From the NCBI GenBank assembly GCA_003660975.1, contig QMVG01000003.1:53235-117234 (forward strand): 64,000 bases of DNA. Reading direction: 5' to 3'. The DNA is from Microcaldota archaeon. Its GTDB lineage: Archaea > B1Sed10-29 > B47-G15. Each line of letters starts with the position of its first letter. The stretch's first letter is position 1. This document shows, piece by piece, positions 1-64,000 of this stretch. A program made the position numbers and the translations under genes. The notes beneath the pieces are model-generated. The model was not told where the DNA came from. It was given only the letters and a program-made list of their open reading frames with translations, and ran no database searches.

Positions 1-198
1 ACTTAGGTTGTTTGTAAATGTAATTGTTATGCTTTCATTTGTTTCATACCAATTTTTGTCAACAGATACAAAGACACCCTCACCAACCATTTTTGCCCTG
101 TAAGGCTTTATCTTAAAGAAGCCACCGACTATCAACAAAGCATAAAAGAAAGAGACAAGTATCAATCCTAATACTATTATCACCCATCCCTTCATCAT
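1..198 (-). CDS. N-terminus of a signal-anchored/secreted protein, truncated at window edge
   Basis: Hand translation from ATG at 198: MMKGWVIIVLGLILVSFFYALLIVGGFFKIKPYRAKMVGEGVFVSVDKNWYETNESITITFTNNLS, open to window edge; TM segment then beta-rich ectodomain. Confidence 0.6.
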   Translation of the reverse strand, partial: MMKGWVIIVLGLILVSFFYALLIVGGFFKIKPYRAKMVGEGVFVSVDKNWYETNESITITFTNNLS

Positions 199-231
199 TA
201 TCTTCTATTCATGTGAAATATAAAAAACTAA

Positions 232-1608
232 TTAATGTTTTCTCAAAAACTCTGCGTATTGGTTCATCACGCTTATTGTTTTAACGACCTCTGTTGGGGT
301 TTTATAACATGGTATTCCCATCTTTTGCAAGGTTCTAGTTGTTACCTTTGTGTATTCACCACCCAGAGTGCACACTAATAGCGGCTTTTTCTTTTTCTTG
401 TTAAACTCGCCAAGCACCCCAATTATGTCTGCATCTAAGCTTACAGCTTGCATGAGTGCTATGCAGAGGACAACATCTACATCATCAGATTTCTCTGCAT
501 ACTCTAGTGCATACGAATATCTTTTGCTATCTGCATCTCCAACAATGTCAAGAGGATTGTTTATGGCAGCATAATGAGGCAGCTTTGAGGCCAGAGCAAC
601 AGCGTTCTTCTTCTCTATCTTGCTGAGTTCCAGGCCATTTCTTATCACAGCATCTGTAGCCATTACTCCGAGACCTCCACCATTCGTAATTATCAAAACC
701 CTATTGCCCTTTGGCAGAGGTTGTTCAACAAATGCCTTTGCAAAATTTATTGCTTCTGTTATCGTATTTGCTCTTATGATTCCAGATTGCTTGAAGGCAG
801 CTTCGTAAACTCTGTCTTCTCCCCCAAGCGAAGCGGTGTGAGACACAACCGCTTTGAGACCCTCCTTTGTTCTGCCTGCTTTTATGGCTATTATCACCTT
901 TTTCTTTGAGACACGCTTTGCTATCTCCATTAACCTTCTGCCGTTTTTTGTGCCTTCTATATACATGACAATTACCTTCGTATCTGGGTCGTTCTCTAGG
1001 TATTCAAGGATATCTGCTTCATTTACATCTACCGCATTGCCATAAGAAACAAATTTAGAGAAGCCCAGCCCCTCATAAGCCATCCAATCAAGGACAGCCC
1101 CACCTATCGCTCCTGATTGGGTTATAAATGCTATGTTGCCTTTCTCTGGTCTTCTTAGTTTGTATCTCGGAAGAAACAGGGTATCAATGCCAGAGGAACT
1201 GTCATAAATGCCAATACAGTTGGGGCCCATGATATAAATTTTATACTTCTTTGCTATGCTTAACAATCTGTTTTCAAGCCTTTTCTCTCCTATCTCCCCA
1301 AAACCAGATGATATCACCACCACTGCTTTAACGCCTTTTCTACCACAGTCCTTCAGCACCTCTGGTACGAGGTTGGCAGGCACTGTTATTATAGCAAGGT
1401 CTATGCGGTATGGTATCTCCTGCACATTTCTGTAAACCTTATGGCCTAAGATTTCATCTGCATTTGGATTTACAGGAAAAACATCCCCTTTGAAGGACTC
1501 AATCATATTCCTAAAAACAGTATGTCCTATCTTATTGCTCTCCCTATTTACGCCGATCACAGCAACTCTCTTAGGTTTAAAGAAAAACCTCATTTTTTCG
1601 CTTTTCAT
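232..1608 (-). CDS. Acetate/acyl-CoA ligase (ADP-forming), alpha subunit
   Basis: CoA-binding domain (RVAVIGVNRESNKIGHTV), GPNCIGIYD, SHTASLGGEDRVYEAAFKQSGI phosphohistidine-type motif. Confidence 0.93.
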   Translation of the reverse strand: MKSEKMRFFFKPKRVAVIGVNRESNKIGHTVFRNMIESFKGDVFPVNPNADEILGHKVYRNVQEIPYRIDLAIITVPANLVPEVLKDCGRKGVKAVVVISSGFGEIGEKRLENRLLSIAKKYKIYIMGPNCIGIYDSSSGIDTLFLPRYKLRRPEKGNIAFITQSGAIGGAVLDWMAYEGLGFSKFVSYGNAVDVNEADILEYLENDPDTKVIVMYIEGTKNGRRLMEIAKRVSKKKVIIAIKAGRTKEGLKAVVSHTASLGGEDRVYEAAFKQSGIIRANTITEAINFAKAFVEQPLPKGNRVLIITNGGGLGVMATDAVIRNGLELSKIEKKNAVALASKLPHYAAINNPLDIVGDADSKRYSYALEYAEKSDDVDVVLCIALMQAVSLDADIIGVLGEFNKKKKKPLLVCTLGGEYTKVTTRTLQKMGIPCYKTPTEVVKTISVMNQYAEFLRKH

Positions 1609-1649
1609 CTACTCACTAGATGAGTTAAAACAGCTTTGCATAATAAAGA

Positions 1650-1823
1650 TTACGGTTCAATTGTCCCAGTCCAGGGGGACCTGAATTTGCTTTTTTCCTT
1701 AACAATCTTGTACATCATGACTTGGTCTATGTTGTCATTACCTTCGTTTTCATAATTCTCTATGTCTACCCTAATTAATGCTTTTAGAAAGTCAAGTAGT
1801 CTGCTGCCCTCTTTGCTGCCCAT
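1650..1823 (-). CDS. Putative small protein (57 aa) between the ACD subunit genes
   Basis: Hand translation: MGSKEGSRLLDFLKALIRVDIENYENEGNDNIDQVMMYKIVKEKSKFRSPWTGTIEP; same strand, fills most of the gap. Confidence 0.4.
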   Translation of the reverse strand: MGSKEGSRLLDFLKALIRVDIENYENEGNDNIDQVMMYKIVKEKSKFRSPWTGTIEP

Positions 1824-1867
1824 CTAATAATATTTTTCTCTGCCAAATTATTTAAAACTGCGCCTGC

Positions 1868-2506
1868 TCATTCCCTTACAATCCTAACATCAGCACAATA
1901 GCAAGCATTTTCATTACATATAACTGGATTCAGGTCCATCTCTGCAATTTTCTCTTTTTCCATCATTTTTGATACTTTGATTATGGTTTCAACAAGCTGC
2001 CTCTTATTCACTGGAGGAAGCCCTCTTATTCCATCCATCACCTTTTTCCCTCTGATTTCATTGACCATTTCCTCTGCATCCATTCGGCTCACAGGGCAGA
2101 TTCTTATTGAAATGTCCTCAATTATTTCTGTAAATATTCCTCCCAAACCAAAGAGCACAAAAGGCCCAAATTGCGGGTCCTTTTTTCCTCCTACAATGAA
2201 TTCAATGCCCTTTAATTTTTCCTGAACCAGCACTGCCTCAAATTTTATCCTGTGTTTCTTGGCTACTTTTTGGAGAGCATAAAAAGCTTGCTCTAAATCA
2301 TCATCATCTTTTATATCCGTGATTACAGCACCTACATCTGTCTTGTGAACTAGCTTATCACTTAAGAGCTTCATCACCAGAGGATACCTTATCTGCTTAG
2401 CAGCATTTAGCGCTTGCTTTAGGTTTTTGACCACTATCTGTTTGGGGGTGTTTAGCCTGTATTTTTTTACGAGCCTCTCTGAACTGCCAAAATCAAGAAT
2501 CTTCAT
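1868..2506 (-). CDS. Acetate/acyl-CoA ligase (ADP-forming), beta subunit (ATP-grasp)
   Basis: YPLVMKLLSDKLVHKTDVGAVITDI, VQEKLKGIEFIVGGKKDPQFGPFVLFGLGGIFTEI, AEMDLNPVI. Confidence 0.93.
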   Translation of the reverse strand: MKILDFGSSERLVKKYRLNTPKQIVVKNLKQALNAAKQIRYPLVMKLLSDKLVHKTDVGAVITDIKDDDDLEQAFYALQKVAKKHRIKFEAVLVQEKLKGIEFIVGGKKDPQFGPFVLFGLGGIFTEIIEDISIRICPVSRMDAEEMVNEIRGKKVMDGIRGLPPVNKRQLVETIIKVSKMMEKEKIAEMDLNPVICNENACYCADVRIVRE

Positions 2507-2621
2507 TACTTCCTTTTAAAGCAGCAAATCTATATAAAGCTAATCTGAGCATATATTTGAGTCCTTTTCTTATGGAAAGCCATAAAAAGTTACAGGGCTT
2601 TATCCAAGCAAAGGTGATACT

Positions 2622-3899
2622 TTGGAGATTCAGTTTTTAGGGGCCTGCCGTGAAGTGGGCAGATCGGCCTTTTTGGTCCAAGGCAAGAAGAAAAACATTG
2701 TTTTGGATTATGGAAATAAGATAAACCCTGAAGAAAACCTTTTCCCTCTGCCAGTTAGAAAGCACATAGATTTGGCTATTCTTTCTCATGCTCACTTGGA
2801 CCATTCAGGCGCTTTCCCTCTTTTATTCAAGCGCTCAGAATTTGATGTCTATATGACACCTCCAACGCTTCCTGTTTCAGAGTTGCTAATACGCGATTCA
2901 ATCAAAGTGAGCAAGTTAAGAGGTTTTGAAGAGCTTTTCAATGAAGTGCATTTAAAACGCTTTTTAAACAATGTTAAGACCTTGCCATACGACAGAGAAA
3001 AAAGCTTGGGGGCAGGCATTTCACTTGAGTTTGGCGATGCTGGGCACATAATAGGAGCTGCCATATCAAGCATACATTTTGATGATGTCCACCTCCTTTA
3101 CACAGGGGACTTTAAGCTGAAGGAAACGCATATGCACAAGGTTGCTAGGTCTAATTTCAAGAACATTGATGTATTGATAATTGAAAGCACATACGCTGGT
3201 GAAAAGCACCCCGATAGACACAAGCTTGAAGAGGAATTTGTGGCAGATTGTCAACGCATATGTGATGAAGGGGGAAATGTTTTGCTTCCAGCCTTTGCTG
3301 TTGGCAGGAGTCAGGAATTGGCAGCTGTGTTAAGTGACCATAACTTTGATTATCCTGTGTATATGGATGGGATGAGCAATAGCGTTTCAGAAATTATGTT
3401 GGAATTTCCAGACTATGTGAGAGATTATGATGATTTATACAGGGCCTTAAAAACCGTTGAATGGATTACTACTGAGAGGCAGAGAAGATTGGCATTGAAA
3501 GAGCCAAGTGTTATAATCTCTCCTGCAGGCATGCTCCAGGGCGGTCATGTTCTTTGGTATCTTTTAAAGCTGAGAGACAGACCTGGTTCAGCAGTTTTCA
3601 TAACTGGCTATCAAGTAGAGGGAACACCAGGAAGAATGCTTTTGGACACTAAGAGAATAAATATTGATGGTTATGAAATAGACATGTCTCATCTGGAAAT
3701 AAAGAAGTTTGACTTTTCCGCTCATGCAGATGATGATGACCTGCGCAGCTTCATAAAAAAGGTTGACCCCAAGCTTATTTTCGCTGTTCACGGTGATGAG
3801 GAGAAAACAGAGAAGCTACAGCAGTGGGCAAGGGATGAAGGTTACTATGCTTTTGCTCCGAGAATAGGGGATGACTTCGTAATAAATAAATACTTATAA
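2622..3899 (+). CDS. MBL-fold beta-CASP ribonuclease
   Basis: SHAHLDHSGAFPLL, GDAGHIIGAA, YTGDFK, SAHADDDDL, VHGDEEK. Confidence 0.9.
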   Translation: MEIQFLGACREVGRSAFLVQGKKKNIVLDYGNKINPEENLFPLPVRKHIDLAILSHAHLDHSGAFPLLFKRSEFDVYMTPPTLPVSELLIRDSIKVSKLRGFEELFNEVHLKRFLNNVKTLPYDREKSLGAGISLEFGDAGHIIGAAISSIHFDDVHLLYTGDFKLKETHMHKVARSNFKNIDVLIIESTYAGEKHPDRHKLEEEFVADCQRICDEGGNVLLPAFAVGRSQELAAVLSDHNFDYPVYMDGMSNSVSEIMLEFPDYVRDYDDLYRALKTVEWITTERQRRLALKEPSVIISPAGMLQGGHVLWYLLKLRDRPGSAVFITGYQVEGTPGRMLLDTKRINIDGYEIDMSHLEIKKFDFSAHADDDDLRSFIKKVDPKLIFAVHGDEEKTEKLQQWARDEGYYAFAPRIGDDFVINKYL

Positions 3900-3914
3900 A
3901 CTTCTTCTAAAAAT

Positions 3915-4619
3915 GTGATTGCGATGGCAGATAAAGAAAAAAAATTTTGCCCGAGATGTGGGGCAACTAATAGGCCTTTTTACAATGGCCTGTGTGTGGA
4001 TTGCTATAAAGAACTGCATAGCACTGAATTGGTGAGCTTTCCATCTAAAGTAGTGGTCGAGCGTTGCCCCCACTGTGGTAAGTATTTTTATAAGGGCAAG
4101 TGCTTGCCCTCAACATACAACAGTTTGCAGAAGGTTATAGCCTCAAAAGTGAAGAGCAAGCTTTACAAGACGAAAATAGACGTTGATGCTGCTTACAATT
4201 CTGTTGTCATAACCGTGTCTGGTTTTATTGATGCAGAGGAGCAGATTCCGTTTAAAATAGAGAAAGAGCTTCCCTTGAAAATAAAAGGCAAGGTCTGTGA
4301 TACTTGTTCTAAACTTCACGGCAATTACCATGAAGTGAAGATACAAGCGAGAAGAAAGAAAGGCAGCAACAGAAAGGATTATGAAAAGCTCTTGGCAGAC
4401 ATCAGGCACAGCACGAGAAAACTCCGCGCTTTGGACGACAGAGCAGCTGCTTTTTGGGAAAAGAAAACAAGGGAAGGAACCGACTTTTTCTATGTTCACA
4501 AGCAGTCAGGAGAGGAAATCGTTAAAGCAATTGAGAAGAAGTATAACTTGAAGGCAAAGCACAGCACAAGAATAGGGAGAAAGGGAAGAAGAAAGCACAC
4601 ATATAGCATACGCGTTTAG
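3915..4619 (+). CDS. NMD3-family ribosome export/assembly protein
   Basis: CPRCGATNRPFYNGLCVDCY...CPHCGKY...CDTCSKLHGNYHEVKIQAR typical of archaeal NMD3. Confidence 0.88.
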   Translation: MIAMADKEKKFCPRCGATNRPFYNGLCVDCYKELHSTELVSFPSKVVVERCPHCGKYFYKGKCLPSTYNSLQKVIASKVKSKLYKTKIDVDAAYNSVVITVSGFIDAEEQIPFKIEKELPLKIKGKVCDTCSKLHGNYHEVKIQARRKKGSNRKDYEKLLADIRHSTRKLRALDDRAAAFWEKKTREGTDFFYVHKQSGEEIVKAIEKKYNLKAKHSTRIGRKGRRKHTYSIRV

Positions 4620-4909
4620 CTTTTCTTTATCTTTTTTATGTCTTTTCTATAGCTTTTGGAAACCTCTAAACCCCTTTGCCATTCATCCATTATTGTTCTT
4701 GCTTTGTCCGATATATTTTTCCTTTCCTCTGGCAATATCTCCGAAAGCCTTCCTATAATCCTTTCTATCTCTGCTTTTGAAAGACCTTCTTTTTCCAATT
4801 CTTGCTTAAAGCTTCCAATCTTTTTGTCTCTGAATTCCTCGTAGTATCTCTGAAGCCTTCTCCTTGCCATGACTTTCTTAAGTTGATTAAGCTTTTTAAG
4901 TTTTTGCAA
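4616..4909 (-). CDS. Hypothetical basic helical protein
   Basis: 97-aa ORF, Lys/Glu rich. Confidence 0.5.
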   Translation of the reverse strand: MQKLKKLNQLKKVMARRRLQRYYEEFRDKKIGSFKQELEKEGLSKAEIERIIGRLSEILPEERKNISDKARTIMDEWQRGLEVSKSYRKDIKKIKKS

Positions 4910-4922
4910 TCATAATATAGGC

Positions 4923-5189
4923 ATGGCAATAGTGGGTCAGATTCCTCATTTTTGGCACGACAAAGAAGGCAAGGCACATAGGAATATGCTTCAAATAGAG
5001 GTAGAGGAACCACAGCTGAAAGGTGGCTTTCCGAGAGATGGCAGTGTTACGATAAGATTGCAAGACGAGCAGGCTCAAAAGGCGTTCAAAATGACTGCTC
5101 AGGAGGCCTTGCAATTAGGACAGGAATTGCTTGATATAGCCAAGGAACTGCTTTCAAAAAAGAGAGAGCTGTGGAGAAAGAGGCGATGA
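4923..5189 (+). CDS. Hypothetical protein
   Basis: ORF abutting the agmatinase-family gene. Confidence 0.6.
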   Translation: MAIVGQIPHFWHDKEGKAHRNMLQIEVEEPQLKGGFPRDGSVTIRLQDEQAQKAFKMTAQEALQLGQELLDIAKELLSKKRELWRKRR

Positions 5190-5190
5190 A

Positions 5191-5982
5191 ATGCTTATTA
5201 AAAACACTCTTCTGTCTGAAAACATATACTCAATAGAAGAGGCAGAGGTAATTATTCTAGGTGTGCCGTTTGACTCCACAGTATCAGAATATCCTGGAAC
5301 AAGGTTTGCGCCACTTAGGATAAGAGAGGATTTCAATATATCTGTTAACCAATATTTAGCAGAGATGGGTAGTATCTCTGACGTAAAATTGTATGACGCA
5401 GGAAATCTTTTGGTCAGTCACGGTAATCCAAAGAAGACATTGAATGACTTGCAGTCAGACTTTAGGTCCATCTATAAACAAAACCCAGAAGCTAAGTATA
5501 TTGTGATTGGAGGAGAGCATAGCATAAGCTTCCCGGTATTTGAGGTGATTAACAGTTTTGGAGATTTGGATTACCTTTGTTATGATGCCCACTGGGACCT
5601 CCTAGACGAAGCTTACGGGATAAAGGAAAGCCACGAATGCGTTAACAGAAGGATATTCGAGCTTGTGGGTGGAGACAGAATGAGGATAAAAGGCGTTAGG
5701 GAAGAGAGCAGGGAAGAGAAGGACTTTTCATCTCGAATAACAGGTAAGCTTCTTGGCAACAATCCCATATATCTCTCAATTGATTTGGATATTTTGGATA
5801 ATGTGCCCGTAAGCTGCCCAGTACCCGGTGGAATGTCTTTTGAGGAGCTATGGCGCGAAATTTCAAAAATAGAGAAGATAAAAGCAGTTGACATTGTTGA
5901 ATACAATCCATTGTTGGGATACTCTCCTATCCCTGCCGAGCTGTTGAAGAGACTTATCTTGCTTCTTGCAAAATCACATTAG
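5191..5982 (+). CDS. speB: Agmatinase/arginase family (ureohydrolase)
   Basis: GGEHSISFP, YDAHWDLLDE, SIDLDILD metal-binding motifs. Confidence 0.88.
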   Translation: MLIKNTLLSENIYSIEEAEVIILGVPFDSTVSEYPGTRFAPLRIREDFNISVNQYLAEMGSISDVKLYDAGNLLVSHGNPKKTLNDLQSDFRSIYKQNPEAKYIVIGGEHSISFPVFEVINSFGDLDYLCYDAHWDLLDEAYGIKESHECVNRRIFELVGGDRMRIKGVREESREEKDFSSRITGKLLGNNPIYLSIDLDILDNVPVSCPVPGGMSFEELWREISKIEKIKAVDIVEYNPLLGYSPIPAELLKRLILLLAKSH

Positions 5983-6999
5983 AACACGAGTGGTCATAAA
6001 CATGATGTAAATTAAGATAAGGAGCAATGCAGATTTTTTCCTCAATTTCTCATGCAGGCCAAATAGGACAGCCACAAGGCCTGTTATCACAAACAAAACA
6101 GGAAGGTCAAAGCTTAGCGTTAGGTTTTCCACCTTGAATCCAGCTACGACTGCACCAAGGCCTAACACTAATGTTGGATTTAATATGTTGCTTCCTATTA
6201 GTGTGCCAACGCTTAGCCTATTTATCCTTCTCAATATCGCGGTTATGCTGACAGTTAACTCAGGCAAGGCAGTTCCTAGGCCTATAAGTAGCCCTATTAT
6301 CACCTCATCCAACTTCAATGCATTTGATATTCTTATGCCGCTTTCAACAACAAGGTTAGCCCCATAGATAAGGAGAAGCACCCCAATAAAACCAATGATA
6401 ATGTCCCTTATATCTTCTTTCCTTAACCTTATGAATAGGTCGTGCTTTTCTATGCCTTTTAATATGTGCTGAGCATATGTAAAGTACATGCCAATTAATA
6501 CAAAACCTTCTAGAGGGCTTATGAAATTGTCAACAGCAAATACATAGAGCATTGCAATCACAGCCAGCATTGTCCCACAATCCCTGTACCAATCCCTCTC
6601 TTTTAGTGCTAACACACCAAAGAGACCTGCAATGCCAAGTGTCAAGGTCAAGTTTACGATATTACTTCCAATAGCATTTCCTATGGCAATGCCAGAGGCC
6701 TCTATGCCCAGCATGTTGTGGAAACCGGCATTCAAACTTGTTGCTATTTCAGGAAGACTTGTGCCTATTGAAACAACAGTAAGACCTATCAGCAATTCGC
6801 TCATGCCTGCTCTCTCTGCAAAGCGTTTAACAGCCTTTACTATTGTGTCGCTTCCGAAGATGAGCATGCCAAGGCCAACCAAAAACACCACTATATCAAT
6901 TGGGTTCATAAAAAAAGCTAAGCAGTTGGTGTTTAAAAAGATGTGCCAGAGAAATTTAAATAAATCTTTTATTATTATATTATCATGGATTGGAATCAA
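5974..6999 (-). CDS. Sodium/calcium exchanger family (CaCA) antiporter
   Basis: Two alpha repeats: GTSLPEIATSLNA...GNAIGSNIVN and GTALPELTVSI...GTLIGSNILNP; true start probably internal. Confidence 0.9.
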   Translation of the reverse strand: MIPIHDNIIIKDLFKFLWHIFLNTNCLAFFMNPIDIVVFLVGLGMLIFGSDTIVKAVKRFAERAGMSELLIGLTVVSIGTSLPEIATSLNAGFHNMLGIEASGIAIGNAIGSNIVNLTLTLGIAGLFGVLALKERDWYRDCGTMLAVIAMLYVFAVDNFISPLEGFVLIGMYFTYAQHILKGIEKHDLFIRLRKEDIRDIIIGFIGVLLLIYGANLVVESGIRISNALKLDEVIIGLLIGLGTALPELTVSITAILRRINRLSVGTLIGSNILNPTLVLGLGAVVAGFKVENLTLSFDLPVLFVITGLVAVLFGLHEKLRKKSALLLILIYIMFMTTRVLM

Positions 7000-7407
7000 T
7001 TTGATAAAGGAGTCTTTTTGGTAAACTTATTGGGCATCATATATGACCCCAAAACTAAAAAGATTTTAATTGGCAAGAGGGAAAATGACCCCTACATCAA
7101 AGAGCTATCTTGGTGTTTTCCAGGAGGCAGGCCTGGCTATGTTGATGACCTGGAATTTTACCTCAAAGAGCAGATTAAAATCAAAACAGGACTAGAGGTT
7201 GAGCCTAAAAAAATTGTCTTTGCTAAAACATATCCGGAAAAAAGAGAATTCCTCTCAATATACTACTATTGCGAAGTTTTGGGTGGTGAGGAGAAGGCCG
7301 GTGATAAATTTGTTGAAATAAAATGGGTAAGACCTACAGAGGTTGTTAATTATTTTACTACCTCCTTACACCAAAAGGTTCTAGATTTCTTAAGGACACT
7401 AGAGTGA
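6985..7407 (+). CDS. NUDIX hydrolase
   Basis: Nudix-like WCFPGGRPGYVDDLEFYLKEQIKIKTGLEVE. Confidence 0.8.
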   Translation: MDWNQFDKGVFLVNLLGIIYDPKTKKILIGKRENDPYIKELSWCFPGGRPGYVDDLEFYLKEQIKIKTGLEVEPKKIVFAKTYPEKREFLSIYYYCEVLGGEEKAGDKFVEIKWVRPTEVVNYFTTSLHQKVLDFLRTLE

Positions 7408-7492
7408 CGGAGGATTGCGTAAATTAACAGATATTGCTGATTTTTAGCAAAGTTTTTAAACATTTACCTGCTTTAATAAGAAGGGGATTTTT

Positions 7493-8260
7493 ATGAAAGG
7501 TGATAGAGTTTCATCAGGAATATTCGGCTTGGATGATCTAGTGGCGGGAGGCTTCCCCAAAAATAGTATAATTCTTTTGGCAGGAGGTCCAGGCACAGGT
7601 AAAACCACATTTTCTCTACAATACCTATATAAAGGCATAGTTGACTATGGAGAAAATGCTATCTATGTCAGTTCAGAAGAAGATTTTAATGAGATAAACA
7701 CATCTATGTCTGCTTTTGGGATGGACTTTGAGAAAGTATCCAATGAAAAAAAATTTTCAATGATAACATTTGAAGGGAGCACTGAGATTAAAGAACTCAT
7801 CTCACGGATAAAAAACTCAGCAAAGCAAATAAAGGCCAACAGGTTAGTTATTGACTCTTTTTCATCTTTGGAGCTATTTGCTTCAACATATAAATCAGTC
7901 ATAAATGAGTTGCCTCTATCAGCTTTGAGGTTGCCTTCATCTGTTATGGTGCCAACAGAGGCAATAGTTAGAAAGATGTTGTACAAATTGATATCCAGTT
8001 TGAAACAATTAGGATTAACAACAATCTTAACATCTGAGTTTGATGGCAGCACAAAATATTCGAGATATGGGGTTGCAGAATTTTTAGTCGATGGTTTGAT
8101 AGTCTTACATTACTCATCTATCGGACAAAAAAAGTTTGGCAACATTGAGATTAAGAAGCTTAGGAAGACCAAACACACGCACGGTATTTTTGATTATGAC
8201 CTCACCGAAAAAGGCTTTGAGATATTTGTAGAGCATGGACCTTCAATCATAATGAAGTGA
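7493..8260 (+). CDS. KaiC-like RecA-superfamily ATPase
   Basis: SGIFGLDDLVAGGFPKNSIILLAGGPGTGKTTFSLQYLYKG Walker A; RLVIDSFSSL Walker B. Confidence 0.92.
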   Translation: MKGDRVSSGIFGLDDLVAGGFPKNSIILLAGGPGTGKTTFSLQYLYKGIVDYGENAIYVSSEEDFNEINTSMSAFGMDFEKVSNEKKFSMITFEGSTEIKELISRIKNSAKQIKANRLVIDSFSSLELFASTYKSVINELPLSALRLPSSVMVPTEAIVRKMLYKLISSLKQLGLTTILTSEFDGSTKYSRYGVAEFLVDGLIVLHYSSIGQKKFGNIEIKKLRKTKHTHGIFDYDLTEKGFEIFVEHGPSIIMK

Positions 8261-8264
8261 TAAA

Positions 8265-8909
8265 ATGCCATTTATGTCCGGCGCATACGGTCTTTTTGGT
8301 AAATGGCTAATTTCAGGTCAACTTAAGATCAGCGAAGGCGATATTTCTTTGCTTGGGCAAAGAGTGGCAATGCTTCCAACTTCTTTTTTTGTTGAGATGG
8401 AAAAGACAGTACAGAAATCAAATAGTCCAACTCTCCGAGACGATGTTTATCTTTGGGCATGGAAAATTGCTTATTTGTACATTAAAAAATTTGTGGAGGA
8501 ATATGGTCTGAAGACCTTTGAAGAAAGGTATAAATGGGGAATGGATATTGCTTCTTTAGCTGGCTTTGGGGATTATAAAACTATTGATTATCATGATAAA
8601 GAATATAGTTATTTTTACATTATAAACAATCCAATCGCGGAGGCTTTTTACCCTTCTAAAAAAGCAGTAGACACTTTCCTTAGGGGCATAAATGCAGGTG
8701 GTGGTACTGCCTGTCATATGCAGATAGTCAATTGTTTGGAGACCGACTGCCAAGCAATAAATGGCCAAAAATGTGTTTTTATAACAGGCACAGAAAGAGC
8801 ACATGAAAAGTTCGGAGTTTCTGATTTGTACGCTGAACAGTTGGATCTTGATTATGTACTTCCGCAACAAAAAGAATTCCTAAGAAAGGTAGGATTACCG
8901 AAGGTGTAG
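8265..8909 (+). CDS. V4R-domain-like protein
   Basis: C-terminal pattern VNCLETDCQAINGQKCVFITGTE resembles V4R domains; 4-bp gap after the KaiC-like gene. Confidence 0.6.
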   Translation: MPFMSGAYGLFGKWLISGQLKISEGDISLLGQRVAMLPTSFFVEMEKTVQKSNSPTLRDDVYLWAWKIAYLYIKKFVEEYGLKTFEERYKWGMDIASLAGFGDYKTIDYHDKEYSYFYIINNPIAEAFYPSKKAVDTFLRGINAGGGTACHMQIVNCLETDCQAINGQKCVFITGTERAHEKFGVSDLYAEQLDLDYVLPQQKEFLRKVGLPKV

Positions 8910-8912
8910 TAA

Positions 8913-9746
8913 ATGAACAAAGCAGATGATAAAGACCTTATACAAAAATCGTTTAAAAAGGTAGAAGAACTTCAAATAAAAAACCATGACAGCCAAGTGC
9001 CTTTGTTTCTAGAGTATTTTAGAAATAGGCGAGTTGATTCCGGTACACTCTCTTTTCTTGAAACTGTTCTAATGGACCTCGAAAGGATCTTTTGGACCAT
9101 TGATGATACGCTGGATCTACAGTATGATAATAGTAAAGAATTATATTTATACAATGAAATAGTCAAATTTGTTAGCTTTGTTTTGTTAATGGATAAAATT
9201 TTAACCAAGCAATTTGCCGATAAGAGAGATTTGTTATCTTCTTTGATAGGAAAAAAGATACTTGCAGAGCGGATTCTCGATGCCATAAAAATTACATTAA
9301 AACCGTTAGTTAATATTCCATATAACGAGGCACTCTTATCAAGGAGGTTTAAAAAATTGAATTCTGACCATGAACTGATAAAATTCATAAAAGAAAACCA
9401 ATTAAACAAAGCGCAAAATTTAAAGGTTTATGCAGCAGTGTCAGAAGCCATATGTAAGAAGAATGTAAAGTTAGACTTGTTTCTTTATGCTAGAGCCATC
9501 CAACTTATACGCAATGACATTGAAGATGTTGGGGAAGATAGAAGGCACGATAACAACAACATTGTTCTTTTATTAAGGCGAAGGTTTAGAAGTAGAAACA
9601 AAATAAACAGCCTTCTAATAACTACTGCTAAAGAGATGTATAGATATATCGAAGGCAATTGCGATGAAAACACCTCTTTTTTGAAAGAATTCGCCAAGGC
9701 TGAGATTCAAAAAATAAGAAACTTACTTAATACTCAGCACAGATAG
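8913..9746 (+). CDS. Divergent squalene/phytoene synthase-like (head-to-head prenyl synthase fold) protein
   Basis: FWTIDDTLDLQ and ARAIQLIRNDIEDVGEDRRHDNNNIVLL resemble DDxxD and QLxNIxRDVxEDxxxGR motifs. Confidence 0.5.
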   Translation: MNKADDKDLIQKSFKKVEELQIKNHDSQVPLFLEYFRNRRVDSGTLSFLETVLMDLERIFWTIDDTLDLQYDNSKELYLYNEIVKFVSFVLLMDKILTKQFADKRDLLSSLIGKKILAERILDAIKITLKPLVNIPYNEALLSRRFKKLNSDHELIKFIKENQLNKAQNLKVYAAVSEAICKKNVKLDLFLYARAIQLIRNDIEDVGEDRRHDNNNIVLLLRRRFRSRNKINSLLITTAKEMYRYIEGNCDENTSFLKEFAKAEIQKIRNLLNTQHR

Positions 9747-10127
9747 TGGGTTCCATCCAAAGAGCATGGCAATTATGATAAAAGCGCTTAGCCAGAGTAA
9801 TGCAAGGCCTACCCTTTCATTTACTATTACCCAGTATTGCCTTGTTTTTGACATGTCATCTATGAGATGGCCTAAATAGCCAACGCTAAAAGCAGTGAAT
9901 ATTAAGTGTTTGGGTTTTACTAGGAATAGCAAAAAAGGGATTAAAAATGAGTGGAGCAATGGGTTTCTGTGCCCAAGTTTCAGGAACTGGTCAATGTCAG
10001 GAGTCAATGCCCCTATTAATGAGAAGAGCATAAAAGGTGGAATCTTTTCTAAGGGTATGCTGAAAAGGATTATGAAAAGAATGGAGAGCAGTACTGATGT
10101 CACTATATGCAGGAAATACCTGGACAT
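9723..10127 (-). CDS. Membrane-bound metal-dependent hydrolase-like (YdjM/DUF457 type)
   Basis: From internal Met (MSRYFLHIV): GALTPDIDQFLKLGHRNPLLHS...GYLGHLIDDMS. Confidence 0.7.
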   Translation of the reverse strand: MSRYFLHIVTSVLLSILFIILFSIPLEKIPPFMLFSLIGALTPDIDQFLKLGHRNPLLHSFLIPFLLFLVKPKHLIFTAFSVGYLGHLIDDMSKTRQYWVIVNERVGLALLWLSAFIIIAMLFGWNPLSVLSIK

Positions 10128-10248
10128 CGGAGTCTTCCTGTCTTCTTTCTCGCCCACAGTTAATTTACTGCAGTAATGTTTAAAAATGCTTTCTACAAAA
10201 AATGAAAGATTTTTATAATGTGGCTTTCTAATAAAAGAGAGGAGGCAT

Positions 10249-10908
10249 ATGGGAAGAAAAGCACAGTATCTTGTGAGACGGGAAAGAGAGCGAAGGAATA
10301 TAGGAAATGAAGAAAAAAATTCCACCAGGATAGAAACTGAGATTCTTGTAAAAGGAGGCCCTGAAGCTCTTTTGAGATATAAGGGTTTGGATCCCAAAGA
10401 GATACCCAGAGAGGTTATGAGCTCATTAGAGGAAAGTAGGAAGGAAAGAAGCAGCAGAGGTCTGAGAACACTTGAGCTATTCATTCAAAGCCTTCCACCA
10501 AAAGAGAGGTCGAAGATATTACTAAGAGCGATTGAGGAGAGAAGAAAAAGGATGCCACCGCTTAAAGAAGGGGATAAAGAAAAAAAGATAAAAATAAGAA
10601 AAAAGACAGGAAAGAAATCCTTTATTGGAGGGGGGATCACACATAAAAGAGCTGAACTGGGGGAGCTTGAAACAGAGCTGAAATTTACCCATGCTTTGCT
10701 GGAAAATGTAGCAGAATATCAGGCAGGGGGCAAGCCATTGTCTGTTCTAGTGAGGACTCTAAATAGTAAAGAAAAGAGCTTTTTGAAGCGGTTAGCAGAA
10801 AAATATGGTGTTCCTCTGAGGGTTTCAGTCACTAATAAGGAACTGCCAAAGCAACAGCAACAGCTTGAAGAGGAGTTGGAAAAAGCTAGAGATAACCTGT
10901 TGAGGTGA
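10249..10908 (+). CDS. Hypothetical Lys/Arg/Glu-rich protein
   Basis: 219-aa ORF with basic N-terminus, followed closely by a similar gene. Confidence 0.7.
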   Translation: MGRKAQYLVRRERERRNIGNEEKNSTRIETEILVKGGPEALLRYKGLDPKEIPREVMSSLEESRKERSSRGLRTLELFIQSLPPKERSKILLRAIEERRKRMPPLKEGDKEKKIKIRKKTGKKSFIGGGITHKRAELGELETELKFTHALLENVAEYQAGGKPLSVLVRTLNSKEKSFLKRLAEKYGVPLRVSVTNKELPKQQQQLEEELEKARDNLLR

Positions 10909-10912
10909 TGTT

Positions 10913-11527
10913 GTGAGAAAAAGGAAAAATGTGAAAGGGAAGAATGCAGAAAAGTGGCACGGCGAAGAATTTAGCAGGAAGCTGTCAGAAAGCATAAAGA
11001 AAATAGCAGAGTCTGAAGGTGTGCCGTCCAGAGCATTACTGATGAACCCTTCTCTTTACAAGCTTCTTAAAAACCCATGGGTTCCTCTCTCACACAAGGT
11101 TGAGGCAATCAGGGAATTTAGAGACAGCTTAACAAAACAACAGTTGGAAGAATTGAGGGAGTCAGCAAAGACAAGAGAGGTTTCTGAGGCAGCTAAGCTT
11201 GCAAAGAAAGCAGGAGATGTCGCCAAGACGATCAAACAGTTGGATAAGGAAGTAAAGGCACTGCAAGAGGATATTTTTATGGTTGACGCTGCCTTGAGAG
11301 AAATAGATGAATACACGAAAATAGCAAAAAGGAGACGAACAGCAGACGAAGAGAGGTTCCTGGCAGAGAAGGGATTACAGCGTTTAGACCCAAGACTCAG
11401 GCGAAAGGTTTTGGGAATAATGCTACGCTGGAATGTCAAGTCTCCCCTGGAGCTGGAAAAGCTAAAACGCAGGTTAGAAAGAGAAAGGGAGAAAAAGGAG
11501 GAGCTTGCCAGGAAGTTATTGCCTTGA
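10913..11527 (+). CDS. Hypothetical Lys/Arg/Glu-rich coiled-coil protein
   Basis: 204-aa ORF, GTG start. Confidence 0.7.
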   Translation: MRKRKNVKGKNAEKWHGEEFSRKLSESIKKIAESEGVPSRALLMNPSLYKLLKNPWVPLSHKVEAIREFRDSLTKQQLEELRESAKTREVSEAAKLAKKAGDVAKTIKQLDKEVKALQEDIFMVDAALREIDEYTKIAKRRRTADEERFLAEKGLQRLDPRLRRKVLGIMLRWNVKSPLELEKLKRRLEREREKKEELARKLLP

Positions 11528-12505
11528 CTATTTGAGCAGGATGTTTCTACTTCTTCTTTTGCTGTACATAAAGTCGTCCTCTGTTTTGCTTATTGACCTT
11601 CTTCTGAATTCAACTATTTCTGTAATTTGTGAGCTCATCAAGTCAGCGAGATAAACAGCCAATGCTTCTGGAAACATAGGCGCCTTTATAGAACCATACT
11701 CTAATTCACCGTGATGGGATATCATTATGTGAATAAGCTTGTCTTTTAGGTCCTCACTTAATCCCAGTTCTTTCATCTTCTCGCTCAGCATTATCACACC
11801 TTGGGTTATATGGCCATGCAGTTGCCCTGACCTGCTCCCTTTTATTCTTGTTGTTGTTACTATCTCCTTGACCTTTCCTATGTCGTGCAGCAAGGCACCT
11901 GCAATCAACAGATCTCGGTCCAAGTCCCTGTAATGCTTGGATGCAAGTTCACAGTAATCCGCAACCTCTAATGTATGTTGCAACAGCCCCCCTCTCCAAT
12001 TGTGGTGTATCATAATAGCTCCAGGATGTTCGCTAAATTTCTTCCTAAATTGCAAATCATCAACAAAAAAAGCTTTTAGCAGCGTTTTTAGCTCATTGCT
12101 TTTGATGCTTTCAATTTTCCTGTCAAGCTCTGCCAGCATTTCACCTATGTCCCTGTGTTCCTTTTCTATGAAGTCATTGACGTCATATTCTCCTTCTTTT
12201 AGAACCCTTATTTCAGAAGATTCATCAGCAGATATCTCCAAATTGCCCCTGTAGCTCTGCACCTTTCCTGTTACGAGAACCACGTCGTCTGCTTTTATTG
12301 ATTCGTATATGCCTCTAACTTTTTCCTCATCCTGTCCTCCCCAGTATTTGTAGTTCATTGTTTCGCCAGAGGCATCTGTCAGTATCAGGTGGAAGTAGTG
12401 GCCGTTTTTGTATGGGAACATTCCTCTCTTTATTTTGACCACAAATATATCTGATATCAACTCTCCATCCTTAAGCTCTCTGATCATCCTCTTTTTTCTT
12501 ATCAA
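11528..12505 (-). CDS. OB-fold + HD-domain 3'-5' exoribonuclease (YhaM-like)
   Basis: OB N-terminus; HHNWRGGLLQHTLEVADYC...AGALLHDIGKV. Confidence 0.85.
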   Translation of the reverse strand: MIRKKRMIRELKDGELISDIFVVKIKRGMFPYKNGHYFHLILTDASGETMNYKYWGGQDEEKVRGIYESIKADDVVLVTGKVQSYRGNLEISADESSEIRVLKEGEYDVNDFIEKEHRDIGEMLAELDRKIESIKSNELKTLLKAFFVDDLQFRKKFSEHPGAIMIHHNWRGGLLQHTLEVADYCELASKHYRDLDRDLLIAGALLHDIGKVKEIVTTTRIKGSRSGQLHGHITQGVIMLSEKMKELGLSEDLKDKLIHIMISHHGELEYGSIKAPMFPEALAVYLADLMSSQITEIVEFRRRSISKTEDDFMYSKRRSRNILLK

Positions 12506-12567
12506 AGAAGCACCCCGCCACTGTATATTTCACATGCTCTGCATTTATACCTTTCTTTGCTGCACTT

Positions 12568-12936
12568 CTAATATTCCTCGCACGTTAACTCGAAATAATT
12601 CTTTGGATGGTTGCATGATGGGCATATCTCTGGAGGCTCTTCACCTTCATGTATATATCCGCATTTCATACAAACCCAGTATACCTTCTTTTCCTTTTTG
12701 AACATTGTGCCTTTTTTTATTTCATCCAACAGTTTTCTGAACCTCTCTTCATGGTGCTTTTCTGCTATTGCTATTGCTCTCAACCTCTTTGCTATGTCTG
12801 CATACCCCTCTTTTTCAGCTATCTCAGCAAACTCTGGATACATTTTTGTGTTCTCAAATAGACATTTCGGCCTGCCACAAAGCAGTCTTGTTCCCTTACA
12901 TATCGCGCAAAGGTTTTCGTAATGTCTCATCATCAT
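12568..12936 (-). CDS. Cys4-finger / half-rubrerythrin / rubredoxin fusion
   Basis: N-term CAICKGTRLLCGRPKC (Nre-like), then MYPEFAEIAEKEG...AEKHHEERF, then VCMKCGYIHEGEEPPEICPSCNHPK rubredoxin. Confidence 0.8.
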   Translation of the reverse strand: MMMRHYENLCAICKGTRLLCGRPKCLFENTKMYPEFAEIAEKEGYADIAKRLRAIAIAEKHHEERFRKLLDEIKKGTMFKKEKKVYWVCMKCGYIHEGEEPPEICPSCNHPKNYFELTCEEY

Positions 12937-13001
12937 TTATCTTTTGCTCCTACAGGTTATAAATGCTTCACTCTGCTGTCGCGTAATCTTTTTAAGCCCT
13001 T

Positions 13002-13565
13002 TTGAGTAAGAGGGTTATGGATAGGGAATTCAAAAGGAATGTCGTTCACCTGATATTCGGGACAGTTGTAGCTGTTTCTGTGTTAATTTTTAGCAGTACT
13101 GCTCTTCTGTCAACAGGAATAATTATTATCGCAGGTTTGGTAATAGCCAAACTATGCGAGAAGCACGAGGTCTTTATCTTCTCTTACCTACTTAAGCAAA
13201 TGGAAAGAGAAAATGCGCTTATACCTGGGCAAGGCGTTCTCTCCTTTTTCATAGGCGCTTTCATTTCTCTGCTTTTCTTTCCTGTTCACATTGTTTTTTA
13301 TTCCATTCTCATTCTGGCATTTCTTGACAGTTTCTCAACAGTTTTTGGAAAGGCCTTTGGCAGAATAAGAATTTACAAGAGAAAGACAGTAATCGGAACT
13401 GCGAGCGGTTTTCTTTCTGCATTTCTTTTAATGATACTCTTAACGAATGTCAAAGCTGCTTTTTTCTCTTCTTTGGCTGCGTCTTTAGTGGAACTTTTCT
13501 CTCCATTTGATGACAATGTTGTTTTGCCTCCTGTAGTGTCTCTCGTTCTCTACCTATTGCTGTAA
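13002..13565 (+). CDS. Dolichol/phytol kinase-like (CTP-transferase family) membrane protein
   Basis: Multi-TM; LAFLDSFSTVFGKAFGRIRIYKRKTVIGTASGF; ELFSPFDDNVVLP. Confidence 0.75.
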   Translation: MSKRVMDREFKRNVVHLIFGTVVAVSVLIFSSTALLSTGIIIIAGLVIAKLCEKHEVFIFSYLLKQMERENALIPGQGVLSFFIGAFISLLFFPVHIVFYSILILAFLDSFSTVFGKAFGRIRIYKRKTVIGTASGFLSAFLLMILLTNVKAAFFSSLAASLVELFSPFDDNVVLPPVVSLVLYLLL

Positions 13566-13607
13566 TAAATATCAATCATTAAAAAGCAGATTATCTCCTA
13601 TATTAGC

Positions 13608-14291
13608 ATGGCAAAAATTCATAAATTTAAAGGCAGGCTTTATACAGAAATTCCAAGAGAAGTTGTTGATGATTTAGGCATCAGTGAAGACAAGGAGCTG
13701 AACTTTGTAAGAGTTTACCCTCGCCTTTATGTTGTCTCTGTTAAAGAAGGGGAAAAGGAAGACCTTGAGAGGAAGGTGATTGAAAAAGCAATGAAGATAC
13801 CGCACAGTAAACGCGAGAAAGATGCTTTTCTCTCCAGCCTCAGCAAAGAAGAGAAGAGAGCTTATGAGCAACTCCTTAAGAAAAAAATACTGTTTGAGTA
13901 CAAGAGCAAGGGAAAAGAAATGGTAGGCATAGACAGAGCATTTGTAAAGAAAGAGGAGAGCGAATTGATAAATAAGCTGGAGAGAAAAGGGTATCATATA
14001 ATGGAAGATGATGCAGAGGCAAAAAAGGTAAATGAAGAAATTATGAAACACAAGAGAGAGAACGATTTCTTAGGAATAAAGGGCTTTGACAAAAAGTATT
14101 ACCTAATAAGCAGAAAAAAACTTGCCGAGGTTGAGAATAAGATTCTAAAAGCTTTGTCATCAGAGAAGAGTGTGAAGCAAGTGGCTGAGAGTTTAGGGTA
14201 TAAGGAGGAGCTGTGCCTAGCTGCTATACGCTTTTTAGAGGCCGAGGGAAAGATTTTTGAGAAGAAAAAGGGCATTTATAAGGCGATATAG
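13608..14291 (+). CDS. Putative DNA-binding protein (AbrB-like N-terminus, C-terminal winged helix)
   Basis: KFKGRLYTEIPREVVDDLGISEDKELNFV; C-terminal KALSSEKSVKQVAESLGYKEELCLAAIRFLEAEGKI. Confidence 0.5.
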   Translation: MAKIHKFKGRLYTEIPREVVDDLGISEDKELNFVRVYPRLYVVSVKEGEKEDLERKVIEKAMKIPHSKREKDAFLSSLSKEEKRAYEQLLKKKILFEYKSKGKEMVGIDRAFVKKEESELINKLERKGYHIMEDDAEAKKVNEEIMKHKRENDFLGIKGFDKKYYLISRKKLAEVENKILKALSSEKSVKQVAESLGYKEELCLAAIRFLEAEGKIFEKKKGIYKAI

Positions 14292-14299
14292 GTGTCCTT

Positions 14300-14668
14300 A
14301 TGGCTGAGCTTACGTATGTAATTCCGATATTAACCGAGAAAGAATCAGAAGACGATTTTCTGAACAAAGCGAGGAAGGCAGAGCATATTATATTGCTTTA
14401 TGTCGTTGATGAAGCAGAGCTAAAAGACGTTCCATCTGGCTTCATAGGGGGCAGGATAAAAGCAGCTGAAAATGTTATGGACACTTACAAGAAGAAATTC
14501 AAAAGAAAAAATGTTGAAGGTTTTATTGAATGGGGTAGTTGGTTTACCAAGATAAAAGCATATTATGTATTAAAAAAAGCAGACCTTGTCTTAATGAGGA
14601 ATTCAATTCTCGCCAATAAAATAGCAAAGGAATTGAAGAGAGACTCGATTAATTTTGAGGTAGTCTGA
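14300..14668 (+). CDS. Hypothetical protein, weakly USP-like
   Basis: ORF between two co-directional genes. Confidence 0.55.
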   Translation: MAELTYVIPILTEKESEDDFLNKARKAEHIILLYVVDEAELKDVPSGFIGGRIKAAENVMDTYKKKFKRKNVEGFIEWGSWFTKIKAYYVLKKADLVLMRNSILANKIAKELKRDSINFEVV

Positions 14669-15627
14669 TGGCAAAAAAGGTTTTGATAACAGGCAGTTCT
14701 GGCTTTTTTGGCACTGCTATGCTTCATTATTTGCTAAATAAAAAATATAAGGTGCTTGGCATTGACCTTAAGGAAGCATCTGAGAAGGCAAGGGGATTTG
14801 TTTTCAAGAAAGCAGATATCAGAGATGCCTCTCTGGTGGATAAGCTTACAAAAGGGGTAGATATAGTAATCCACGCAGCAGCTGCAATGCCACACTTTAA
14901 GAAAGAGGAAATTTTTTCAGTAAATGTTTTAGGCACGAAAAATCTGCTGGAATCTTCAATAAAAAACAAGGTCAAGCGCTTCATTTTTTTGTCAAGCACT
15001 GAGATTTACGGCTTTCCAGAAAACTTTCCAATCACAGAAAGCTTTCCACTGAAGGCATTTGATGCATATACAAGGAGCAAGGTAATAGGAGAAAGCTTAT
15101 GCCGCGGTTATATGGGAAGAGGGACGCTAATATCTATATTAAGACCAACTACTTTCGTCGGCCCGGGTCGCTTGAGGTCCTATAAGAAACTATATGATCT
15201 CGCCAGGACTGGCAGGAGCATACCAATAATAGGCAAGGGAAACAAGCCATATCAGATACTCCATGTTTCAGACCTTGTTTCAGCTGTTTTTAGCTTAATA
15301 AAATCAAACAGAAGTCGCTTTGAAGACACTTATAATCTGTCTCCAAGAGACGCTCCGACGTCAAGGGAAATTATGCAGGCCCTTTTGGACCACGCTGGCT
15401 TCGGCAAGAAAGTAATCAGCGTGGCTCCTTTAATTGGCCTGCCTGTTATGAACATAATTGAGAGAACTGGCTTATACGACATCCACAAGTGGTCATATAT
15501 GTCTTTGTATAAAGGACATTATGTCTCCTCTGAAAAGATAGGCAAAGCTCTTGCCTGGAAGGCATCAAAGGACTCTATAGAAGCGCTTTTAGATGGGTAT
15601 GACTGGTACATAAAACGCTTTACATAG
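14668..15627 (+). CDS. NAD-dependent epimerase/dehydratase (extended SDR)
   Basis: ITGSSGFFGTAM; YTRSKVIGE; LRPTTFVGPG. Confidence 0.9.
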   Translation: MAKKVLITGSSGFFGTAMLHYLLNKKYKVLGIDLKEASEKARGFVFKKADIRDASLVDKLTKGVDIVIHAAAAMPHFKKEEIFSVNVLGTKNLLESSIKNKVKRFIFLSSTEIYGFPENFPITESFPLKAFDAYTRSKVIGESLCRGYMGRGTLISILRPTTFVGPGRLRSYKKLYDLARTGRSIPIIGKGNKPYQILHVSDLVSAVFSLIKSNRSRFEDTYNLSPRDAPTSREIMQALLDHAGFGKKVISVAPLIGLPVMNIIERTGLYDIHKWSYMSLYKGHYVSSEKIGKALAWKASKDSIEALLDGYDWYIKRFT

Positions 15628-16705
15628 AATCTACAATGCTCCTGGCTTTGTCCATAAGCTTTCTTTTTTTTCTCTGATGCTCCATAAGCATTTTCTTCAG
15701 CCGCCCAATTGCCTCTTTTTTACAGTCTCCACACAGTAGTTTGCCTGCCTTACATGCTTCATATCTTTCTTTTAGTTTCTTATCATCTTTTTCCAAGTGA
15801 AATAAAAACAGCTCATATATAGGGCAGTTTTCAGGCTGGCCTCCCTTCTCTTTCTGCTCTTTTACAGTAGCCCTCCCGCCTGTAAACCCATTCATAACTT
15901 TTCTTTCAATGTCTTCCTCAGTGTCGCTTAGCGTTATCATTGAACTTTCATCTCTTTTGCTCATTTTACTGTCTCCAGACAGCGACCTTATAAATTTGTT
16001 ATAAGTGCTGGATGGAGATATCAGGCCATGCTTTGGCGCTATGTCTCTTGTTAATCTTATGTGTGGGTCTTGGTCAATCCCAACAGGAACCACAGTTGGC
16101 TTTGGGCCTCCAAATTCAGGCATCTGGGGCAGTAATATATCAGCCACCTGTATCAGCGCTGCCATATAATACCCTATATCCTTTTCCCCATATATGGCTC
16201 TCATCATGTTGTTGGTTACATTGTTGGAGAAAACAAAGGCCATGTTATTGACTCTTGTCTGCTTAGATTGCCTGTAAAAGTAGGCTCTTTTCTCAGATGC
16301 GTCTACGCCAAGAGCCAAGAGGTCAGCTATGTTGTCTATTGCCGTGTCCCTCTGTTCTTCCAAAGCTATCTTATTCGTGATTAATGCTTCCAAATCAGCT
16401 ATACAGTAAAACAATTTGGCTCCCAGCCTTTGGAAGTATTTTATTTGTTCAGCAACTAACTTACTGCCAAGATGGAAATTATTGCTCGGTTTTATCCCAG
16501 TCATAATGGCGAATTCCTTTCCTTTACGGTGCGCATCAATTATTCTTTCTATGTCCCTGTGGGCAAAGACTATTTTTCTCCTAAAGAGAAAGTTATCGCC
16601 AGGCATTAGCTCTACAGGAATTTCCTTTATAGCAAAAGCTCGCATCACATCCCTATAATCTTCTATAACGCTTTCGCCAAATGGGTCAAGTTTCATGCTT
16701 ACCAC
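15620..16705 (-). CDS. trpS: Tryptophanyl-tRNA synthetase
   Basis: GIKPSNNFHLGSKLV (HIGH-like), KMSKRDES (KMSKS), GIDQDPHIRLTRDIA. Confidence 0.9.
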   Translation of the reverse strand: MVSMKLDPFGESVIEDYRDVMRAFAIKEIPVELMPGDNFLFRRKIVFAHRDIERIIDAHRKGKEFAIMTGIKPSNNFHLGSKLVAEQIKYFQRLGAKLFYCIADLEALITNKIALEEQRDTAIDNIADLLALGVDASEKRAYFYRQSKQTRVNNMAFVFSNNVTNNMMRAIYGEKDIGYYMAALIQVADILLPQMPEFGGPKPTVVPVGIDQDPHIRLTRDIAPKHGLISPSSTYNKFIRSLSGDSKMSKRDESSMITLSDTEEDIERKVMNGFTGGRATVKEQKEKGGQPENCPIYELFLFHLEKDDKKLKERYEACKAGKLLCGDCKKEAIGRLKKMLMEHQRKKRKLMDKARSIVDSM

Positions 16706-16858
16706 TACTCTCCTCTTTTTTATAATGCTTTCCTAAGAAAAAGCTAGCGCTCTTAAATTCTTTTAGTTTATTCACCATTGGAGCGCAACACCCATCAATT
16801 TCACCGAGCTATTTTTTGAACGAGGCACTTTAAATATTTAAGCATTTAAAATATATCT

Positions 16859-17377
16859 ATGGCATTGTTGTTAAACAACCAGGTTTGGATGACAGAAGAT
16901 GAGAAAGCTTTGATAGAGGACCTACTCAGGAGAGGCTATGGAGAGAAGATATCTAACAGATTGCTGCTCATGCCAGAGGAGGCTCTTTTTCTTATGGAAA
17001 AGAGAAAGAGCTTTACAGTAAGCACAGAAAGGGGAAAGAAAAAGAGCTTTGATGAATTGTACAAATTGTTCACCCGCCTAGATAAGCTGTTTCCGCTGAA
17101 ATATAATGTTTTTAGGGACTTGAGAGAAAGAGGATACTGTGTTAAAACTGGTTTTAAATTTGGTTCGCATTATAGAGTCTATGCCAGAGGCAAAAAGCCA
17201 GGCTCTGGCCACGCAGACTGGCTTGTCCAAGCAATTCCAGAAAATAGGATATTTGAGGCCAATCAGCTTTCTGTGGCAGTGCGCCTCGCCCAAAATGTTA
17301 GAAAGAAAATGATATATGCAGTTGTCGATAAAGAGGGAGATATCGTTTATTATAAGGTTGAGAGGATAACGCCATAG
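16859..17377 (+). CDS. endA: tRNA-splicing endonuclease
   Basis: YNVFRDLRERGYCVKTGFKFGSHYRVYARGKKPGSGHADWLVQAIPE. Confidence 0.93.
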   Translation: MALLLNNQVWMTEDEKALIEDLLRRGYGEKISNRLLLMPEEALFLMEKRKSFTVSTERGKKKSFDELYKLFTRLDKLFPLKYNVFRDLRERGYCVKTGFKFGSHYRVYARGKKPGSGHADWLVQAIPENRIFEANQLSVAVRLAQNVRKKMIYAVVDKEGDIVYYKVERITP

Positions 17378-17386
17378 GTGAGGTAG

Positions 17387-18142
17387 ATGCTTTTTTTGAT
17401 AGGCCTTGGTTTGTCTGATGAGAAAGACATAACGCTAAGAGGACTGGAGCTTGCAAGCTCTGCAGACCTAGTTTTTCTTGAGGCCTATACAAGCAAGCTG
17501 TACAAGGAAGATTTGAAGGCCTTGGAAAAGCTTATAGGGAAAAAGATTCAGAGAGCAGATAGGGAGTTCATAGAGTCATCTAAGATCCTTCTCTATGCGC
17601 ACAAGCATAACGTTGCTCTTTTAGTTCCAGGAGACCCAATGATTGCAACTACCCATGCAGAACTTATTCTACGGGCAAGGGAGGAAAAGATAGAGACTAA
17701 GATTGTCCACAATGCAGGCATAATGAACGCAGTGCTGGACACTGGGCTTCAGTTTTACAAGTTCGGAAGAACGACAACCATAAGCTTTTGGGAAGGGAAT
17801 TACAAGCCAACAAGTTTCTATGATGTGATAAAAAGAAATAAAAAAATGAATCTTCACAGCTTATGTCTTCTTGATATTGATATTGTTAAGAATAGGTATA
17901 TGAGCCCAAATGAAGCTATAAGGAGACTGCTTTTCATACAGAAACAGAGGGGAGATGAAGCTGTTATAGATGAAGTTGTTGTTTGTTCAAGGATGGGTAG
18001 CACTAAGCAGAATATAATATACGGAAAAGCAGTAGAGCTGCAAAATCTCGCTTTCGGCAATGGGCTGCACTGCTTGGTGATACCTGCAGCTCTTCATGAC
18101 CTCGAGAGAGAATTTCTTGAGCAGTTTAGGGTGAAGCAATGA
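17387..18142 (+). CDS. dphB: Diphthine synthase
   Basis: GLGLSDEKDITLRGLELASSADLVFLEAYTSKL; VPGDPMIATTHAEL; GLQFYKFGRTTTI. Confidence 0.95.
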   Translation: MLFLIGLGLSDEKDITLRGLELASSADLVFLEAYTSKLYKEDLKALEKLIGKKIQRADREFIESSKILLYAHKHNVALLVPGDPMIATTHAELILRAREEKIETKIVHNAGIMNAVLDTGLQFYKFGRTTTISFWEGNYKPTSFYDVIKRNKKMNLHSLCLLDIDIVKNRYMSPNEAIRRLLFIQKQRGDEAVIDEVVVCSRMGSTKQNIIYGKAVELQNLAFGNGLHCLVIPAALHDLEREFLEQFRVKQ

Positions 18143-18384
18143 AAAAGCTGGACTACTGTATTAGGATGACTTCTGACTGCCTGAAGGAATTGAAAATACT
18201 GGATGAGAAAGCTAAAGCACTGATTGATTTTGCTAGGGATTATTTGAAGGATGCAGAGTATTATTACGATAAGGACCCAGAGACAGCACTTGAAGCAGTG
18301 TCTTATGCACATGGTTTTATAGATGCTGCCGTGCTTTTAGGTCTTATTGAGATACCTGGCTACCACCTGAAAAAGAAGTTTTAA
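18139..18384 (+). CDS. DUF357-like protein
   Basis: KDPETALEAVSYAHGFIDAAVLLGLIEI; overlaps dphB stop. Confidence 0.75.
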   Translation: MKKLDYCIRMTSDCLKELKILDEKAKALIDFARDYLKDAEYYYDKDPETALEAVSYAHGFIDAAVLLGLIEIPGYHLKKKF

Positions 18385-18423
18385 GCAAAACAGTTATATT
18401 AGATTAATTCTTTACTTTTTACG

Positions 18424-18888
18424 ATGAAGTTATCTGTACCCTCTTTCGGCATCGCAAACAAGAAAGCCATTTTAGCCCTGATTTTAGCCATTGCAGTTAT
18501 TTCCGTTATAATCTACTTCACGCCTTTTAGCACTAGCACAGACATTGTGCTTTATTTTGACAAGGCCACTGTTAAGGCAGGGGAATCAAGCAAGCTCTTT
18601 TTAGAGCTTAACAACAATTTAGGCAAGGACATGAAATACATATACATTGCTGTCACTCCAATAGACCCAAACACAATAACAGTGCCAAGCAATACTATAG
18701 AATTACATCAGGCAAACTTCGGCATGGACGAGAAAAGGAAATTTGACTTTGACGTTTTCGTGAGTGATACTGCTATAGAAGGATCTTATTCTTTGAATGT
18801 TGTGGTAATTATGGATGCAGATGCTTTGAATCTTCAAAACCCAGACTTTAAAGAAGAGAGGAGAATTAAGTTGGAGGTTAAGAGGTAA
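18424..18888 (+). CDS. Membrane-anchored protein with beta-rich ectodomain
   Basis: TM then DIVLYFDKATVKAGESSKLFLELNN. Confidence 0.7.
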   Translation: MKLSVPSFGIANKKAILALILAIAVISVIIYFTPFSTSTDIVLYFDKATVKAGESSKLFLELNNNLGKDMKYIYIAVTPIDPNTITVPSNTIELHQANFGMDEKRKFDFDVFVSDTAIEGSYSLNVVVIMDADALNLQNPDFKEERRIKLEVKR

Positions 18889-18893
18889 TTAAT

Positions 18894-19073
18894 ATGGACG
18901 GTAATTTTGATATAGAAATGACCCACAAGATTGATAAGGAGCTGGCAGAGCTTCTGTATAAGGCATACAACAAAACAGCAGTTGAGCTAAGCAGACTTTG
19001 CTTTGAATACAATAAAACACCTGAAGAGGTGCTTGAGGTATTCAAGAAACTTAGGGACGGCATTTTGGATTAG
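18894..19073 (+). CDS. Small hypothetical protein (59 aa)
   Basis: Hand translation MDGNFDIEMTHKIDKELAELLYKAYNKTAVELSRLCFEYNKTPEEVLEVFKKLRDGILD. Confidence 0.6.
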   Translation: MDGNFDIEMTHKIDKELAELLYKAYNKTAVELSRLCFEYNKTPEEVLEVFKKLRDGILD

Positions 19074-19303
19074 AGATGGAGCGCTTTTATCAGCTTTTCC
19101 TCATCAAAGCCAACAACTATAACGCCGTCCACGTCAATTACAGGAACTCCCCTTTGGCCACTTTTTTGTTCTAGTTCTCTTATTCTTTCAGGTTCTTTTG
19201 ATAGGTCAACTTCATCAAACCTTATGTCGTTTTCTTTTAGAAATTGTTTGACTTTTTCACACCATTCTGAGTTTGGAGCAGTGTAAACCACAACACGCGT
19301 CAT
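19070..19303 (-). CDS. Glutaredoxin-like protein
   Basis: VYTAPNSEWCEKVKQFLKEN...GQRGVPVIDVDGVIVVGFDEEKL. Confidence 0.88.
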   Translation of the reverse strand: MTRVVVYTAPNSEWCEKVKQFLKENDIRFDEVDLSKEPERIRELEQKSGQRGVPVIDVDGVIVVGFDEEKLIKALHL

Positions 19304-19589
19304 CAGCGAATACCTCCTGAATCTTCTTAGAATTTGAAATTTACTTAATAATGCTTAATATAGTTTTCGCTGTCAGCTTCTGTTAACTTGTCATTGGCGA
19401 GATAAGAAATAAAAATCTTGAACTTGTAGAAATGAAAAAATTAATAAACTTTTCATAACATACTAAATATATGAAATTAGCCAAAAAGATTACCTTCGAC
19501 AACTTCTTATATTCCCGGAACGTTAGCAGAAATTGCCCTCAGCCTACGTTTTAATAAGATTTAAATAAAATATCTCTTTAATTGAATTT

Positions 19590-20153
19590 ATGACAAAGTT
19601 ATTTGATGAAGTTAAACAGTTTGTTAAGGAATCCTTTGAAGAGTGTGGATATAAGGAACATATAAAACATCTTGAAAGAACTGTTTATTGGGTGAAAAAA
19701 TTAAAACCAAATGCGGACGAAGCACTTTTGATTGCAGCAATTTCGCATGATATAGGAACTGCCCATAGGTGGAAGAAAATACAAAAAGAACTTCATCAGA
19801 TGAAATTTACAGATAAAGAACTTATTGAAAAACATCAGAAAGAATGCGCAAGAATTATTGAAGAATTTTTAAGGAAACAAGGTGCGAATCCGGAGATAAT
19901 TGATAGAGTAAAAATGCTGGTTTCAAAGCATGAAGAAGGGGGAAATGCGGATCAAAATTTATTAAAAGACGCGGACAGTATTAGCTTTTTTGAAAATAAC
20001 ATCCCAGTTTTTCTGAATATGGCAAAGAAAATCGGAAAGGGAAAGGTAAAACAAAAATTTGATTGGATGTATAATAGAATGACCTCAGAAAAAGCACGAC
20101 GAATTGTCAAGAAATGGTATGATAAAGCAATTAAGGATTTAAGAAATGTTTGA
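19590..20153 (+). CDS. HD-domain phosphohydrolase
   Basis: HLERTVYWVKKL...AAISHDIGTAHRW...LLKDADSISFFE. Confidence 0.85.
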   Translation: MTKLFDEVKQFVKESFEECGYKEHIKHLERTVYWVKKLKPNADEALLIAAISHDIGTAHRWKKIQKELHQMKFTDKELIEKHQKECARIIEEFLRKQGANPEIIDRVKMLVSKHEEGGNADQNLLKDADSISFFENNIPVFLNMAKKIGKGKVKQKFDWMYNRMTSEKARRIVKKWYDKAIKDLRNV

Positions 20154-20180
20154 ATTTTAGCGGGCTTCAGGCAGCTCTTC

Positions 20181-20303
20181 GCAATCCTTCGGATTGCTTA
20201 ACCACTCCAAGTATTCGCGGGGACTTAACAGCGGATAAACGATTTCGCTACGCTACATCCAAACCCACTTCGTGGGCTTATTCGCAATTGTTTAACCAAC
20301 AAT
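20181..20303. repeat. Hairpin-rich intergenic tract
   Basis: GCAATCC-TTC-GGATTGC (20181-20197), CCCAC-TTC-GTGGG (20264-20276), ATTGTT-TAACC-AACAAT (20287-20303). Confidence 0.6.
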
Positions 20304-20380
20304 AAGTTAACAGAAGATACTGCCCGATACTTTTTTATTTACAGGAGCTTTATCCATAACATATATGGGGATGGTAGGCC

Positions 20381-20500
20381 ATGACTCCGGCTGAGGTTAT
20401 AATATTTCTCTGTATGCTTGTGATTGTAGGAGCTATCGTTGTCATAATCTTAGCATGGCAATTCTACAAAGAGGCCCACAGTGTTGAAACAGCTAAATAA
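20381..20500 (+). CDS. Small single-TM protein (39 aa)
   Basis: Hand translation MTPAEVIIFLCMLVIVGAIVVIILAWQFYKEAHSVETAK. Confidence 0.5.
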   Translation: MTPAEVIIFLCMLVIVGAIVVIILAWQFYKEAHSVETAK

Positions 20501-21944
20501 GCGCTTCTTTTAGCTTTTCTATCCTGACCCTTTTTTGCTTTGTGCTGTCCCTATCTCTTATTGTTACAGTGTTGTCTTTTAATGTGTCATAATCTATTGT
20601 TATCCCAAAAGGTATCCCTATCTCATCTGCCCTTGCGTATCTTCTTCCTATACTTCCACTGCTGTCATAGAACAGTTCTGTGTCTTTTTTCAGTGCTTCA
20701 TAAATTTCAAGAGCTTTTTCATCTATCCCATTCTTATTTACTAATGGATAAACAGCTGCTATATAAGGAGCCACCTGCTTTGGCAGGGCAAAATATTTTC
20801 TCTTTTCCTCCTCTCTGTAAAAGCTGTCAAGCAATAAAAAGAGCATTCTGTCTATGCCAAAAGTAAGCTCTACGACATGTGGGATGAATTTAACTCCTCC
20901 CTTGTTTATCTCCATTTTTTCTCCAGAATATTTTTGGTGCCTGCTTAAATCATAGTCTGTTCTGTAATGGCAAGCAGCCACTTCCTTGTATTCGCTGTAA
21001 GAGTTGAACCAAACCTCTAAGTCAAAGTGGTACTTATTGTAAAACGCCTTTTCCTCCTCGTTCTTTTCCCAAAACCTCATTTTTTCAATACCAAGACCCT
21101 GAAAGAACTCCAAAATTTTTGCCATGTAATAGACATATCTTTTCCCATATCCCATTGCTACTAATTCTGAGGCCTTCATTTTCTTAATCCCTTCTTTTCT
21201 TTTTTCAGCCAATACTACAGGCATTTCAAGATTTCTGATAGAATCAAAGTCAGGATGCTCCTTAATGTCTTCTGGTCTTATGAAGATTTGCAGTTCTGCT
21301 TGTGTGAATTCCCTCATTCTGAACAGGCCCTGCCTCGGGCTTATCTCGTTCCTAAAAGCTTTACCCACGATTGCTAAACCAAGAGGAATCCTTTCCCTGT
21401 TTACTTTATATTCTCTCTTAAAGTTCACATAACTTCCTTGAGCTGTTTCTGGCCTCAAGAAAGCTTTTACACCACTGTTAAAACCAACCTCGAAGGAGAA
21501 CATCAGATTTATATGAGCAGTGTTGCTGAGCTCTCCACCACATTTTAGGCATTTTATTTTGTGCTTTTTTATGATTCCATCCATTTCCTTCTCGGACAAG
21601 CCTTCAAAAGATTCATTTAGTATTGACTCTAACAATTCATCAGCCCTGTACCGCATTTTGCATTTTTTACACACGACCACCGGGTCTGTAAAGTGTTGAA
21701 GATGGCCACTGGCTTTCCAAACTTTTTCTGGCATTATTTCAGATGGCTGAATTTCGTGGATATTTTCCTCTATTTTTAAAAAGTACGAGCGCCAGTAATT
21801 CTCTAACCTTCTTTTTATCCTACTTCCAATGCTTCCATAATCATAAAAACCAGCAAACGCGCCATATATTTCTGAAGACGGGTAGAATATCCCCCTCTTT
21901 AGACATATCTCCATTATTTTATCATATCTTGATTTGTCCTGCAT
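20493..21944 (-). CDS. glyS: Glycyl-tRNA synthetase
   Basis: GAFAGFYDYGSIGSRIKRRLENYW, FRPETAQG-like LRPETAQGSYVNFK, RNEISPRQGLFRMREFTQAE. Confidence 0.95.
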   Translation of the reverse strand: MQDKSRYDKIMEICLKRGIFYPSSEIYGAFAGFYDYGSIGSRIKRRLENYWRSYFLKIEENIHEIQPSEIMPEKVWKASGHLQHFTDPVVVCKKCKMRYRADELLESILNESFEGLSEKEMDGIIKKHKIKCLKCGGELSNTAHINLMFSFEVGFNSGVKAFLRPETAQGSYVNFKREYKVNRERIPLGLAIVGKAFRNEISPRQGLFRMREFTQAELQIFIRPEDIKEHPDFDSIRNLEMPVVLAEKRKEGIKKMKASELVAMGYGKRYVYYMAKILEFFQGLGIEKMRFWEKNEEEKAFYNKYHFDLEVWFNSYSEYKEVAACHYRTDYDLSRHQKYSGEKMEINKGGVKFIPHVVELTFGIDRMLFLLLDSFYREEEKRKYFALPKQVAPYIAAVYPLVNKNGIDEKALEIYEALKKDTELFYDSSGSIGRRYARADEIGIPFGITIDYDTLKDNTVTIRDRDSTKQKRVRIEKLKEALI

Positions 21945-21948
21945 ATAA

Positions 21949-22425
21949 TCACTTTCTTTCAGCTACTACGAGCAGGTCCTTTTCTTTGTCTCCTATCTCT
22001 TTCTTAATTAATACTCTTATTTTATTAAGCTTTGCTAGTTCATCTGAAAAGCGCAACGGGACAGAGACCACTAAAATACCTTCTCTTCTGGCAAAGGCAG
22101 TTATGTCATAATCAACAAGATGCAAGGCATCTATGCAGAAAACAAAATCAAATGTCTTTTTTAATGCAGGTTTGCTGCTTATGATGTAATTAATCCCTTT
22201 GACCTTTTTTATGCTCTCATCTATGTCTATACCAACTATTTCTTTGAAATTATATCCCTTTTTTCTTAGATACTCTTCCAGCCAAGCAGGGCCTATGCCA
22301 ATGTCAAGCATTGTTTTTTTACTTGCATCTTCTAACAAGTTAAGCTTTTCCAGCTCCGCAGTTATCTCTTTGTATTTTGCTATCTGCTTTTCTTTCCAAG
22401 AATTATAGATATGCCTGCTGAACAT
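21949..22425 (-). CDS. SAM-dependent methyltransferase-like protein
   Basis: TMLDIGIGPAWLEEYLRKKGYNFKEIVGIDID. Confidence 0.7.
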   Translation of the reverse strand: MFSRHIYNSWKEKQIAKYKEITAELEKLNLLEDASKKTMLDIGIGPAWLEEYLRKKGYNFKEIVGIDIDESIKKVKGINYIISSKPALKKTFDFVFCIDALHLVDYDITAFARREGILVVSVPLRFSDELAKLNKIRVLIKKEIGDKEKDLLVVAERK

Positions 22426-22430
22426 ATGTA

Positions 22431-23414
22431 TCAGTCAATGCCAGTTTTTGTCCTGCAGTAGGCCATACCAAGCTGAGGAGTATACCACTCGCAGTTCTCT
22501 TCCTGCTCGCACTGTGTTTTTAACGTTAATGCCCTGCATAAATCAACAGCTTTTGATGTGCTGTTGCTTGCACCAAAGTTATCAGTTACTGTAAGGCTCA
22601 CATCATAGGTTCCCAGGGAGGCATAGGTCTGCTCAACCTCCTTTCCAATAACACCGATTCCTCCACTTTCTGTTTCAATGTTCCACAAAAATTGTTCATC
22701 GCTCCAATCGCTTATGTCCTCGTCGTCTCTGACCGATGCAACAAAATAGCATGTATATGAAGCATCCGAGCCTATTTTCATGCATAAATGGGAAAAGTCC
22801 ACTATAGGAACTTTGTTATATTTACATTCAGAACTGTCAAAATGACAATTGGCATCACATCTAAGCGTCCCTTTGTCATAACCCAAGCTCTGGCAGCTTT
22901 GGCCGTTTAGGTCTTCACCATCACAGTCCTCTCCCTCTTCTGCAACACCGTTTCCACAGATTGCTTTATGCACTTCTTCTACACATTGTCCGTTCTGGCA
23001 TACCTGCCCTGGAGGGCATCCACAGTCCTGAGGACAGTTTTCACAGTTTTCAGTAGCTTCACAAATGCTATTTCCGCACTGTGGAGTCACTTGTCCTCCG
23101 CTTTCCACCCCAACACCTATCATATTTACCTTTCCCTCTTTGCAAAGCTGACAAGCTACACCGCAACCTGCTTCATGACTCTGGATGTCTCTGCCTTGTG
23201 CATCTATACAAGCATCCTCACAGAAAGGGCAATCAGAGGCTCCAGTAAGGAGCTGCGATAGGCATTGGCTTGCCGCTGCTTTGCATTTGTTTAAATCACC
23301 AGCAGTTTTTTGTGTCCCAAAAGCACCAAGCGTGAACATAATTACTACTGCTGAAATACCAAGAACAACTGTTATTAACACGAGGTATTCTAATGAGCCT
23401 TGCGCTCTTTTCAT
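22431..23414 (-). CDS. Class III signal peptide (pilin-like), PKD-type, Cys-rich surface protein
   Basis: MKRAQGSLEYLVLITVVLGI; CGNSICEATENCENCPQDCGCPPGQVC; PKD-like LGTYDVSLTVTDNFGA. Confidence 0.85.
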   Translation of the reverse strand: MKRAQGSLEYLVLITVVLGISAVVIMFTLGAFGTQKTAGDLNKCKAAASQCLSQLLTGASDCPFCEDACIDAQGRDIQSHEAGCGVACQLCKEGKVNMIGVGVESGGQVTPQCGNSICEATENCENCPQDCGCPPGQVCQNGQCVEEVHKAICGNGVAEEGEDCDGEDLNGQSCQSLGYDKGTLRCDANCHFDSSECKYNKVPIVDFSHLCMKIGSDASYTCYFVASVRDDEDISDWSDEQFLWNIETESGGIGVIGKEVEQTYASLGTYDVSLTVTDNFGASNSTSKAVDLCRALTLKTQCEQEENCEWYTPQLGMAYCRTKTGID

Positions 23415-23497
23415 GGTTAAGATTAGTATCTTAATGTATTTAAAGAATTGTGCTATTCAGGCAAATTCTTTTAAATCTGCAATGCCTTTTCAAGAGC

Positions 23498-23923
23498 ATG
23501 AAGACTCTTTTCTGCCCTGAGTGTAATTATCCGTTAACAGTCGTTCTTAAAGGCGATAAAATAGACGAATGGAAGATATGCCCAAAGTGTTCTGTCCCTT
23601 CTTATGTTATAGTAACCCCTACAGGAAGATCTAGTGTGATATCTCTTGCCGAAATAGTGAGGGACATGAGGGCGCACAAATACGCAATCAACGCTTTGCT
23701 TTATATACTTAAGAATGGTGGAGCATGGCTAGATGATTTGCAATTTAATGTAGGCAAACTTGTTGAGGAAGATTTAAGTCTTTTAGTGGATTTGCACGTT
23801 CTTGAAAGCAGCAGGGCAGGGAAGTTTTTTTCTATACCTGACTTCTTAAAGAAAGCTTTGGCTGTTCAGCTGATAAAATATGTGAACAAGCCAGAGCAGT
23901 GGCTCAAGGAATTAGCATGGTAG
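23498..23923 (+). CDS. Zinc-ribbon protein with possible winged-helix C-terminus
   Basis: From internal Met: MKTLFCPECNYPL...WKICPKCSVPSY. Confidence 0.65.
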   Translation: MKTLFCPECNYPLTVVLKGDKIDEWKICPKCSVPSYVIVTPTGRSSVISLAEIVRDMRAHKYAINALLYILKNGGAWLDDLQFNVGKLVEEDLSLLVDLHVLESSRAGKFFSIPDFLKKALAVQLIKYVNKPEQWLKELAW

Positions 23924-23956
23924 AAAGATTTATTAATTGACTGTCTCTATCTTATA

Positions 23957-24697
23957 GTGATGAAAGCTCAAAGCTCCTTGGAATATCTGGTGATTGTTGC
24001 AGTTGTTTTAGGCATTGTTGCAGCTGTTTCTTATTTCATGTTGAGTCCAGTGCCTGGCTTTCAAAAAAGCGGTTCTATTTCCATATGTAGGCAGGCAGCC
24101 ATAGAGTGCTATGCAAAAAAGCAGGTAAACCCAGAAGACCCATGCAAAAACTGTGACTCTGCCTGTTTGGATTCATCTGGCAATGAGCTTTTTGAAGGTG
24201 CTTTAAGGTGTTGCAAAGCCGGGAGGAGTTCTGCAATATATGAGGGCAGTCAGGAAAACTGTATGGAATCGCCTATTGCTGATTTTACATATGATTGTCA
24301 GGAAAATAGCGAAGGCATAACTGAATGTGATTTTGATGCGACAAGCAGTTATGACACTGATGGATATATCCAAACATATAGTTGGCAGGTTGATTTCTTA
24401 GATAGCGATAGGAATAGTTATAGGGCAACAGGGCCGTATATTTCACTTGCCTTGGAGGGAGGAAGGAATAGGGTTACTCTTACAGTCACAGACAATGATG
24501 GTCTAAGCGCTTCGAAATCTGAAGAGATTACAGGAAGTTATGGAAAGTTATCGCAGTGTTCACTGTATTTGACGCGAGAGGAATGCCAAAGTGACCCTGA
24601 TTGCAAGTGGTGTGACTTTACTGGCACACAATTTGATTACTGTACTTATTCCAGTTACTCATGTGAGTATGGGTCTCGACCACCATTGCTTCCCTAA
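23957..24697 (+). CDS. Class III signal peptide (pilin-like) PKD-type Cys-rich surface protein
   Basis: MMKAQSSLEYLVIVAVVLGI; DFDATSSYDTDGYIQTYSWQVDF...GGRNRVTLTVTDNDGLSASK. Confidence 0.85.
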   Translation: MMKAQSSLEYLVIVAVVLGIVAAVSYFMLSPVPGFQKSGSISICRQAAIECYAKKQVNPEDPCKNCDSACLDSSGNELFEGALRCCKAGRSSAIYEGSQENCMESPIADFTYDCQENSEGITECDFDATSSYDTDGYIQTYSWQVDFLDSDRNSYRATGPYISLALEGGRNRVTLTVTDNDGLSASKSEEITGSYGKLSQCSLYLTREECQSDPDCKWCDFTGTQFDYCTYSSYSCEYGSRPPLLP

Positions 24698-24803
24698 ATT
24701 CCTCTGAGAATTTTAAACAGGAATATTATTATTTTTGTAATATTATTACAGGAATAATCAACAACGAAAGTTTTATAAATGATTTTTTCTTATTTTTTTC
24801 ACA

Positions 24804-25283
24804 ATGGCATTTTTAACAGAGATCATCAGTAAGTATGAAGAAGAGGCGAGGAGAAAAATAGAGGAAGCCAAAGAGTACAACAAAAGAAACAGGCCTGATG
24901 AAAGTATTTTCTTTGAATCGCCAAGAAGGAAGGCTGCTAGATATGAAACTGGCAAATCATACTCACCCCATGGCACAGGTGGAGGTACTGACGGAATATT
25001 TCTAAACTCACCTGTCCCTGCCTGCGACACTCAAAGTCAGGCCTCCACCGTGTCAAGACTTGAAAGAAAATTGAGCAATAAGCAAGGCATTTTAGCCATA
25101 GCAGAGGAAGCAATGTATGTTTCAGAACAGATTAAGAAAGATATGGAAAGCCAGGCAGAGCAGCCAGTTGCTGAAAACAGATTAGCTACAGGCAACAAGG
25201 GTCTGATCGAAAGGATTAGGTTTTTGGAGCAGGAAAATGAGAGATTGAGGGCAGAGTTAGAGAGGATTAAAAACAACCAATAA
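24804..25283 (+). CDS. Hypothetical coiled-coil protein
   Basis: C-terminal heptads IRFLEQENERLRAELERIKNN. Confidence 0.7.
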   Translation: MAFLTEIISKYEEEARRKIEEAKEYNKRNRPDESIFFESPRRKAARYETGKSYSPHGTGGGTDGIFLNSPVPACDTQSQASTVSRLERKLSNKQGILAIAEEAMYVSEQIKKDMESQAEQPVAENRLATGNKGLIERIRFLEQENERLRAELERIKNNQ

Positions 25284-25308
25284 AAAGATTAAAGTTCCAT
25301 ATTTAAAC

Positions 25309-25605
25309 ATGGCTCTACAGATTCTGGGCTTTCTAAATGATGAGAGATTAAAGCATCTAGTGATATTTTTACTGATTCTTTTAGCTGCTGTTGCCATAAT
25401 AACTGCCATTGTATATCCCCGTATTGAAGAAAGAAAAATAACATATGGTCCAGACAGCTACACGTTTTACAGAGGTTATTGTGAGTCAAGGACATCTGAG
25501 TGTTATAATATACACAGAGAAAATCCGAATTATGATTGTTCGTTTAGATGCCAGGTTTGCCTGAGAGTGGGCGAGACAGCATATAACAATTGCATTAATG
25601 CCTAA
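25309..25605 (+). CDS. Membrane-anchored Cys-rich protein
   Basis: TM; YCESRTSECYNIHRENPNYDCSFRCQVC. Confidence 0.7.
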   Translation: MALQILGFLNDERLKHLVIFLLILLAAVAIITAIVYPRIEERKITYGPDSYTFYRGYCESRTSECYNIHRENPNYDCSFRCQVCLRVGETAYNNCINA

Positions 25606-25609
25606 TTGA

Positions 25610-25681
25610 TGGACCTGGGGGGATTTGAACCCCCGACCTCTCGCGTGCGAAGCGAGCGATCTACCGCTGATCTACAGGCCC
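25610..25681 (-). tRNA. tRNA-Ala(CGC)
   Basis: Cloverleaf GGGCCTG TA GATC..GATC CTCGC-TTCGCAC-GCGAG GGGGG-TTCAAAT-CCCCC CAGGTCC A; CCA not encoded. Confidence 0.93.
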
Positions 25682-25721
25682 TAAAACAGAATGTTTATTA
25701 TTTTAAGAGCTTAATAAAATA

Positions 25722-26222
25722 ATGGGTGGTGTGATGGACATAGAGGTTGTTAACATTGACAGGCCTGACAAGGCAGAGGTTATTATAGGTCAGGGCAATT
25801 TTTCCCTTAAGACCATAGACAATTTATATGATTCGATAGTTTCAAGCACGCCAGGTGTCAAATTTGGAGTTGCTATGAACGAGGCAAGTGAGAGAATTGT
25901 GAGGATAACGGGGAATGATGAGGAACTTGTTAACAAAGCTGCTGAAACAGTTAGAAAAATAGGGGCTGGTCATGTTTTCGTAGCTTTTGTTAGGGAAGCC
26001 TTCCCTATGCACGTTTTGCCAAGTATAAGGGCAATACCAACCGTCTGTAACATTTATGTAGCTACGAGTAATCCCTTGCAGGTTGTGGTAGGAATAACAG
26101 ATTTAGGAAGGTCAGTTTTGGGAGTAGTTGATGGTCCTGTCGTAGATAAAATAGAGGAAAAGGAAGATATTAAGAAAAGAAAGGAGATTCTCAAAAAAAT
26201 AGGTTTAATGCCTGAAGAGTGA
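25722..26222 (+). CDS. Adenosine-specific kinase family (DUF355) protein
   Basis: GVKFGVAMNEASERIVRITGND...GHVFVAFVREAFPMHVLPSIRAIPTVCNIYVATSNPLQVVV. Confidence 0.9.
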   Translation: MGGVMDIEVVNIDRPDKAEVIIGQGNFSLKTIDNLYDSIVSSTPGVKFGVAMNEASERIVRITGNDEELVNKAAETVRKIGAGHVFVAFVREAFPMHVLPSIRAIPTVCNIYVATSNPLQVVVGITDLGRSVLGVVDGPVVDKIEEKEDIKKRKEILKKIGLMPEE

Positions 26223-26226
26223 GTGA

Positions 26227-26961
26227 ATGAAAAGAGGGGAGCACAAAGGGGAAAACGGATATGTTATGATAGTAGCAGCAGACCCCCTTTATGTGGGTGC
26301 TCCTGCTCTCTCTGCCTTGGCTGCCTTGAGGTCTGGTTGTGATTTAGCTGTAATCGCTGCTCCAGAGAAGATGGCATATGCTATAAATGCCATTTCACCA
26401 GATATTGTTACCATTAAATTAAAAGGAGATTATTTGAAAACCTCCCATATAAAAGATATCCTCCAGAGTGTTCACTTTGATGTTTTGCTTATAGGTCCTG
26501 GTCTTGGTAGAAGGAAGGCATCCCTCGATGCTGCCAGCACACTCATGAAGTGGCAAGGTCCAAAAGTGATAGACGCTACTGCTATTGATGTAATGCCAGA
26601 AGGATGTGGGAATTGTGTTATAACACCACATCAGGAGGAGTATAGAAGAAACTTTGGGAATTTTGATATAAAAAGGGTCGCAAGAGAGGATTTTGTGGTG
26701 CTGAGAAAGGGAAAGATAGATGAAGTCAGTGATGGCAAGCGCTTGTTTAAGAACAAGACAGGGAATAATGCCATGACAGTGGGAGGCACTGGTGATGTTC
26801 TTGCTGGCTTAGTTGCAGGTTTCATAGCACAGGGATATCCTCTTTATGAAGCAGCATGCAAGGCCGCATTCCTAAATGGCAAGGCTGGAGAAAGGGCTTT
26901 TAAGAAACATGGCTATAGCTTGCTGGCATCTGACCTTTTAGATGAAATTATTGTAAAGTGA
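26227..26961 (+). CDS. nnrD: ADP/ATP-dependent NAD(P)H-hydrate dehydratase
   Basis: ALAALRSGCDLAVIAAPE, IGPGLGR, ITPHQEEYRR, GNNAMTVGGTGDVLAGLVAG. Confidence 0.9.
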   Translation: MKRGEHKGENGYVMIVAADPLYVGAPALSALAALRSGCDLAVIAAPEKMAYAINAISPDIVTIKLKGDYLKTSHIKDILQSVHFDVLLIGPGLGRRKASLDAASTLMKWQGPKVIDATAIDVMPEGCGNCVITPHQEEYRRNFGNFDIKRVAREDFVVLRKGKIDEVSDGKRLFKNKTGNNAMTVGGTGDVLAGLVAGFIAQGYPLYEAACKAAFLNGKAGERAFKKHGYSLLASDLLDEIIVK

Positions 26962-26996
26962 AAAGTTTATAAAAGATAATTGCAGTAATTTAGTCT

Positions 26997-27212
26997 ATGA
27001 TATCAATCGGAAAGGCGATAAATGATTTTATAACTGGCCTACAGCACACTATCATGTTTTTCATAACGCTATTTCTTTTCATTTTCGTGGTTGGAGAATG
27101 GTACGGCGTTACTTACAGGCATATGCCAATGTTTTGGTGGCCTGTTTATTTGTTAATAATAGCACTGGTCGTTTACATAATCCTTGACTTGCAAAAGGAA
27201 GCTAAGAAGTGA
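26997..27212 (+). CDS. Small membrane protein
   Basis: 71 aa, two predicted TM helices. Confidence 0.6.
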   Translation: MISIGKAINDFITGLQHTIMFFITLFLFIFVVGEWYGVTYRHMPMFWWPVYLLIIALVVYIILDLQKEAKK

Positions 27213-27216
27213 TGTT

Positions 27217-27564
27217 GTGGCTGGTTCAGAAGAGAATAAGCACTATGAGATAGCAGATGAAGTACTCGAAAATATATTTCTTGAAAGCGTTCAAAACTTG
27301 TTTCTAGAGAAGGACATAGTTAGAAAGATAGAGGACAGGATAAGGCAGAAGACCATACAGATACTAGAGGTCTTCCCAGACGTTGATTTTGACTGGCTTT
27401 TATACGCCTTTGAACAGGACGATGAGGAAGCTGTTATTGAGGCTTTGGGAAAGGAGCCAAGTCAGGAGGAGTTCGATTTTCTTGTGCAGCAATTGGACTC
27501 AATAAATGCCCTAAATTTTTTGAGGCAGATGGCTCTTGAGAGGGAAAAAAGAGTAAAGAAATAA
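27217..27564 (+). CDS. Hypothetical acidic helical protein
   Basis: ORF; start likely GTG at 27217 (VAGSEENKHYEIADEVLENIF). Confidence 0.6.
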   Translation: MAGSEENKHYEIADEVLENIFLESVQNLFLEKDIVRKIEDRIRQKTIQILEVFPDVDFDWLLYAFEQDDEEAVIEALGKEPSQEEFDFLVQQLDSINALNFLRQMALEREKRVKK

Positions 27565-27588
27565 ACTTATACCCCTTTTTGCATAATA

Positions 27589-27656
27589 GCTCTGCTGCGA
27601 TGAAGACACCAGGCTCTCTGAGCTACCAGCTGTGAAGAAGATTTTGAGTGCAGAGC
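27589..27656 (+). ncRNA. Candidate small RNA (possible degenerate C/D-box type)
   Basis: 7-bp terminal stem GCTCTGC...GCAGAGC; internal GCGATGA, CTGA, GTGAAGA boxes; TATA-like ACTTATA upstream; no good D box. Confidence 0.25.
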
Positions 27657-27772
27657 AGCGAGAACCTACGCCAGTAAGATTGACATTACAATTATTGTTC
27701 TTTTTATAATTTACAAAGAAAGTTCTTTTTTCATACGTATGAAATTAAATAATAGAAAAAGTTAATAATATT

Positions 27773-28159
27773 ATGGCAATGAAGGTTGATAAGTTAACAG
27801 AACTTAAGGTTATCTTAAAAAAGAAACAAAAGCCAGAGAAGATACTTAATACCATTTTTTTATTCTTGGGTTTCAAAAATACAGAAATTAAACTTTATAA
27901 ATTGCTCTTAAATAAAAAACTCACTATAAATCAAATTAAAAAGCGAATGAATGTAACTGAGAGAACAATTAGAGGGCACATAAATTCTCTTTTGGAAAAG
28001 CAATTGATAACAAGGAAAGTAGTAACGGAAGGAAAAAGGTTAAAGTATGTTTATTCTTCTGTTCCTATTGCGAAAGCGTGGCAAATAATTAAGAAGCAGA
28101 TTGATAAGACAATGGAAGAAACAAATAGAGTGTTTGAAAAGATGAATTTGTTATCTTAA
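27773..28159 (+). CDS. Winged-helix transcriptional regulator
   Basis: KLLLNKKLTINQIKKRMNVTERTIRGHINSLLEKQLITRKVVTEGKRLKYVY. Confidence 0.8.
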   Translation: MAMKVDKLTELKVILKKKQKPEKILNTIFLFLGFKNTEIKLYKLLLNKKLTINQIKKRMNVTERTIRGHINSLLEKQLITRKVVTEGKRLKYVYSSVPIAKAWQIIKKQIDKTMEETNRVFEKMNLLS

Positions 28160-28317
28160 TTTTTTAACATGGTTTTTTGTATTTTGAATAGTTTTGGTGG
28201 TCCTTTTTAATTTTCTAGTTTAACCAAAAGTATTTTAAATAAGAAAGCACCTATGAATAATCAACTGCATAGATATGAAAAAATTATTTCATATTTAATT
28301 TATTTGGAGGTGAAAAA

Positions 28318-28455
28318 ATGATTGACACGTCAACATTGGCTTTAACAGACCCCTTAGTAATTGGGATTGCTATTGTTGTTATTTTAGCAATAATTGGGGC
28401 TATATTGTATTATACAGGGAATTTGAGCAAATTGACAGAAAAATTAGGATTTTAA
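28318..28455 (+). CDS. Small single-TM protein (45 aa)
   Basis: Hand translation MIDTSTLALTDPLVIGIAIVVILAIIGAILYYTGNLSKLTEKLGF; GGAGGTG SD upstream. Confidence 0.6.
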   Translation: MIDTSTLALTDPLVIGIAIVVILAIIGAILYYTGNLSKLTEKLGF

Positions 28456-28608
28456 ACAAATCTATTAAAATTTTATTTTTTCCTTTTTTATATAAGCTTG
28501 GAGAGTAGCAGGCAACTGATTACGATTACTTACGAATGCAGAGCAGCTTCCTTGCTTTCAATTGAAAGATTTATAAGGTTTCAATTGTTATAATAATGTG
28601 GTGAGTAT

Positions 28609-28866
28609 ATGCAGGTTCCCTTACCTATTGTGATATCTAAAGAAGGGAAATGGTTTGTAGCATCTTGCCCTGTTTTAGGTATTGCCACACAAGGCAAAAC
28701 AGAGCAAGAAGTTAAAGCAATGATGGAAGAGTTAATCAATGACTATTTTAAGGATAAAGATACCCCGAAACCAAAGATAAGTACTATGATGCAAATTACT
28801 ATCACAAATATTCTTGTAAATATCCCAAAACGTGTTTTTTATGCCAAAACTACGCGTTCTTCCTAA
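28609..28866 (+). CDS. hicB: HicB-like antitoxin
   Basis: LPIVISKEGKWFVASCPVLGIATQGKTEQEVKAMMEELINDYF. Confidence 0.82.
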   Translation: MQVPLPIVISKEGKWFVASCPVLGIATQGKTEQEVKAMMEELINDYFKDKDTPKPKISTMMQITITNILVNIPKRVFYAKTTRSS

Positions 28867-29062
28867 GCGTAAGGTCATTGAAATTCTTAAAAATAATGGA
28901 TTTAAGAAAGTCAGATCAGGCAAACACATAACATTCAAAAGAAAAGACGAGGGTGGCCATATATTGACAACATGGGTACCGCACCATAAAGAGATTACGG
29001 TATTCGTTATAGAACATATAATCAAACAGACAAGGAAATCACGAGATGAGTTTGAAATTTAA
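28841..29062 (+). CDS. hicA: HicA-like mRNA interferase toxin
   Basis: LRVLPKRKVIEILKNNGFKKVRSGKHITFKRKDEGGHILTTWVPHHKEI; overlaps hicB. Confidence 0.85.
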   Translation: MPKLRVLPKRKVIEILKNNGFKKVRSGKHITFKRKDEGGHILTTWVPHHKEITVFVIEHIIKQTRKSRDEFEI

Positions 29063-29128
29063 TAATTTATACACTAAGACTCTCGGTTTATTATTTACTA
29101 ATGTTTATCACAGCAAATCTTTTTAAGT

Positions 29129-29782
29129 GTGGATGTATTATTGCAGTGTATGATAGATGTTAACGCCATCACCTCTGGATTTTCATGGGAAACTGCATAT
29201 GTAACGCTACGGCCTTTGTTTTTCTTTCTTATGGGCATGGTTTTGTATTCTATTTTTATCTATAAAATGTACAGGTTTGTTGCCAGCAGAGACCTTTTTG
29301 GTAAGAAGGGCAGATATCAGAGCATAAGAGACAGGATAGACACTGGAAAGGGCAGCATAAAAAGAGCAGTATTGCGCTTTCTTGAATACATCTTTTTGTT
29401 TCCTTTTCTCGTTTTTATCTTCTTTGCGTTCTTTTTTATTATGCTTGTGTTCCTCTCTAAAAACCCAAATGTTGAAAATCTAATGCTTGTGGCTATGGCC
29501 ATTGTGGGGGCGGTTAGAATAAGCTCCTACTATTCAGAAGACCTTTCAAGAGATTTAGCTAAGATGCTCCCTTTTGCCGTTCTTGGTTTGTACATAACAG
29601 AGATATACCCGTTCTCATTTTCAAATTCCATAGACGCAGTGCTAATAGCTCTAAATAACACATCACTTTGGGTAATGCTTCTATACTATCTTATTTTTAT
29701 AATACTGCTTGAATTTTCAATGCGTGTGTTGTACCTAATCTACTCAAAGCTTAGCTCTGGCTATGAAATACCAGAAAGCTGA
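29129..29782 (+). CDS. Integral membrane protein
   Basis: Multiple hydrophobic segments, 217 aa. Confidence 0.7.
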   Translation: MDVLLQCMIDVNAITSGFSWETAYVTLRPLFFFLMGMVLYSIFIYKMYRFVASRDLFGKKGRYQSIRDRIDTGKGSIKRAVLRFLEYIFLFPFLVFIFFAFFFIMLVFLSKNPNVENLMLVAMAIVGAVRISSYYSEDLSRDLAKMLPFAVLGLYITEIYPFSFSNSIDAVLIALNNTSLWVMLLYYLIFIILLEFSMRVLYLIYSKLSSGYEIPES

Positions 29783-29783
29783 T

Positions 29784-29987
29784 TTACTTTATGTAAGCTG
29801 AGTAGAGAGGTTTTACTGCTGCCAATACAGATAACAATAGCCAATACCACTTGTATTCAATTACTATGTCAGGTATCAAAGCAGCCACAAAGAAAGCAAA
29901 TAAGAAAGCAGACAGCTTTACAAAGCTAATGTCAATTGCCTTCAATTTTTTAACTTTTTCATCAAAGTATTTACACATATGGAACAC
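29784..29987 (-). CDS. Small membrane protein
   Basis: 67 aa, two TM; start may be internal (MCKYFDEK). Confidence 0.5.
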   Translation of the reverse strand: MFHMCKYFDEKVKKLKAIDISFVKLSAFLFAFFVAALIPDIVIEYKWYWLLLSVLAAVKPLYSAYIK

Positions 29988-30021
29988 CCTTTATCTGCAA
30001 GCATTTAGTTTTTAAATACCT

Positions 30022-31395
30022 ATGTCTTATATTAGCTATATGAGGTTTTACATTGTAGCGTTGCTGTTATTCTCTTTGATGGGAAGTGCAGCGGCAGATA
30101 TATGTAGCGGAAATATGAGCATTGCCGCCCTGTACTATGACAGTGGAAGGACATCGCTTGCTGCTTCGAGCTATCAAAGAGCTGCCATTTGTTTTGAGAA
30201 GGATAAAAATTATTACCTGGCCTACGATAACTATGAAAATGCTGCTAATCTTTACTTGTCTCTGGGAGAATACGATAAGGCAGTGGCCAATTACATAAAT
30301 GCTTCTTCAAATGCCGAGAGAGTTGGACGGTTGAGAGAGGCAGGAAATTTTTATACACTGGCTGCAGATACTGAAATGAAAAAAAGGAAAAGTAGCAGTG
30401 ATTTAATTTTCCAGTTCTACGACGCTGCTATTAAAGATTATCAAGATGCCAATGAGAGGAAGCTTGCGATAAGTGTTGCAGAGAAAGCTCTTAACTTCTC
30501 AATTGAGACGGGCAATGTAAACGCCTCCCTGCATTACTTTGACAAGCTTTCATCTCTTCACGCTCTTATGAGAGATTATAAAAGTGCTTGCTATTACCTG
30601 AAAGAAAAAGCAGTGTATATGGAGAAGGAGAATGAGGGTTATGAAGATACAGCAGATGCTTATTTTGAAGCAGCAAGGTGCTATTTGGAGGAGTTAGAGA
30701 ACAGAAGCCTTTGCTCTGAAAATGTGGAAAAAGCCAAAGCTGTCGTTCTCGGAAGGAATGCAGGTCTTGAAGCCTTTTACGAGGCGGGCATTGCCAACTG
30801 TTATAAGGGAAGCAGAGACCAGCTTCATGCTTATGCTTGTTTCAAGCACATGAGAAAATCAGCAGAGCTATATGAGAAAATGGGGAATTTATCAGCAGCT
30901 GCGGACAAGTATAAAGAATCAGCTGAATGTTTTTCACTTGTGAAAGACATCTCGGAGATGGCTAAATCTGAAGTAAAGGAAAGTTATCTAAAATGCATAT
31001 CTCTTTATTCTGCTCTAAGCTACGATGCACAGATTAAAGGAAACAGCAATAAGGCCTCCCAATACGCTGAATTGATGAAGGCATGTGCCAAAGGCCGTGA
31101 TGACTGGAAAGCTTTTGAGAGTTTTTTGAATAATTATATATATGCATTGCAAACAGGAGAAAACATATCTGAATATGATATAAAGACACTTATTAGCAAC
31201 CCTTCCTCCCCCATAGCTGTTAATAAAACAGCAGAGCAGCCAGTTAGCAGCCAGACAGAGAAGGAGGATTATTCATGGCTTTACGTCTCGCTGATTGTTT
31301 TGGTGCTAATAGTGGTCTCAGCGCTCTATTTCCTGCTGGGCAAAAAAGGGAAGAAAGAGGAAATCAAGAAAAAGAATGAGCTGGATTTCGCATAA
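30022..31395 (+). CDS. Exported TPR/SNAP-like repeat protein with C-terminal TM
   Basis: Signal peptide; repeats YLAYDNYENAANLYLSLGEYDKAVANYINASSNAER; C-terminal TM. Confidence 0.8.
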   Translation: MSYISYMRFYIVALLLFSLMGSAAADICSGNMSIAALYYDSGRTSLAASSYQRAAICFEKDKNYYLAYDNYENAANLYLSLGEYDKAVANYINASSNAERVGRLREAGNFYTLAADTEMKKRKSSSDLIFQFYDAAIKDYQDANERKLAISVAEKALNFSIETGNVNASLHYFDKLSSLHALMRDYKSACYYLKEKAVYMEKENEGYEDTADAYFEAARCYLEELENRSLCSENVEKAKAVVLGRNAGLEAFYEAGIANCYKGSRDQLHAYACFKHMRKSAELYEKMGNLSAAADKYKESAECFSLVKDISEMAKSEVKESYLKCISLYSALSYDAQIKGNSNKASQYAELMKACAKGRDDWKAFESFLNNYIYALQTGENISEYDIKTLISNPSSPIAVNKTAEQPVSSQTEKEDYSWLYVSLIVLVLIVVSALYFLLGKKGKKEEIKKKNELDFA

Positions 31396-31440
31396 TAAAC
31401 TTTAAAAAGCCCTTATCACTTCTAGTATGGGGGTGTGTCT

Positions 31441-31689
31441 ATGCTTGACGAAAAGAGGATTGCTCTTGCAGCTGGCGTGAGCTGGGCAGTTTTTATGCTC
31501 TTTCTGTGGACCGGTGTTTATTTCTTTAACTACGGCACTGAGCTCATGCTTGTTTTCAGCAGTATATACCTGGGCTTTGATGCAAGTATGGCCGGGCTTT
31601 TGCTTGGTATGATATGGGGGTTCGTAGACATCTTTATAGGTGCTTACATCTTTGCCTATATCTACAACTGGCTCGGCAAGAAAAAGTAA
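31441..31689 (+). CDS. Small membrane protein (holin-like)
   Basis: Two TM: GLLLGMIWGFVDIFIGAYIFAYIYNWL. Confidence 0.65.
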   Translation: MLDEKRIALAAGVSWAVFMLFLWTGVYFFNYGTELMLVFSSIYLGFDASMAGLLLGMIWGFVDIFIGAYIFAYIYNWLGKKK

Positions 31690-31702
31690 AACAAGAGCAG
31701 GT

Positions 31703-31822
31703 GCCTAGGCAGCTTACTGTCCTTCCCGCACAGAAGTGCAGTACCAGACAGTACGCAGGAGGGCTTAACTTCCGGGTTCGGCATGAGTCCGGGTGTTTCC
31801 CCTCCGCTATGGCCGCCAGGCG
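31703..31822 (-). rRNA. rrf: 5S rRNA (boundaries approximate)
   Basis: Minus strand GCCTGGCGGCCATAGCGGAGGGGAAACACCCGGACTCATGCCGAACCCGGAAGTTAAGCCC...; own TATA TTTATATAATA upstream (31843-31853). Confidence 0.95.
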
Positions 31823-31876
31823 TTATCTTTTTGATTTAAGTATTATATAAACTTATCTATATTCTGCAAAAGATTA

Positions 31877-32503
31877 TCAAGAAAACCACTGCTTTCTCCT
31901 TTTCTTTTCTATTTCAGACAGTTTTATCTTCTCCATTTCTTCCTTTCTGTCTTTTATCCTTTGGAGGAGAAACAATTTTTTATCCAATTTCTCTGCAACT
32001 TCCTTGTTTATTTTCAACAGCTCCTCTCTCTTTTCCTTTCGCAGCTTTTCAATATCCTCAAGGGCCTTTTTGTCACCAGTCTTTATTTTGCTTTTATAGT
32101 CCTCCAAAGCCTCTAAGTAATCAGATAATTCCTTTTCTTTTTCCTCTGCCCATTTAATTGTTTTATCTATGTCCTCTATAATCTCCTTGTCTTTTTTTAT
32201 CCACTCTTCCCTTTGTTTTAGATATCTTATATCATAGAGCAAGTCCTTTAACATATCCAGTTCTTCCCTTCTCTTTAGGTTCTGCGTACTGTTCAAAAGT
32301 GCCCTTGTTTTTTCTATGGCCTCGTCTATTTCATAAAGCTCTGGATCTCCCATTCTCAAGGTATCTTCAATAATCCTTCTCGCTGCATTTCCCTCTTCAA
32401 TATTTCTTATAATACGCCTCTTTCTATTCCTGTGCAACCTGTTATGAACGCCTCTTGCCATTGCAGCCTCACCACCGCCTTTTAATTTCTGGCACCTTCT
32501 CAA
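31877..32503 (-). CDS. Hypothetical coiled-coil protein
   Basis: Lys/Glu-rich; likely start at internal MARGVHNRLHRNRKRR. Confidence 0.6.
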   Translation of the reverse strand: MRRCQKLKGGGEAAMARGVHNRLHRNRKRRIIRNIEEGNAARRIIEDTLRMGDPELYEIDEAIEKTRALLNSTQNLKRREELDMLKDLLYDIRYLKQREEWIKKDKEIIEDIDKTIKWAEEKEKELSDYLEALEDYKSKIKTGDKKALEDIEKLRKEKREELLKINKEVAEKLDKKLFLLQRIKDRKEEMEKIKLSEIEKKRRKQWFS

Positions 32504-32756
32504 GCAAAGGATACAAACGTTTGCCTAGTTCTGCAATTCTTCTCTGTATGTCTTCTATTTCTCTTTCTATATCCCCTCTTTTCCTCACATCTCTTTCACT
32601 GTTATACTTCTGTTTTAGCGCTCTTTCCTTCTCACTCAACTGCTGTGTCCTAAAATTTATGTTGTTTATTTCATCTATAATCTTTTTATATTCCTCCTTA
32701 ATGGCCCTCTTTTTAGCCTCCACTCTGCTTTTTCTTCCCATATATCCTACCCACAT
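32469..32756 (-). CDS. Hypothetical coiled-coil protein
   Basis: 95 aa, MGRKSRVEAKKRAIKEEYKKI. Confidence 0.6.
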   Translation of the reverse strand: MWVGYMGRKSRVEAKKRAIKEEYKKIIDEINNINFRTQQLSEKERALKQKYNSERDVRKRGDIEREIEDIQRRIAELGKRLYPLLEKVPEIKRRW

Positions 32757-32812
32757 GATTTTGCTATATTAAAGGGTGAAAAGATTAAAAAGCTGTATGG
32801 CCTTATCTTCTT

Positions 32813-33364
32813 ATGAAGTTTGTCCTGGATACCTCTGCCTTTACAAGCGTTGGGAAGAGTAAGAAGGAAACAGACTCCCACATAAAGAATTTTGCTGACT
32901 GCATAGCAAAAGATAAGGAGAACGAGTATTATATGCCAAAGACTGTTTGGCAGGAGCTTGAAAAGGTTCTGATAACAAGAGGCACAGATGAAAGCATTAT
33001 TGAGCAAATAAGAAAGGCTATAATAATAAGGCAACCTTCAAGAATGGAGCTGCATATCCCGGCACAGTTTGTCAATGATTTTGTTTCTGAGTTTAGGCAG
33101 AGAATCAATAGAGGTTTGAGGGAGGCAGAGAAAGCAGTGCTTGAAAAAAGCAAGAATGTTAATAGACCTGATGAAGAGGTTATCCACGATTTGAGAGACA
33201 GGTATAGGACAGTGATGAGGCAAGGCCTCATAGATTCAGAGGAAGATTTAGACGTGCTTCTGCTTGCAAAAGAGATATCAGCCATGATAATTGCTAATGA
33301 CAAAGGCATAGAAAAATGGGCGGATAAGTGGGGCATCCCATATATGAGCTCTGCTGCGGATTAA
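32813..33364 (+). CDS. HARP-type protein-only RNase P (PIN-like; 'RNA ligase partner' family)
   Basis: FVLDTSAFT; EYYMPKTVWQEL; IIRQPSRMELHIPAQFVNDFVSEFRQRINRGLREAEKA; LRDRYRTVMRQGLIDSEEDLDVLLLAKEISAMIIANDKGIEKWADKWGI. Confidence 0.88.
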   Translation: MKFVLDTSAFTSVGKSKKETDSHIKNFADCIAKDKENEYYMPKTVWQELEKVLITRGTDESIIEQIRKAIIIRQPSRMELHIPAQFVNDFVSEFRQRINRGLREAEKAVLEKSKNVNRPDEEVIHDLRDRYRTVMRQGLIDSEEDLDVLLLAKEISAMIIANDKGIEKWADKWGIPYMSSAAD

Positions 33365-33918
33365 ATTATCTTGAGCAGGTCTGCTTTTGTAACAATCCCC
33401 TTTATTTTGCCTTTATCCATTATCATCACAGCTGGGGCATTTTTGAGCATTGAGGAGATAATATTTAATGGAGCAGTCTCACTCGTGCTTGGCAGCGGCT
33501 CTTCCAATGCTTCTCGCACTTTCATTTTCTTCACTTTATTGGCTCCTTTGTTATTTATCAAATCGCTTATGCCTGTTTCTGTTATGCTTCCTATAATCCT
33601 CCCTTTTTCCTCCACAGGCATTTGAGAAATATTGTATTTTTTCATTTTCTTCGCAACGCTGTCAAGGCTGTCACCAGGATGTGCTTTTATCACTCTTCTG
33701 TTCATTACGTCCCTGGCCAATATGACTCTGCTTGGTTTTCTTTCAAGAGCCCTAAATATCTTAACCACATTGGAATAAGAAGGGTCTGTTGTTCCTGTCT
33801 CTATCTTGGCTATCAAAGATTGGCTGACTCCCGCCATTTTAGCCAGTTCCATTTGTTTTAGGCCCAATGCTATCCTTCTTCTTTTAATCTCAGATAGGTC
33901 TGGAAGTTCCATAACCAC
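33361..33918 (-). CDS. XRE-type HTH + CBS-domain regulator
   Basis: LKQMELAKMAGVSQSLIAKIETGTTDPSYSNVVKI plus CBS pair. Confidence 0.9.
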   Translation of the reverse strand: MVMELPDLSEIKRRRIALGLKQMELAKMAGVSQSLIAKIETGTTDPSYSNVVKIFRALERKPSRVILARDVMNRRVIKAHPGDSLDSVAKKMKKYNISQMPVEEKGRIIGSITETGISDLINNKGANKVKKMKVREALEEPLPSTSETAPLNIISSMLKNAPAVMIMDKGKIKGIVTKADLLKII

Positions 33919-34004
33919 CCAACCAGCAAAAGCAGATAGATATATCTGCCCCCTTTAATTACTCTCATAATATTGAATTAGGTTATTTATATTCTTATCG
34001 GAAT

Positions 34005-35573
34005 TTAGGTATAAACTATAAGTCCCTTGTCCTCGTCAAACTCCTCCAACACTATCCTGGTCAGCTCAATAGGGCTGTTTTTCTTGAGGAATTGCTTTGC
34101 TGCTTCAAGCTTTCTCCTGCTTTCTGCATATACTGTGAGTATCTTCTGCCCCCTCTTGATTTTATCCCCTTTTTCAACATGGAGCATTATGCCTGCTCCC
34201 TTATTGTGTGGGGCTCCTGCTAACCTAGCAGCTGTTGACAAAACAGCAGTATTCATATAGTGTATCCTGCCCTGCCTTCCAGCTTTCAAGACATACCTAT
34301 AACTTCCCACATTGATGTCATCTGATTTGATATTGGGGTCGCCTCCCTGGGCTTTTATTATCTGCTTCAGCTTTTTGTATGCCTTTCCAGATTCAAATAT
34401 ACCTCTGGCCATCTCATAGCCCTTTCCCTTTTTGGCTTTTCCAACCATTTCCAGCAGTATGCCTGCCATAGTAAGCCCCTTTTCCAGAACCTCTGGATTT
34501 GCTGGCTTTCCCTCATATAACCTTAAAATCTCTCTTGCTTCAAGAGCTGGCCCCATAGCATCTCCAACAGGGTCAAAACCAGGAGTAATTATACAGTGAA
34601 TCTTTATTCCCAACTGTTTGCCTATTCTTATGAATTTCCTGGCCAAATCCTCTGCTTCCTTTCTCGTTCTTACCTTCGCACCGTGTCCAACACTTATATC
34701 TATAAGGCAATGCGTCGCCCCAACTGCCTTCTTTTTTGCCAATATTGAGGAGATAAGATTTGGCTTCGAGTCAATTTTTAAAGGGTGTTCTATCCTAATT
34801 ATTTTGTCATCAGCAGCAGCCAAGCTTACAGCTCCTCCCCAAACAATACATGCATTGCACTTTCTAACAGTTTCCAGTATCTGCCTTTTGTTTAATGCAA
34901 CAGGAGCCAATACCTCCATGGTGTCAGCAGTTCCAGCAGGCGATGTTATTGACCTAGATGACGTTTTTGCTATTGTTAAACCTGCTGCAGCTATAACAGG
35001 GACTATAATGAGAGTGGTTCTGTTGCCAGGCACTCCTCCTATGGAGTGCTTGTCCACTACTATCTTCTTCTTTAATCTTATGGTGTCGCCACTTTTCACA
35101 ATCGCTCTTGTTAGGGCTATTATCTCTCTATCGCTCATTCCCCTTATGCTGGTGGCTGTTATAAAAGCAGCTGTTTCAATGTCTGTGAGGTTGTCTTCCA
35201 TTATGTCATTTATTATGCTGTGTATTTCTTTTTCTTTCAGTTCGTAGCCATCTATTTTTTTCTTTATATACCTAACACTTTCGGGTTTTTCAACAGGCTC
35301 TATTTTTACGATGTCTCCATTTTTTACATTCAAGACATCCTTTACCTCTTTAAACAGTCCTATCTGCCCTTTCTTAACAAATGTGTTGGTTATGTTCGCC
35401 GTACAAGTAACCTCTTTTCTTTTGAATTTTACCTTTATTCTGTCATCCCTGCTTACATCCAAATCTGCTGCGTCATCTTCGTGAAATGCTATTATATATT
35501 TTCCTTGGGCAGATATGTCTATGGATTTTACCTTGAAGTCATATCTCATGATACTGCTTACTCCTGTTGCCAA
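34005..35573 (-). CDS. deoA: AMP phosphorylase
   Basis: GGVPGNRTTLIIVPVIAAAGLTIAKTSSRSITSPAGTADTMEVL; archaeal N-terminal extension. Confidence 0.93.
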   Translation of the reverse strand: MATGVSSIMRYDFKVKSIDISAQGKYIIAFHEDDAADLDVSRDDRIKVKFKRKEVTCTANITNTFVKKGQIGLFKEVKDVLNVKNGDIVKIEPVEKPESVRYIKKKIDGYELKEKEIHSIINDIMEDNLTDIETAAFITATSIRGMSDREIIALTRAIVKSGDTIRLKKKIVVDKHSIGGVPGNRTTLIIVPVIAAAGLTIAKTSSRSITSPAGTADTMEVLAPVALNKRQILETVRKCNACIVWGGAVSLAAADDKIIRIEHPLKIDSKPNLISSILAKKKAVGATHCLIDISVGHGAKVRTRKEAEDLARKFIRIGKQLGIKIHCIITPGFDPVGDAMGPALEAREILRLYEGKPANPEVLEKGLTMAGILLEMVGKAKKGKGYEMARGIFESGKAYKKLKQIIKAQGGDPNIKSDDINVGSYRYVLKAGRQGRIHYMNTAVLSTAARLAGAPHNKGAGIMLHVEKGDKIKRGQKILTVYAESRRKLEAAKQFLKKNSPIELTRIVLEEFDEDKGLIVYT

Positions 35574-35622
35574 TTTAAAGCTTATGGAGAAGATTTATTA
35601 AACTGTAATATCTAATTAGCTT

Positions 35623-36057
35623 ATGACAAGAAGGCACAGTAAAGCAGACACTAGAAAAGCAAGAAAAAGAATCAATGAGTGGGACGTGCCTAAAGACGTA
35701 AAGCAAGCTTTGGAAGAATCTCCTAGCATGGTTGGAGCTTTGGCTGTTGAAGGCAAGTACTATATAAAATTGCCAGGCATGACAAAAAGAGTTAGTGAAG
35801 AAGAGTTCAGCCGCTTTGTACGCAGGTTTAGAAAATTTGACACAGAACTTCAAAAAGCATTTCAGAAAGAACGATCTAAAAATTTAGAGGCGAGGTCGGC
35901 ACTTAAGGACAAGGAGGAAGGCTCTGTCTTCATAGATGCCAATGGGAAAGCACATGTTAAAGCTTACGGAGACATTTTCCCAGAAAACAAAGTCCTCAAA
36001 TTGAGGAGCAAAGAAATGAGCTTGATTGAGAAGTTCTTTAAGATATTTGAAAGGTGA
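35623..36057 (+). CDS. Hypothetical basic protein
   Basis: 144 aa, MTRRHSKADTRKARKRINEW. Confidence 0.65.
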   Translation: MTRRHSKADTRKARKRINEWDVPKDVKQALEESPSMVGALAVEGKYYIKLPGMTKRVSEEEFSRFVRRFRKFDTELQKAFQKERSKNLEARSALKDKEEGSVFIDANGKAHVKAYGDIFPENKVLKLRSKEMSLIEKFFKIFER

Positions 36058-36354
36058 TTATACCATTAAATCAAGAGCTTCATGTCCCCTCATTCTTGAC
36101 TTTATTCCCAGTTTTCTTGCAGCACTGCTAACCCATGAAACCCTTTTTTCCATCATATCTTTAAAATCTCTAGCATTCCTTACTATGCAGGCAGCATCTC
36201 CCTCTCTTTCTATTTTTTCTTTGTTAAGGTAATCGCTGGCCAGATAGCCTTTTTCAGCCCTTATTATCAAAAGAGGCGTTCTACTGTCTCCTATTGCTAT
36301 TCTTATGCCAAGCGCAGCTCCGTGTTCGGTTTCTATAATCTCTGTTAATACCAT
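36058..36354 (-). CDS. DUF1805/YunC-like protein
   Basis: LLIIRAEKGYLASDYLNKEKIEREGDAACIVRNARDFKDMMEKRVSWVSSAARKLGIKSRMRGHEAL. Confidence 0.7.
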   Translation of the reverse strand: MVLTEIIETEHGAALGIRIAIGDSRTPLLIIRAEKGYLASDYLNKEKIEREGDAACIVRNARDFKDMMEKRVSWVSSAARKLGIKSRMRGHEALDLMV

Positions 36355-37211
36355 TTTCTTGCCTCCGTTAACCACGGGTATTTTTTCTCTGCTACTGCGA
36401 AGAGAGTATAAGCATTTAGATTGCCAAGCTCTGTAGAAACAAAGTCAATAAATTTAGCAGGTGTCAGGTCAAAGGCAGGGTTCATAATCTTTATTTTCTT
36501 CGGTGCGTTTCTCCATACCTCTGAGGCCTTTCTTTGCTCTATTTTTATATCTCTTTTGCTTTTGCTGGCATCTATTTTTAGTAGCTCTACCACCGCTCCC
36601 ACTTTTTTCCCATAGTCATGGGCTATTTTAGCCATCATTGCAGTGCCTATCTTGTTCATTATGCAGTTGTTGGCTGTTATCACATCCCCGCCCATAAGAA
36701 AGAAATCTACTTCTGCCATAAATTCCATTGCTGCTGAGTCAATTATGAATTTAACAGGAATGCCTTCAGATGCCAATTCCTTGGCTGTTATTCTGCCCTG
36801 GTATAATGGCCTTGTTTCAGTTACTATAACGTTGGGTTTCTTGCCTATTCTCTTGGCCTCTATTATACTTTCAACCACAAGTGATGAGTGGCAATGCGTC
36901 ATTATCGAGGACTTATCAGGGATTTTGGACGCGCAGTTTATTACTGCCTTTCTTTTAGCCTCTTTTATCATGGATATAAATTCGTCAACAGCGTCTTTTA
37001 TGCTCATCTTCACAGATGCGCTTTTTACAAAATTGAGGCCGTTGAAAAGAAGAGGTTCATTTGGTCTTGCTCTGCTTAGTATTCTTACTGCTTTATCCAG
37101 GTCTTTTTCGTCAATATGTCTAATTGCTTTGAGCCCTGCAATAGCTATATTTGTGGCTCCCTGGATTTTTATTGCTCTTATGCGCTCAGCAGTTTTCCTC
37201 ACAGTTTCCAT
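36345..37211 (-). CDS. Ribose-1,5-bisphosphate isomerase (eIF2B-related)
   Basis: RIRAIKIQGATNIAIAGLKAI; MTHCHSSLVVESI; VTETRPLYQGRITAKELASEGIPVKFIIDSAAMEFM; GGDVITANNCIMNKIGTAMMA. Confidence 0.85.
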   Translation of the reverse strand: METVRKTAERIRAIKIQGATNIAIAGLKAIRHIDEKDLDKAVRILSRARPNEPLLFNGLNFVKSASVKMSIKDAVDEFISMIKEAKRKAVINCASKIPDKSSIMTHCHSSLVVESIIEAKRIGKKPNVIVTETRPLYQGRITAKELASEGIPVKFIIDSAAMEFMAEVDFFLMGGDVITANNCIMNKIGTAMMAKIAHDYGKKVGAVVELLKIDASKSKRDIKIEQRKASEVWRNAPKKIKIMNPAFDLTPAKFIDFVSTELGNLNAYTLFAVAEKKYPWLTEARKWY

Positions 37212-37227
37212 TACTTAGAGAAAAGAA

Positions 37228-37803
37228 TTAGCTCTTTTTATTCTTATTCTCTCTTTGCCTTAGTATTTCGTCAAATTCGCTTCTTATTTGCCCTAATCTC
37301 TCTTTAGGATATTTTACTGTTTCAATACCAGCTTCCTTGAACAGCTGCAATGAGAAGTCATGCGGATAGTCTTCAATGTAATGGACCTTAACTATCCCAG
37401 CGTTTATTATGCTCTTTGCGCAGAAGACACAGGGGCTTGTTGTGGCGTACATCACAGCACCTTTTGTTGAATGTCCATGATAAGCAGCTTGCAGTATGGC
37501 ATTTTCTTCTGCATGCACTGCATAAGAATATTCTAAACCTTCGCCGCTCTTGAAGCCCATCTTTTTTCTGTTGCAATAACCCTTTTCAACACAGTTCCTT
37601 ATGCCTCTTGGGGCGCCATTGTATCCTGTGCTTATTATATGTTTGTCTTTCACTAGTATAGCTCCTGTGCGTCTGGATAAGCAAGTGCTCCTCGTCGAAA
37701 CGATGTCGGCAATCATCATGAAGTAGTCATCCCACGATTGCCTTTTTCTTTTCTCTATGAGCAACCACGGGCTTAGGTCTCTGACAGAACCAGAATATAC
37801 CAT
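37228..37803 (-). CDS. dCMP deaminase family protein
   Basis: GYNGAPRGIRNC; HAEENAILQAA; TTSPCVFCAKSIINAGI. Confidence 0.92.
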   Translation of the reverse strand: MVYSGSVRDLSPWLLIEKRKRQSWDDYFMMIADIVSTRSTCLSRRTGAILVKDKHIISTGYNGAPRGIRNCVEKGYCNRKKMGFKSGEGLEYSYAVHAEENAILQAAYHGHSTKGAVMYATTSPCVFCAKSIINAGIVKVHYIEDYPHDFSLQLFKEAGIETVKYPKERLGQIRSEFDEILRQRENKNKKS

Positions 37804-37880
37804 ATTTGTTCTTCTGTCTTTTCTTATTTTTAAAAGTTTTCAGCCAGTAAATTTATAAACGTAATAAACCTTTTCCATTT

Positions 37881-38171
37881 GTGAGAGGAGAAATTAGCTT
37901 AGATGAGAGGGCAGAAATCAAAAGGTACAAAAAGGACTTTCTAACATTGCTAGCTGTTAGTTTTCTTCTTTCTGTTTCAATGGTTGTTGTTATTTTGATG
38001 GCTGTAGATTTCTCAACGATAACAGGAAACATATACCTGTGGATAGTGCAGGGGGTGGTGGTTCTCACCACTCTTTTCTTCAGCTTAGCGTCATTATTCA
38101 AGTTCGTTTTTAGCTACGGGTGGGCAGAGGCCGAGTTTAAGAAATCTGAAGAAATTAGAAGATTACATTGA
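37881..38171 (+). CDS. Small membrane protein
   Basis: 96 aa, two TM, GTG start. Confidence 0.6.
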   Translation: MRGEISLDERAEIKRYKKDFLTLLAVSFLLSVSMVVVILMAVDFSTITGNIYLWIVQGVVVLTTLFFSLASLFKFVFSYGWAEAEFKKSEEIRRLH

Positions 38172-38785
38172 GGGCTCACATGATAAGAACCGTCATATTT
38201 GATTTTGGAGGTGTGGTTGCAGATTTTGATAATTCGCTTTTCATATCCAGACTTTCTAAAAAAAGTCCCCTTTCTTTAGAAGCTATTGAGAGGGAGATAT
38301 ATGGAAAAAAGCTTGATGTCTTGTTTGAGAAAGGGCTTATAAGTAGCAGGGCATTTTACTACGAGGTAAAAAAGCGCTGCTATTTAAAGATGGATTATGA
38401 ATCTTTTAAAAAAGCATATATCAATATCTTCACGCCGGTAAATGGGATGCTATCAATCATTCGTTCGCTGAAGAAAAAAGGTTACAGAGTGCAATTATTA
38501 TCTAACACCAATTACCTGCATTTCTACAATGTCATAAGGCACTACCCTGCTGTCAAATTGATGGATGCAGTTTCACTTTCCTTCCGAGTGGGAGCTATGA
38601 AGCCAAGTAGGAGGATATATATGGATGCAGTTAAAAAAGCAAAATGCAGAGTAGAAGAGTGCTTGTATGTAGATGACATAAAATCTCTTGTTGAAGCTGC
38701 TGAAGAGATAGGAATGAAGGGCATAGTGTTCAAAAACCCCAAGAGACTCAAGCAGGGCTTGAAATCTTTTGGCATTGTGGTTTAG
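38168..38785 (+). CDS. HAD-superfamily hydrolase
   Basis: VIFDFGGVVADFD; LLSNTNYLHF; KPSRRIY; CLYVDDIKSLVEAAEEIGMKGI. Confidence 0.88.
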   Translation: MRAHMIRTVIFDFGGVVADFDNSLFISRLSKKSPLSLEAIEREIYGKKLDVLFEKGLISSRAFYYEVKKRCYLKMDYESFKKAYINIFTPVNGMLSIIRSLKKKGYRVQLLSNTNYLHFYNVIRHYPAVKLMDAVSLSFRVGAMKPSRRIYMDAVKKAKCRVEECLYVDDIKSLVEAAEEIGMKGIVFKNPKRLKQGLKSFGIVV

Positions 38786-39231
38786 GCCTGTTTTGAGAAG
38801 CTGACTATATTTGTTTTGCCCTTCTTTTTTATTTCCACAATGCCCATGCTGTGGAGCTTTTTTACAATTCTGTGCACCTTAACTTTTGAAAAGCCAGTCT
38901 CCTTTCCTATCTTGGATTGGCTTATCTCCTTGTTTTTTAGTATTAATTCAACAATTTTTCTTTCTTCTTCTGGAACAAGAGCCAGCATCTTTTCGAGGTC
39001 TTTATCCTGCGGCTTTGCCCTTTCTCGTGCGTGCGTCATGTGATATACAATAACACCAGTGATAAAGCCTACAGAACCCAGGAGAGGAATCAGATACTGT
39101 ATTGGCAGTACGCAGCCGCATAGGTTTCCCGTCGTTATCTCGTTCTGTACATATAAAGCTGTGAAAGAAACCACCATTACAAAGACACCAACGATCACAG
39201 CTGCAATAAAAGCCTTATTTTCATCTTCCAT
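38782..39231 (-). CDS. Membrane-anchored winged-helix regulator with CxC loop
   Basis: Two N-terminal TMs separated by QNEITTGNLCGCVLPIQY; C-terminal wHTH KNKEISQSKIGKETGFSKVKVHRIVKKLHSMGIVEIKKKGKTNIV. Confidence 0.8.
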   Translation of the reverse strand: MEDENKAFIAAVIVGVFVMVVSFTALYVQNEITTGNLCGCVLPIQYLIPLLGSVGFITGVIVYHMTHARERAKPQDKDLEKMLALVPEEERKIVELILKNKEISQSKIGKETGFSKVKVHRIVKKLHSMGIVEIKKKGKTNIVSFSKQA

Positions 39232-39237
39232 AGCTTT

Positions 39238-39256
39238 AGTTTCATTTTTTGAAACT
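39238..39256. promoter_or_regulatory. Perfect palindrome AGTTTCA-N5-TGAAACT in divergent promoter
   Basis: Arms 39238-39244 and 39250-39256; TATA-like TATAAATATATA adjacent; third GTTTCA at 39271. Confidence 0.65.
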
Positions 39257-39300
39257 TATAAATATATATGGTTTCAATGGTAATTAACGAAGGTGGTTTG

Positions 39301-40416
39301 ATGAGGAAAATGGTCCTGCTCATATCTCTGTTGTTTTTGGTTAATACTGTATTTGCGGAGGCCAATAGTTTTGACGTTTACCTATTTTATGGCAGGGGTT
39401 GTCCTCACTGTGCAGCCCTTATGCAGTATTTAGATTCAATATCGGATGAGTACCCAAATATGAGATTACATTTGTATGAGGTTTATTTCAATCAGAAGAA
39501 TAGAGAGCTCTTCGGACGCATGGCTGAAGCATACAACACAGAGATCCAGGGCGTGCCAACACTCTTTGTTGATGACAAGGTTATTGTAGGTTACGCCCCA
39601 TCAATGCAAGCCGTGTTCAGACAGGTATTTGACAAGTGCAGCGAAACTTATTGCAGTGACCCCATAAAAAGATTAGAATCAAGCGAAAACAGAAACATAT
39701 CCATTTCTGTGTCAGAAAGCTCTCCTGTAGAGAGCAAGGAAAAACTAACTCTTCCCCTGGTAATAGGAGCTGCCTCAGTTGATGCTATAAATCCCTGTGC
39801 ATTTGCTGTTCTCATCCTTCTAATGAGCACTGTGCTTGCCAGCTCAAAGAGAAGAAAAGCTCTCTTTTCAGGTTTGTCCTTTTCTGCGGCTGTTTACATG
39901 ATGTATTTTCTTATGGGCATTGGGATTTTCACAGCCATCCAATTGAGTGGTCTCTCAGAACTGTTTATGAAGTTCATAGGCGTATTGGCGTTAATTGTTG
40001 GCGTTTTTAACATAAAAGATTTTATAAAATTGGGGGCACTTGGTTTTGTTATGGAGGTTCCTCTGTCATGGAGGCCAAAGATGCAGGCTTTCATAAAGAG
40101 TATTACCAGCGTGCCTGGAGCTTTTTTAATAGGTTGCTTGGTTAGTCTCTTTTTGCTCCCATGCACAAGTGGGCCTTATATCGTTATTCTAGGTATGCTT
40201 GCAAATCAGTCAACCCAAATGCAGGCTGTTTTGTGGCTGTTGCTTTACAACTTTATTTTCATACTTCCTATGATTGGCATAACTCTTGCAATATACTGGG
40301 GCCTTTCAACACCTGAAAGTGCTGCCAAGTGGAGGGAAAAGAAATTGAGGTATCTCCATTTGATAGCAGGTATTGTTATGATTGCTATGGGTCTGATTAT
40401 ACTGTTCATGCTTTGA
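39301..40416 (+). CDS. Thioredoxin-domain + CcdA-like cytochrome c biogenesis/thiol transport fusion
   Basis: Signal peptide; FYGRGCPHCAALMQYL; DAINPCAFAVLILLMS...LPCTSGPYIVI. Confidence 0.88.
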   Translation: MRKMVLLISLLFLVNTVFAEANSFDVYLFYGRGCPHCAALMQYLDSISDEYPNMRLHLYEVYFNQKNRELFGRMAEAYNTEIQGVPTLFVDDKVIVGYAPSMQAVFRQVFDKCSETYCSDPIKRLESSENRNISISVSESSPVESKEKLTLPLVIGAASVDAINPCAFAVLILLMSTVLASSKRRKALFSGLSFSAAVYMMYFLMGIGIFTAIQLSGLSELFMKFIGVLALIVGVFNIKDFIKLGALGFVMEVPLSWRPKMQAFIKSITSVPGAFLIGCLVSLFLLPCTSGPYIVILGMLANQSTQMQAVLWLLLYNFIFILPMIGITLAIYWGLSTPESAAKWREKKLRYLHLIAGIVMIAMGLIILFML

Positions 40417-40418
40417 GG

Positions 40419-40868
40419 TCAGCCTCTTGTCATCTGTGCCCCGCACTTCGGACATTTTATGACATAGCATGGACTACCCCTTTGGTGAGGCACCCTGTAT
40501 CCACAGTTAGGGCAGACGCAGTATCCTCCTGGCCCAAGCCCAAAACCACCTTGTCTTCCTCTACCTCTTCCATATCCTGCTCCTGCCATTTCATAAACAC
40601 CTCCTTCTATTCTTATAGCTCTTCCTGTTGTTATGGCAGTGGCTACTTTCGCCCTTGCGCTTCTGAGTAAGCGGCTAAGAGTGGGCTGTGAGATGTTCAT
40701 TTTCTTAGCTGCCTCCTCTTGAGATAAGCCGTCCTTATCAACCAGCCTCAGGGCTTCGTGTTCATCGAATGTTAATATAATCTCTTCAAAATTGCTTACA
40801 CCGCCAGGTAGGAAAATATCCACTTCTGGTTCCATCCATATTCTCCTACATCTCCTTGGTCTTGGCAT
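40419..40868 (-). CDS. DUF134 family DNA-binding protein
   Basis: RPRRCRRIWMEPEVDIFLP...LTFDEHEALRLVDKDGLSQEEAAKKMNISQPTLSRLL. Confidence 0.9.
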   Translation of the reverse strand: MPRPRRCRRIWMEPEVDIFLPGGVSNFEEIILTFDEHEALRLVDKDGLSQEEAAKKMNISQPTLSRLLRSARAKVATAITTGRAIRIEGGVYEMAGAGYGRGRGRQGGFGLGPGGYCVCPNCGYRVPHQRGSPCYVIKCPKCGAQMTRG

Positions 40869-41170
40869 CAGGCTCTCTCCAAGGCTTGCTTGACGGTAAT
40901 GCCAGAGAGCTCCACTGCTTTTACTCCTCTTTCCAACAAAGCTGCTCTCATATTAGGCCCCATTCTTCCTGCTATTACTTTGTTTACTCCTCTGTCGGCT
41001 AACATTCTGGCAACAGAAAATCCTGCTCCGCCACCTCCTATCCGGAATGGGTTGCTTATAACTTCAACAAGCTTTCCATCTTCAAATATTAAGTAATAAG
41101 GCGCTCTGCCGCCTATGTTGCTAACCATTGAGTTCTCATCCCTTCCCTCAGATGCTATTGCTACCTTCAT
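40868..41170 (-). CDS. NifX/NifB-like dinitrogenase iron-molybdenum cofactor-binding family protein
   Basis: MKVAIASEGRDENSMVSNIGGRAPYYLIF...GVNKVIAGRMGPNMRAALLERGVKAVE. Confidence 0.88.
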   Translation of the reverse strand: MKVAIASEGRDENSMVSNIGGRAPYYLIFEDGKLVEVISNPFRIGGGGAGFSVARMLADRGVNKVIAGRMGPNMRAALLERGVKAVELSGITVKQALERA

Positions 41171-41688
41171 AACAATCTCGCCTCCTCAATCTTTTCGATT
41201 ATTATTCCTTGCAATATAGAAGCAAGGATCATGACAACAGTCAATACCAATGTGAATGACATGCCAAAGTAAAGGATTAACATAGGCAATAGTGGTATCT
41301 TTACTGCTCTGTTGTACAAAAAACAAGCGATAAAGCCATAGTTTACCCCTTTATCTTTGAGGTCTCTTAGTAATGGATACCACATATAGACAGGACCTGT
41401 AGATATAATGCCTCCAAGTATTGCTATAAACCACCTCTTAACGCCAGATGATTTTCCGAGGTGGGTGGCAACTTTCTTTGGGCTTATGTATTTGTTTGTC
41501 AAAGCCATTATTGCGATAATGACAATGAGAACAAACAGTATATTTTTGAATATGTTCAAACTAAATGTAAGTGCCATAAAGGTCTTTTCCCTGTTAATGA
41601 TTAACATCACAGCGTAAAGCATGAGAACAGCTAAGAGAAAATACCATGCAGTCATGCTTTTTTCTGGATTTCTTTTTAACAATTTCAT
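41167..41688 (-). CDS. Permease-like membrane protein
   Basis: GGIISTGPVYMWYPLLRDLKDKGVNYGFIACFLYNRAVKIPLLP. Confidence 0.75.
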   Translation of the reverse strand: MKLLKRNPEKSMTAWYFLLAVLMLYAVMLIINREKTFMALTFSLNIFKNILFVLIVIIAIMALTNKYISPKKVATHLGKSSGVKRWFIAILGGIISTGPVYMWYPLLRDLKDKGVNYGFIACFLYNRAVKIPLLPMLILYFGMSFTLVLTVVMILASILQGIIIEKIEEARLL

Positions 41689-42101
41689 AACAACCCCACC
41701 AAATAAACTGTTGATACTGCCACTAATATGGAAAGCAGAAAGCTAACCGCATTTCTTAGTAATGCAAAGCGCTTTCCTAATATCATCATTTCTGCTGGCA
41801 GCTGTACGAGGCCAACAGTCACCCAAGCAACTATGAAAGCAGTTACAGCCACCAAACTAACGCCTGACTTTAAAAATTCCCCTCCAAGCACATAGCTTGT
41901 TATTGGATTACCTGCCAATACGCTTCCAGTTGCAGAGCCGATTATTGGGTCAAGTATGTAATTACCTGTAAACACTACCTTATAAACTGATTTAGGTATA
42001 AGCACATTTACAAGACCTATAAGTAATACTACTCCTATCAGGACGGGAACGCTGCCCCACAGCGATCTCACTGCTCTTGCTAATGCTTCCTGCCAGTTCA
42101 C
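41685..42101 (-). CDS. Permease-like membrane protein
   Basis: GSATGSVLAGNPITSYVLGGEFLKSGVSLVAVTAFIVAWVTVGLVQLP. Confidence 0.75.
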   Translation of the reverse strand: MNWQEALARAVRSLWGSVPVLIGVVLLIGLVNVLIPKSVYKVVFTGNYILDPIIGSATGSVLAGNPITSYVLGGEFLKSGVSLVAVTAFIVAWVTVGLVQLPAEMMILGKRFALLRNAVSFLLSILVAVSTVYLVGLL

Positions 42102-42337
42102 GCTCTCAGCTCCTTGAGTCTGTCTTCAATCCTTCGCCTCTCCTCATCCAAGAATCTCAACTCATCTTCAAGTAATCTTATCTCATCCTCTTTGCTGATT
42201 GCTCTACTGTAAGGCAGATAGCTTCTGTACCATGGGCTGTAATACCTTCTTCTATACCAAAAAGCCCTGCAAGGTCCACGCCCCCATCCTGTCCCAGGAC
42301 CTAGTCCAAGAGGGCCTGTTCCATCTCCAAATGGCAT
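42098..42337 (-). CDS. DUF5320-like protein
   Basis: MPFGDGTGPLGLGPGTGWGRGPC...coiled-coil C-terminus. Confidence 0.85.
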   Translation of the reverse strand: MPFGDGTGPLGLGPGTGWGRGPCRAFWYRRRYYSPWYRSYLPYSRAISKEDEIRLLEDELRFLDEERRRIEDRLKELRA

Positions 42338-42358
42338 ATCACCACCTCCTTATCTATT

Positions 42359-42398
42359 TTGAATTATTATTCATATCAAGTAATGAATTTATATTCAA
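42359..42398. promoter_or_regulatory. Tandem imperfect palindromes upstream of the DUF5320-permease-NifX-DUF134 operon
   Basis: TTGAATTATTATTCAT (42359-42374) and ATGAATTTATATTCAA (42383-42398); TATA CTTTATATAGT at about 42402-42412 on minus strand. Confidence 0.5.
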
Positions 42399-42529
42399 AA
42401 TACTATATAAAGCTTTCGGTAGAAGTAAGTCCTGTAGGGTTGGGAGGAACTAGTTTAGAAACATCTTCTTTTATAGGTTATTTTTATATGGTTATCGGTA
42501 ATTACTCCTGTTCTCTTTTTTCATCAAAT

Positions 42530-43645
42530 TCACAGATATTTCACCTTACGAAAGTCCATTTGTTTTAAGAGATGTGCTACTGCCTTCTCTTTGCCCCAAT
42601 CTCCCCATGGTCCCGGTACTTTTATTTTATTTTTTATTTTATATGCAAAATCATATACTTCAGGTAATATGTCTTTCCAGCTCTCTCCTGCTTCGTCATA
42701 TAGGGGCTTTAAAGGATAGAAAAACATATCAATTCCTTTCCTAAGTAGGAAATCCTCATCATCAGACTTTTCTGAAATAATCTGAACCGCTCTTTCAGTA
42801 ACTTCCTTCACTCTGTCATATATTTTTTGGAGCTCATCTATCTCTCTTATTATTTTACCATCTACGCTCACTACAAACTTATTAATTGCTTTTGGAAATG
42901 GGGGGTTTGAATGTGTATGGCCCATAAAAAACACGGTTATATCTATGTTTTCGTATACTCCTATTTCTTTAAAGTGATCAAAAGGGAAATCAGAAACTAC
43001 ATCCCACAACTCGCCTGCCTTTAAGTGCGTGTATTCTTTCACAAAGACAGTTGATGCTTTTAGTGTATAAGGCCCGTGCATCATTCTCGAAAAATCAATC
43101 ATATAATAGTAAAGCGCTTCAGCGTAAGACATAAGAAGTGCTTCTAGTTTTGCTAATATATTTGCCATTTCAGGATTATCTTTACTGTCAACAAAAGAGT
43201 TGCTGTATTGGTTCAAATTTTGAATCAGGTTTTCTCTGGACCACACAAGGTTTCTACCTCTTTCACAGAAAGGCTCCCCGTTTCTTAGTATCACTAATAA
43301 TTTGACAAAGTATTTTGCAAGTTTGTATTTATCCTCAGCACTTAATGATCTTATTGTTTCAATTGGCCATAGATACTGATAATTAGCAATTTTTGTAGGG
43401 CTATAAATCACTCTACCTATGTCTGTTAAAGTATAACCCTTATCTTCTAAGACTCCGAACAATCGCAAAAGCTCTTTGAATACGAAAGGAGATACTATGG
43501 AATCTAGGAATACTGGATGAAAAGGCCAATAGTCTCTTCCATCACCGTGCTGCATATCTGTGTCATAAATAACCTCTGCGGTTGACCTAAACAATTCATC
43601 AATTAAGTCATTAATTTGATAGGTGGATTTTTCCCTCCGAACCAT
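42530..43645 (-). CDS. Hypothetical protein, 371 aa
   Basis: Long ORF overlapping the 3' end of the PEP-mobile-domain gene. Confidence 0.75.
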   Translation of the reverse strand: MVRREKSTYQINDLIDELFRSTAEVIYDTDMQHGDGRDYWPFHPVFLDSIVSPFVFKELLRLFGVLEDKGYTLTDIGRVIYSPTKIANYQYLWPIETIRSLSAEDKYKLAKYFVKLLVILRNGEPFCERGRNLVWSRENLIQNLNQYSNSFVDSKDNPEMANILAKLEALLMSYAEALYYYMIDFSRMMHGPYTLKASTVFVKEYTHLKAGELWDVVSDFPFDHFKEIGVYENIDITVFFMGHTHSNPPFPKAINKFVVSVDGKIIREIDELQKIYDRVKEVTERAVQIISEKSDDEDFLLRKGIDMFFYPLKPLYDEAGESWKDILPEVYDFAYKIKNKIKVPGPWGDWGKEKAVAHLLKQMDFRKVKYL

Positions 43646-43946
43646 TCACAACCACTTCCATCCCGTCTTTCAAAATTTTTGTAGCTTTTTCAGTTCCAAC
43701 CACACAAGGAATACCAAGTTCCCTTGCCACTATTGCAGCATGACATAGCATTCCACCAACATCTGTAATTATAGCTTTCGCCTTCTGTATTGCAGTTACA
43801 TATAGTGGATTTGTCATTACTGTGACTAAAATCTCTCCCTCTCTGATTTTAGAATTATCAGAAGGGCTTAAAATAATCTTAACCTTTCCTTTGGCAACCC
43901 CCGGACTTGCAGGCATACCCTTTAAAATAATTTTTTGTTTTGACAT
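43611..43946 (-). CDS. Stand-alone PEP-utilising enzyme mobile (phosphohistidine) domain
   Basis: GMPASPGVAKGKVKII; ITDVGGMLCHAAIVARELGIPCVVGTEKAT. Confidence 0.88.
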   Translation of the reverse strand: MSKQKIILKGMPASPGVAKGKVKIILSPSDNSKIREGEILVTVMTNPLYVTAIQKAKAIITDVGGMLCHAAIVARELGIPCVVGTEKATKILKDGMEVVVNGSEGKIHLSN

Positions 43947-43997
43947 ATCCTATATTAAGACAAAAGTTATTTAAATTCTAATTTACTATACCCCACT

Positions 43998-45353
43998 ATG
44001 GTGGACGCTCGGCCAATAAAGTTGATTTTAATATTATTTGTTTTATTCTCATTTGTTTTTATGCACTCTGCTTTTGCTGATGGTGGTATTATTATCTATG
44101 ACCTTGATATGTTTGCTTGGGAGCTTCAGGATATAGACCAGCAACTATGTGAAATCAATTATGAAAATGGGTTTGAAAATATGCTTTTGTCTATAGATGT
44201 CAGTACTTTACACGGTGAAAAAGCCGCCTGGATTTTTCCTGTTCCTGCAGAACCAAGTGAGACAACAATTGATGTGATCAAGGGATTTCCAAGATTTTGG
44301 GGCTATGATGTAGAAAAACAAGTAGATAAAAAGATTTCTGATGTCTTTTCTATAATGAGATTGTCCCAGATTTATACATTGCCATTTGAGTTAGTTGCGT
44401 CTCGTATAGGCACCACAAAGGGCGATATGGAAGAAGGCATTACAATTCACGAACATATAGAGAAAACAGGTTTGACAACAGAACTAATTACTGCAGAAGA
44501 TGAAAGTGCATTCTATAATTATTTGGTAAATAAACATCTGAATTTACCCCCCAGTTTAGAATCAATTTTAGATGAGTATATAGGTCAGGAGTATTCTTTT
44601 GTGGTTTCCTGGATTTCTGATGTTGAAAAGTTCAAGCAAGAATCTACAACAATAGGTGGATATGGGAGCACTATCAATACCCTTGGCGTTTTTATCAAAT
44701 TCCCAACAGATAAAATTTATTTTCCTTTAAAACCAACGAGTGTCTATGGGAATGTAAAAATCCCAATATTGATCTATGTCATAGGGCACGTAACTCCTGA
44801 GCTTTATTCAGAAATTCAAACAGGCACTCAGGTTAATTATTTTGTTCAACCCTATTATGGAGTTCCTAATAAGTTATCCTCCTTCTTTAACGGAAAAGCA
44901 GGGATTAAAAATTTGAAGTACACAAAAATTAAGATAGACACACCTTCAAAATATTTAACTAAAGATTTATGGATAAAAAATTCTCCTCCAGATAATATCA
45001 TTTTAGTCGATTTTATAAATAGATTTGTTGAAATATGGGGTATAGCATTCTTTGCGTTAAGCTCATGTTTAGCAAGTATGTTTGCTGGAATGGTGGCTTT
45101 CAAAGGAGGAGATCAACCAAGCAAGAAAAAACTTGCTTTGTTTGGTTTATGGAACTTTTTAACCTTAATTGGCTTTATTATTGCCTCCATATTCTTTAAA
45201 ACCAAGAGACTAAAACCCAAATTAGAGCAAGAACTTAGGTCTTTGGGACTCAGTGTTTGGGATGAGAGAAAAATTTTGTTTATACTCCTATTCACAGTGT
45301 TCTTTTTGATTATAACCTTTGTTTTCCAGGTTATTTTGCAATCTATCTTTTAG
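43998..45353 (+). CDS. Exported/membrane protein, DUF2330-like
   Basis: Signal peptide; LLSIDVSTLHGEKAAWIFPVPAEP; C-terminal TMs. Confidence 0.6.
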   Translation: MVDARPIKLILILFVLFSFVFMHSAFADGGIIIYDLDMFAWELQDIDQQLCEINYENGFENMLLSIDVSTLHGEKAAWIFPVPAEPSETTIDVIKGFPRFWGYDVEKQVDKKISDVFSIMRLSQIYTLPFELVASRIGTTKGDMEEGITIHEHIEKTGLTTELITAEDESAFYNYLVNKHLNLPPSLESILDEYIGQEYSFVVSWISDVEKFKQESTTIGGYGSTINTLGVFIKFPTDKIYFPLKPTSVYGNVKIPILIYVIGHVTPELYSEIQTGTQVNYFVQPYYGVPNKLSSFFNGKAGIKNLKYTKIKIDTPSKYLTKDLWIKNSPPDNIILVDFINRFVEIWGIAFFALSSCLASMFAGMVAFKGGDQPSKKKLALFGLWNFLTLIGFIIASIFFKTKRLKPKLEQELRSLGLSVWDERKILFILLFTVFFLIITFVFQVILQSIF

Positions 45354-45415
45354 CTCACATCCAAACCTTCATTTGCTTTGGTGAAGAATCAACAAAAAAT
45401 CTTATAAACACCTAG

Positions 45416-46594
45416 TTGCTTTTTAACTGGATAAATATGAAAAAGATTTTCGGGGTAAACTTTAACATTTTTCTTTTAGGTCTCGTGAGTACAATAACAG
45501 ACACAGGAAGCAAGATGATATTGCCGATACTGCCAATGTTCATAAAATCCCTGGGCGGAGCAGGCATTGCTGTGGGTATTGTTGGAGGTGTTTCAGAAAG
45601 CATTGCCAGTCTTTTGAAGGTCTTTTCTGGCTATTTCTCGGACAGGATAGGCAAAAGAAAACCATTCATATATACAGGCTATGCCTTGTCATCTGTTGCA
45701 AAGCTTTTGATGGGACTTTCAAGCTCTTGGTTGCATATACTCTTGCTGAAACCATTGGAGCGTGTGGGAAAAGGTCTTAGATCTGCCCCGAGAGATGCTT
45801 TGATAAGGCACTTTTCCAAAGAATCAAATATAGGTAAGGGCTTTGGCTTTCATAGGATGATGGACAGCCTAGGCTCTGTTATAGGTTCAATAATCGCTCT
45901 TATACTTATTGCCCATTTCAATTTCAGTTTTGCTTCAGTGATTATGGCAGCGGGTATCTTGTCTATTTTTGCCCTTTTGCCTCTTCACTTTGTAAAAGAA
46001 CGAAAGTCAAGGCCTTTGAGGAGGAAATTGTTGGCGAGCTTCTCAGAGCTGCCTGCGAACTTAAAACTTTTCATAGCCATTGCCTCTCTTTTCGCTCTTG
46101 CAAATTTCTCATATATGTTCTTTATACTTCGTGCACAGGTAGGTTTTTCTGGCATTAATAGGGTGGCAATCCCAATCATTATGTACACGATATATCAAGC
46201 TGTGTACACAATTTTGTCAGAGCCTGTTGGTAGTGCTTCTGATAGGTTTGGCAGGAGAGCTATGATACAAATAGGATATCTGCTCTTTGCACTGACCTGT
46301 TTTATTTTGTATTTTATGCAATCCTTTGCAGCTCTTTTAATAGCCTTTTTGCTGTATGGGGCAAGCTTAGCTTTTGTTGATGCAATGCAAAGGGCCTTTG
46401 CCTCTGAATTGGCTCCTAAGGAAATCTTGGGAACTTCAATGGGTCTCTTTCATACATCTATAGGCATTATGTCACTCCCAGCGAGCGTGATAGCTGGTTT
46501 TTTATGGGAAACAGTGAGCCCAGAGGCAGTGTTCTTATACGGTGCCCTTATTTCTCTGCTAGCCGCACTGCTTCTGAAAGGTGTTAAGAAATAG
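45416..46594 (+). CDS. MFS transporter
   Basis: GVSESIASLLKVFSGYFSDRIGKRKPF; RVGKGLRSAPRDALI; SDRFGRRAMI. Confidence 0.9.
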   Translation: MLFNWINMKKIFGVNFNIFLLGLVSTITDTGSKMILPILPMFIKSLGGAGIAVGIVGGVSESIASLLKVFSGYFSDRIGKRKPFIYTGYALSSVAKLLMGLSSSWLHILLLKPLERVGKGLRSAPRDALIRHFSKESNIGKGFGFHRMMDSLGSVIGSIIALILIAHFNFSFASVIMAAGILSIFALLPLHFVKERKSRPLRRKLLASFSELPANLKLFIAIASLFALANFSYMFFILRAQVGFSGINRVAIPIIMYTIYQAVYTILSEPVGSASDRFGRRAMIQIGYLLFALTCFILYFMQSFAALLIAFLLYGASLAFVDAMQRAFASELAPKEILGTSMGLFHTSIGIMSLPASVIAGFLWETVSPEAVFLYGALISLLAALLLKGVKK

Positions 46595-46595
46595 C

Positions 46596-47636
46596 TTACT
46601 TTGCCTTGTATACCTTAACCACAGGCCATGAAATCTCTATCCTCTCCTTTTCAAACGCCTTGTTCAATGCCTTAATAAACTCATGCGCCAGCTTCTTTTT
46701 CTTAGAAGCTTCGACTGCTTTTAGATATACAACAAAATTGATATTTGAATCTCCGAAGTCGGTAAAGAACATGGATGGTTCGGCATTTTTATCTGCAACG
46801 TCTGATGTTTTAATGACTTGTTTAGCAGTTTTTAAAGTGACTTTCTCAACCTTTTCTAAGTTAGAGCCATATGCAACACCACAGTTCACTGCAACTGTCA
46901 CAGAGCTGACTGGTTCTGAAGTGTTCTTTACAATGCTATTTGCCAATTTATCATTTGGAATAACATATATATCATTGCCCAGAGTTCTTATTCTGGTGGA
47001 CCTCCAACTTATGTCTTCTACCCATCCAGATATATCTCCCATTTCTATGAAATCGCCAACATTAATGTACTTGTCAGATATCACATAAATACCAGCAAAG
47101 AAGTTCGACAAGGTGCTTTGTAGTGCCAGGCCTATTGCCAAGCCTCCAATTCCAAGTGTGGCTATCAGAGGAGTTATTGATATATGAAAGTAGTCAAGGA
47201 CAACTAGTATCGCAATAAGGTAAACAAAGGCGCTCACTATCCTGTTTATCAGCTGAGGTGTTTTTTTGAACCTTTTGCTAACGCTAAGCCACTTAAACAC
47301 GAAGATCTTGAATATGTCTGCCACTGCTTTACTTATTATCAACACATAAAGCAAGAAGAAAATGTGAGACACGATCCCTTCATACCCTCTAATGTAGGAC
47401 ACAGAGCTAAGCGATAGCTGTAGACCAGCAAGCAATGTAAGGATGTATATAGGCTTTATCAATACCTGCAATATTTTGTCGTCAATGTCTGTCTTTGTTT
47501 TTTCAGTGAGCTTTTTCATATATGTCTCTAAAATAAAGTGGATTAGTTTAGCAACAAGCAGTGAAACCGCGAGTATAATCACTATGTATAACCATTCTGG
47601 AACTCCAAAAGAAGACAACACCGTCAACAAATTCAT
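46596..47636 (-). CDS. MscS-family mechanosensitive channel
   Basis: GIGGLAIGLALQSTLSNFFAGIYVISDKYINVGDFIEMGDISGWVEDISWRSTRIRTLGNDIYVIPNDKL. Confidence 0.93.
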   Translation of the reverse strand: MNLLTVLSSFGVPEWLYIVIILAVSLLVAKLIHFILETYMKKLTEKTKTDIDDKILQVLIKPIYILTLLAGLQLSLSSVSYIRGYEGIVSHIFFLLYVLIISKAVADIFKIFVFKWLSVSKRFKKTPQLINRIVSAFVYLIAILVVLDYFHISITPLIATLGIGGLAIGLALQSTLSNFFAGIYVISDKYINVGDFIEMGDISGWVEDISWRSTRIRTLGNDIYVIPNDKLANSIVKNTSEPVSSVTVAVNCGVAYGSNLEKVEKVTLKTAKQVIKTSDVADKNAEPSMFFTDFGDSNINFVVYLKAVEASKKKKLAHEFIKALNKAFEKERIEISWPVVKVYKAK

Positions 47637-47651
47637 CTAATGCCCCTCTTT

Positions 47652-47682
47652 TACCTTTTAAACTTTTTACCTTTTAAACTTT
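47652..47682. repeat. Two direct copies of TACCTTTTAAACTTT, 16-bp period
   Basis: 47652-47666 and 47668-47682; on minus strand a doubled AAAGTTTAAAAGGTA in front of the MscS gene. Confidence 0.7.
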
Positions 47683-48111
47683 CTATTTTTTATTAGATCT
47701 CTTTAATATTATTTTATTAGCATTTTGTTTAAATGTTATATCAAACAATTCAAAAAACACCCTGCCTAGAATCAAGTCAGGGCAGTCATACTTCTTGCTT
47801 TTTGGAAATAACACAGGCAGATAATTAAAGCGATATCTCCTATTGCCTTTATGTATGACCAAGGCATCTATCTTTGAAGGGTAAAGTGTTATCCTCTGTC
47901 CTATGGTTTCTACATCCTCCTTTTTTCCTAAAGATTTTAGGCCAAGGAGCTTACTGATTTCATATGGAATATATATTGCATCAGAACCTGAATCCACAAG
48001 AGCAGCGAACTCATAATAATTATCGTTGTTCATTATCTTAATTGGGATTTTAGGTAATTTCCTTTGCTCTCCATCAAATTTCTCAGTCTTATAATTGAAA
48101 ATAAGCGACAC
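47683..48111 (-). CDS. Retropepsin-like aspartyl protease-fold protein
   Basis: FAALVDSGSDAIYIPYEISKLLGLK; DLILGRVFFELFDITF. Confidence 0.75.
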   Translation of the reverse strand: MSLIFNYKTEKFDGEQRKLPKIPIKIMNNDNYYEFAALVDSGSDAIYIPYEISKLLGLKSLGKKEDVETIGQRITLYPSKIDALVIHKGNRRYRFNYLPVLFPKSKKYDCPDLILGRVFFELFDITFKQNANKIILKRSNKK

Positions 48112-48122
48112 TCAACACACCT

Positions 48123-48314
48123 TCAAAGCATATGTGGGTTTTGTGAAGGCACTTTTGCTATAAACAATTTGATATTTGGATGCTTCTTTTTGATTGATTC
48201 AACCATCTTTTTTACATCCTGCCCAGCTTTCACAATAGAACCATTAGCTATAATAACCCACATACCTGCATACTGCGATAAATCTGCATTTAAATATGCT
48301 CTGTAATTATCCAT
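48123..48314 (-). CDS. DUF5678-like small protein
   Basis: YLNADLSQYAGMWVIIANGSIVKAGQDVKKMVESIKKKHPN. Confidence 0.7.
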   Translation of the reverse strand: MDNYRAYLNADLSQYAGMWVIIANGSIVKAGQDVKKMVESIKKKHPNIKLFIAKVPSQNPHML

Positions 48315-48364
48315 TATTATTACCTCAATAGATTGAATAAGCCCCAGACATTTTTAAACTTTGT

Positions 48365-48624
48365 GGACAGTTGGCTATAGGCTCCCTTCTGTTTTCAGGC
48401 AGCATTCTACTAAGCGGCCATTTGGCCTTGCACCCACGTGGCGGCCGTTTCATCCCCCTGCACACAAGTCATACTGGGTAATCATCCTTAACGTGCGCAG
48501 CAGGTGTCGTTTCTGCTCCGCCACGGCCCATCTCTGGGCGCGTCCTTCCAGACGCTTTAGCCCTTGCGGGCGGGTGGGGAGACCTTCCTCAGCCTTTCGG
48601 CCGTAAGCTGCCAGCCAACTGTCC
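48365..48624 (-). ncRNA. rnpB: RNase P RNA
   Basis: Minus strand GGACAGTTGGCTGGCAGC...GAGGAAGGTCTCCCC...ACAGAAGGGAGCCTATAGCCAACTGTCC; ends pair; TATA CTTTATATAG about 30 nt upstream. Confidence 0.93.
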
Positions 48625-48657
48625 CTATAATTTTACCCTCTTTTCCACTATATAAAG

Positions 48658-49116
48658 CTATTTCAGCAGGCTTTCTGCTATATTTCCGCATATCGGGAAC
48701 TTATACATTTCTCCCTGGTATGCTTTCAGCATGCCCACTATCCACAGTATGAAGGCTATTAGCGATAACAGCCAGTTGACTATCATGAGCGGGTATGCTA
48801 TTAGTCCCACTGCCAGTGCCCCTATTATCCACTGAAGTACTACTATGCTTAAGAAAGTCACTGTAGACTGCATTGCGTGGAATCTCACGAATCTATTCTT
48901 TTCTATTATTAGGAATATTATTCCTGTTACGAAACCTAGCAAATAAGCAAGCAGTCCCTCTATGTTCTCTCCGAGACCCAAGGCAGTTTTAGCTGTTGCA
49001 GTTTTTTTAGCTGTTGTTTTCTGCGCACTCTTTTTAGCGTAGCTTGCCTTTCTGGTAGTGGGTTTTCTTTTCGTGCTTCTACTTCTCGCACTTTTTCTCT
49101 TTGACTTAGCAGCCAC
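48658..49116 (-). CDS. DUF4870-like membrane protein with Lys/Arg/Ala/Thr-rich N-terminal tail
   Basis: MAAKSKRKSARSRSTKRKPTTRKASYAKKSAQKTTAKKTA then TMs NIEGLLAYLLGFVTGIIFLIIEKNRFVRFHAMQS. Confidence 0.8.
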   Translation of the reverse strand: MAAKSKRKSARSRSTKRKPTTRKASYAKKSAQKTTAKKTATAKTALGLGENIEGLLAYLLGFVTGIIFLIIEKNRFVRFHAMQSTVTFLSIVVLQWIIGALAVGLIAYPLMIVNWLLSLIAFILWIVGMLKAYQGEMYKFPICGNIAESLLK

Positions 49117-49273
49117 TTAATCACCTCTTGAACATTATATTAACATAAAACACAAAACACTTTTTAAATGTGTCGATGAAAATACTTAAAAATATTTGCT
49201 CTTTAAAAAAGATTTCGAAAAGTTTATATAAATTTTTTTGCACTATATTCGCAAAAATAAAAGAGGTGTTGAG

Positions 49274-49876
49274 ATGAAGAGAGGACATGCTATAATAATT
49301 GCATTCGTTGCAATTGCCCTGCTGCTTTTAGTTCCTCTTGCACTCTCATGGAAGCCAAAGTGGTTTTCTAGGCAATTTTGGAGGAGAGTGGCATGCAATG
49401 ACGGCATAGACAATGATGGCGATGGGTATACAGATTATCCTGCTGACCCTGGGTGTAAGAGAAGGTGGGATAGGAGCGAATTGAATAGGTTTATAGAATG
49501 CGATGACGGCATAGACAACGATGGCGACGGTTATATAGACCGCAGTGATGCTGGTTGCTCATCTCCGAGGGATAATGACGAAAGCAATTGTGGAGATGGT
49601 ATTTGCGAGGGAGGAGAAACACACCAGACATGTTCTGCAGATTGCACACCACCTGATTCCTGTTCTGAAACAGATAGTGGTTTTGACATTTGGAACCAAG
49701 GCAGCACTTATGGATATAGGAATGGCAACGCATACAATAATACAGATTTCTGTGATAACTCCACAAGTCTTATAGAGTATTATTGTTCAGGAACGAGCTG
49801 CTCGATGGCTGGTGTTGATTGCAGCAATTACAACGCCACATGTAACAATGGAGCCTGTCAATTACAACCACAATAA
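49274..49876 (+). CDS. Secreted protein with tandem DxDxDG (calcium-loop-like) repeats and Cys-rich C-terminus
   Basis: Signal peptide MKRGHAIIIAFVAIALLLL; CNDGIDNDGDGYTDYPADPGC and CDDGIDNDGDGYIDRSDAGC; CGDGICEGGETHQTCSADC. Confidence 0.8.
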   Translation: MKRGHAIIIAFVAIALLLLVPLALSWKPKWFSRQFWRRVACNDGIDNDGDGYTDYPADPGCKRRWDRSELNRFIECDDGIDNDGDGYIDRSDAGCSSPRDNDESNCGDGICEGGETHQTCSADCTPPDSCSETDSGFDIWNQGSTYGYRNGNAYNNTDFCDNSTSLIEYYCSGTSCSMAGVDCSNYNATCNNGACQLQPQ

Positions 49877-49921
49877 CCTTTTATTTTTTCTTGACCTCTC
49901 ACTGCTTGCTGGTGAGATAGT

Positions 49922-49940
49922 GAAGGGCCTTAGGCCCTTC
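49922..49940 (+). terminator. Perfect 8-bp hairpin GAAGGGCC-TTA-GGCCCTTC
   Basis: Follows CDS 49274-49876; a second hairpin CTCAC...GTGAG lies just before it. Confidence 0.5.
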
Positions 49941-49977
49941 TAAACATCCTTATTAATTTTAACAGAGTAATTATTAT

Positions 49978-50019
49978 ATGGCAGTAAAAATAGTCTCATG
50001 GAATGTCAATGGCATATAG
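49978..50019 (+). pseudogene. 13-codon vestige of the exonuclease III 5' end (MAVKIVSWNVNGI*)
   Basis: 30 nt identical to the start of the exonuclease III gene at 51604-51633. Confidence 0.8.
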
Positions 50020-50060
50020 ATACATATTTATATAAAAAAATATAAAAAGAGTATTACTCA

Positions 50061-51554
50061 TTGTTAGCACGATATTTAACAAACACACTAAAGGTTTTAG
50101 AAATGACTGAGTATGATAAGACTTCTGATGCTATTGTGGCACTAAAGGAGATTTTTGAAAATCCTTTAGTAAGATTAATACTGAAATATTTTATTTCTAA
50201 GGAAAGGCTTGACAGAGCACTTGAGATTTACTGTGGTCTTGATAAACCACACAACGTATCAGAGGAAATAAACGCCTTTCTCGTCTCTTATGCAGTAAAC
50301 AAAGGTGCAGCAGTTTTTGGAAAAAAGAGGCAGGATTTTATAGAATATTTTAAGAACCCTGTTCCTAGAAGGGGCTTGAATCTAGTGTTGAGGAGCATAG
50401 TAGAGTATGGAATTACAAAGCCCCAGAAGCTTGTTGCTCCTTTTCTAGTTGTTTGGGACAGCACTTTAATGTGTAATTTAAGGTGTAAGCACTGTTATGC
50501 AAGCGCAGGGGTAAGCACACCTCCCCCTGACGAGCTGAACACAGAACAAAGGAAGCAGGTTATAGATCAGCTTGATGAAGCAGGAGTTGTGGCCATTGCT
50601 TTTTCAGGTGGAGAACCTCTTATGAGGCCTGATTTCTTTGAGATAGCAAAATATGCTCATGAAAAAGGAATGTTTATAAGTGTTGCCTCAAATGGCACTC
50701 TGATAACGAAACAAATTGCCAAGAAGCTAAAGCAGGTCGGTGTTGGTTATATAGAAATAAGCCTTGACCATAGCTCTCCAAAAATTCACGATGAGTTCAG
50801 AGGAGTGAAAGGGGCATGGAAAAGAGCTGTACAAGGAATAAAAAACTGCGTTGAAGCAGGGTTATTTACCTGTATAGCCACGACTGCCACCCAACATAAC
50901 TACGACGATATTCCCAAAATGATTAAGCTGGCCAAGAAACTGAAGGCTAACAGGTTTGTTGTTTTCAATTTCATTCCAACAGGAAGAGGAAATGAGATAA
51001 AGAAATGGGACTTAACACCACAGCAGAGAGAAGATTTGATGAATCTGCTTTATGATGAACTTGAAAAGGAAGGAGGTATGCAGTCTTTTTCTACATGTCC
51101 TGCTTATGCCAGGATAAGCATGGAAAGAGTTATGGCAGGAAAGGGAAAGACTGTTGCTCCCACACATTTCGCAGGAGCCTCTCTCCATGGAAAAGCCATA
51201 GCCATTGCGGAGTTCATTGGGGGTTGTGGAGCAGGAAGAAACTATTGCTCGATAGAATACAACGGAGATATGCAGCCCTGTGTGTTTATCCCAATTACTA
51301 TTGGCAATGTTTTGAAAGATGGTTTTGAGAATGTGTGGAAAAATTCAGAACTTCTTAATAAAATGAGAAACAGAGAACTCTTAAAAGATGGCTGTGGAGA
51401 ATGTCCTTACAAATATATATGTGGAGGGTGTAGGGCAAGGGCGTATGCTTGCACTGGGGACATTATGGCGTCTGACCCTGGATGTCTTTTTGTAAAAAAG
51501 TTTGAAGAAGAGCACCAACCAGAAAATCAGGCGATGCAGATTTTTTGGCTTTGA
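50061..51554 (+). CDS. Radical SAM / SPASM-domain protein
   Basis: DSTLMCNLRCKHCYASAG (CxxxCxxC); SGGEPL; C-terminal CGECPYKYICGGCRARAYACTGD...DPGC. Confidence 0.92.
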   Translation: MLARYLTNTLKVLEMTEYDKTSDAIVALKEIFENPLVRLILKYFISKERLDRALEIYCGLDKPHNVSEEINAFLVSYAVNKGAAVFGKKRQDFIEYFKNPVPRRGLNLVLRSIVEYGITKPQKLVAPFLVVWDSTLMCNLRCKHCYASAGVSTPPPDELNTEQRKQVIDQLDEAGVVAIAFSGGEPLMRPDFFEIAKYAHEKGMFISVASNGTLITKQIAKKLKQVGVGYIEISLDHSSPKIHDEFRGVKGAWKRAVQGIKNCVEAGLFTCIATTATQHNYDDIPKMIKLAKKLKANRFVVFNFIPTGRGNEIKKWDLTPQQREDLMNLLYDELEKEGGMQSFSTCPAYARISMERVMAGKGKTVAPTHFAGASLHGKAIAIAEFIGGCGAGRNYCSIEYNGDMQPCVFIPITIGNVLKDGFENVWKNSELLNKMRNRELLKDGCGECPYKYICGGCRARAYACTGDIMASDPGCLFVKKFEEEHQPENQAMQIFWL

Positions 51555-51600
51555 AAATATTCCTTCTTATTTTATTAATGAGAAATGAGCAATGATAATC

Positions 51601-52365
51601 ATGAAAATAGTCTCATGGAATGTCAATGGCATACGGGCCTGCTATAAGAAGGGGTTTCTTGACTGGCTAGAGAAGGAAAAACCAGATGTTCTGTGCATTC
51701 AAGAAACAAAGTCAAAGTCTGAGCAGCTGCCAGAGAAACTTAGGAAAGCAAAAAATTACTATGTTTATTGGGCTGACGCTGTCAGACCTGGTTATTCTGG
51801 AACTGCTCTTTTTAGCTTGAGAAAACCAGCACAAGTGGAGATTGGCATAGGAATCAAAAAGTATGACGATGAAGGCAGGACGATAATAGCTGATTACGGT
51901 GATTTTGTTCTTTTCAATTCCTATTACCCAAATGGCAGGCATGACCTGTCAAGAGTGGGCTTTAAATTAGAGTATTACGATGCAATAATGAAAAAGGCAA
52001 AGCAACTTGTTGATGACGGCAGGAATGTTATTTTGACAGGGGATTTTAACACAGCACATAAGGAAATAGACCTTGCAAGACCTAAGGAAAACGAAAAGAA
52101 CACTGGCTTTCTCCCAGAAGAGCGAAAGAAGATAGACGAGCTAATAGAGCTTGGTTTTGTTGACACGTTTAGGGTTTTTACAAAAGAGGGAGGTCATTAC
52201 ACCTGGTGGTCTATGAGAACAAAGGCAAGGGAAAGAAATGTTGGATGGCGCTTGGACTACTTTTTCGTGAATCGCTCTTTTTTGCCGAGGGTTAAAGCTT
52301 CATACATGCTCACAGATGTTATGGGTTCTGATCACTGTCCGATAGTATTGGAGTTAAAGGAGTGA
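51601..52365 (+). CDS. xthA: Exodeoxyribonuclease III
   Basis: MKIVSWNVNGIRACYKKGFLDWLEKEKPDVLCIQETK; TGDFNTAHKEIDLARP; GSDHCPIVLEL. Confidence 0.94.
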   Translation: MKIVSWNVNGIRACYKKGFLDWLEKEKPDVLCIQETKSKSEQLPEKLRKAKNYYVYWADAVRPGYSGTALFSLRKPAQVEIGIGIKKYDDEGRTIIADYGDFVLFNSYYPNGRHDLSRVGFKLEYYDAIMKKAKQLVDDGRNVILTGDFNTAHKEIDLARPKENEKNTGFLPEERKKIDELIELGFVDTFRVFTKEGGHYTWWSMRTKARERNVGWRLDYFFVNRSFLPRVKASYMLTDVMGSDHCPIVLELKE

Positions 52366-52369
52366 GGGA

Positions 52370-52741
52370 ATGGAGTCAGTTCAAAGGAAATCAATTCTGA
52401 TAAGCGCCTTTCTAATCTTGGTTGTTTTTGCAGCGATAATCCTGTCTTTTTTCAACGCAGGCAAAAAGGCAGAGTCCGAATGGCTTAGCCAGAAAGAAAT
52501 GGCAGTGATTGCATGCGAGTCACTTTGCAGAGAAGTAAAAGGTGACATTGATTTTAACAGAGGCCCTTGCTTGTCAGATAAATATGCATTTGCTGTTCGT
52601 GATTGGGTCTGCGATATAGCACACAACCCGAGGAGCTACATAGACAATATGCCTGAAAACCAATGCAGGGATTTCAGGGAAGGAAAGGCCCACCACTTCG
52701 TAGAGTTAGATGAAAACTGTCAGCTGATTAGGGCAGTTTGA
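52370..52741 (+). CDS. Membrane-anchored Cys-containing protein
   Basis: N-terminal TM, 123 aa. Confidence 0.65.
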   Translation: MESVQRKSILISAFLILVVFAAIILSFFNAGKKAESEWLSQKEMAVIACESLCREVKGDIDFNRGPCLSDKYAFAVRDWVCDIAHNPRSYIDNMPENQCRDFREGKAHHFVELDENCQLIRAV

Positions 52742-52784
52742 GGCTTACAAAACATTTATTAGCTTCTGGTCCCAAAAAGAAAGC

Positions 52785-53360
52785 ATGCAGCTTGACGAGA
52801 TTGCAGAGCAGATATTAGCTTGCAGGAGATGTCCCTTGCACCAGCACAGGACAAGGCCAGTTCCAGGAGAAGGTCCTGCGAATGCCAAGCTCATGCTGGT
52901 CGGTGAGGCCCCTGGCAGGTTTGAGGATAAAAGCGGGAAACCTTTTGTTGGCGCTGCTGGCAAATTTTTAGATGAGTTGCTGTCCATTGCTGGTCTAAAG
53001 CGCTCTGATGTTTTCATAGGCAATGTGGTTAAATGCAGGCCACCCAACAACAGAGACCCTCTTGAATCTGAGATAAAAGCATGTAGCCCCTGGCTTGACA
53101 TGCAGTTTAATGTTATAAGGCCAAGGCTTGTTGTAAGTCTCGGTCGCTTTTCAATGGATTTTTTCCTGGAAAAATTTGCCTTGCCAAAAAAGAACATATC
53201 AGAAATCCACGGCCAGGTGTTTAAGGTTGATACCCTTATGTGGCACGGTTATTTTGTTCCTATGTATCATCCTGCTGCTGCTCTTTACAGGGGAAATGTA
53301 AAAGAAGAGCAGATAAACGATTGGAAGATATTAGCTGACTTTATTAAGCAGAGATTGTAA
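52785..53360 (+). CDS. Family 4 uracil-DNA glycosylase
   Basis: CRRCPLHQHRTRPVPGEGPANAKLMLVGEAPGRFEDKSGKPFVGAAGKFLDELL; MYHPAAALYRGN. Confidence 0.94.
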   Translation: MQLDEIAEQILACRRCPLHQHRTRPVPGEGPANAKLMLVGEAPGRFEDKSGKPFVGAAGKFLDELLSIAGLKRSDVFIGNVVKCRPPNNRDPLESEIKACSPWLDMQFNVIRPRLVVSLGRFSMDFFLEKFALPKKNISEIHGQVFKVDTLMWHGYFVPMYHPAAALYRGNVKEEQINDWKILADFIKQRL

Positions 53361-53378
53361 AACTCTTTAACCTTTTCC

Positions 53379-53627
53379 CTATTGAATTTCCTCTTTTTTC
53401 CTTCTCAAAAAAGGAAGCTCCCAAGCAGGCTCTTTGGAATTCCATTTTTTCACGTTTTCCTCGCTTTTCCACTTTTTGGCCTTTTCGTTGAATATTGCCT
53501 CAAAGTCCTTTTCAGTGATCTTGTTTCTTACCTTCTCTGGCAGGCTTTTCCACAGAAGGACCTTGACGAAGTTTGCGTTCATATGGGGACTTAGCTTTTC
53601 AAGTGACTTCTCCACACTTTTCTCCAA
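53379..53627 (-). CDS. Hypothetical basic protein (TTG start assumed)
   Basis: 82-aa ORF. Confidence 0.45.
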   Translation of the reverse strand: MEKSVEKSLEKLSPHMNANFVKVLLWKSLPEKVRNKITEKDFEAIFNEKAKKWKSEENVKKWNSKEPAWELPFLRRKKEEIQ

Positions 53628-53841
53628 TATGCCCGACTCTGCTTTGCTCAGCTTTTTTGGATTTATCTGTTTGCTATTCTTTCTCTATAAGCACTGCTCC
53701 TAAGCGCTTCTGAGAAAGGATTCTTTTTGCGTTTTGCATAAATTTTTGACATACTTAAACTAAGGCCCGCAGATATAAATTATTTTCCTAAGCTTTGCAA
53801 AAAGTTTTTATTTAACCTGCTTTTTAATATACCTGATCAAA

Positions 53842-54438
53842 ATGGTAAGAAAGAGAAGACTGAAAAGAGTCTCAACGATATCTAAAGAGGCATATTTTAA
53901 GGGAGTGAGGACAGACAGCGTGAGGCATCTCCCAAAACCCCTTGCTGAAGAGGTTTCCAAGACCCTTAAACAGCTTTATGAGAAAGAAAAAAAGCAGTAC
54001 TTGACAGCAGAGGAAAGAAAAAAGGCTGTTGTTGAGTTGGTTGCCCTCAGGGAAAAGATAAGTGGGATAAAAAGCGAAAGCGCAAAGAAGATATTAAAGC
54101 AGATTGAGAGCACGTTATATGCTCTGTCTGAACCAAAGATAAAGCTGAAAGGCAAGAGAAAGCTGAGCCCAGAAGAATTTGACGTTTTTATGGGTCTGCA
54201 GAAAAAGGAATTTATGAGGCTTAAGGAGAAAAGCAAGGAATTACTGAAGAGCGCGGGCAATTTAACATACGTTCCCTATGCAGAGAGAAAAGAGTTAGTA
54301 GAGGAGATATCGCGGGATATGAAAATTCTCAGCGATTACATGGAGCACGCTCCAGACGAGGCAAGCAAACAGAAATTGCGTTTCTTGGCAAATAAATTGA
54401 AAAAGCTGGAAGAAAAGCTTATCCTGCCTAAAAAATAG
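53842..54438 (+). CDS. Hypothetical basic coiled-coil protein
   Basis: MVRKRRLKRVSTISKEAYFKG, Lys/Glu-rich. Confidence 0.7.
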   Translation: MVRKRRLKRVSTISKEAYFKGVRTDSVRHLPKPLAEEVSKTLKQLYEKEKKQYLTAEERKKAVVELVALREKISGIKSESAKKILKQIESTLYALSEPKIKLKGKRKLSPEEFDVFMGLQKKEFMRLKEKSKELLKSAGNLTYVPYAERKELVEEISRDMKILSDYMEHAPDEASKQKLRFLANKLKKLEEKLILPKK

Positions 54439-54460
54439 TTTTATAGTTCATTTTCCTTAT

Positions 54461-54871
54461 ATGCTTATGGACATCATTGCATTTGTCTTGTTTTTCGTAG
54501 CTGCCTTGGTAGGTTTCTTAGCAGGAGCTATTTATTACCGAATGCGCTTTGCACTCTGGCTAAAGCGTTATGAGAAGGAAGTCAGGGAAGAGGCAGTGAA
54601 GAAGTCAAGAGCTGTCTTGGGAGGCAAATTTGCTGAACAGATGGCAGCCTATCTCCCGGGCTTTGACTATGACCCCACAGAGGCGAGGTTTATAGGAAGC
54701 CCCATAGATTTCGTAGTCTTTGACGGATTAGCAAAAGGGGATTTGAAAAAGATTGTATTTGTTGAGGTAAAAACAGGTTCATCCTCGCTCTCTGCCAGAG
54801 AGAATGCAGTGAAAAATGCGGTTAAGAACAAGAGGGTTGAGTGGAAGGAGATGAGGATAGGTGAGATTTGA
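54461..54871 (+). CDS. Membrane-anchored Holliday-junction-resolvase-like (PD-(D/E)XK) nuclease
   Basis: N-terminal TM; FIGSPIDFVVFDGLAKGDLKKIVFVEVKTGSSSLSARENAVKNAVKNKRVEW. Confidence 0.75.
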   Translation: MLMDIIAFVLFFVAALVGFLAGAIYYRMRFALWLKRYEKEVREEAVKKSRAVLGGKFAEQMAAYLPGFDYDPTEARFIGSPIDFVVFDGLAKGDLKKIVFVEVKTGSSSLSARENAVKNAVKNKRVEWKEMRIGEI

Positions 54872-55794
54872 TGGTTACAAAACGCAGAAAGATAGAGATG
54901 CTAGTAAACGGAAAGAAAATTCGCGTTAATGCGAAGCTAATAGACGAAAGGACTGTTCCCAAGTTCAAGACAGCAGAAGAGAGAATATCATATATCGTGA
55001 GAGAGGTTTTGAAGGAAGGCAAGATGAACGCAAGGTCGCGCTCTTTGCTGAAGCAGCTTTCTGAGGAATTGAAGAGAAACAACGTGGACGCTGCTTTTCT
55101 GAGGAATCTCATAAATAGTAATGGCATAAAAAACAACAATTCTGTATCAGGAAAGATATTAGGTAAGATAAAAAGCCACTTGGCACAAAAGGAAGAGCAT
55201 TTCTTCAGGGATTATCTTGATTTCATAGGCACTGGTCCAGCTATAAGAAAGAGCAGGACATACACCAAAAACAGGCATCTGCTCGCCAGCAACAAAGGAA
55301 AGACAATGTATAATAGCCTTAAGTCACCAGACGCGATGAGATACCTGGACACAGTGCAAGCAGGCAAAAAGATAAAGCCAGTAGGCACGATTATGATAGG
55401 GGAGGTTACTGGCCAGAGAATGGAAGAATCTGTTATAAGAGAGAAGGTTGGGAAGTACTTGCAGAAGCCGATATTTGACGGCCGTGAGCCTGCGGTTTTT
55501 GTTTTCCTTGGTTTTAGGGGGAAGGTTGATGAGAAAATCAAAAAACTGGAAAGAGAAATAAATGAGGAGATTAGGCAAAGGTATGAGAAGGAAGGTCTGC
55601 CGCTCCAGAAACTTTATATAATGGACACGCTAATGCTTGAAAAGCAGATTAGAGATAAGCTTAAAGTGATAGAGAAGCATATGGAAAATGCCAGTAAGAG
55701 GGGAGATAAAAATCTCTTGGCCATTAACAGAAGGAGATATGCCAAAGGCATTAGGCTCTTAGAAGAACTGGAGAAATTAAGGCAGCTCACATAA
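54868..55794 (+). CDS. Hypothetical basic protein
   Basis: 308-aa ORF overlapping the nuclease stop. Confidence 0.7.
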   Translation: MMVTKRRKIEMLVNGKKIRVNAKLIDERTVPKFKTAEERISYIVREVLKEGKMNARSRSLLKQLSEELKRNNVDAAFLRNLINSNGIKNNNSVSGKILGKIKSHLAQKEEHFFRDYLDFIGTGPAIRKSRTYTKNRHLLASNKGKTMYNSLKSPDAMRYLDTVQAGKKIKPVGTIMIGEVTGQRMEESVIREKVGKYLQKPIFDGREPAVFVFLGFRGKVDEKIKKLEREINEEIRQRYEKEGLPLQKLYIMDTLMLEKQIRDKLKVIEKHMENASKRGDKNLLAINRRRYAKGIRLLEELEKLRQLT

Positions 55795-56857
55795 TATAGT
55801 CAGGAACCTTTTGCTTTATGTTGGCAAAGATATTTTCAACAGAAAGCACTTTTACACCTTTCTTTTTTAAGTATTTCTCCAATTGATGCACAGGCGCTGT
55901 TACTGTCTTCTTGCCCTTCTTGTCAGTCATCATGCTTGGGGACATCAGAGCCAGCTGTCTTTCTGGACCTTCTATTATCCTGTTTTCCAGTTCAGAGAGA
56001 AGGAACTGTTCTATGTAAACCATGCCTGCTTTAGTGTGTATTGGCATCAGTTTTTCCTCACTGCTTATGTCCATAACTTTCATTGAGCCGTCAAAGCTTT
56101 CCATTATCCTTCGCTTTCTTTCCCTCAAGTTCATTGTCATTTGGTAGACTAAATCCTCAAAAGGCATCTTTCTTTTTTTGGCAAGCTCCTCTAATTTCTC
56201 TATGAATGGTCTTTTCCCTTTCTTCCCTGCCATCTCTTTGAGCATTTCTGCCATTTTCCTAGCCGCGTCTTTCTTGCTCCTTACTCTGCCTTCACTTTCC
56301 ATTAGCGTTAAGTAATTTTCTACGGCCACTAACTCTTTGACAAGTTCCTTTGTTAGACCTCTTATTATCAACTTTTCTGATGATACGTCCTTTGCCCCTC
56401 TTTTCGATGCTACCTCCTCTACCACTGCAGTAATTGCTGCCTTTGGCACAGTGATGTTCTCAACCTTTATGCCTCTGTTTTCCAGTTTCTTATAAAAATC
56501 AACATCGTAGCTTTTGTCTCCTATCTCTTTTTCAACCACTATTGCTTTTGGTTTTCTCTTTTTCAACTCGGCCTCAATGAGCTTCCTTTCAAATATGTAT
56601 TTGGGAGGTATGGGGATTATGTCTATTTCTTTTATTTTGTTTCCAACCTTTACTTTTATCCTTTTGCCTCTTAGAACAGAAATAGCATTTCTTGAAGGCT
56701 TATTGCTTATTGTTACTTCTGACTCCTTCTCATAGAATCTTTTCATCTGCTCTTTTTCAGCAATCTTCCTGGCAAGCTCCTCTCTTGCGCTTTTCTCTGC
56801 CTCTATTTTGAACACTTCTTTTCTGACCTTTTTCCTTATCCTTTTTCCTTTGTTCAT
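55787..56857 (-). CDS. Hypothetical basic protein
   Basis: 356-aa ORF, Lys-rich. Confidence 0.7.
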   Translation of the reverse strand: MNKGKRIRKKVRKEVFKIEAEKSAREELARKIAEKEQMKRFYEKESEVTISNKPSRNAISVLRGKRIKVKVGNKIKEIDIIPIPPKYIFERKLIEAELKKRKPKAIVVEKEIGDKSYDVDFYKKLENRGIKVENITVPKAAITAVVEEVASKRGAKDVSSEKLIIRGLTKELVKELVAVENYLTLMESEGRVRSKKDAARKMAEMLKEMAGKKGKRPFIEKLEELAKKRKMPFEDLVYQMTMNLRERKRRIMESFDGSMKVMDISSEEKLMPIHTKAGMVYIEQFLLSELENRIIEGPERQLALMSPSMMTDKKGKKTVTAPVHQLEKYLKKKGVKVLSVENIFANIKQKVPDYIM

Positions 56858-56876
56858 AGTAATATTATTGCAGTAA

Positions 56877-57590
56877 TTATTTATAAAATTGTATCACTTT
56901 GTCAGCAATTGAAGTGAAGAGCTCCGAGCTTCCGGCAGCAATAGGTTTTCCTTCATCAGAACTCCTTGATATTTCTGCTTCTAGCGGAATACTTCCTAAA
57001 AAGGTCACGTTTTCCTTCTCTGCAAAGCGCTTTACATTGCCAGAGCCGAATATTTTGCCAGACATGTTTTCAATAACTCCTATGACCTCTATGCCAAAGC
57101 TCCTGCACATGTTTAAGGCTTTTTTGACATCAAGCAGCGAAACCTCCTGCGGTGTTGACACAATTATTGAGGCGGCATTTTCTTTTAGTAGCTGCATAAC
57201 TGTGATGGTTTCATCTCCTGTGCCAGGAGGCAAATCAACTATCAGAAAATCAAGTTCAGGCCACTTAATATCCTGAACAAATTGTTGGATTAACTTGCTC
57301 TTCAAAGGCCCTCTCCATATAACAGCGTCTTTCTCATCTTTTAGGAGAAATGCCACTGAGACAACGAATAGGTTTTCATTATACTGAATTGGCGATATCT
57401 TGTCTCCATCTACCTTTAGCCTCTTTCCTTCAAGGCCGAGCATTTTAGGCACATTTGGGCCGTGGATATCTGCGTCTAAAAGGCCAACACGCTTCCTTTT
57501 TGAGAGAGCAACCGCAAGGTTTACTGCAATCGTTGTTTTGCCCACTCCTCCTTTATTGCTCATAACAAGAATTATTTTCATAGTTATCAC
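56877..57590 (-). CDS. Mrp/NBP35-family P-loop ATPase
   Basis: VMSNKGGVGKTTIAVNLAVAL; LDADIHGPNVPKMLG; LIVDLPPGTGDE. Confidence 0.94.
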   Translation of the reverse strand: MITMKIILVMSNKGGVGKTTIAVNLAVALSKRKRVGLLDADIHGPNVPKMLGLEGKRLKVDGDKISPIQYNENLFVVSVAFLLKDEKDAVIWRGPLKSKLIQQFVQDIKWPELDFLIVDLPPGTGDETITVMQLLKENAASIIVSTPQEVSLLDVKKALNMCRSFGIEVIGVIENMSGKIFGSGNVKRFAEKENVTFLGSIPLEAEISRSSDEGKPIAAGSSELFTSIADKVIQFYK

Positions 57591-57640
57591 TAATATTAGC
57601 CCACAATGCTTTTAAAAACTCTTGTTGCTTAATCTCTAAC

Positions 57641-58165
57641 ATGGAGGAGATAGAGGTAAAGGTAATAGAGGTTGACGACTCAGTTTTGAATAAGTTGGAC
57701 AGCATGGGCGCTAGAAGGTTATTGGATGCTGATGTAATTGTAGTCAAATATGATTTTCATGACAGGGCTCTGCAATCTCAAGGTGCGAGTCTGAGGCTGG
57801 AGAAACAAGGTGATGAGTCAAAGATAAGCTTTAATAAGATAGTTGAAAAAGGCGGGAAAAAGATATTAGCAGAAATAGAAACAAAATTAGATGATTTTGA
57901 TTCTATGGACGGCATTTTAAGGGCTATTGGCATGGAGAAAGTGCAGCAGTATAAGAAGCATAGAATAGCTTTTGAGTTTGGAGATTTTTCAATCGCTTAT
58001 GAAAAGTATGAGGGAATCCCAGCACTGCTTGAAATAAAAACAAGCGACATAGACAAGGTATATGAGCTTGTAAGAAAGCTGGGCATAGACGAGAGAAAGG
58101 TAAAAAATTGGAGCACAGAGGAACTTTTTGACTATTATGATATAACTAATCTACTGCAAGTCTAA
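57641..58165 (+). CDS. CYTH-domain (class IV adenylate cyclase-like) protein
   Basis: MEEIEVKVIEVD; ASLRLEKQGDESKISFNKIV; YEGIPALLEIKT. Confidence 0.85.
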   Translation: MEEIEVKVIEVDDSVLNKLDSMGARRLLDADVIVVKYDFHDRALQSQGASLRLEKQGDESKISFNKIVEKGGKKILAEIETKLDDFDSMDGILRAIGMEKVQQYKKHRIAFEFGDFSIAYEKYEGIPALLEIKTSDIDKVYELVRKLGIDERKVKNWSTEELFDYYDITNLLQV

Positions 58166-58286
58166 TCAGATCATAGAGTCTTCTTCTAAAATATAGGAAA
58201 TTCCACCATGGAGATTTGATTGAAGGTATAACCAAACCATATAAAAGGAATAAACTTAAATTGAATGATAGCAATAATAAGAATTT

Positions 58287-58604
58287 ATGAAGCCATTTAA
58301 ACAGGTTGTTGGGTGTCCTTTTTGTGGAGAGAAAACAATTAGTATGCTAATAATTCCAGGTCATTTTGAAGATAAGGTGAGTAGAGGAAGCGGACAGAAC
58401 AGTAGACAATCTGTTTATGTTAATGAAAAAAGAGAAATACTCACAGGTTGTTCTGCATGTGGTAAGAGCCTCAGCCAGGTAAAAAAAGCGCTTTCTGGGT
58501 TTTTAGAACAGCATGCCCAAAAAAAGTGTATAATGTGTGGCAAGAGACCTCCCCATCCTGGCTGGACAATGTGCGATGACTGCGCCGAAAAATTCGGGAA
58601 ATAA
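58287..58604 (+). CDS. Zinc-ribbon protein
   Basis: CPFCGEKT, CSACGKS, CIMCGKRPPHPGWTMCDDC. Confidence 0.65.
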   Translation: MKPFKQVVGCPFCGEKTISMLIIPGHFEDKVSRGSGQNSRQSVYVNEKREILTGCSACGKSLSQVKKALSGFLEQHAQKKCIMCGKRPPHPGWTMCDDCAEKFGK

Positions 58605-58651
58605 TCCATTTACATCTTTCCTTTTCCCCGTAGTCCTTTCTTTGCAACATA

Positions 58652-59344
58652 TCAGCGCCTGCGCCTTTTTCCTTTTTTGACCAAGCGTTCAAGCACCTTT
58701 CTTGTATCTCTTCTGTTTCCTGTTATTTTAGATAATTTAGATTTTATGGGCCTATGCAAAATATCATACTGCGTTTCAACTTTTATCATTTTTGGACGAT
58801 TTAATAAAGGCAGCCTTGCTCCTTGTTTTTTCAAATACGCTCTTTTTCTTAGGCCGTCAAAGTCATCAACAATGGTGACATTTTTTCCTTTTTTCATTAT
58901 TTCAGGGTCAAACTTTTTCACAGCACCGTCAGCACCTATCATCTTGCCTATAAACTCTCCTGCTTCTTTGCCGAGCGTCGTATGCACCAGGACTTTAAAG
59001 CCCTGCTCTTTTAATTGCTCTATTGGTCTCCTGATTTCTTCCAATCTATTCTCAGTCATGCTTGTCATCCACTCATCTAGGATTTTCCTCCCATAGGGGT
59101 CTTTTGATGCTTTGTCAAAAACATTTGCCACAATTTTTCTGGCCTCAGCTTCTTCTTTTTTGCTGAGCTTTCCTCTTTTCTCGTTTGCCTTTCTTATGAG
59201 CTCTCCAATCCGCTTGTATTCATCATCGCTGCATATGCCTCTTTCATACATTGCAGGTATGAACGAGAAAAAGTACTTTCTAGGAATTATAACTCCTGCT
59301 ACATCTATCAAGACTATTTTCTCACTGTCCTTTTTTCTTGCCAT
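58652..59344 (-). CDS. HAD-like hypothetical protein
   Basis: KIVLIDVAGVIIPRKYF; VLVHTTLGKEAGEFI; VTIVDDFDGLRKRAYLKKQGA. Confidence 0.6.
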   Translation of the reverse strand: MARKKDSEKIVLIDVAGVIIPRKYFFSFIPAMYERGICSDDEYKRIGELIRKANEKRGKLSKKEEAEARKIVANVFDKASKDPYGRKILDEWMTSMTENRLEEIRRPIEQLKEQGFKVLVHTTLGKEAGEFIGKMIGADGAVKKFDPEIMKKGKNVTIVDDFDGLRKRAYLKKQGARLPLLNRPKMIKVETQYDILHRPIKSKLSKITGNRRDTRKVLERLVKKGKRRRR

Positions 59345-59389
59345 GAAAATTATTTACAACAGAAAGAAATAAAAAGTTATGCAAGGATA

Positions 59390-60022
59390 TTACAAATTAG
59401 CAATGATGCCTGTGAGCTCTGTAATTGATTGCACCCTATTTTTGACATCAGGTCTTTTATTCTCCCTGTCTATCAAAATAGCCTTCATTCCTACGGATTC
59501 TGCTCCTCTTATGTCCTCTTCCAATGAATCACCAACCATCACTGCTTCATTTGCACTACAGCCAAGCTCTTCCAAAGCAATTTCAAATATCCTTTTTTCA
59601 GGCTTTAGGAAACCAACGTTGCATGACAGTATTATAACATCAAAAAGTTGCTTGAGCTTGAATCTCTCTTTTAGACTTTCATAACTTTGGCAGGATGTGT
59701 TGCTTAATACAGCTGTTTTATATCCTCTTTTTCTTAGCTCTTTTATGCCTAGCTCTGCATCCTTAAAGATGTGTATGTCTTTGATGATGAATGACTCTGC
59801 CAATTTGTGAAGCAATGCTGTATTATAAGGGATGCCTTCCTTTTCCAGAAATTCCCTGATTATTTCCTCAATGCTGTTTATCTTTCTCGTAAAGAAGCAT
59901 CTTTCAAATCGCTCTTTGAACTCTAAATTTTCTTCAATGCCCAGTGTATTGATAAATCTGTGAAACGGGGAATCACCATAGAAAACAGTATTCCAGCAGT
60001 CAAATATGAAAGCCCTTATCAT
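59390..60022 (-). CDS. HAD-superfamily hydrolase
   Basis: AFIFDCWNTVFYG; AVLSNTSCQSYE; KPEKRIFEIALEELGCSANEAVMVGDSLEEDIRGAESVGMKAILIDRE. Confidence 0.9.
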   Translation of the reverse strand: MIRAFIFDCWNTVFYGDSPFHRFINTLGIEENLEFKERFERCFFTRKINSIEEIIREFLEKEGIPYNTALLHKLAESFIIKDIHIFKDAELGIKELRKRGYKTAVLSNTSCQSYESLKERFKLKQLFDVIILSCNVGFLKPEKRIFEIALEELGCSANEAVMVGDSLEEDIRGAESVGMKAILIDRENKRPDVKNRVQSITELTGIIANL

Positions 60023-60044
60023 CTGTACACCAAAAATCAGTTAT

Positions 60045-63000
60045 GAAGGAGAAAGTACGCGAAGCAGCAAAGCCCTAGGCAAAGCCTATAGCAGAAGCAC
60101 GTCGAGCTTTTAGTACTTGCCGGCTGAACGCCTCGCCGAAGCTTGGCGCTTACACCGCAAGCCTATCAAACCCGTCTTCTACGGGCGCTCTCCCCCAGTG
60201 CATTACCTCCTTGCGGAGGATACACCGGGATGGCTGTCTATTTTTGGGGGGCGCTTCAGGCTTAGATGCTTTCAGCCCTTATCGCCTGGGGCGTAGCTGC
60301 CCAGCAATGCACTGTCGGACAACTGGTACACCAGAGGCCCCGACCCATTGTTCCTCTCGTACTCAACGGACCTTCCCCTCAGACAGCCCACACTCCCAGC
60401 AGATGACACCGTACTGTCTCGCGACGTACTGAACCCAGCTCGCGTGCGGCTTTGATGGGTGTACAACCCTACCCTTGGCAGCTGCTGCACTGCCAGGATG
60501 CCACGTGCCGACATCGGAGTTACAAACCGCGGGGTCGATAGGGACTCTAACCCGCGACAATACTGTTTCCCCCAGGGTAACTTTTCTGTCAGGACAGGCC
60601 CCCACCAAGAGGGCACTGTAGTTCGCTAGGCCCTGCTTTCGCACCTGCGTTCCTCTCTGTACGGAACACAGTCAAGCCGGCTTTTGCCCTTGACTCTCTA
60701 CGACCGATTTCTGACCGGTCTGAGCCGACCTTTGGGCACGCCTGATACCTTTTCAGGCGTGTGCCGCCCCAACCAAACCGCCCACCACATGCTGTCCCCT
60801 GCTTTCGCAGGGTGAACGATGTGGTTACGGACAGTTGGTATTACACCGTTGGCTCCACACTCCCCGCAGAGAGTGCTTCGAAGCCTCCCAACTATCCTAT
60901 GTATCCGCAAACACACCGTAACATGAGGCTGCGGTAAAGCTCCATGGGGTCTTCTCGTCCCACTGGGAGTCGCAGGCATGTTCACCTGCCAGTGATTTCA
61001 CCGGGTCCTTCCTGGGGACAGTGGGGGAGTCGTTACGCCCTTCATGCAAGCCGCCAATTAAGCGGCGAGGTATTACGCTACCTTAAGAGGGTCAGAGTTA
61101 CCCCCGCTCTTCACCAGCGCTTAGCCGGGTTGAACCCCGGTTTCACGTACTGGCAGTGAGCAGGCGTCAGCCCCAGTACTTACCGTTACCGGCTAGCTGG
61201 GACTTGTGTTTTTGGTAAACAGTCGCTCCCCCCTTGTCACTGCGACCTACCTTTCCCTGCAGAGCAGAGAAGGCAGGCATCCCTTCTACCGAAGATACGG
61301 GACTAATTTGCCGAGTTCCCTCAGGAAGGGTCGCCCGTCACGCCTTAGCCTTTTCAGCTAGGGGCACCTGTGCCAGTTCTAGGTACGGTCTTGGGGACTC
61401 CCATTTTCGCTCCCACTTTTCACGGGCTCTGGGACTCACCCGAACCGGCAAACGCCGGCCATTCGCAGTTTGGGCTGCTTCTCATCGTGACGATACTCCA
61501 CAGTCCTATCCTGCTTAGACATCGCGACGGCGATGCTCAGGCTATCCCAAAGCGTCATGGGAGCGACATGCGTTGCCGCAGGTATCCCCAAGGTACGGGA
61601 ATATTAACCCGTTTCCCTTTCCTCCGCGTCGGGTTACGAGCGGAGTTAGGACCGACTAACCCTCAGCTGATGAACATTGCTGAGGAACCCTGGCCCTTTC
61701 GGCGGAAGCGATTTTCACGCTTCTTTGCTGTTACTATCGGCAGGATTTTCATTGCCACGCGGTCCACACGACGTCACCGCCGTGCTTCTGCCCACGCAGC
61801 ACGCCTCTCTACCGCAGGAATTCTCAAGAATTCCTACCCAGGGTATCGGTACTTGGCTTAGCCCCGTCCATTTTCGGCGCCAGTTTCCTCGGCGGGTGAG
61901 CTGTTACGCATTCTTTAAAGGATGGCTGCTTCTAAGCCTACCTCCCCGCTGTCTGTGGAAACTGACCTCCTTTACCCTTTAACACTTAGCCAAGATTTAG
62001 GGACCTTAACCCTGGTCTGGGTTGTTCCCCTCACGGACACCAAGCTTACCCCGGTGCCCCGACTCCTGCCTTCTACGACGATAGTGCATTCGGAGTTTAA
62101 CAAGGAGGCCGAATCTCTCGACCCTTAACCTCCTAATTGGTGCTCTACCGCACTATCCATCTCCAGCAGGGTCATCCTACGGGATGTATCGAGAGGAGCC
62201 TGCTATCGCCGAGCTAGATTGGCCTTTCACCCCTACACCCAGGTCACCCGAGTGAGTTGATCTCAACACCGGTTGATGGCCTCCACCAGGTTGTTTCCCG
62301 GCTTCGCCATGCCCAGGTGTAGATCGCCCGGCTTCAGGTCTTGCCGCTGTGACTCAGGCGCTGTTAACACCTTCCTCCTCGCCCAGAGGGCTGCGAGGCA
62401 TTGGTTTCCCTTCGGCTTCCCCTCTTCGGGTTAACCTTGCCACAACGACAAACTCCCTGCCCAGTGCTTCATGACCGAAGATGCGACCCCGGATAATCCT
62501 CCCTCGTTGCCTTCGGGAGGAGTACCTTTTGAGCCGCATCGCCTGTCGCCACTTGGTTTCAGGCTCTTTTCACTACCCTTTCGGGTATCTCTTTCACCTT
62601 TCCCTCACGGTACTAGTTCGCTATCGGTCTTGGGGCGTATTTATAGTTGGGAGTTGGTTCTCCCGCCTTCACGCACCAGTCAAGGTACGCTACTCTTGGA
62701 CACTCCTAAGAACCTCTCTTTTCCTGCCTACGGGGGTATCACCCTGTAGCCCGCCCCGTTCCAGGGGACTTCGGCAGTTGAAAAGAAAGGTCCAAAGAGG
62801 CCAAATCCACATTGCATATACGTTGCCGCATATGCTTCAGATTGCTATCTTCCCTTTTCGCTCGCCGCTACTCAGGGAATCGCTGTTGCTTTCTTCTCCC
62901 GCGGGTACTAAGATGTTTCAATTCCCCGCGTTCCTGCTCCCGAAGGAGCAATTCGGGAATCCCAGGTTCAAAGGCTGCATGCGCCTACCCTGGGCTTATC

Positions 63001-63068
63001 GCAGCTTGCCACGCCCTTCATCAGCTCCCAAGCCGAGGCATCCACCAAGTGGCTTATTGCGCTTCTGC
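60045..63068 (-). rRNA. rrl: 23S rRNA (boundaries approximate)
   Basis: Conserved core incl. sarcin-ricin loop complement (ccattgttcctctcgtactcaacgga) and 5' region complement (gaggcatccaccaagtggc). Confidence 0.96.
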
Positions 63069-63205
63069 CATTACTGAAAAAGCTTTACCTAAGGCGCTCA
63101 CTGTTAATCGTGAGACGATTAGGGGGCTGCTTCGCATACTTCCTCATTGCGAACATAATGATTCGCTCGAAGGAATATGAAGCTTGGCTCCATATCCCTT
63201 TACGA

Positions 63206-63277
63206 TGGACCCGGAGGGATTTGAACCCCCGACCTCTTCCACGCCAAGGAAGCGATCTACCACTGATCTACGGGCCC
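63206..63277 (-). tRNA. tRNA-Ala(GGC) in 16S-23S spacer
   Basis: GGGCCCGTAGATCAGTGGTAGATCGCTTCC-TTGGCGT-GGAAGAGGTCGGGGGTTCAAATCCCTCCGGGTCCA. Confidence 0.93.
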
Positions 63278-63356
63278 AATCTCCGGGTCCCGTAATCAGT
63301 AAGCCCGATAGAGGATTTTGAGTTCCTGTGGGAAACCCCTTTGCACACATTATAGA

Positions 63357-64000
<644 letters not shown>

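Follow-up and report, generated by a model that had tools for sequence, protein, structure and literature searches.

An isoprenoid-linked KaiC–V4R gene module with a soluble, putatively prenyltransferase-type third protein in archaea

A gene for a KaiC-family ATPase, a gene for a V4R-family protein and a third gene for an unnamed soluble protein with two Asp motifs form a set that is real and conserved, recurring at eight archaeal loci, and both this module and its link to isoprenoid metabolism are well supported. The set was studied in a 64,000-nucleotide stretch of contig QMVG01000003.1 from a Microcaldota archaeon (genome G000), referred to here as the window, which is archaeal by its LSU and SSU rRNA and its RNase P. 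On balance, we lean towards reading the third protein as a soluble prenyltransferase, class-I-like, that replaces UbiA in this module and is controlled or assisted by KaiC and V4R.

The three genes lie on the same strand, with intergenic gaps of 4 bp between KaiC and V4R and 3 bp between V4R and the third gene, exactly as a first-pass annotation of this DNA had placed them (Table 1). Read from the sequence, the candidate promoter region contains a TATA-like AAAGTTTTTAAA; immediately 5′ of the KaiC ATG comes a purine run, GGGG. A NUDIX-domain gene on the same strand (window 6985-7407), in which the Nudix box looks degenerate, is found 85 bp upstream of the operon, and no link between such a gene and the KaiC–V4R module was seen in the other loci. 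A metallo-beta-lactamase/CPSF-like gene (FLGACREVGRSA...) lies at most about 6 kb from the KaiC–V4R locus in the window, G003 and G037 (window 2622-3899, L024 8968-10275 and L109 14324-15000), perhaps as a conserved neighbourhood. Elsewhere in the window, a minus-strand rRNA operon (60090-64000) carries an archaeal 16S gene cut by the window end, tRNA-Ala and 23S, and a separate 5S gene (31704-31820) lies about 28 kb from this 16S-23S operon.

Table 1 Features of the KaiC–V4R–third gene operon in the window
Feature	Position	Strand	Description	Evidence
Candidate operon promoter and ribosome-binding site	7445..7492	+	A/T-rich, before the KaiC start; putative function	
KaiC-family ATPase gene	7493..8260	+	Single domain, 255 aa	Pfam PF06745, E=2.7e-57
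V4R-family gene	8265..8909	+	214 aa, long subclass	Homology to the G000:C8 V4R; V4R tree clade
Third gene	8913..9746	+	277 aa, unnamed soluble family, two Asp motifs, putative prenyltransferase-type enzyme	8 homologues, all with KaiC and V4R

The KaiC domain of the first protein scored 194 bits against a Pfam cut-off of 26.6. Its Walker A (GGPGTGKT) and Walker B-like (RLVIDS) motifs were both judged intact, an SSEE stretch is a putative catalytic Glu pair, and Walker A is intact in the KaiC of all eight triads, in agreement with the earlier description of a KaiC-type ATPase with a clean Walker A. A clock KaiC was considered and rejected, since the protein has a single domain and scored 122-153 bits against clock cut-offs of 408 and 546. 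A role as general signalling hubs has been put forward for archaeal KaiC-family ATPases (Makarova, Galperin and Koonin 2017, as cited in PMC5847659). As far as that citation describes them, the present protein is like these ATPases in its single domain, intact Walker A and putative sensor gene as partner, and differs from them in that its partners are a V4R protein and a predicted isoprenoid-type enzyme.

The second protein contains the Cys run CLETDCQAINGQKC from which a V4R-like domain had been proposed, with Cys residues C157, C162 and C170, as well as an AGGG run. Although it gave no hmmscan match and only 14.2 bits against the PF02830 cut-off of 31, it shares homology (E=2.3e-6) with a further V4R encoded by this genome, G000:C8, which at 43 bits is above that cut-off, and it falls within a V4R tree clade described below, so that the V4R identity held. 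A two-sequence structure model had a mean pLDDT of 42, too poor for fold comparison. In relatives from the V4R/TRAPPC3 group, a cavity is occupied by palmitate or phenols (PMC10933270), and V4R has been described as a hydrophobic-ligand domain signalling to effectors (PMC2253512). Compared with the V4R/TRAPPC3 (Bet3) domain, the likeness lies in the homology to the above-cut-off V4R and in the conserved Gly run and Cys residues, whereas the window protein belongs to a long subclass (about 210-223 aa) that is below the Pfam cut-off alone and whose genes always accompany KaiC and either the third gene or UbiA. This long V4R had no relatives on viral contigs, and the GTDB contig scans returned the G003 V4R as the only relative of the window V4R.

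Conservation of the set was examined in about 500 archaeal genomes, made up of 394 genomes plus 87 from the phylum of G078 and 28 from the phylum of G388. The V4R query had relatives in 26 of the 394 genomes, and the third-protein query had one clear relative among them, in G098, where its gene is the one just downstream of the closest V4R. V4R neighbourhoods yielded further proteins with the same two Asp motifs at this position, and a third-family profile built from seven members was run against the 394, 87 and 28 genomes. In these genomes the family has eight members (window, G030, G078, G098, G238, G284, G388 and G412), every one of which adjoins both a KaiC and a V4R gene. In five triads all three genes point the same way, separated by -22 to 49 bp, and in three one gene is turned; since gene order and orientation differ among the triads, the linkage survived rearrangement. 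Conservation of the triad in relatives, on which the first-pass annotation had made its reading depend, was thus found. A ninth profile match, in G310, was weak and had adjacent reading frames that look unrelated, and was put down to chance. The third protein had no relative on viral contigs or in the GTDB contig scans, its homologues being found only by whole-genome HMMER search. Across the triads, protein distances co-vary between V4R and the third protein (r=0.84, Mantel p=0.0002), KaiC and the third protein (r=0.67, Mantel p=0.0019) and KaiC and V4R (r=0.59, Mantel p=0.0012), as expected from joint inheritance, with host-genome kinship contributing in each case.

The Asp motifs of the third protein are DDTLD at residues 64-68 (in IDDTLD) and NDIEDVGED at residues 201-209 (in RNDIEDVGED). 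Both had been picked out in the first reading of the sequence, and both are kept in all eight members, in the forms DDxxD and (K/N)DIxDxxxD. Residues D64, D68, E139, R194, L198, D202, D205 and D209 are invariant throughout the family and take in the two Asp motifs and an Arg and a Leu flanking them. A core of six members carries two further signatures, a basic K..LRT motif ahead of motif 1 and an RS pair ahead of motif 2. Neither the window protein nor G098 has the K..LRT motif, and the two show 13-23% identity to the rest of the family. The window copy has N before motif 2 where the others have K, and the conserved T after motif 2 is absent, so that, given these losses together with that of K..LRT, it may be specialised or less active. 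Of the 636 proteins of 200-450 aa encoded in the retrieved loci, 21 fit a loose two-Asp-motif pattern with class-I-like spacing that was composed post hoc, after the family had been seen; these are all 8 members of the family, 12 prenyl-synthase-type proteins and 1 UbiA. Conservation in every member and the selectivity of this post hoc pattern indicate that the two motifs exceed chance. The third protein is likely to function as an enzyme and is probably a metal-dependent prenyltransferase or prenyl-diphosphate-binding enzyme.

Profile comparisons were used for family assignment. No Pfam or NCBIfam model matched any of the eight members, and no usable match to the third protein was present among PDB sequences. 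The resemblance to squalene/phytoene synthases suggested by the first-pass annotation did not stand: PF00494 left the third protein unmatched within its own genome at E<=1, matched none of the eight members and gave an HHalign probability of 0.7% for the family, and the profile-profile score of 20.0 was near that of the reversed control (18.0), and membership of that family was rejected on these profile tests. PF00348 likewise matched neither the third protein nor any other member (HHalign probability 1.6%), the two PF00348 matches of the window genome being elsewhere, on C8, and the trans-prenyl-synthase profile-profile score of 23.2 was near its reversed control of 19.0. The UbiA profile scored 36.4, a value reached by 0 of 120 column shuffles (10.6 +/- 1.9) and above the reversed control of 16.2, and still scored 35.2 when the window and G098 proteins were left out. 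This UbiA match covers the second Asp motif only, with 29 columns and an HHalign probability of 42%, and aligns KDIxDxxxDx(6)T; PF01040 gave no full-length or Pfam match for the family. By these profiles, motif 2 is UbiA-like rather than squalene-synthase-like, and motif 1 is DDxxD. The best PDB profile match, a geranyltranstransferase (E=0.033), covers the first motif only. Matches to Terpene_syn_C_2 (E=0.0077), confined to residues 21-53, outside the Asp motifs, and missing from the other members, and to PDB 2jj7 were both judged to be chance. A single-sequence AlphaFold model was all-alpha and, with a mean pLDDT of 42, unusable.

The maximum 19-residue hydropathy is 0.9-1.6 in the third family versus 2.3-2.6 in UbiA, and GRAVY is negative; the third protein is predicted to be soluble, unlike the multi-helix membrane protein UbiA. 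UbiA and the soluble isoprenoid synthases are built on the same all-alpha fold, with Asp motifs in pairs, which makes a soluble enzyme carrying a UbiA-type motif 2 reasonable. Relative to UbiA proteins such as digeranylgeranylglyceryl phosphate synthase, motif 2 is nearly identical, the third gene takes the same place in sister operons and a geranylgeranyl-reductase-family gene is often a neighbour, whereas motif 1 is DDxxD instead of NDxxDxxxD and full-length similarity is absent. With the trans-prenyl-diphosphate synthases of PF00348, the family shares a DDxxD-type motif 1, a similar Asp-motif spacing and, in six members, the position of motif 1 about 35-45 residues C-terminal to a basic LRT/RP-like motif, but there is no significant profile match and motif 2 is not FQxxDDxxD. 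Like the squalene/phytoene synthases, the third protein has two Asp motifs, the second of which resembles RDxxED, but it is without their flanking signature residues.

In a tree of 44 V4R proteins, the window V4R belongs to an 11-member clade with support of 100/99, composed of the eight third-linked loci and three UbiA-linked loci (G003, G129 and G037). KaiC is present at all 11 loci and so is either the third gene or UbiA, while both occur together at none; two of the loci in this comparison sit on short contigs. With labels assigned at random, the chance that the three UbiA loci are exactly the three without the third gene is 1/165. Because the three UbiA-linked V4Rs form one clade, the exchange may have been a single replacement event. 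A geranylgeranyl-reductase-family gene is found with both kinds of locus, at all three of the UbiA-linked loci and at the third-linked loci of G078 and G412. Since the third gene and UbiA alternate in sister loci, the simplest reading of these gene contents is that the third protein would do a job equivalent to that of UbiA.

The genes within 5 kb of V4R were surveyed at 37 archaeal loci, with background rates taken from 19 and 61 related genomes, a different set from the V4R loci. KaiC is present at 25 of the 37. UbiA is present at 8, with 0.56 expected (P=1.4e-7), and a trans-prenyl-diphosphate synthase at 6, with 0.34 expected (P=1.6e-6). Geranylgeranyl-reductase-family flavoproteins occur at 8 loci (TIGR02032 confirms the family, with several below cut-off), a cis-prenyltransferase accompanies V4R at 2 loci, and the third gene does so at 8. 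In total, an isoprenoid gene or the third gene is found at 23 of the 37. The connection to isoprenoid or lipid metabolism that the first-pass annotation had drawn from motifs is now a statistical neighbourhood signal, since these neighbour genes are enriched. In G361, genes for a type-2 IPP isomerase, a polyprenyl synthetase and two SQS_PSY proteins are clustered around the KaiC–V4R pair. In the window genome, a second KaiC–V4R locus, on C8, has a UbiA gene, with two prenyl synthases some 8 kb further along, and on C16 (L043) a KaiC gene lies directly upstream of another UbiA.

Several related arrangements were also observed. The G361 cluster (L121, G361:C1:27000-42000, about 3532-8969) reads SQS_PSY, type-2 IPP isomerase, polyprenyl synthetase, KaiC, V4R and second SQS_PSY, the last with a Pfam E of 1.7e-7. 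KaiC–UbiA pairs without V4R occur at L040-L043 and L045 (G007, G002, G005, G000:C16 and G003:C12), in five genomes of the same order, where a KaiC of 234-236 aa lies directly upstream of a high-scoring UbiA, probably an archaeal lipid enzyme, with scpA/scpB-like genes downstream. A second UbiA paralogue is found at L060 and L062-L065 (G004, G008, G013, G012 and G016), beside a homocitrate/isopropylmalate-synthase-like gene in most, with a UppS cis-prenyltransferase in two and KaiC nearby in some. KaiC–V4R pairs of another type, with a V4R of about 246-283 aa, occur in the same phylum at L029-L036 (G008, G003:C23, G005, G004, G013, G012 and G016), in clusters that also contain several KaiC genes, along with genes that look like response regulators and sensors.

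Mg2+ and the diphosphate of a prenyl substrate would be bound by the two Asp motifs of the third protein, which likely transfers or condenses the prenyl group and so would do the job of membrane UbiA in the sister loci. For KaiC and V4R we infer a switch mechanism in which V4R would bind an isoprenoid substrate or product, and ATP binding and hydrolysis by KaiC would assemble, gate or switch the V4R/third pair according to isoprenoid level, which would feed back on synthesis, with inhibition, activation and chaperoning all possible as the direction of control. Where present, the geranylgeranyl-reductase-family enzyme would act downstream. A wider reading, which we put forward only tentatively, gives KaiC and V4R direct control over isoprenoid enzymes, or a chaperone role towards them, with a new soluble prenyltransferase family that replaced, or was replaced by, UbiA among these enzymes, and would make KaiC–V4R a general archaeal isoprenoid-lipid sensor-switch.

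The third protein might instead have the isoprenoid fold but be catalytically dead or not an enzyme at all; as a regulatory small subunit or prenyl carrier, for example, it would bind a prenyl chain and pass a signal or ligand to V4R and KaiC. Fast evolution, as seen in the low identity of the window and G098 proteins to the rest, the loss of the basic LRT motif in these two and the weak motif-2 details of the window copy would fit such a role, but across all eight members no positions are better conserved than the Asp residues of the two motifs, as metal/diphosphate chemistry predicts, and the alternative occupant, UbiA, is an enzyme family; we consider this explanation unlikely. It is quite improbable that the third protein is a divergent head-to-head synthase of squalene/phytoene type under KaiC–V4R control, given that its profile score falls near background and well below that for UbiA and that PF00494 matches no family member, even though RNDIEDVGED resembles the RDxxED of that family, true SQS_PSY proteins adjoin KaiC and V4R in G361 and the window genome has no other SQS_PSY match.

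KaiC–V4R could also be a general signalling unit, with its proximity to isoprenoid genes a by-product of operon clustering in small genomes and the third protein having an unrelated function. In its favour, general hub functions in signalling have been proposed for KaiC proteins in the survey cited above, and elsewhere in the phylum KaiC–V4R pairs do lie among other KaiC and apparent sensor and response-regulator genes. This explanation is nevertheless improbable, as UbiA and prenyl synthases near V4R are far above expectation and the long-V4R clade is tied to the third gene or UbiA at 11 of 11 loci.

A literature search returned no paper joining archaeal KaiC or V4R to UbiA/prenyltransferases or geranylgeranyl reductase, the 2017 KaiC survey being represented in it by its citation, and the KaiC–V4R pairing itself may already have been noted in that survey. 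Neither a signalling-hub role for archaeal KaiC proteins nor a ligand-binding role for V4R is a new idea; the link to prenyltransferases had no counterpart in the papers searched, and the protein family, which has no Pfam or NCBIfam model, appears to be new. Archaeal membranes, quinones and pigments are isoprenoid, and control of their synthesis is little understood. Most archaeal KaiC proteins are without an assigned role, and the module offers a testable set of partners and a ligand class for KaiC and V4R, as well as a family with a predicted active site that profile libraries do not recognise. V4R is an ancestor-like relative of the eukaryotic TRAPP subunit Bet3, and because of this relationship the ligand of archaeal V4R bears on the origin of membrane-trafficking proteins. 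The recurrence of the trio in eight diverse archaea, and the stand-in of a membrane prenyltransferase for the third protein at some loci, point to an unrecognised control of isoprenoid lipid synthesis.
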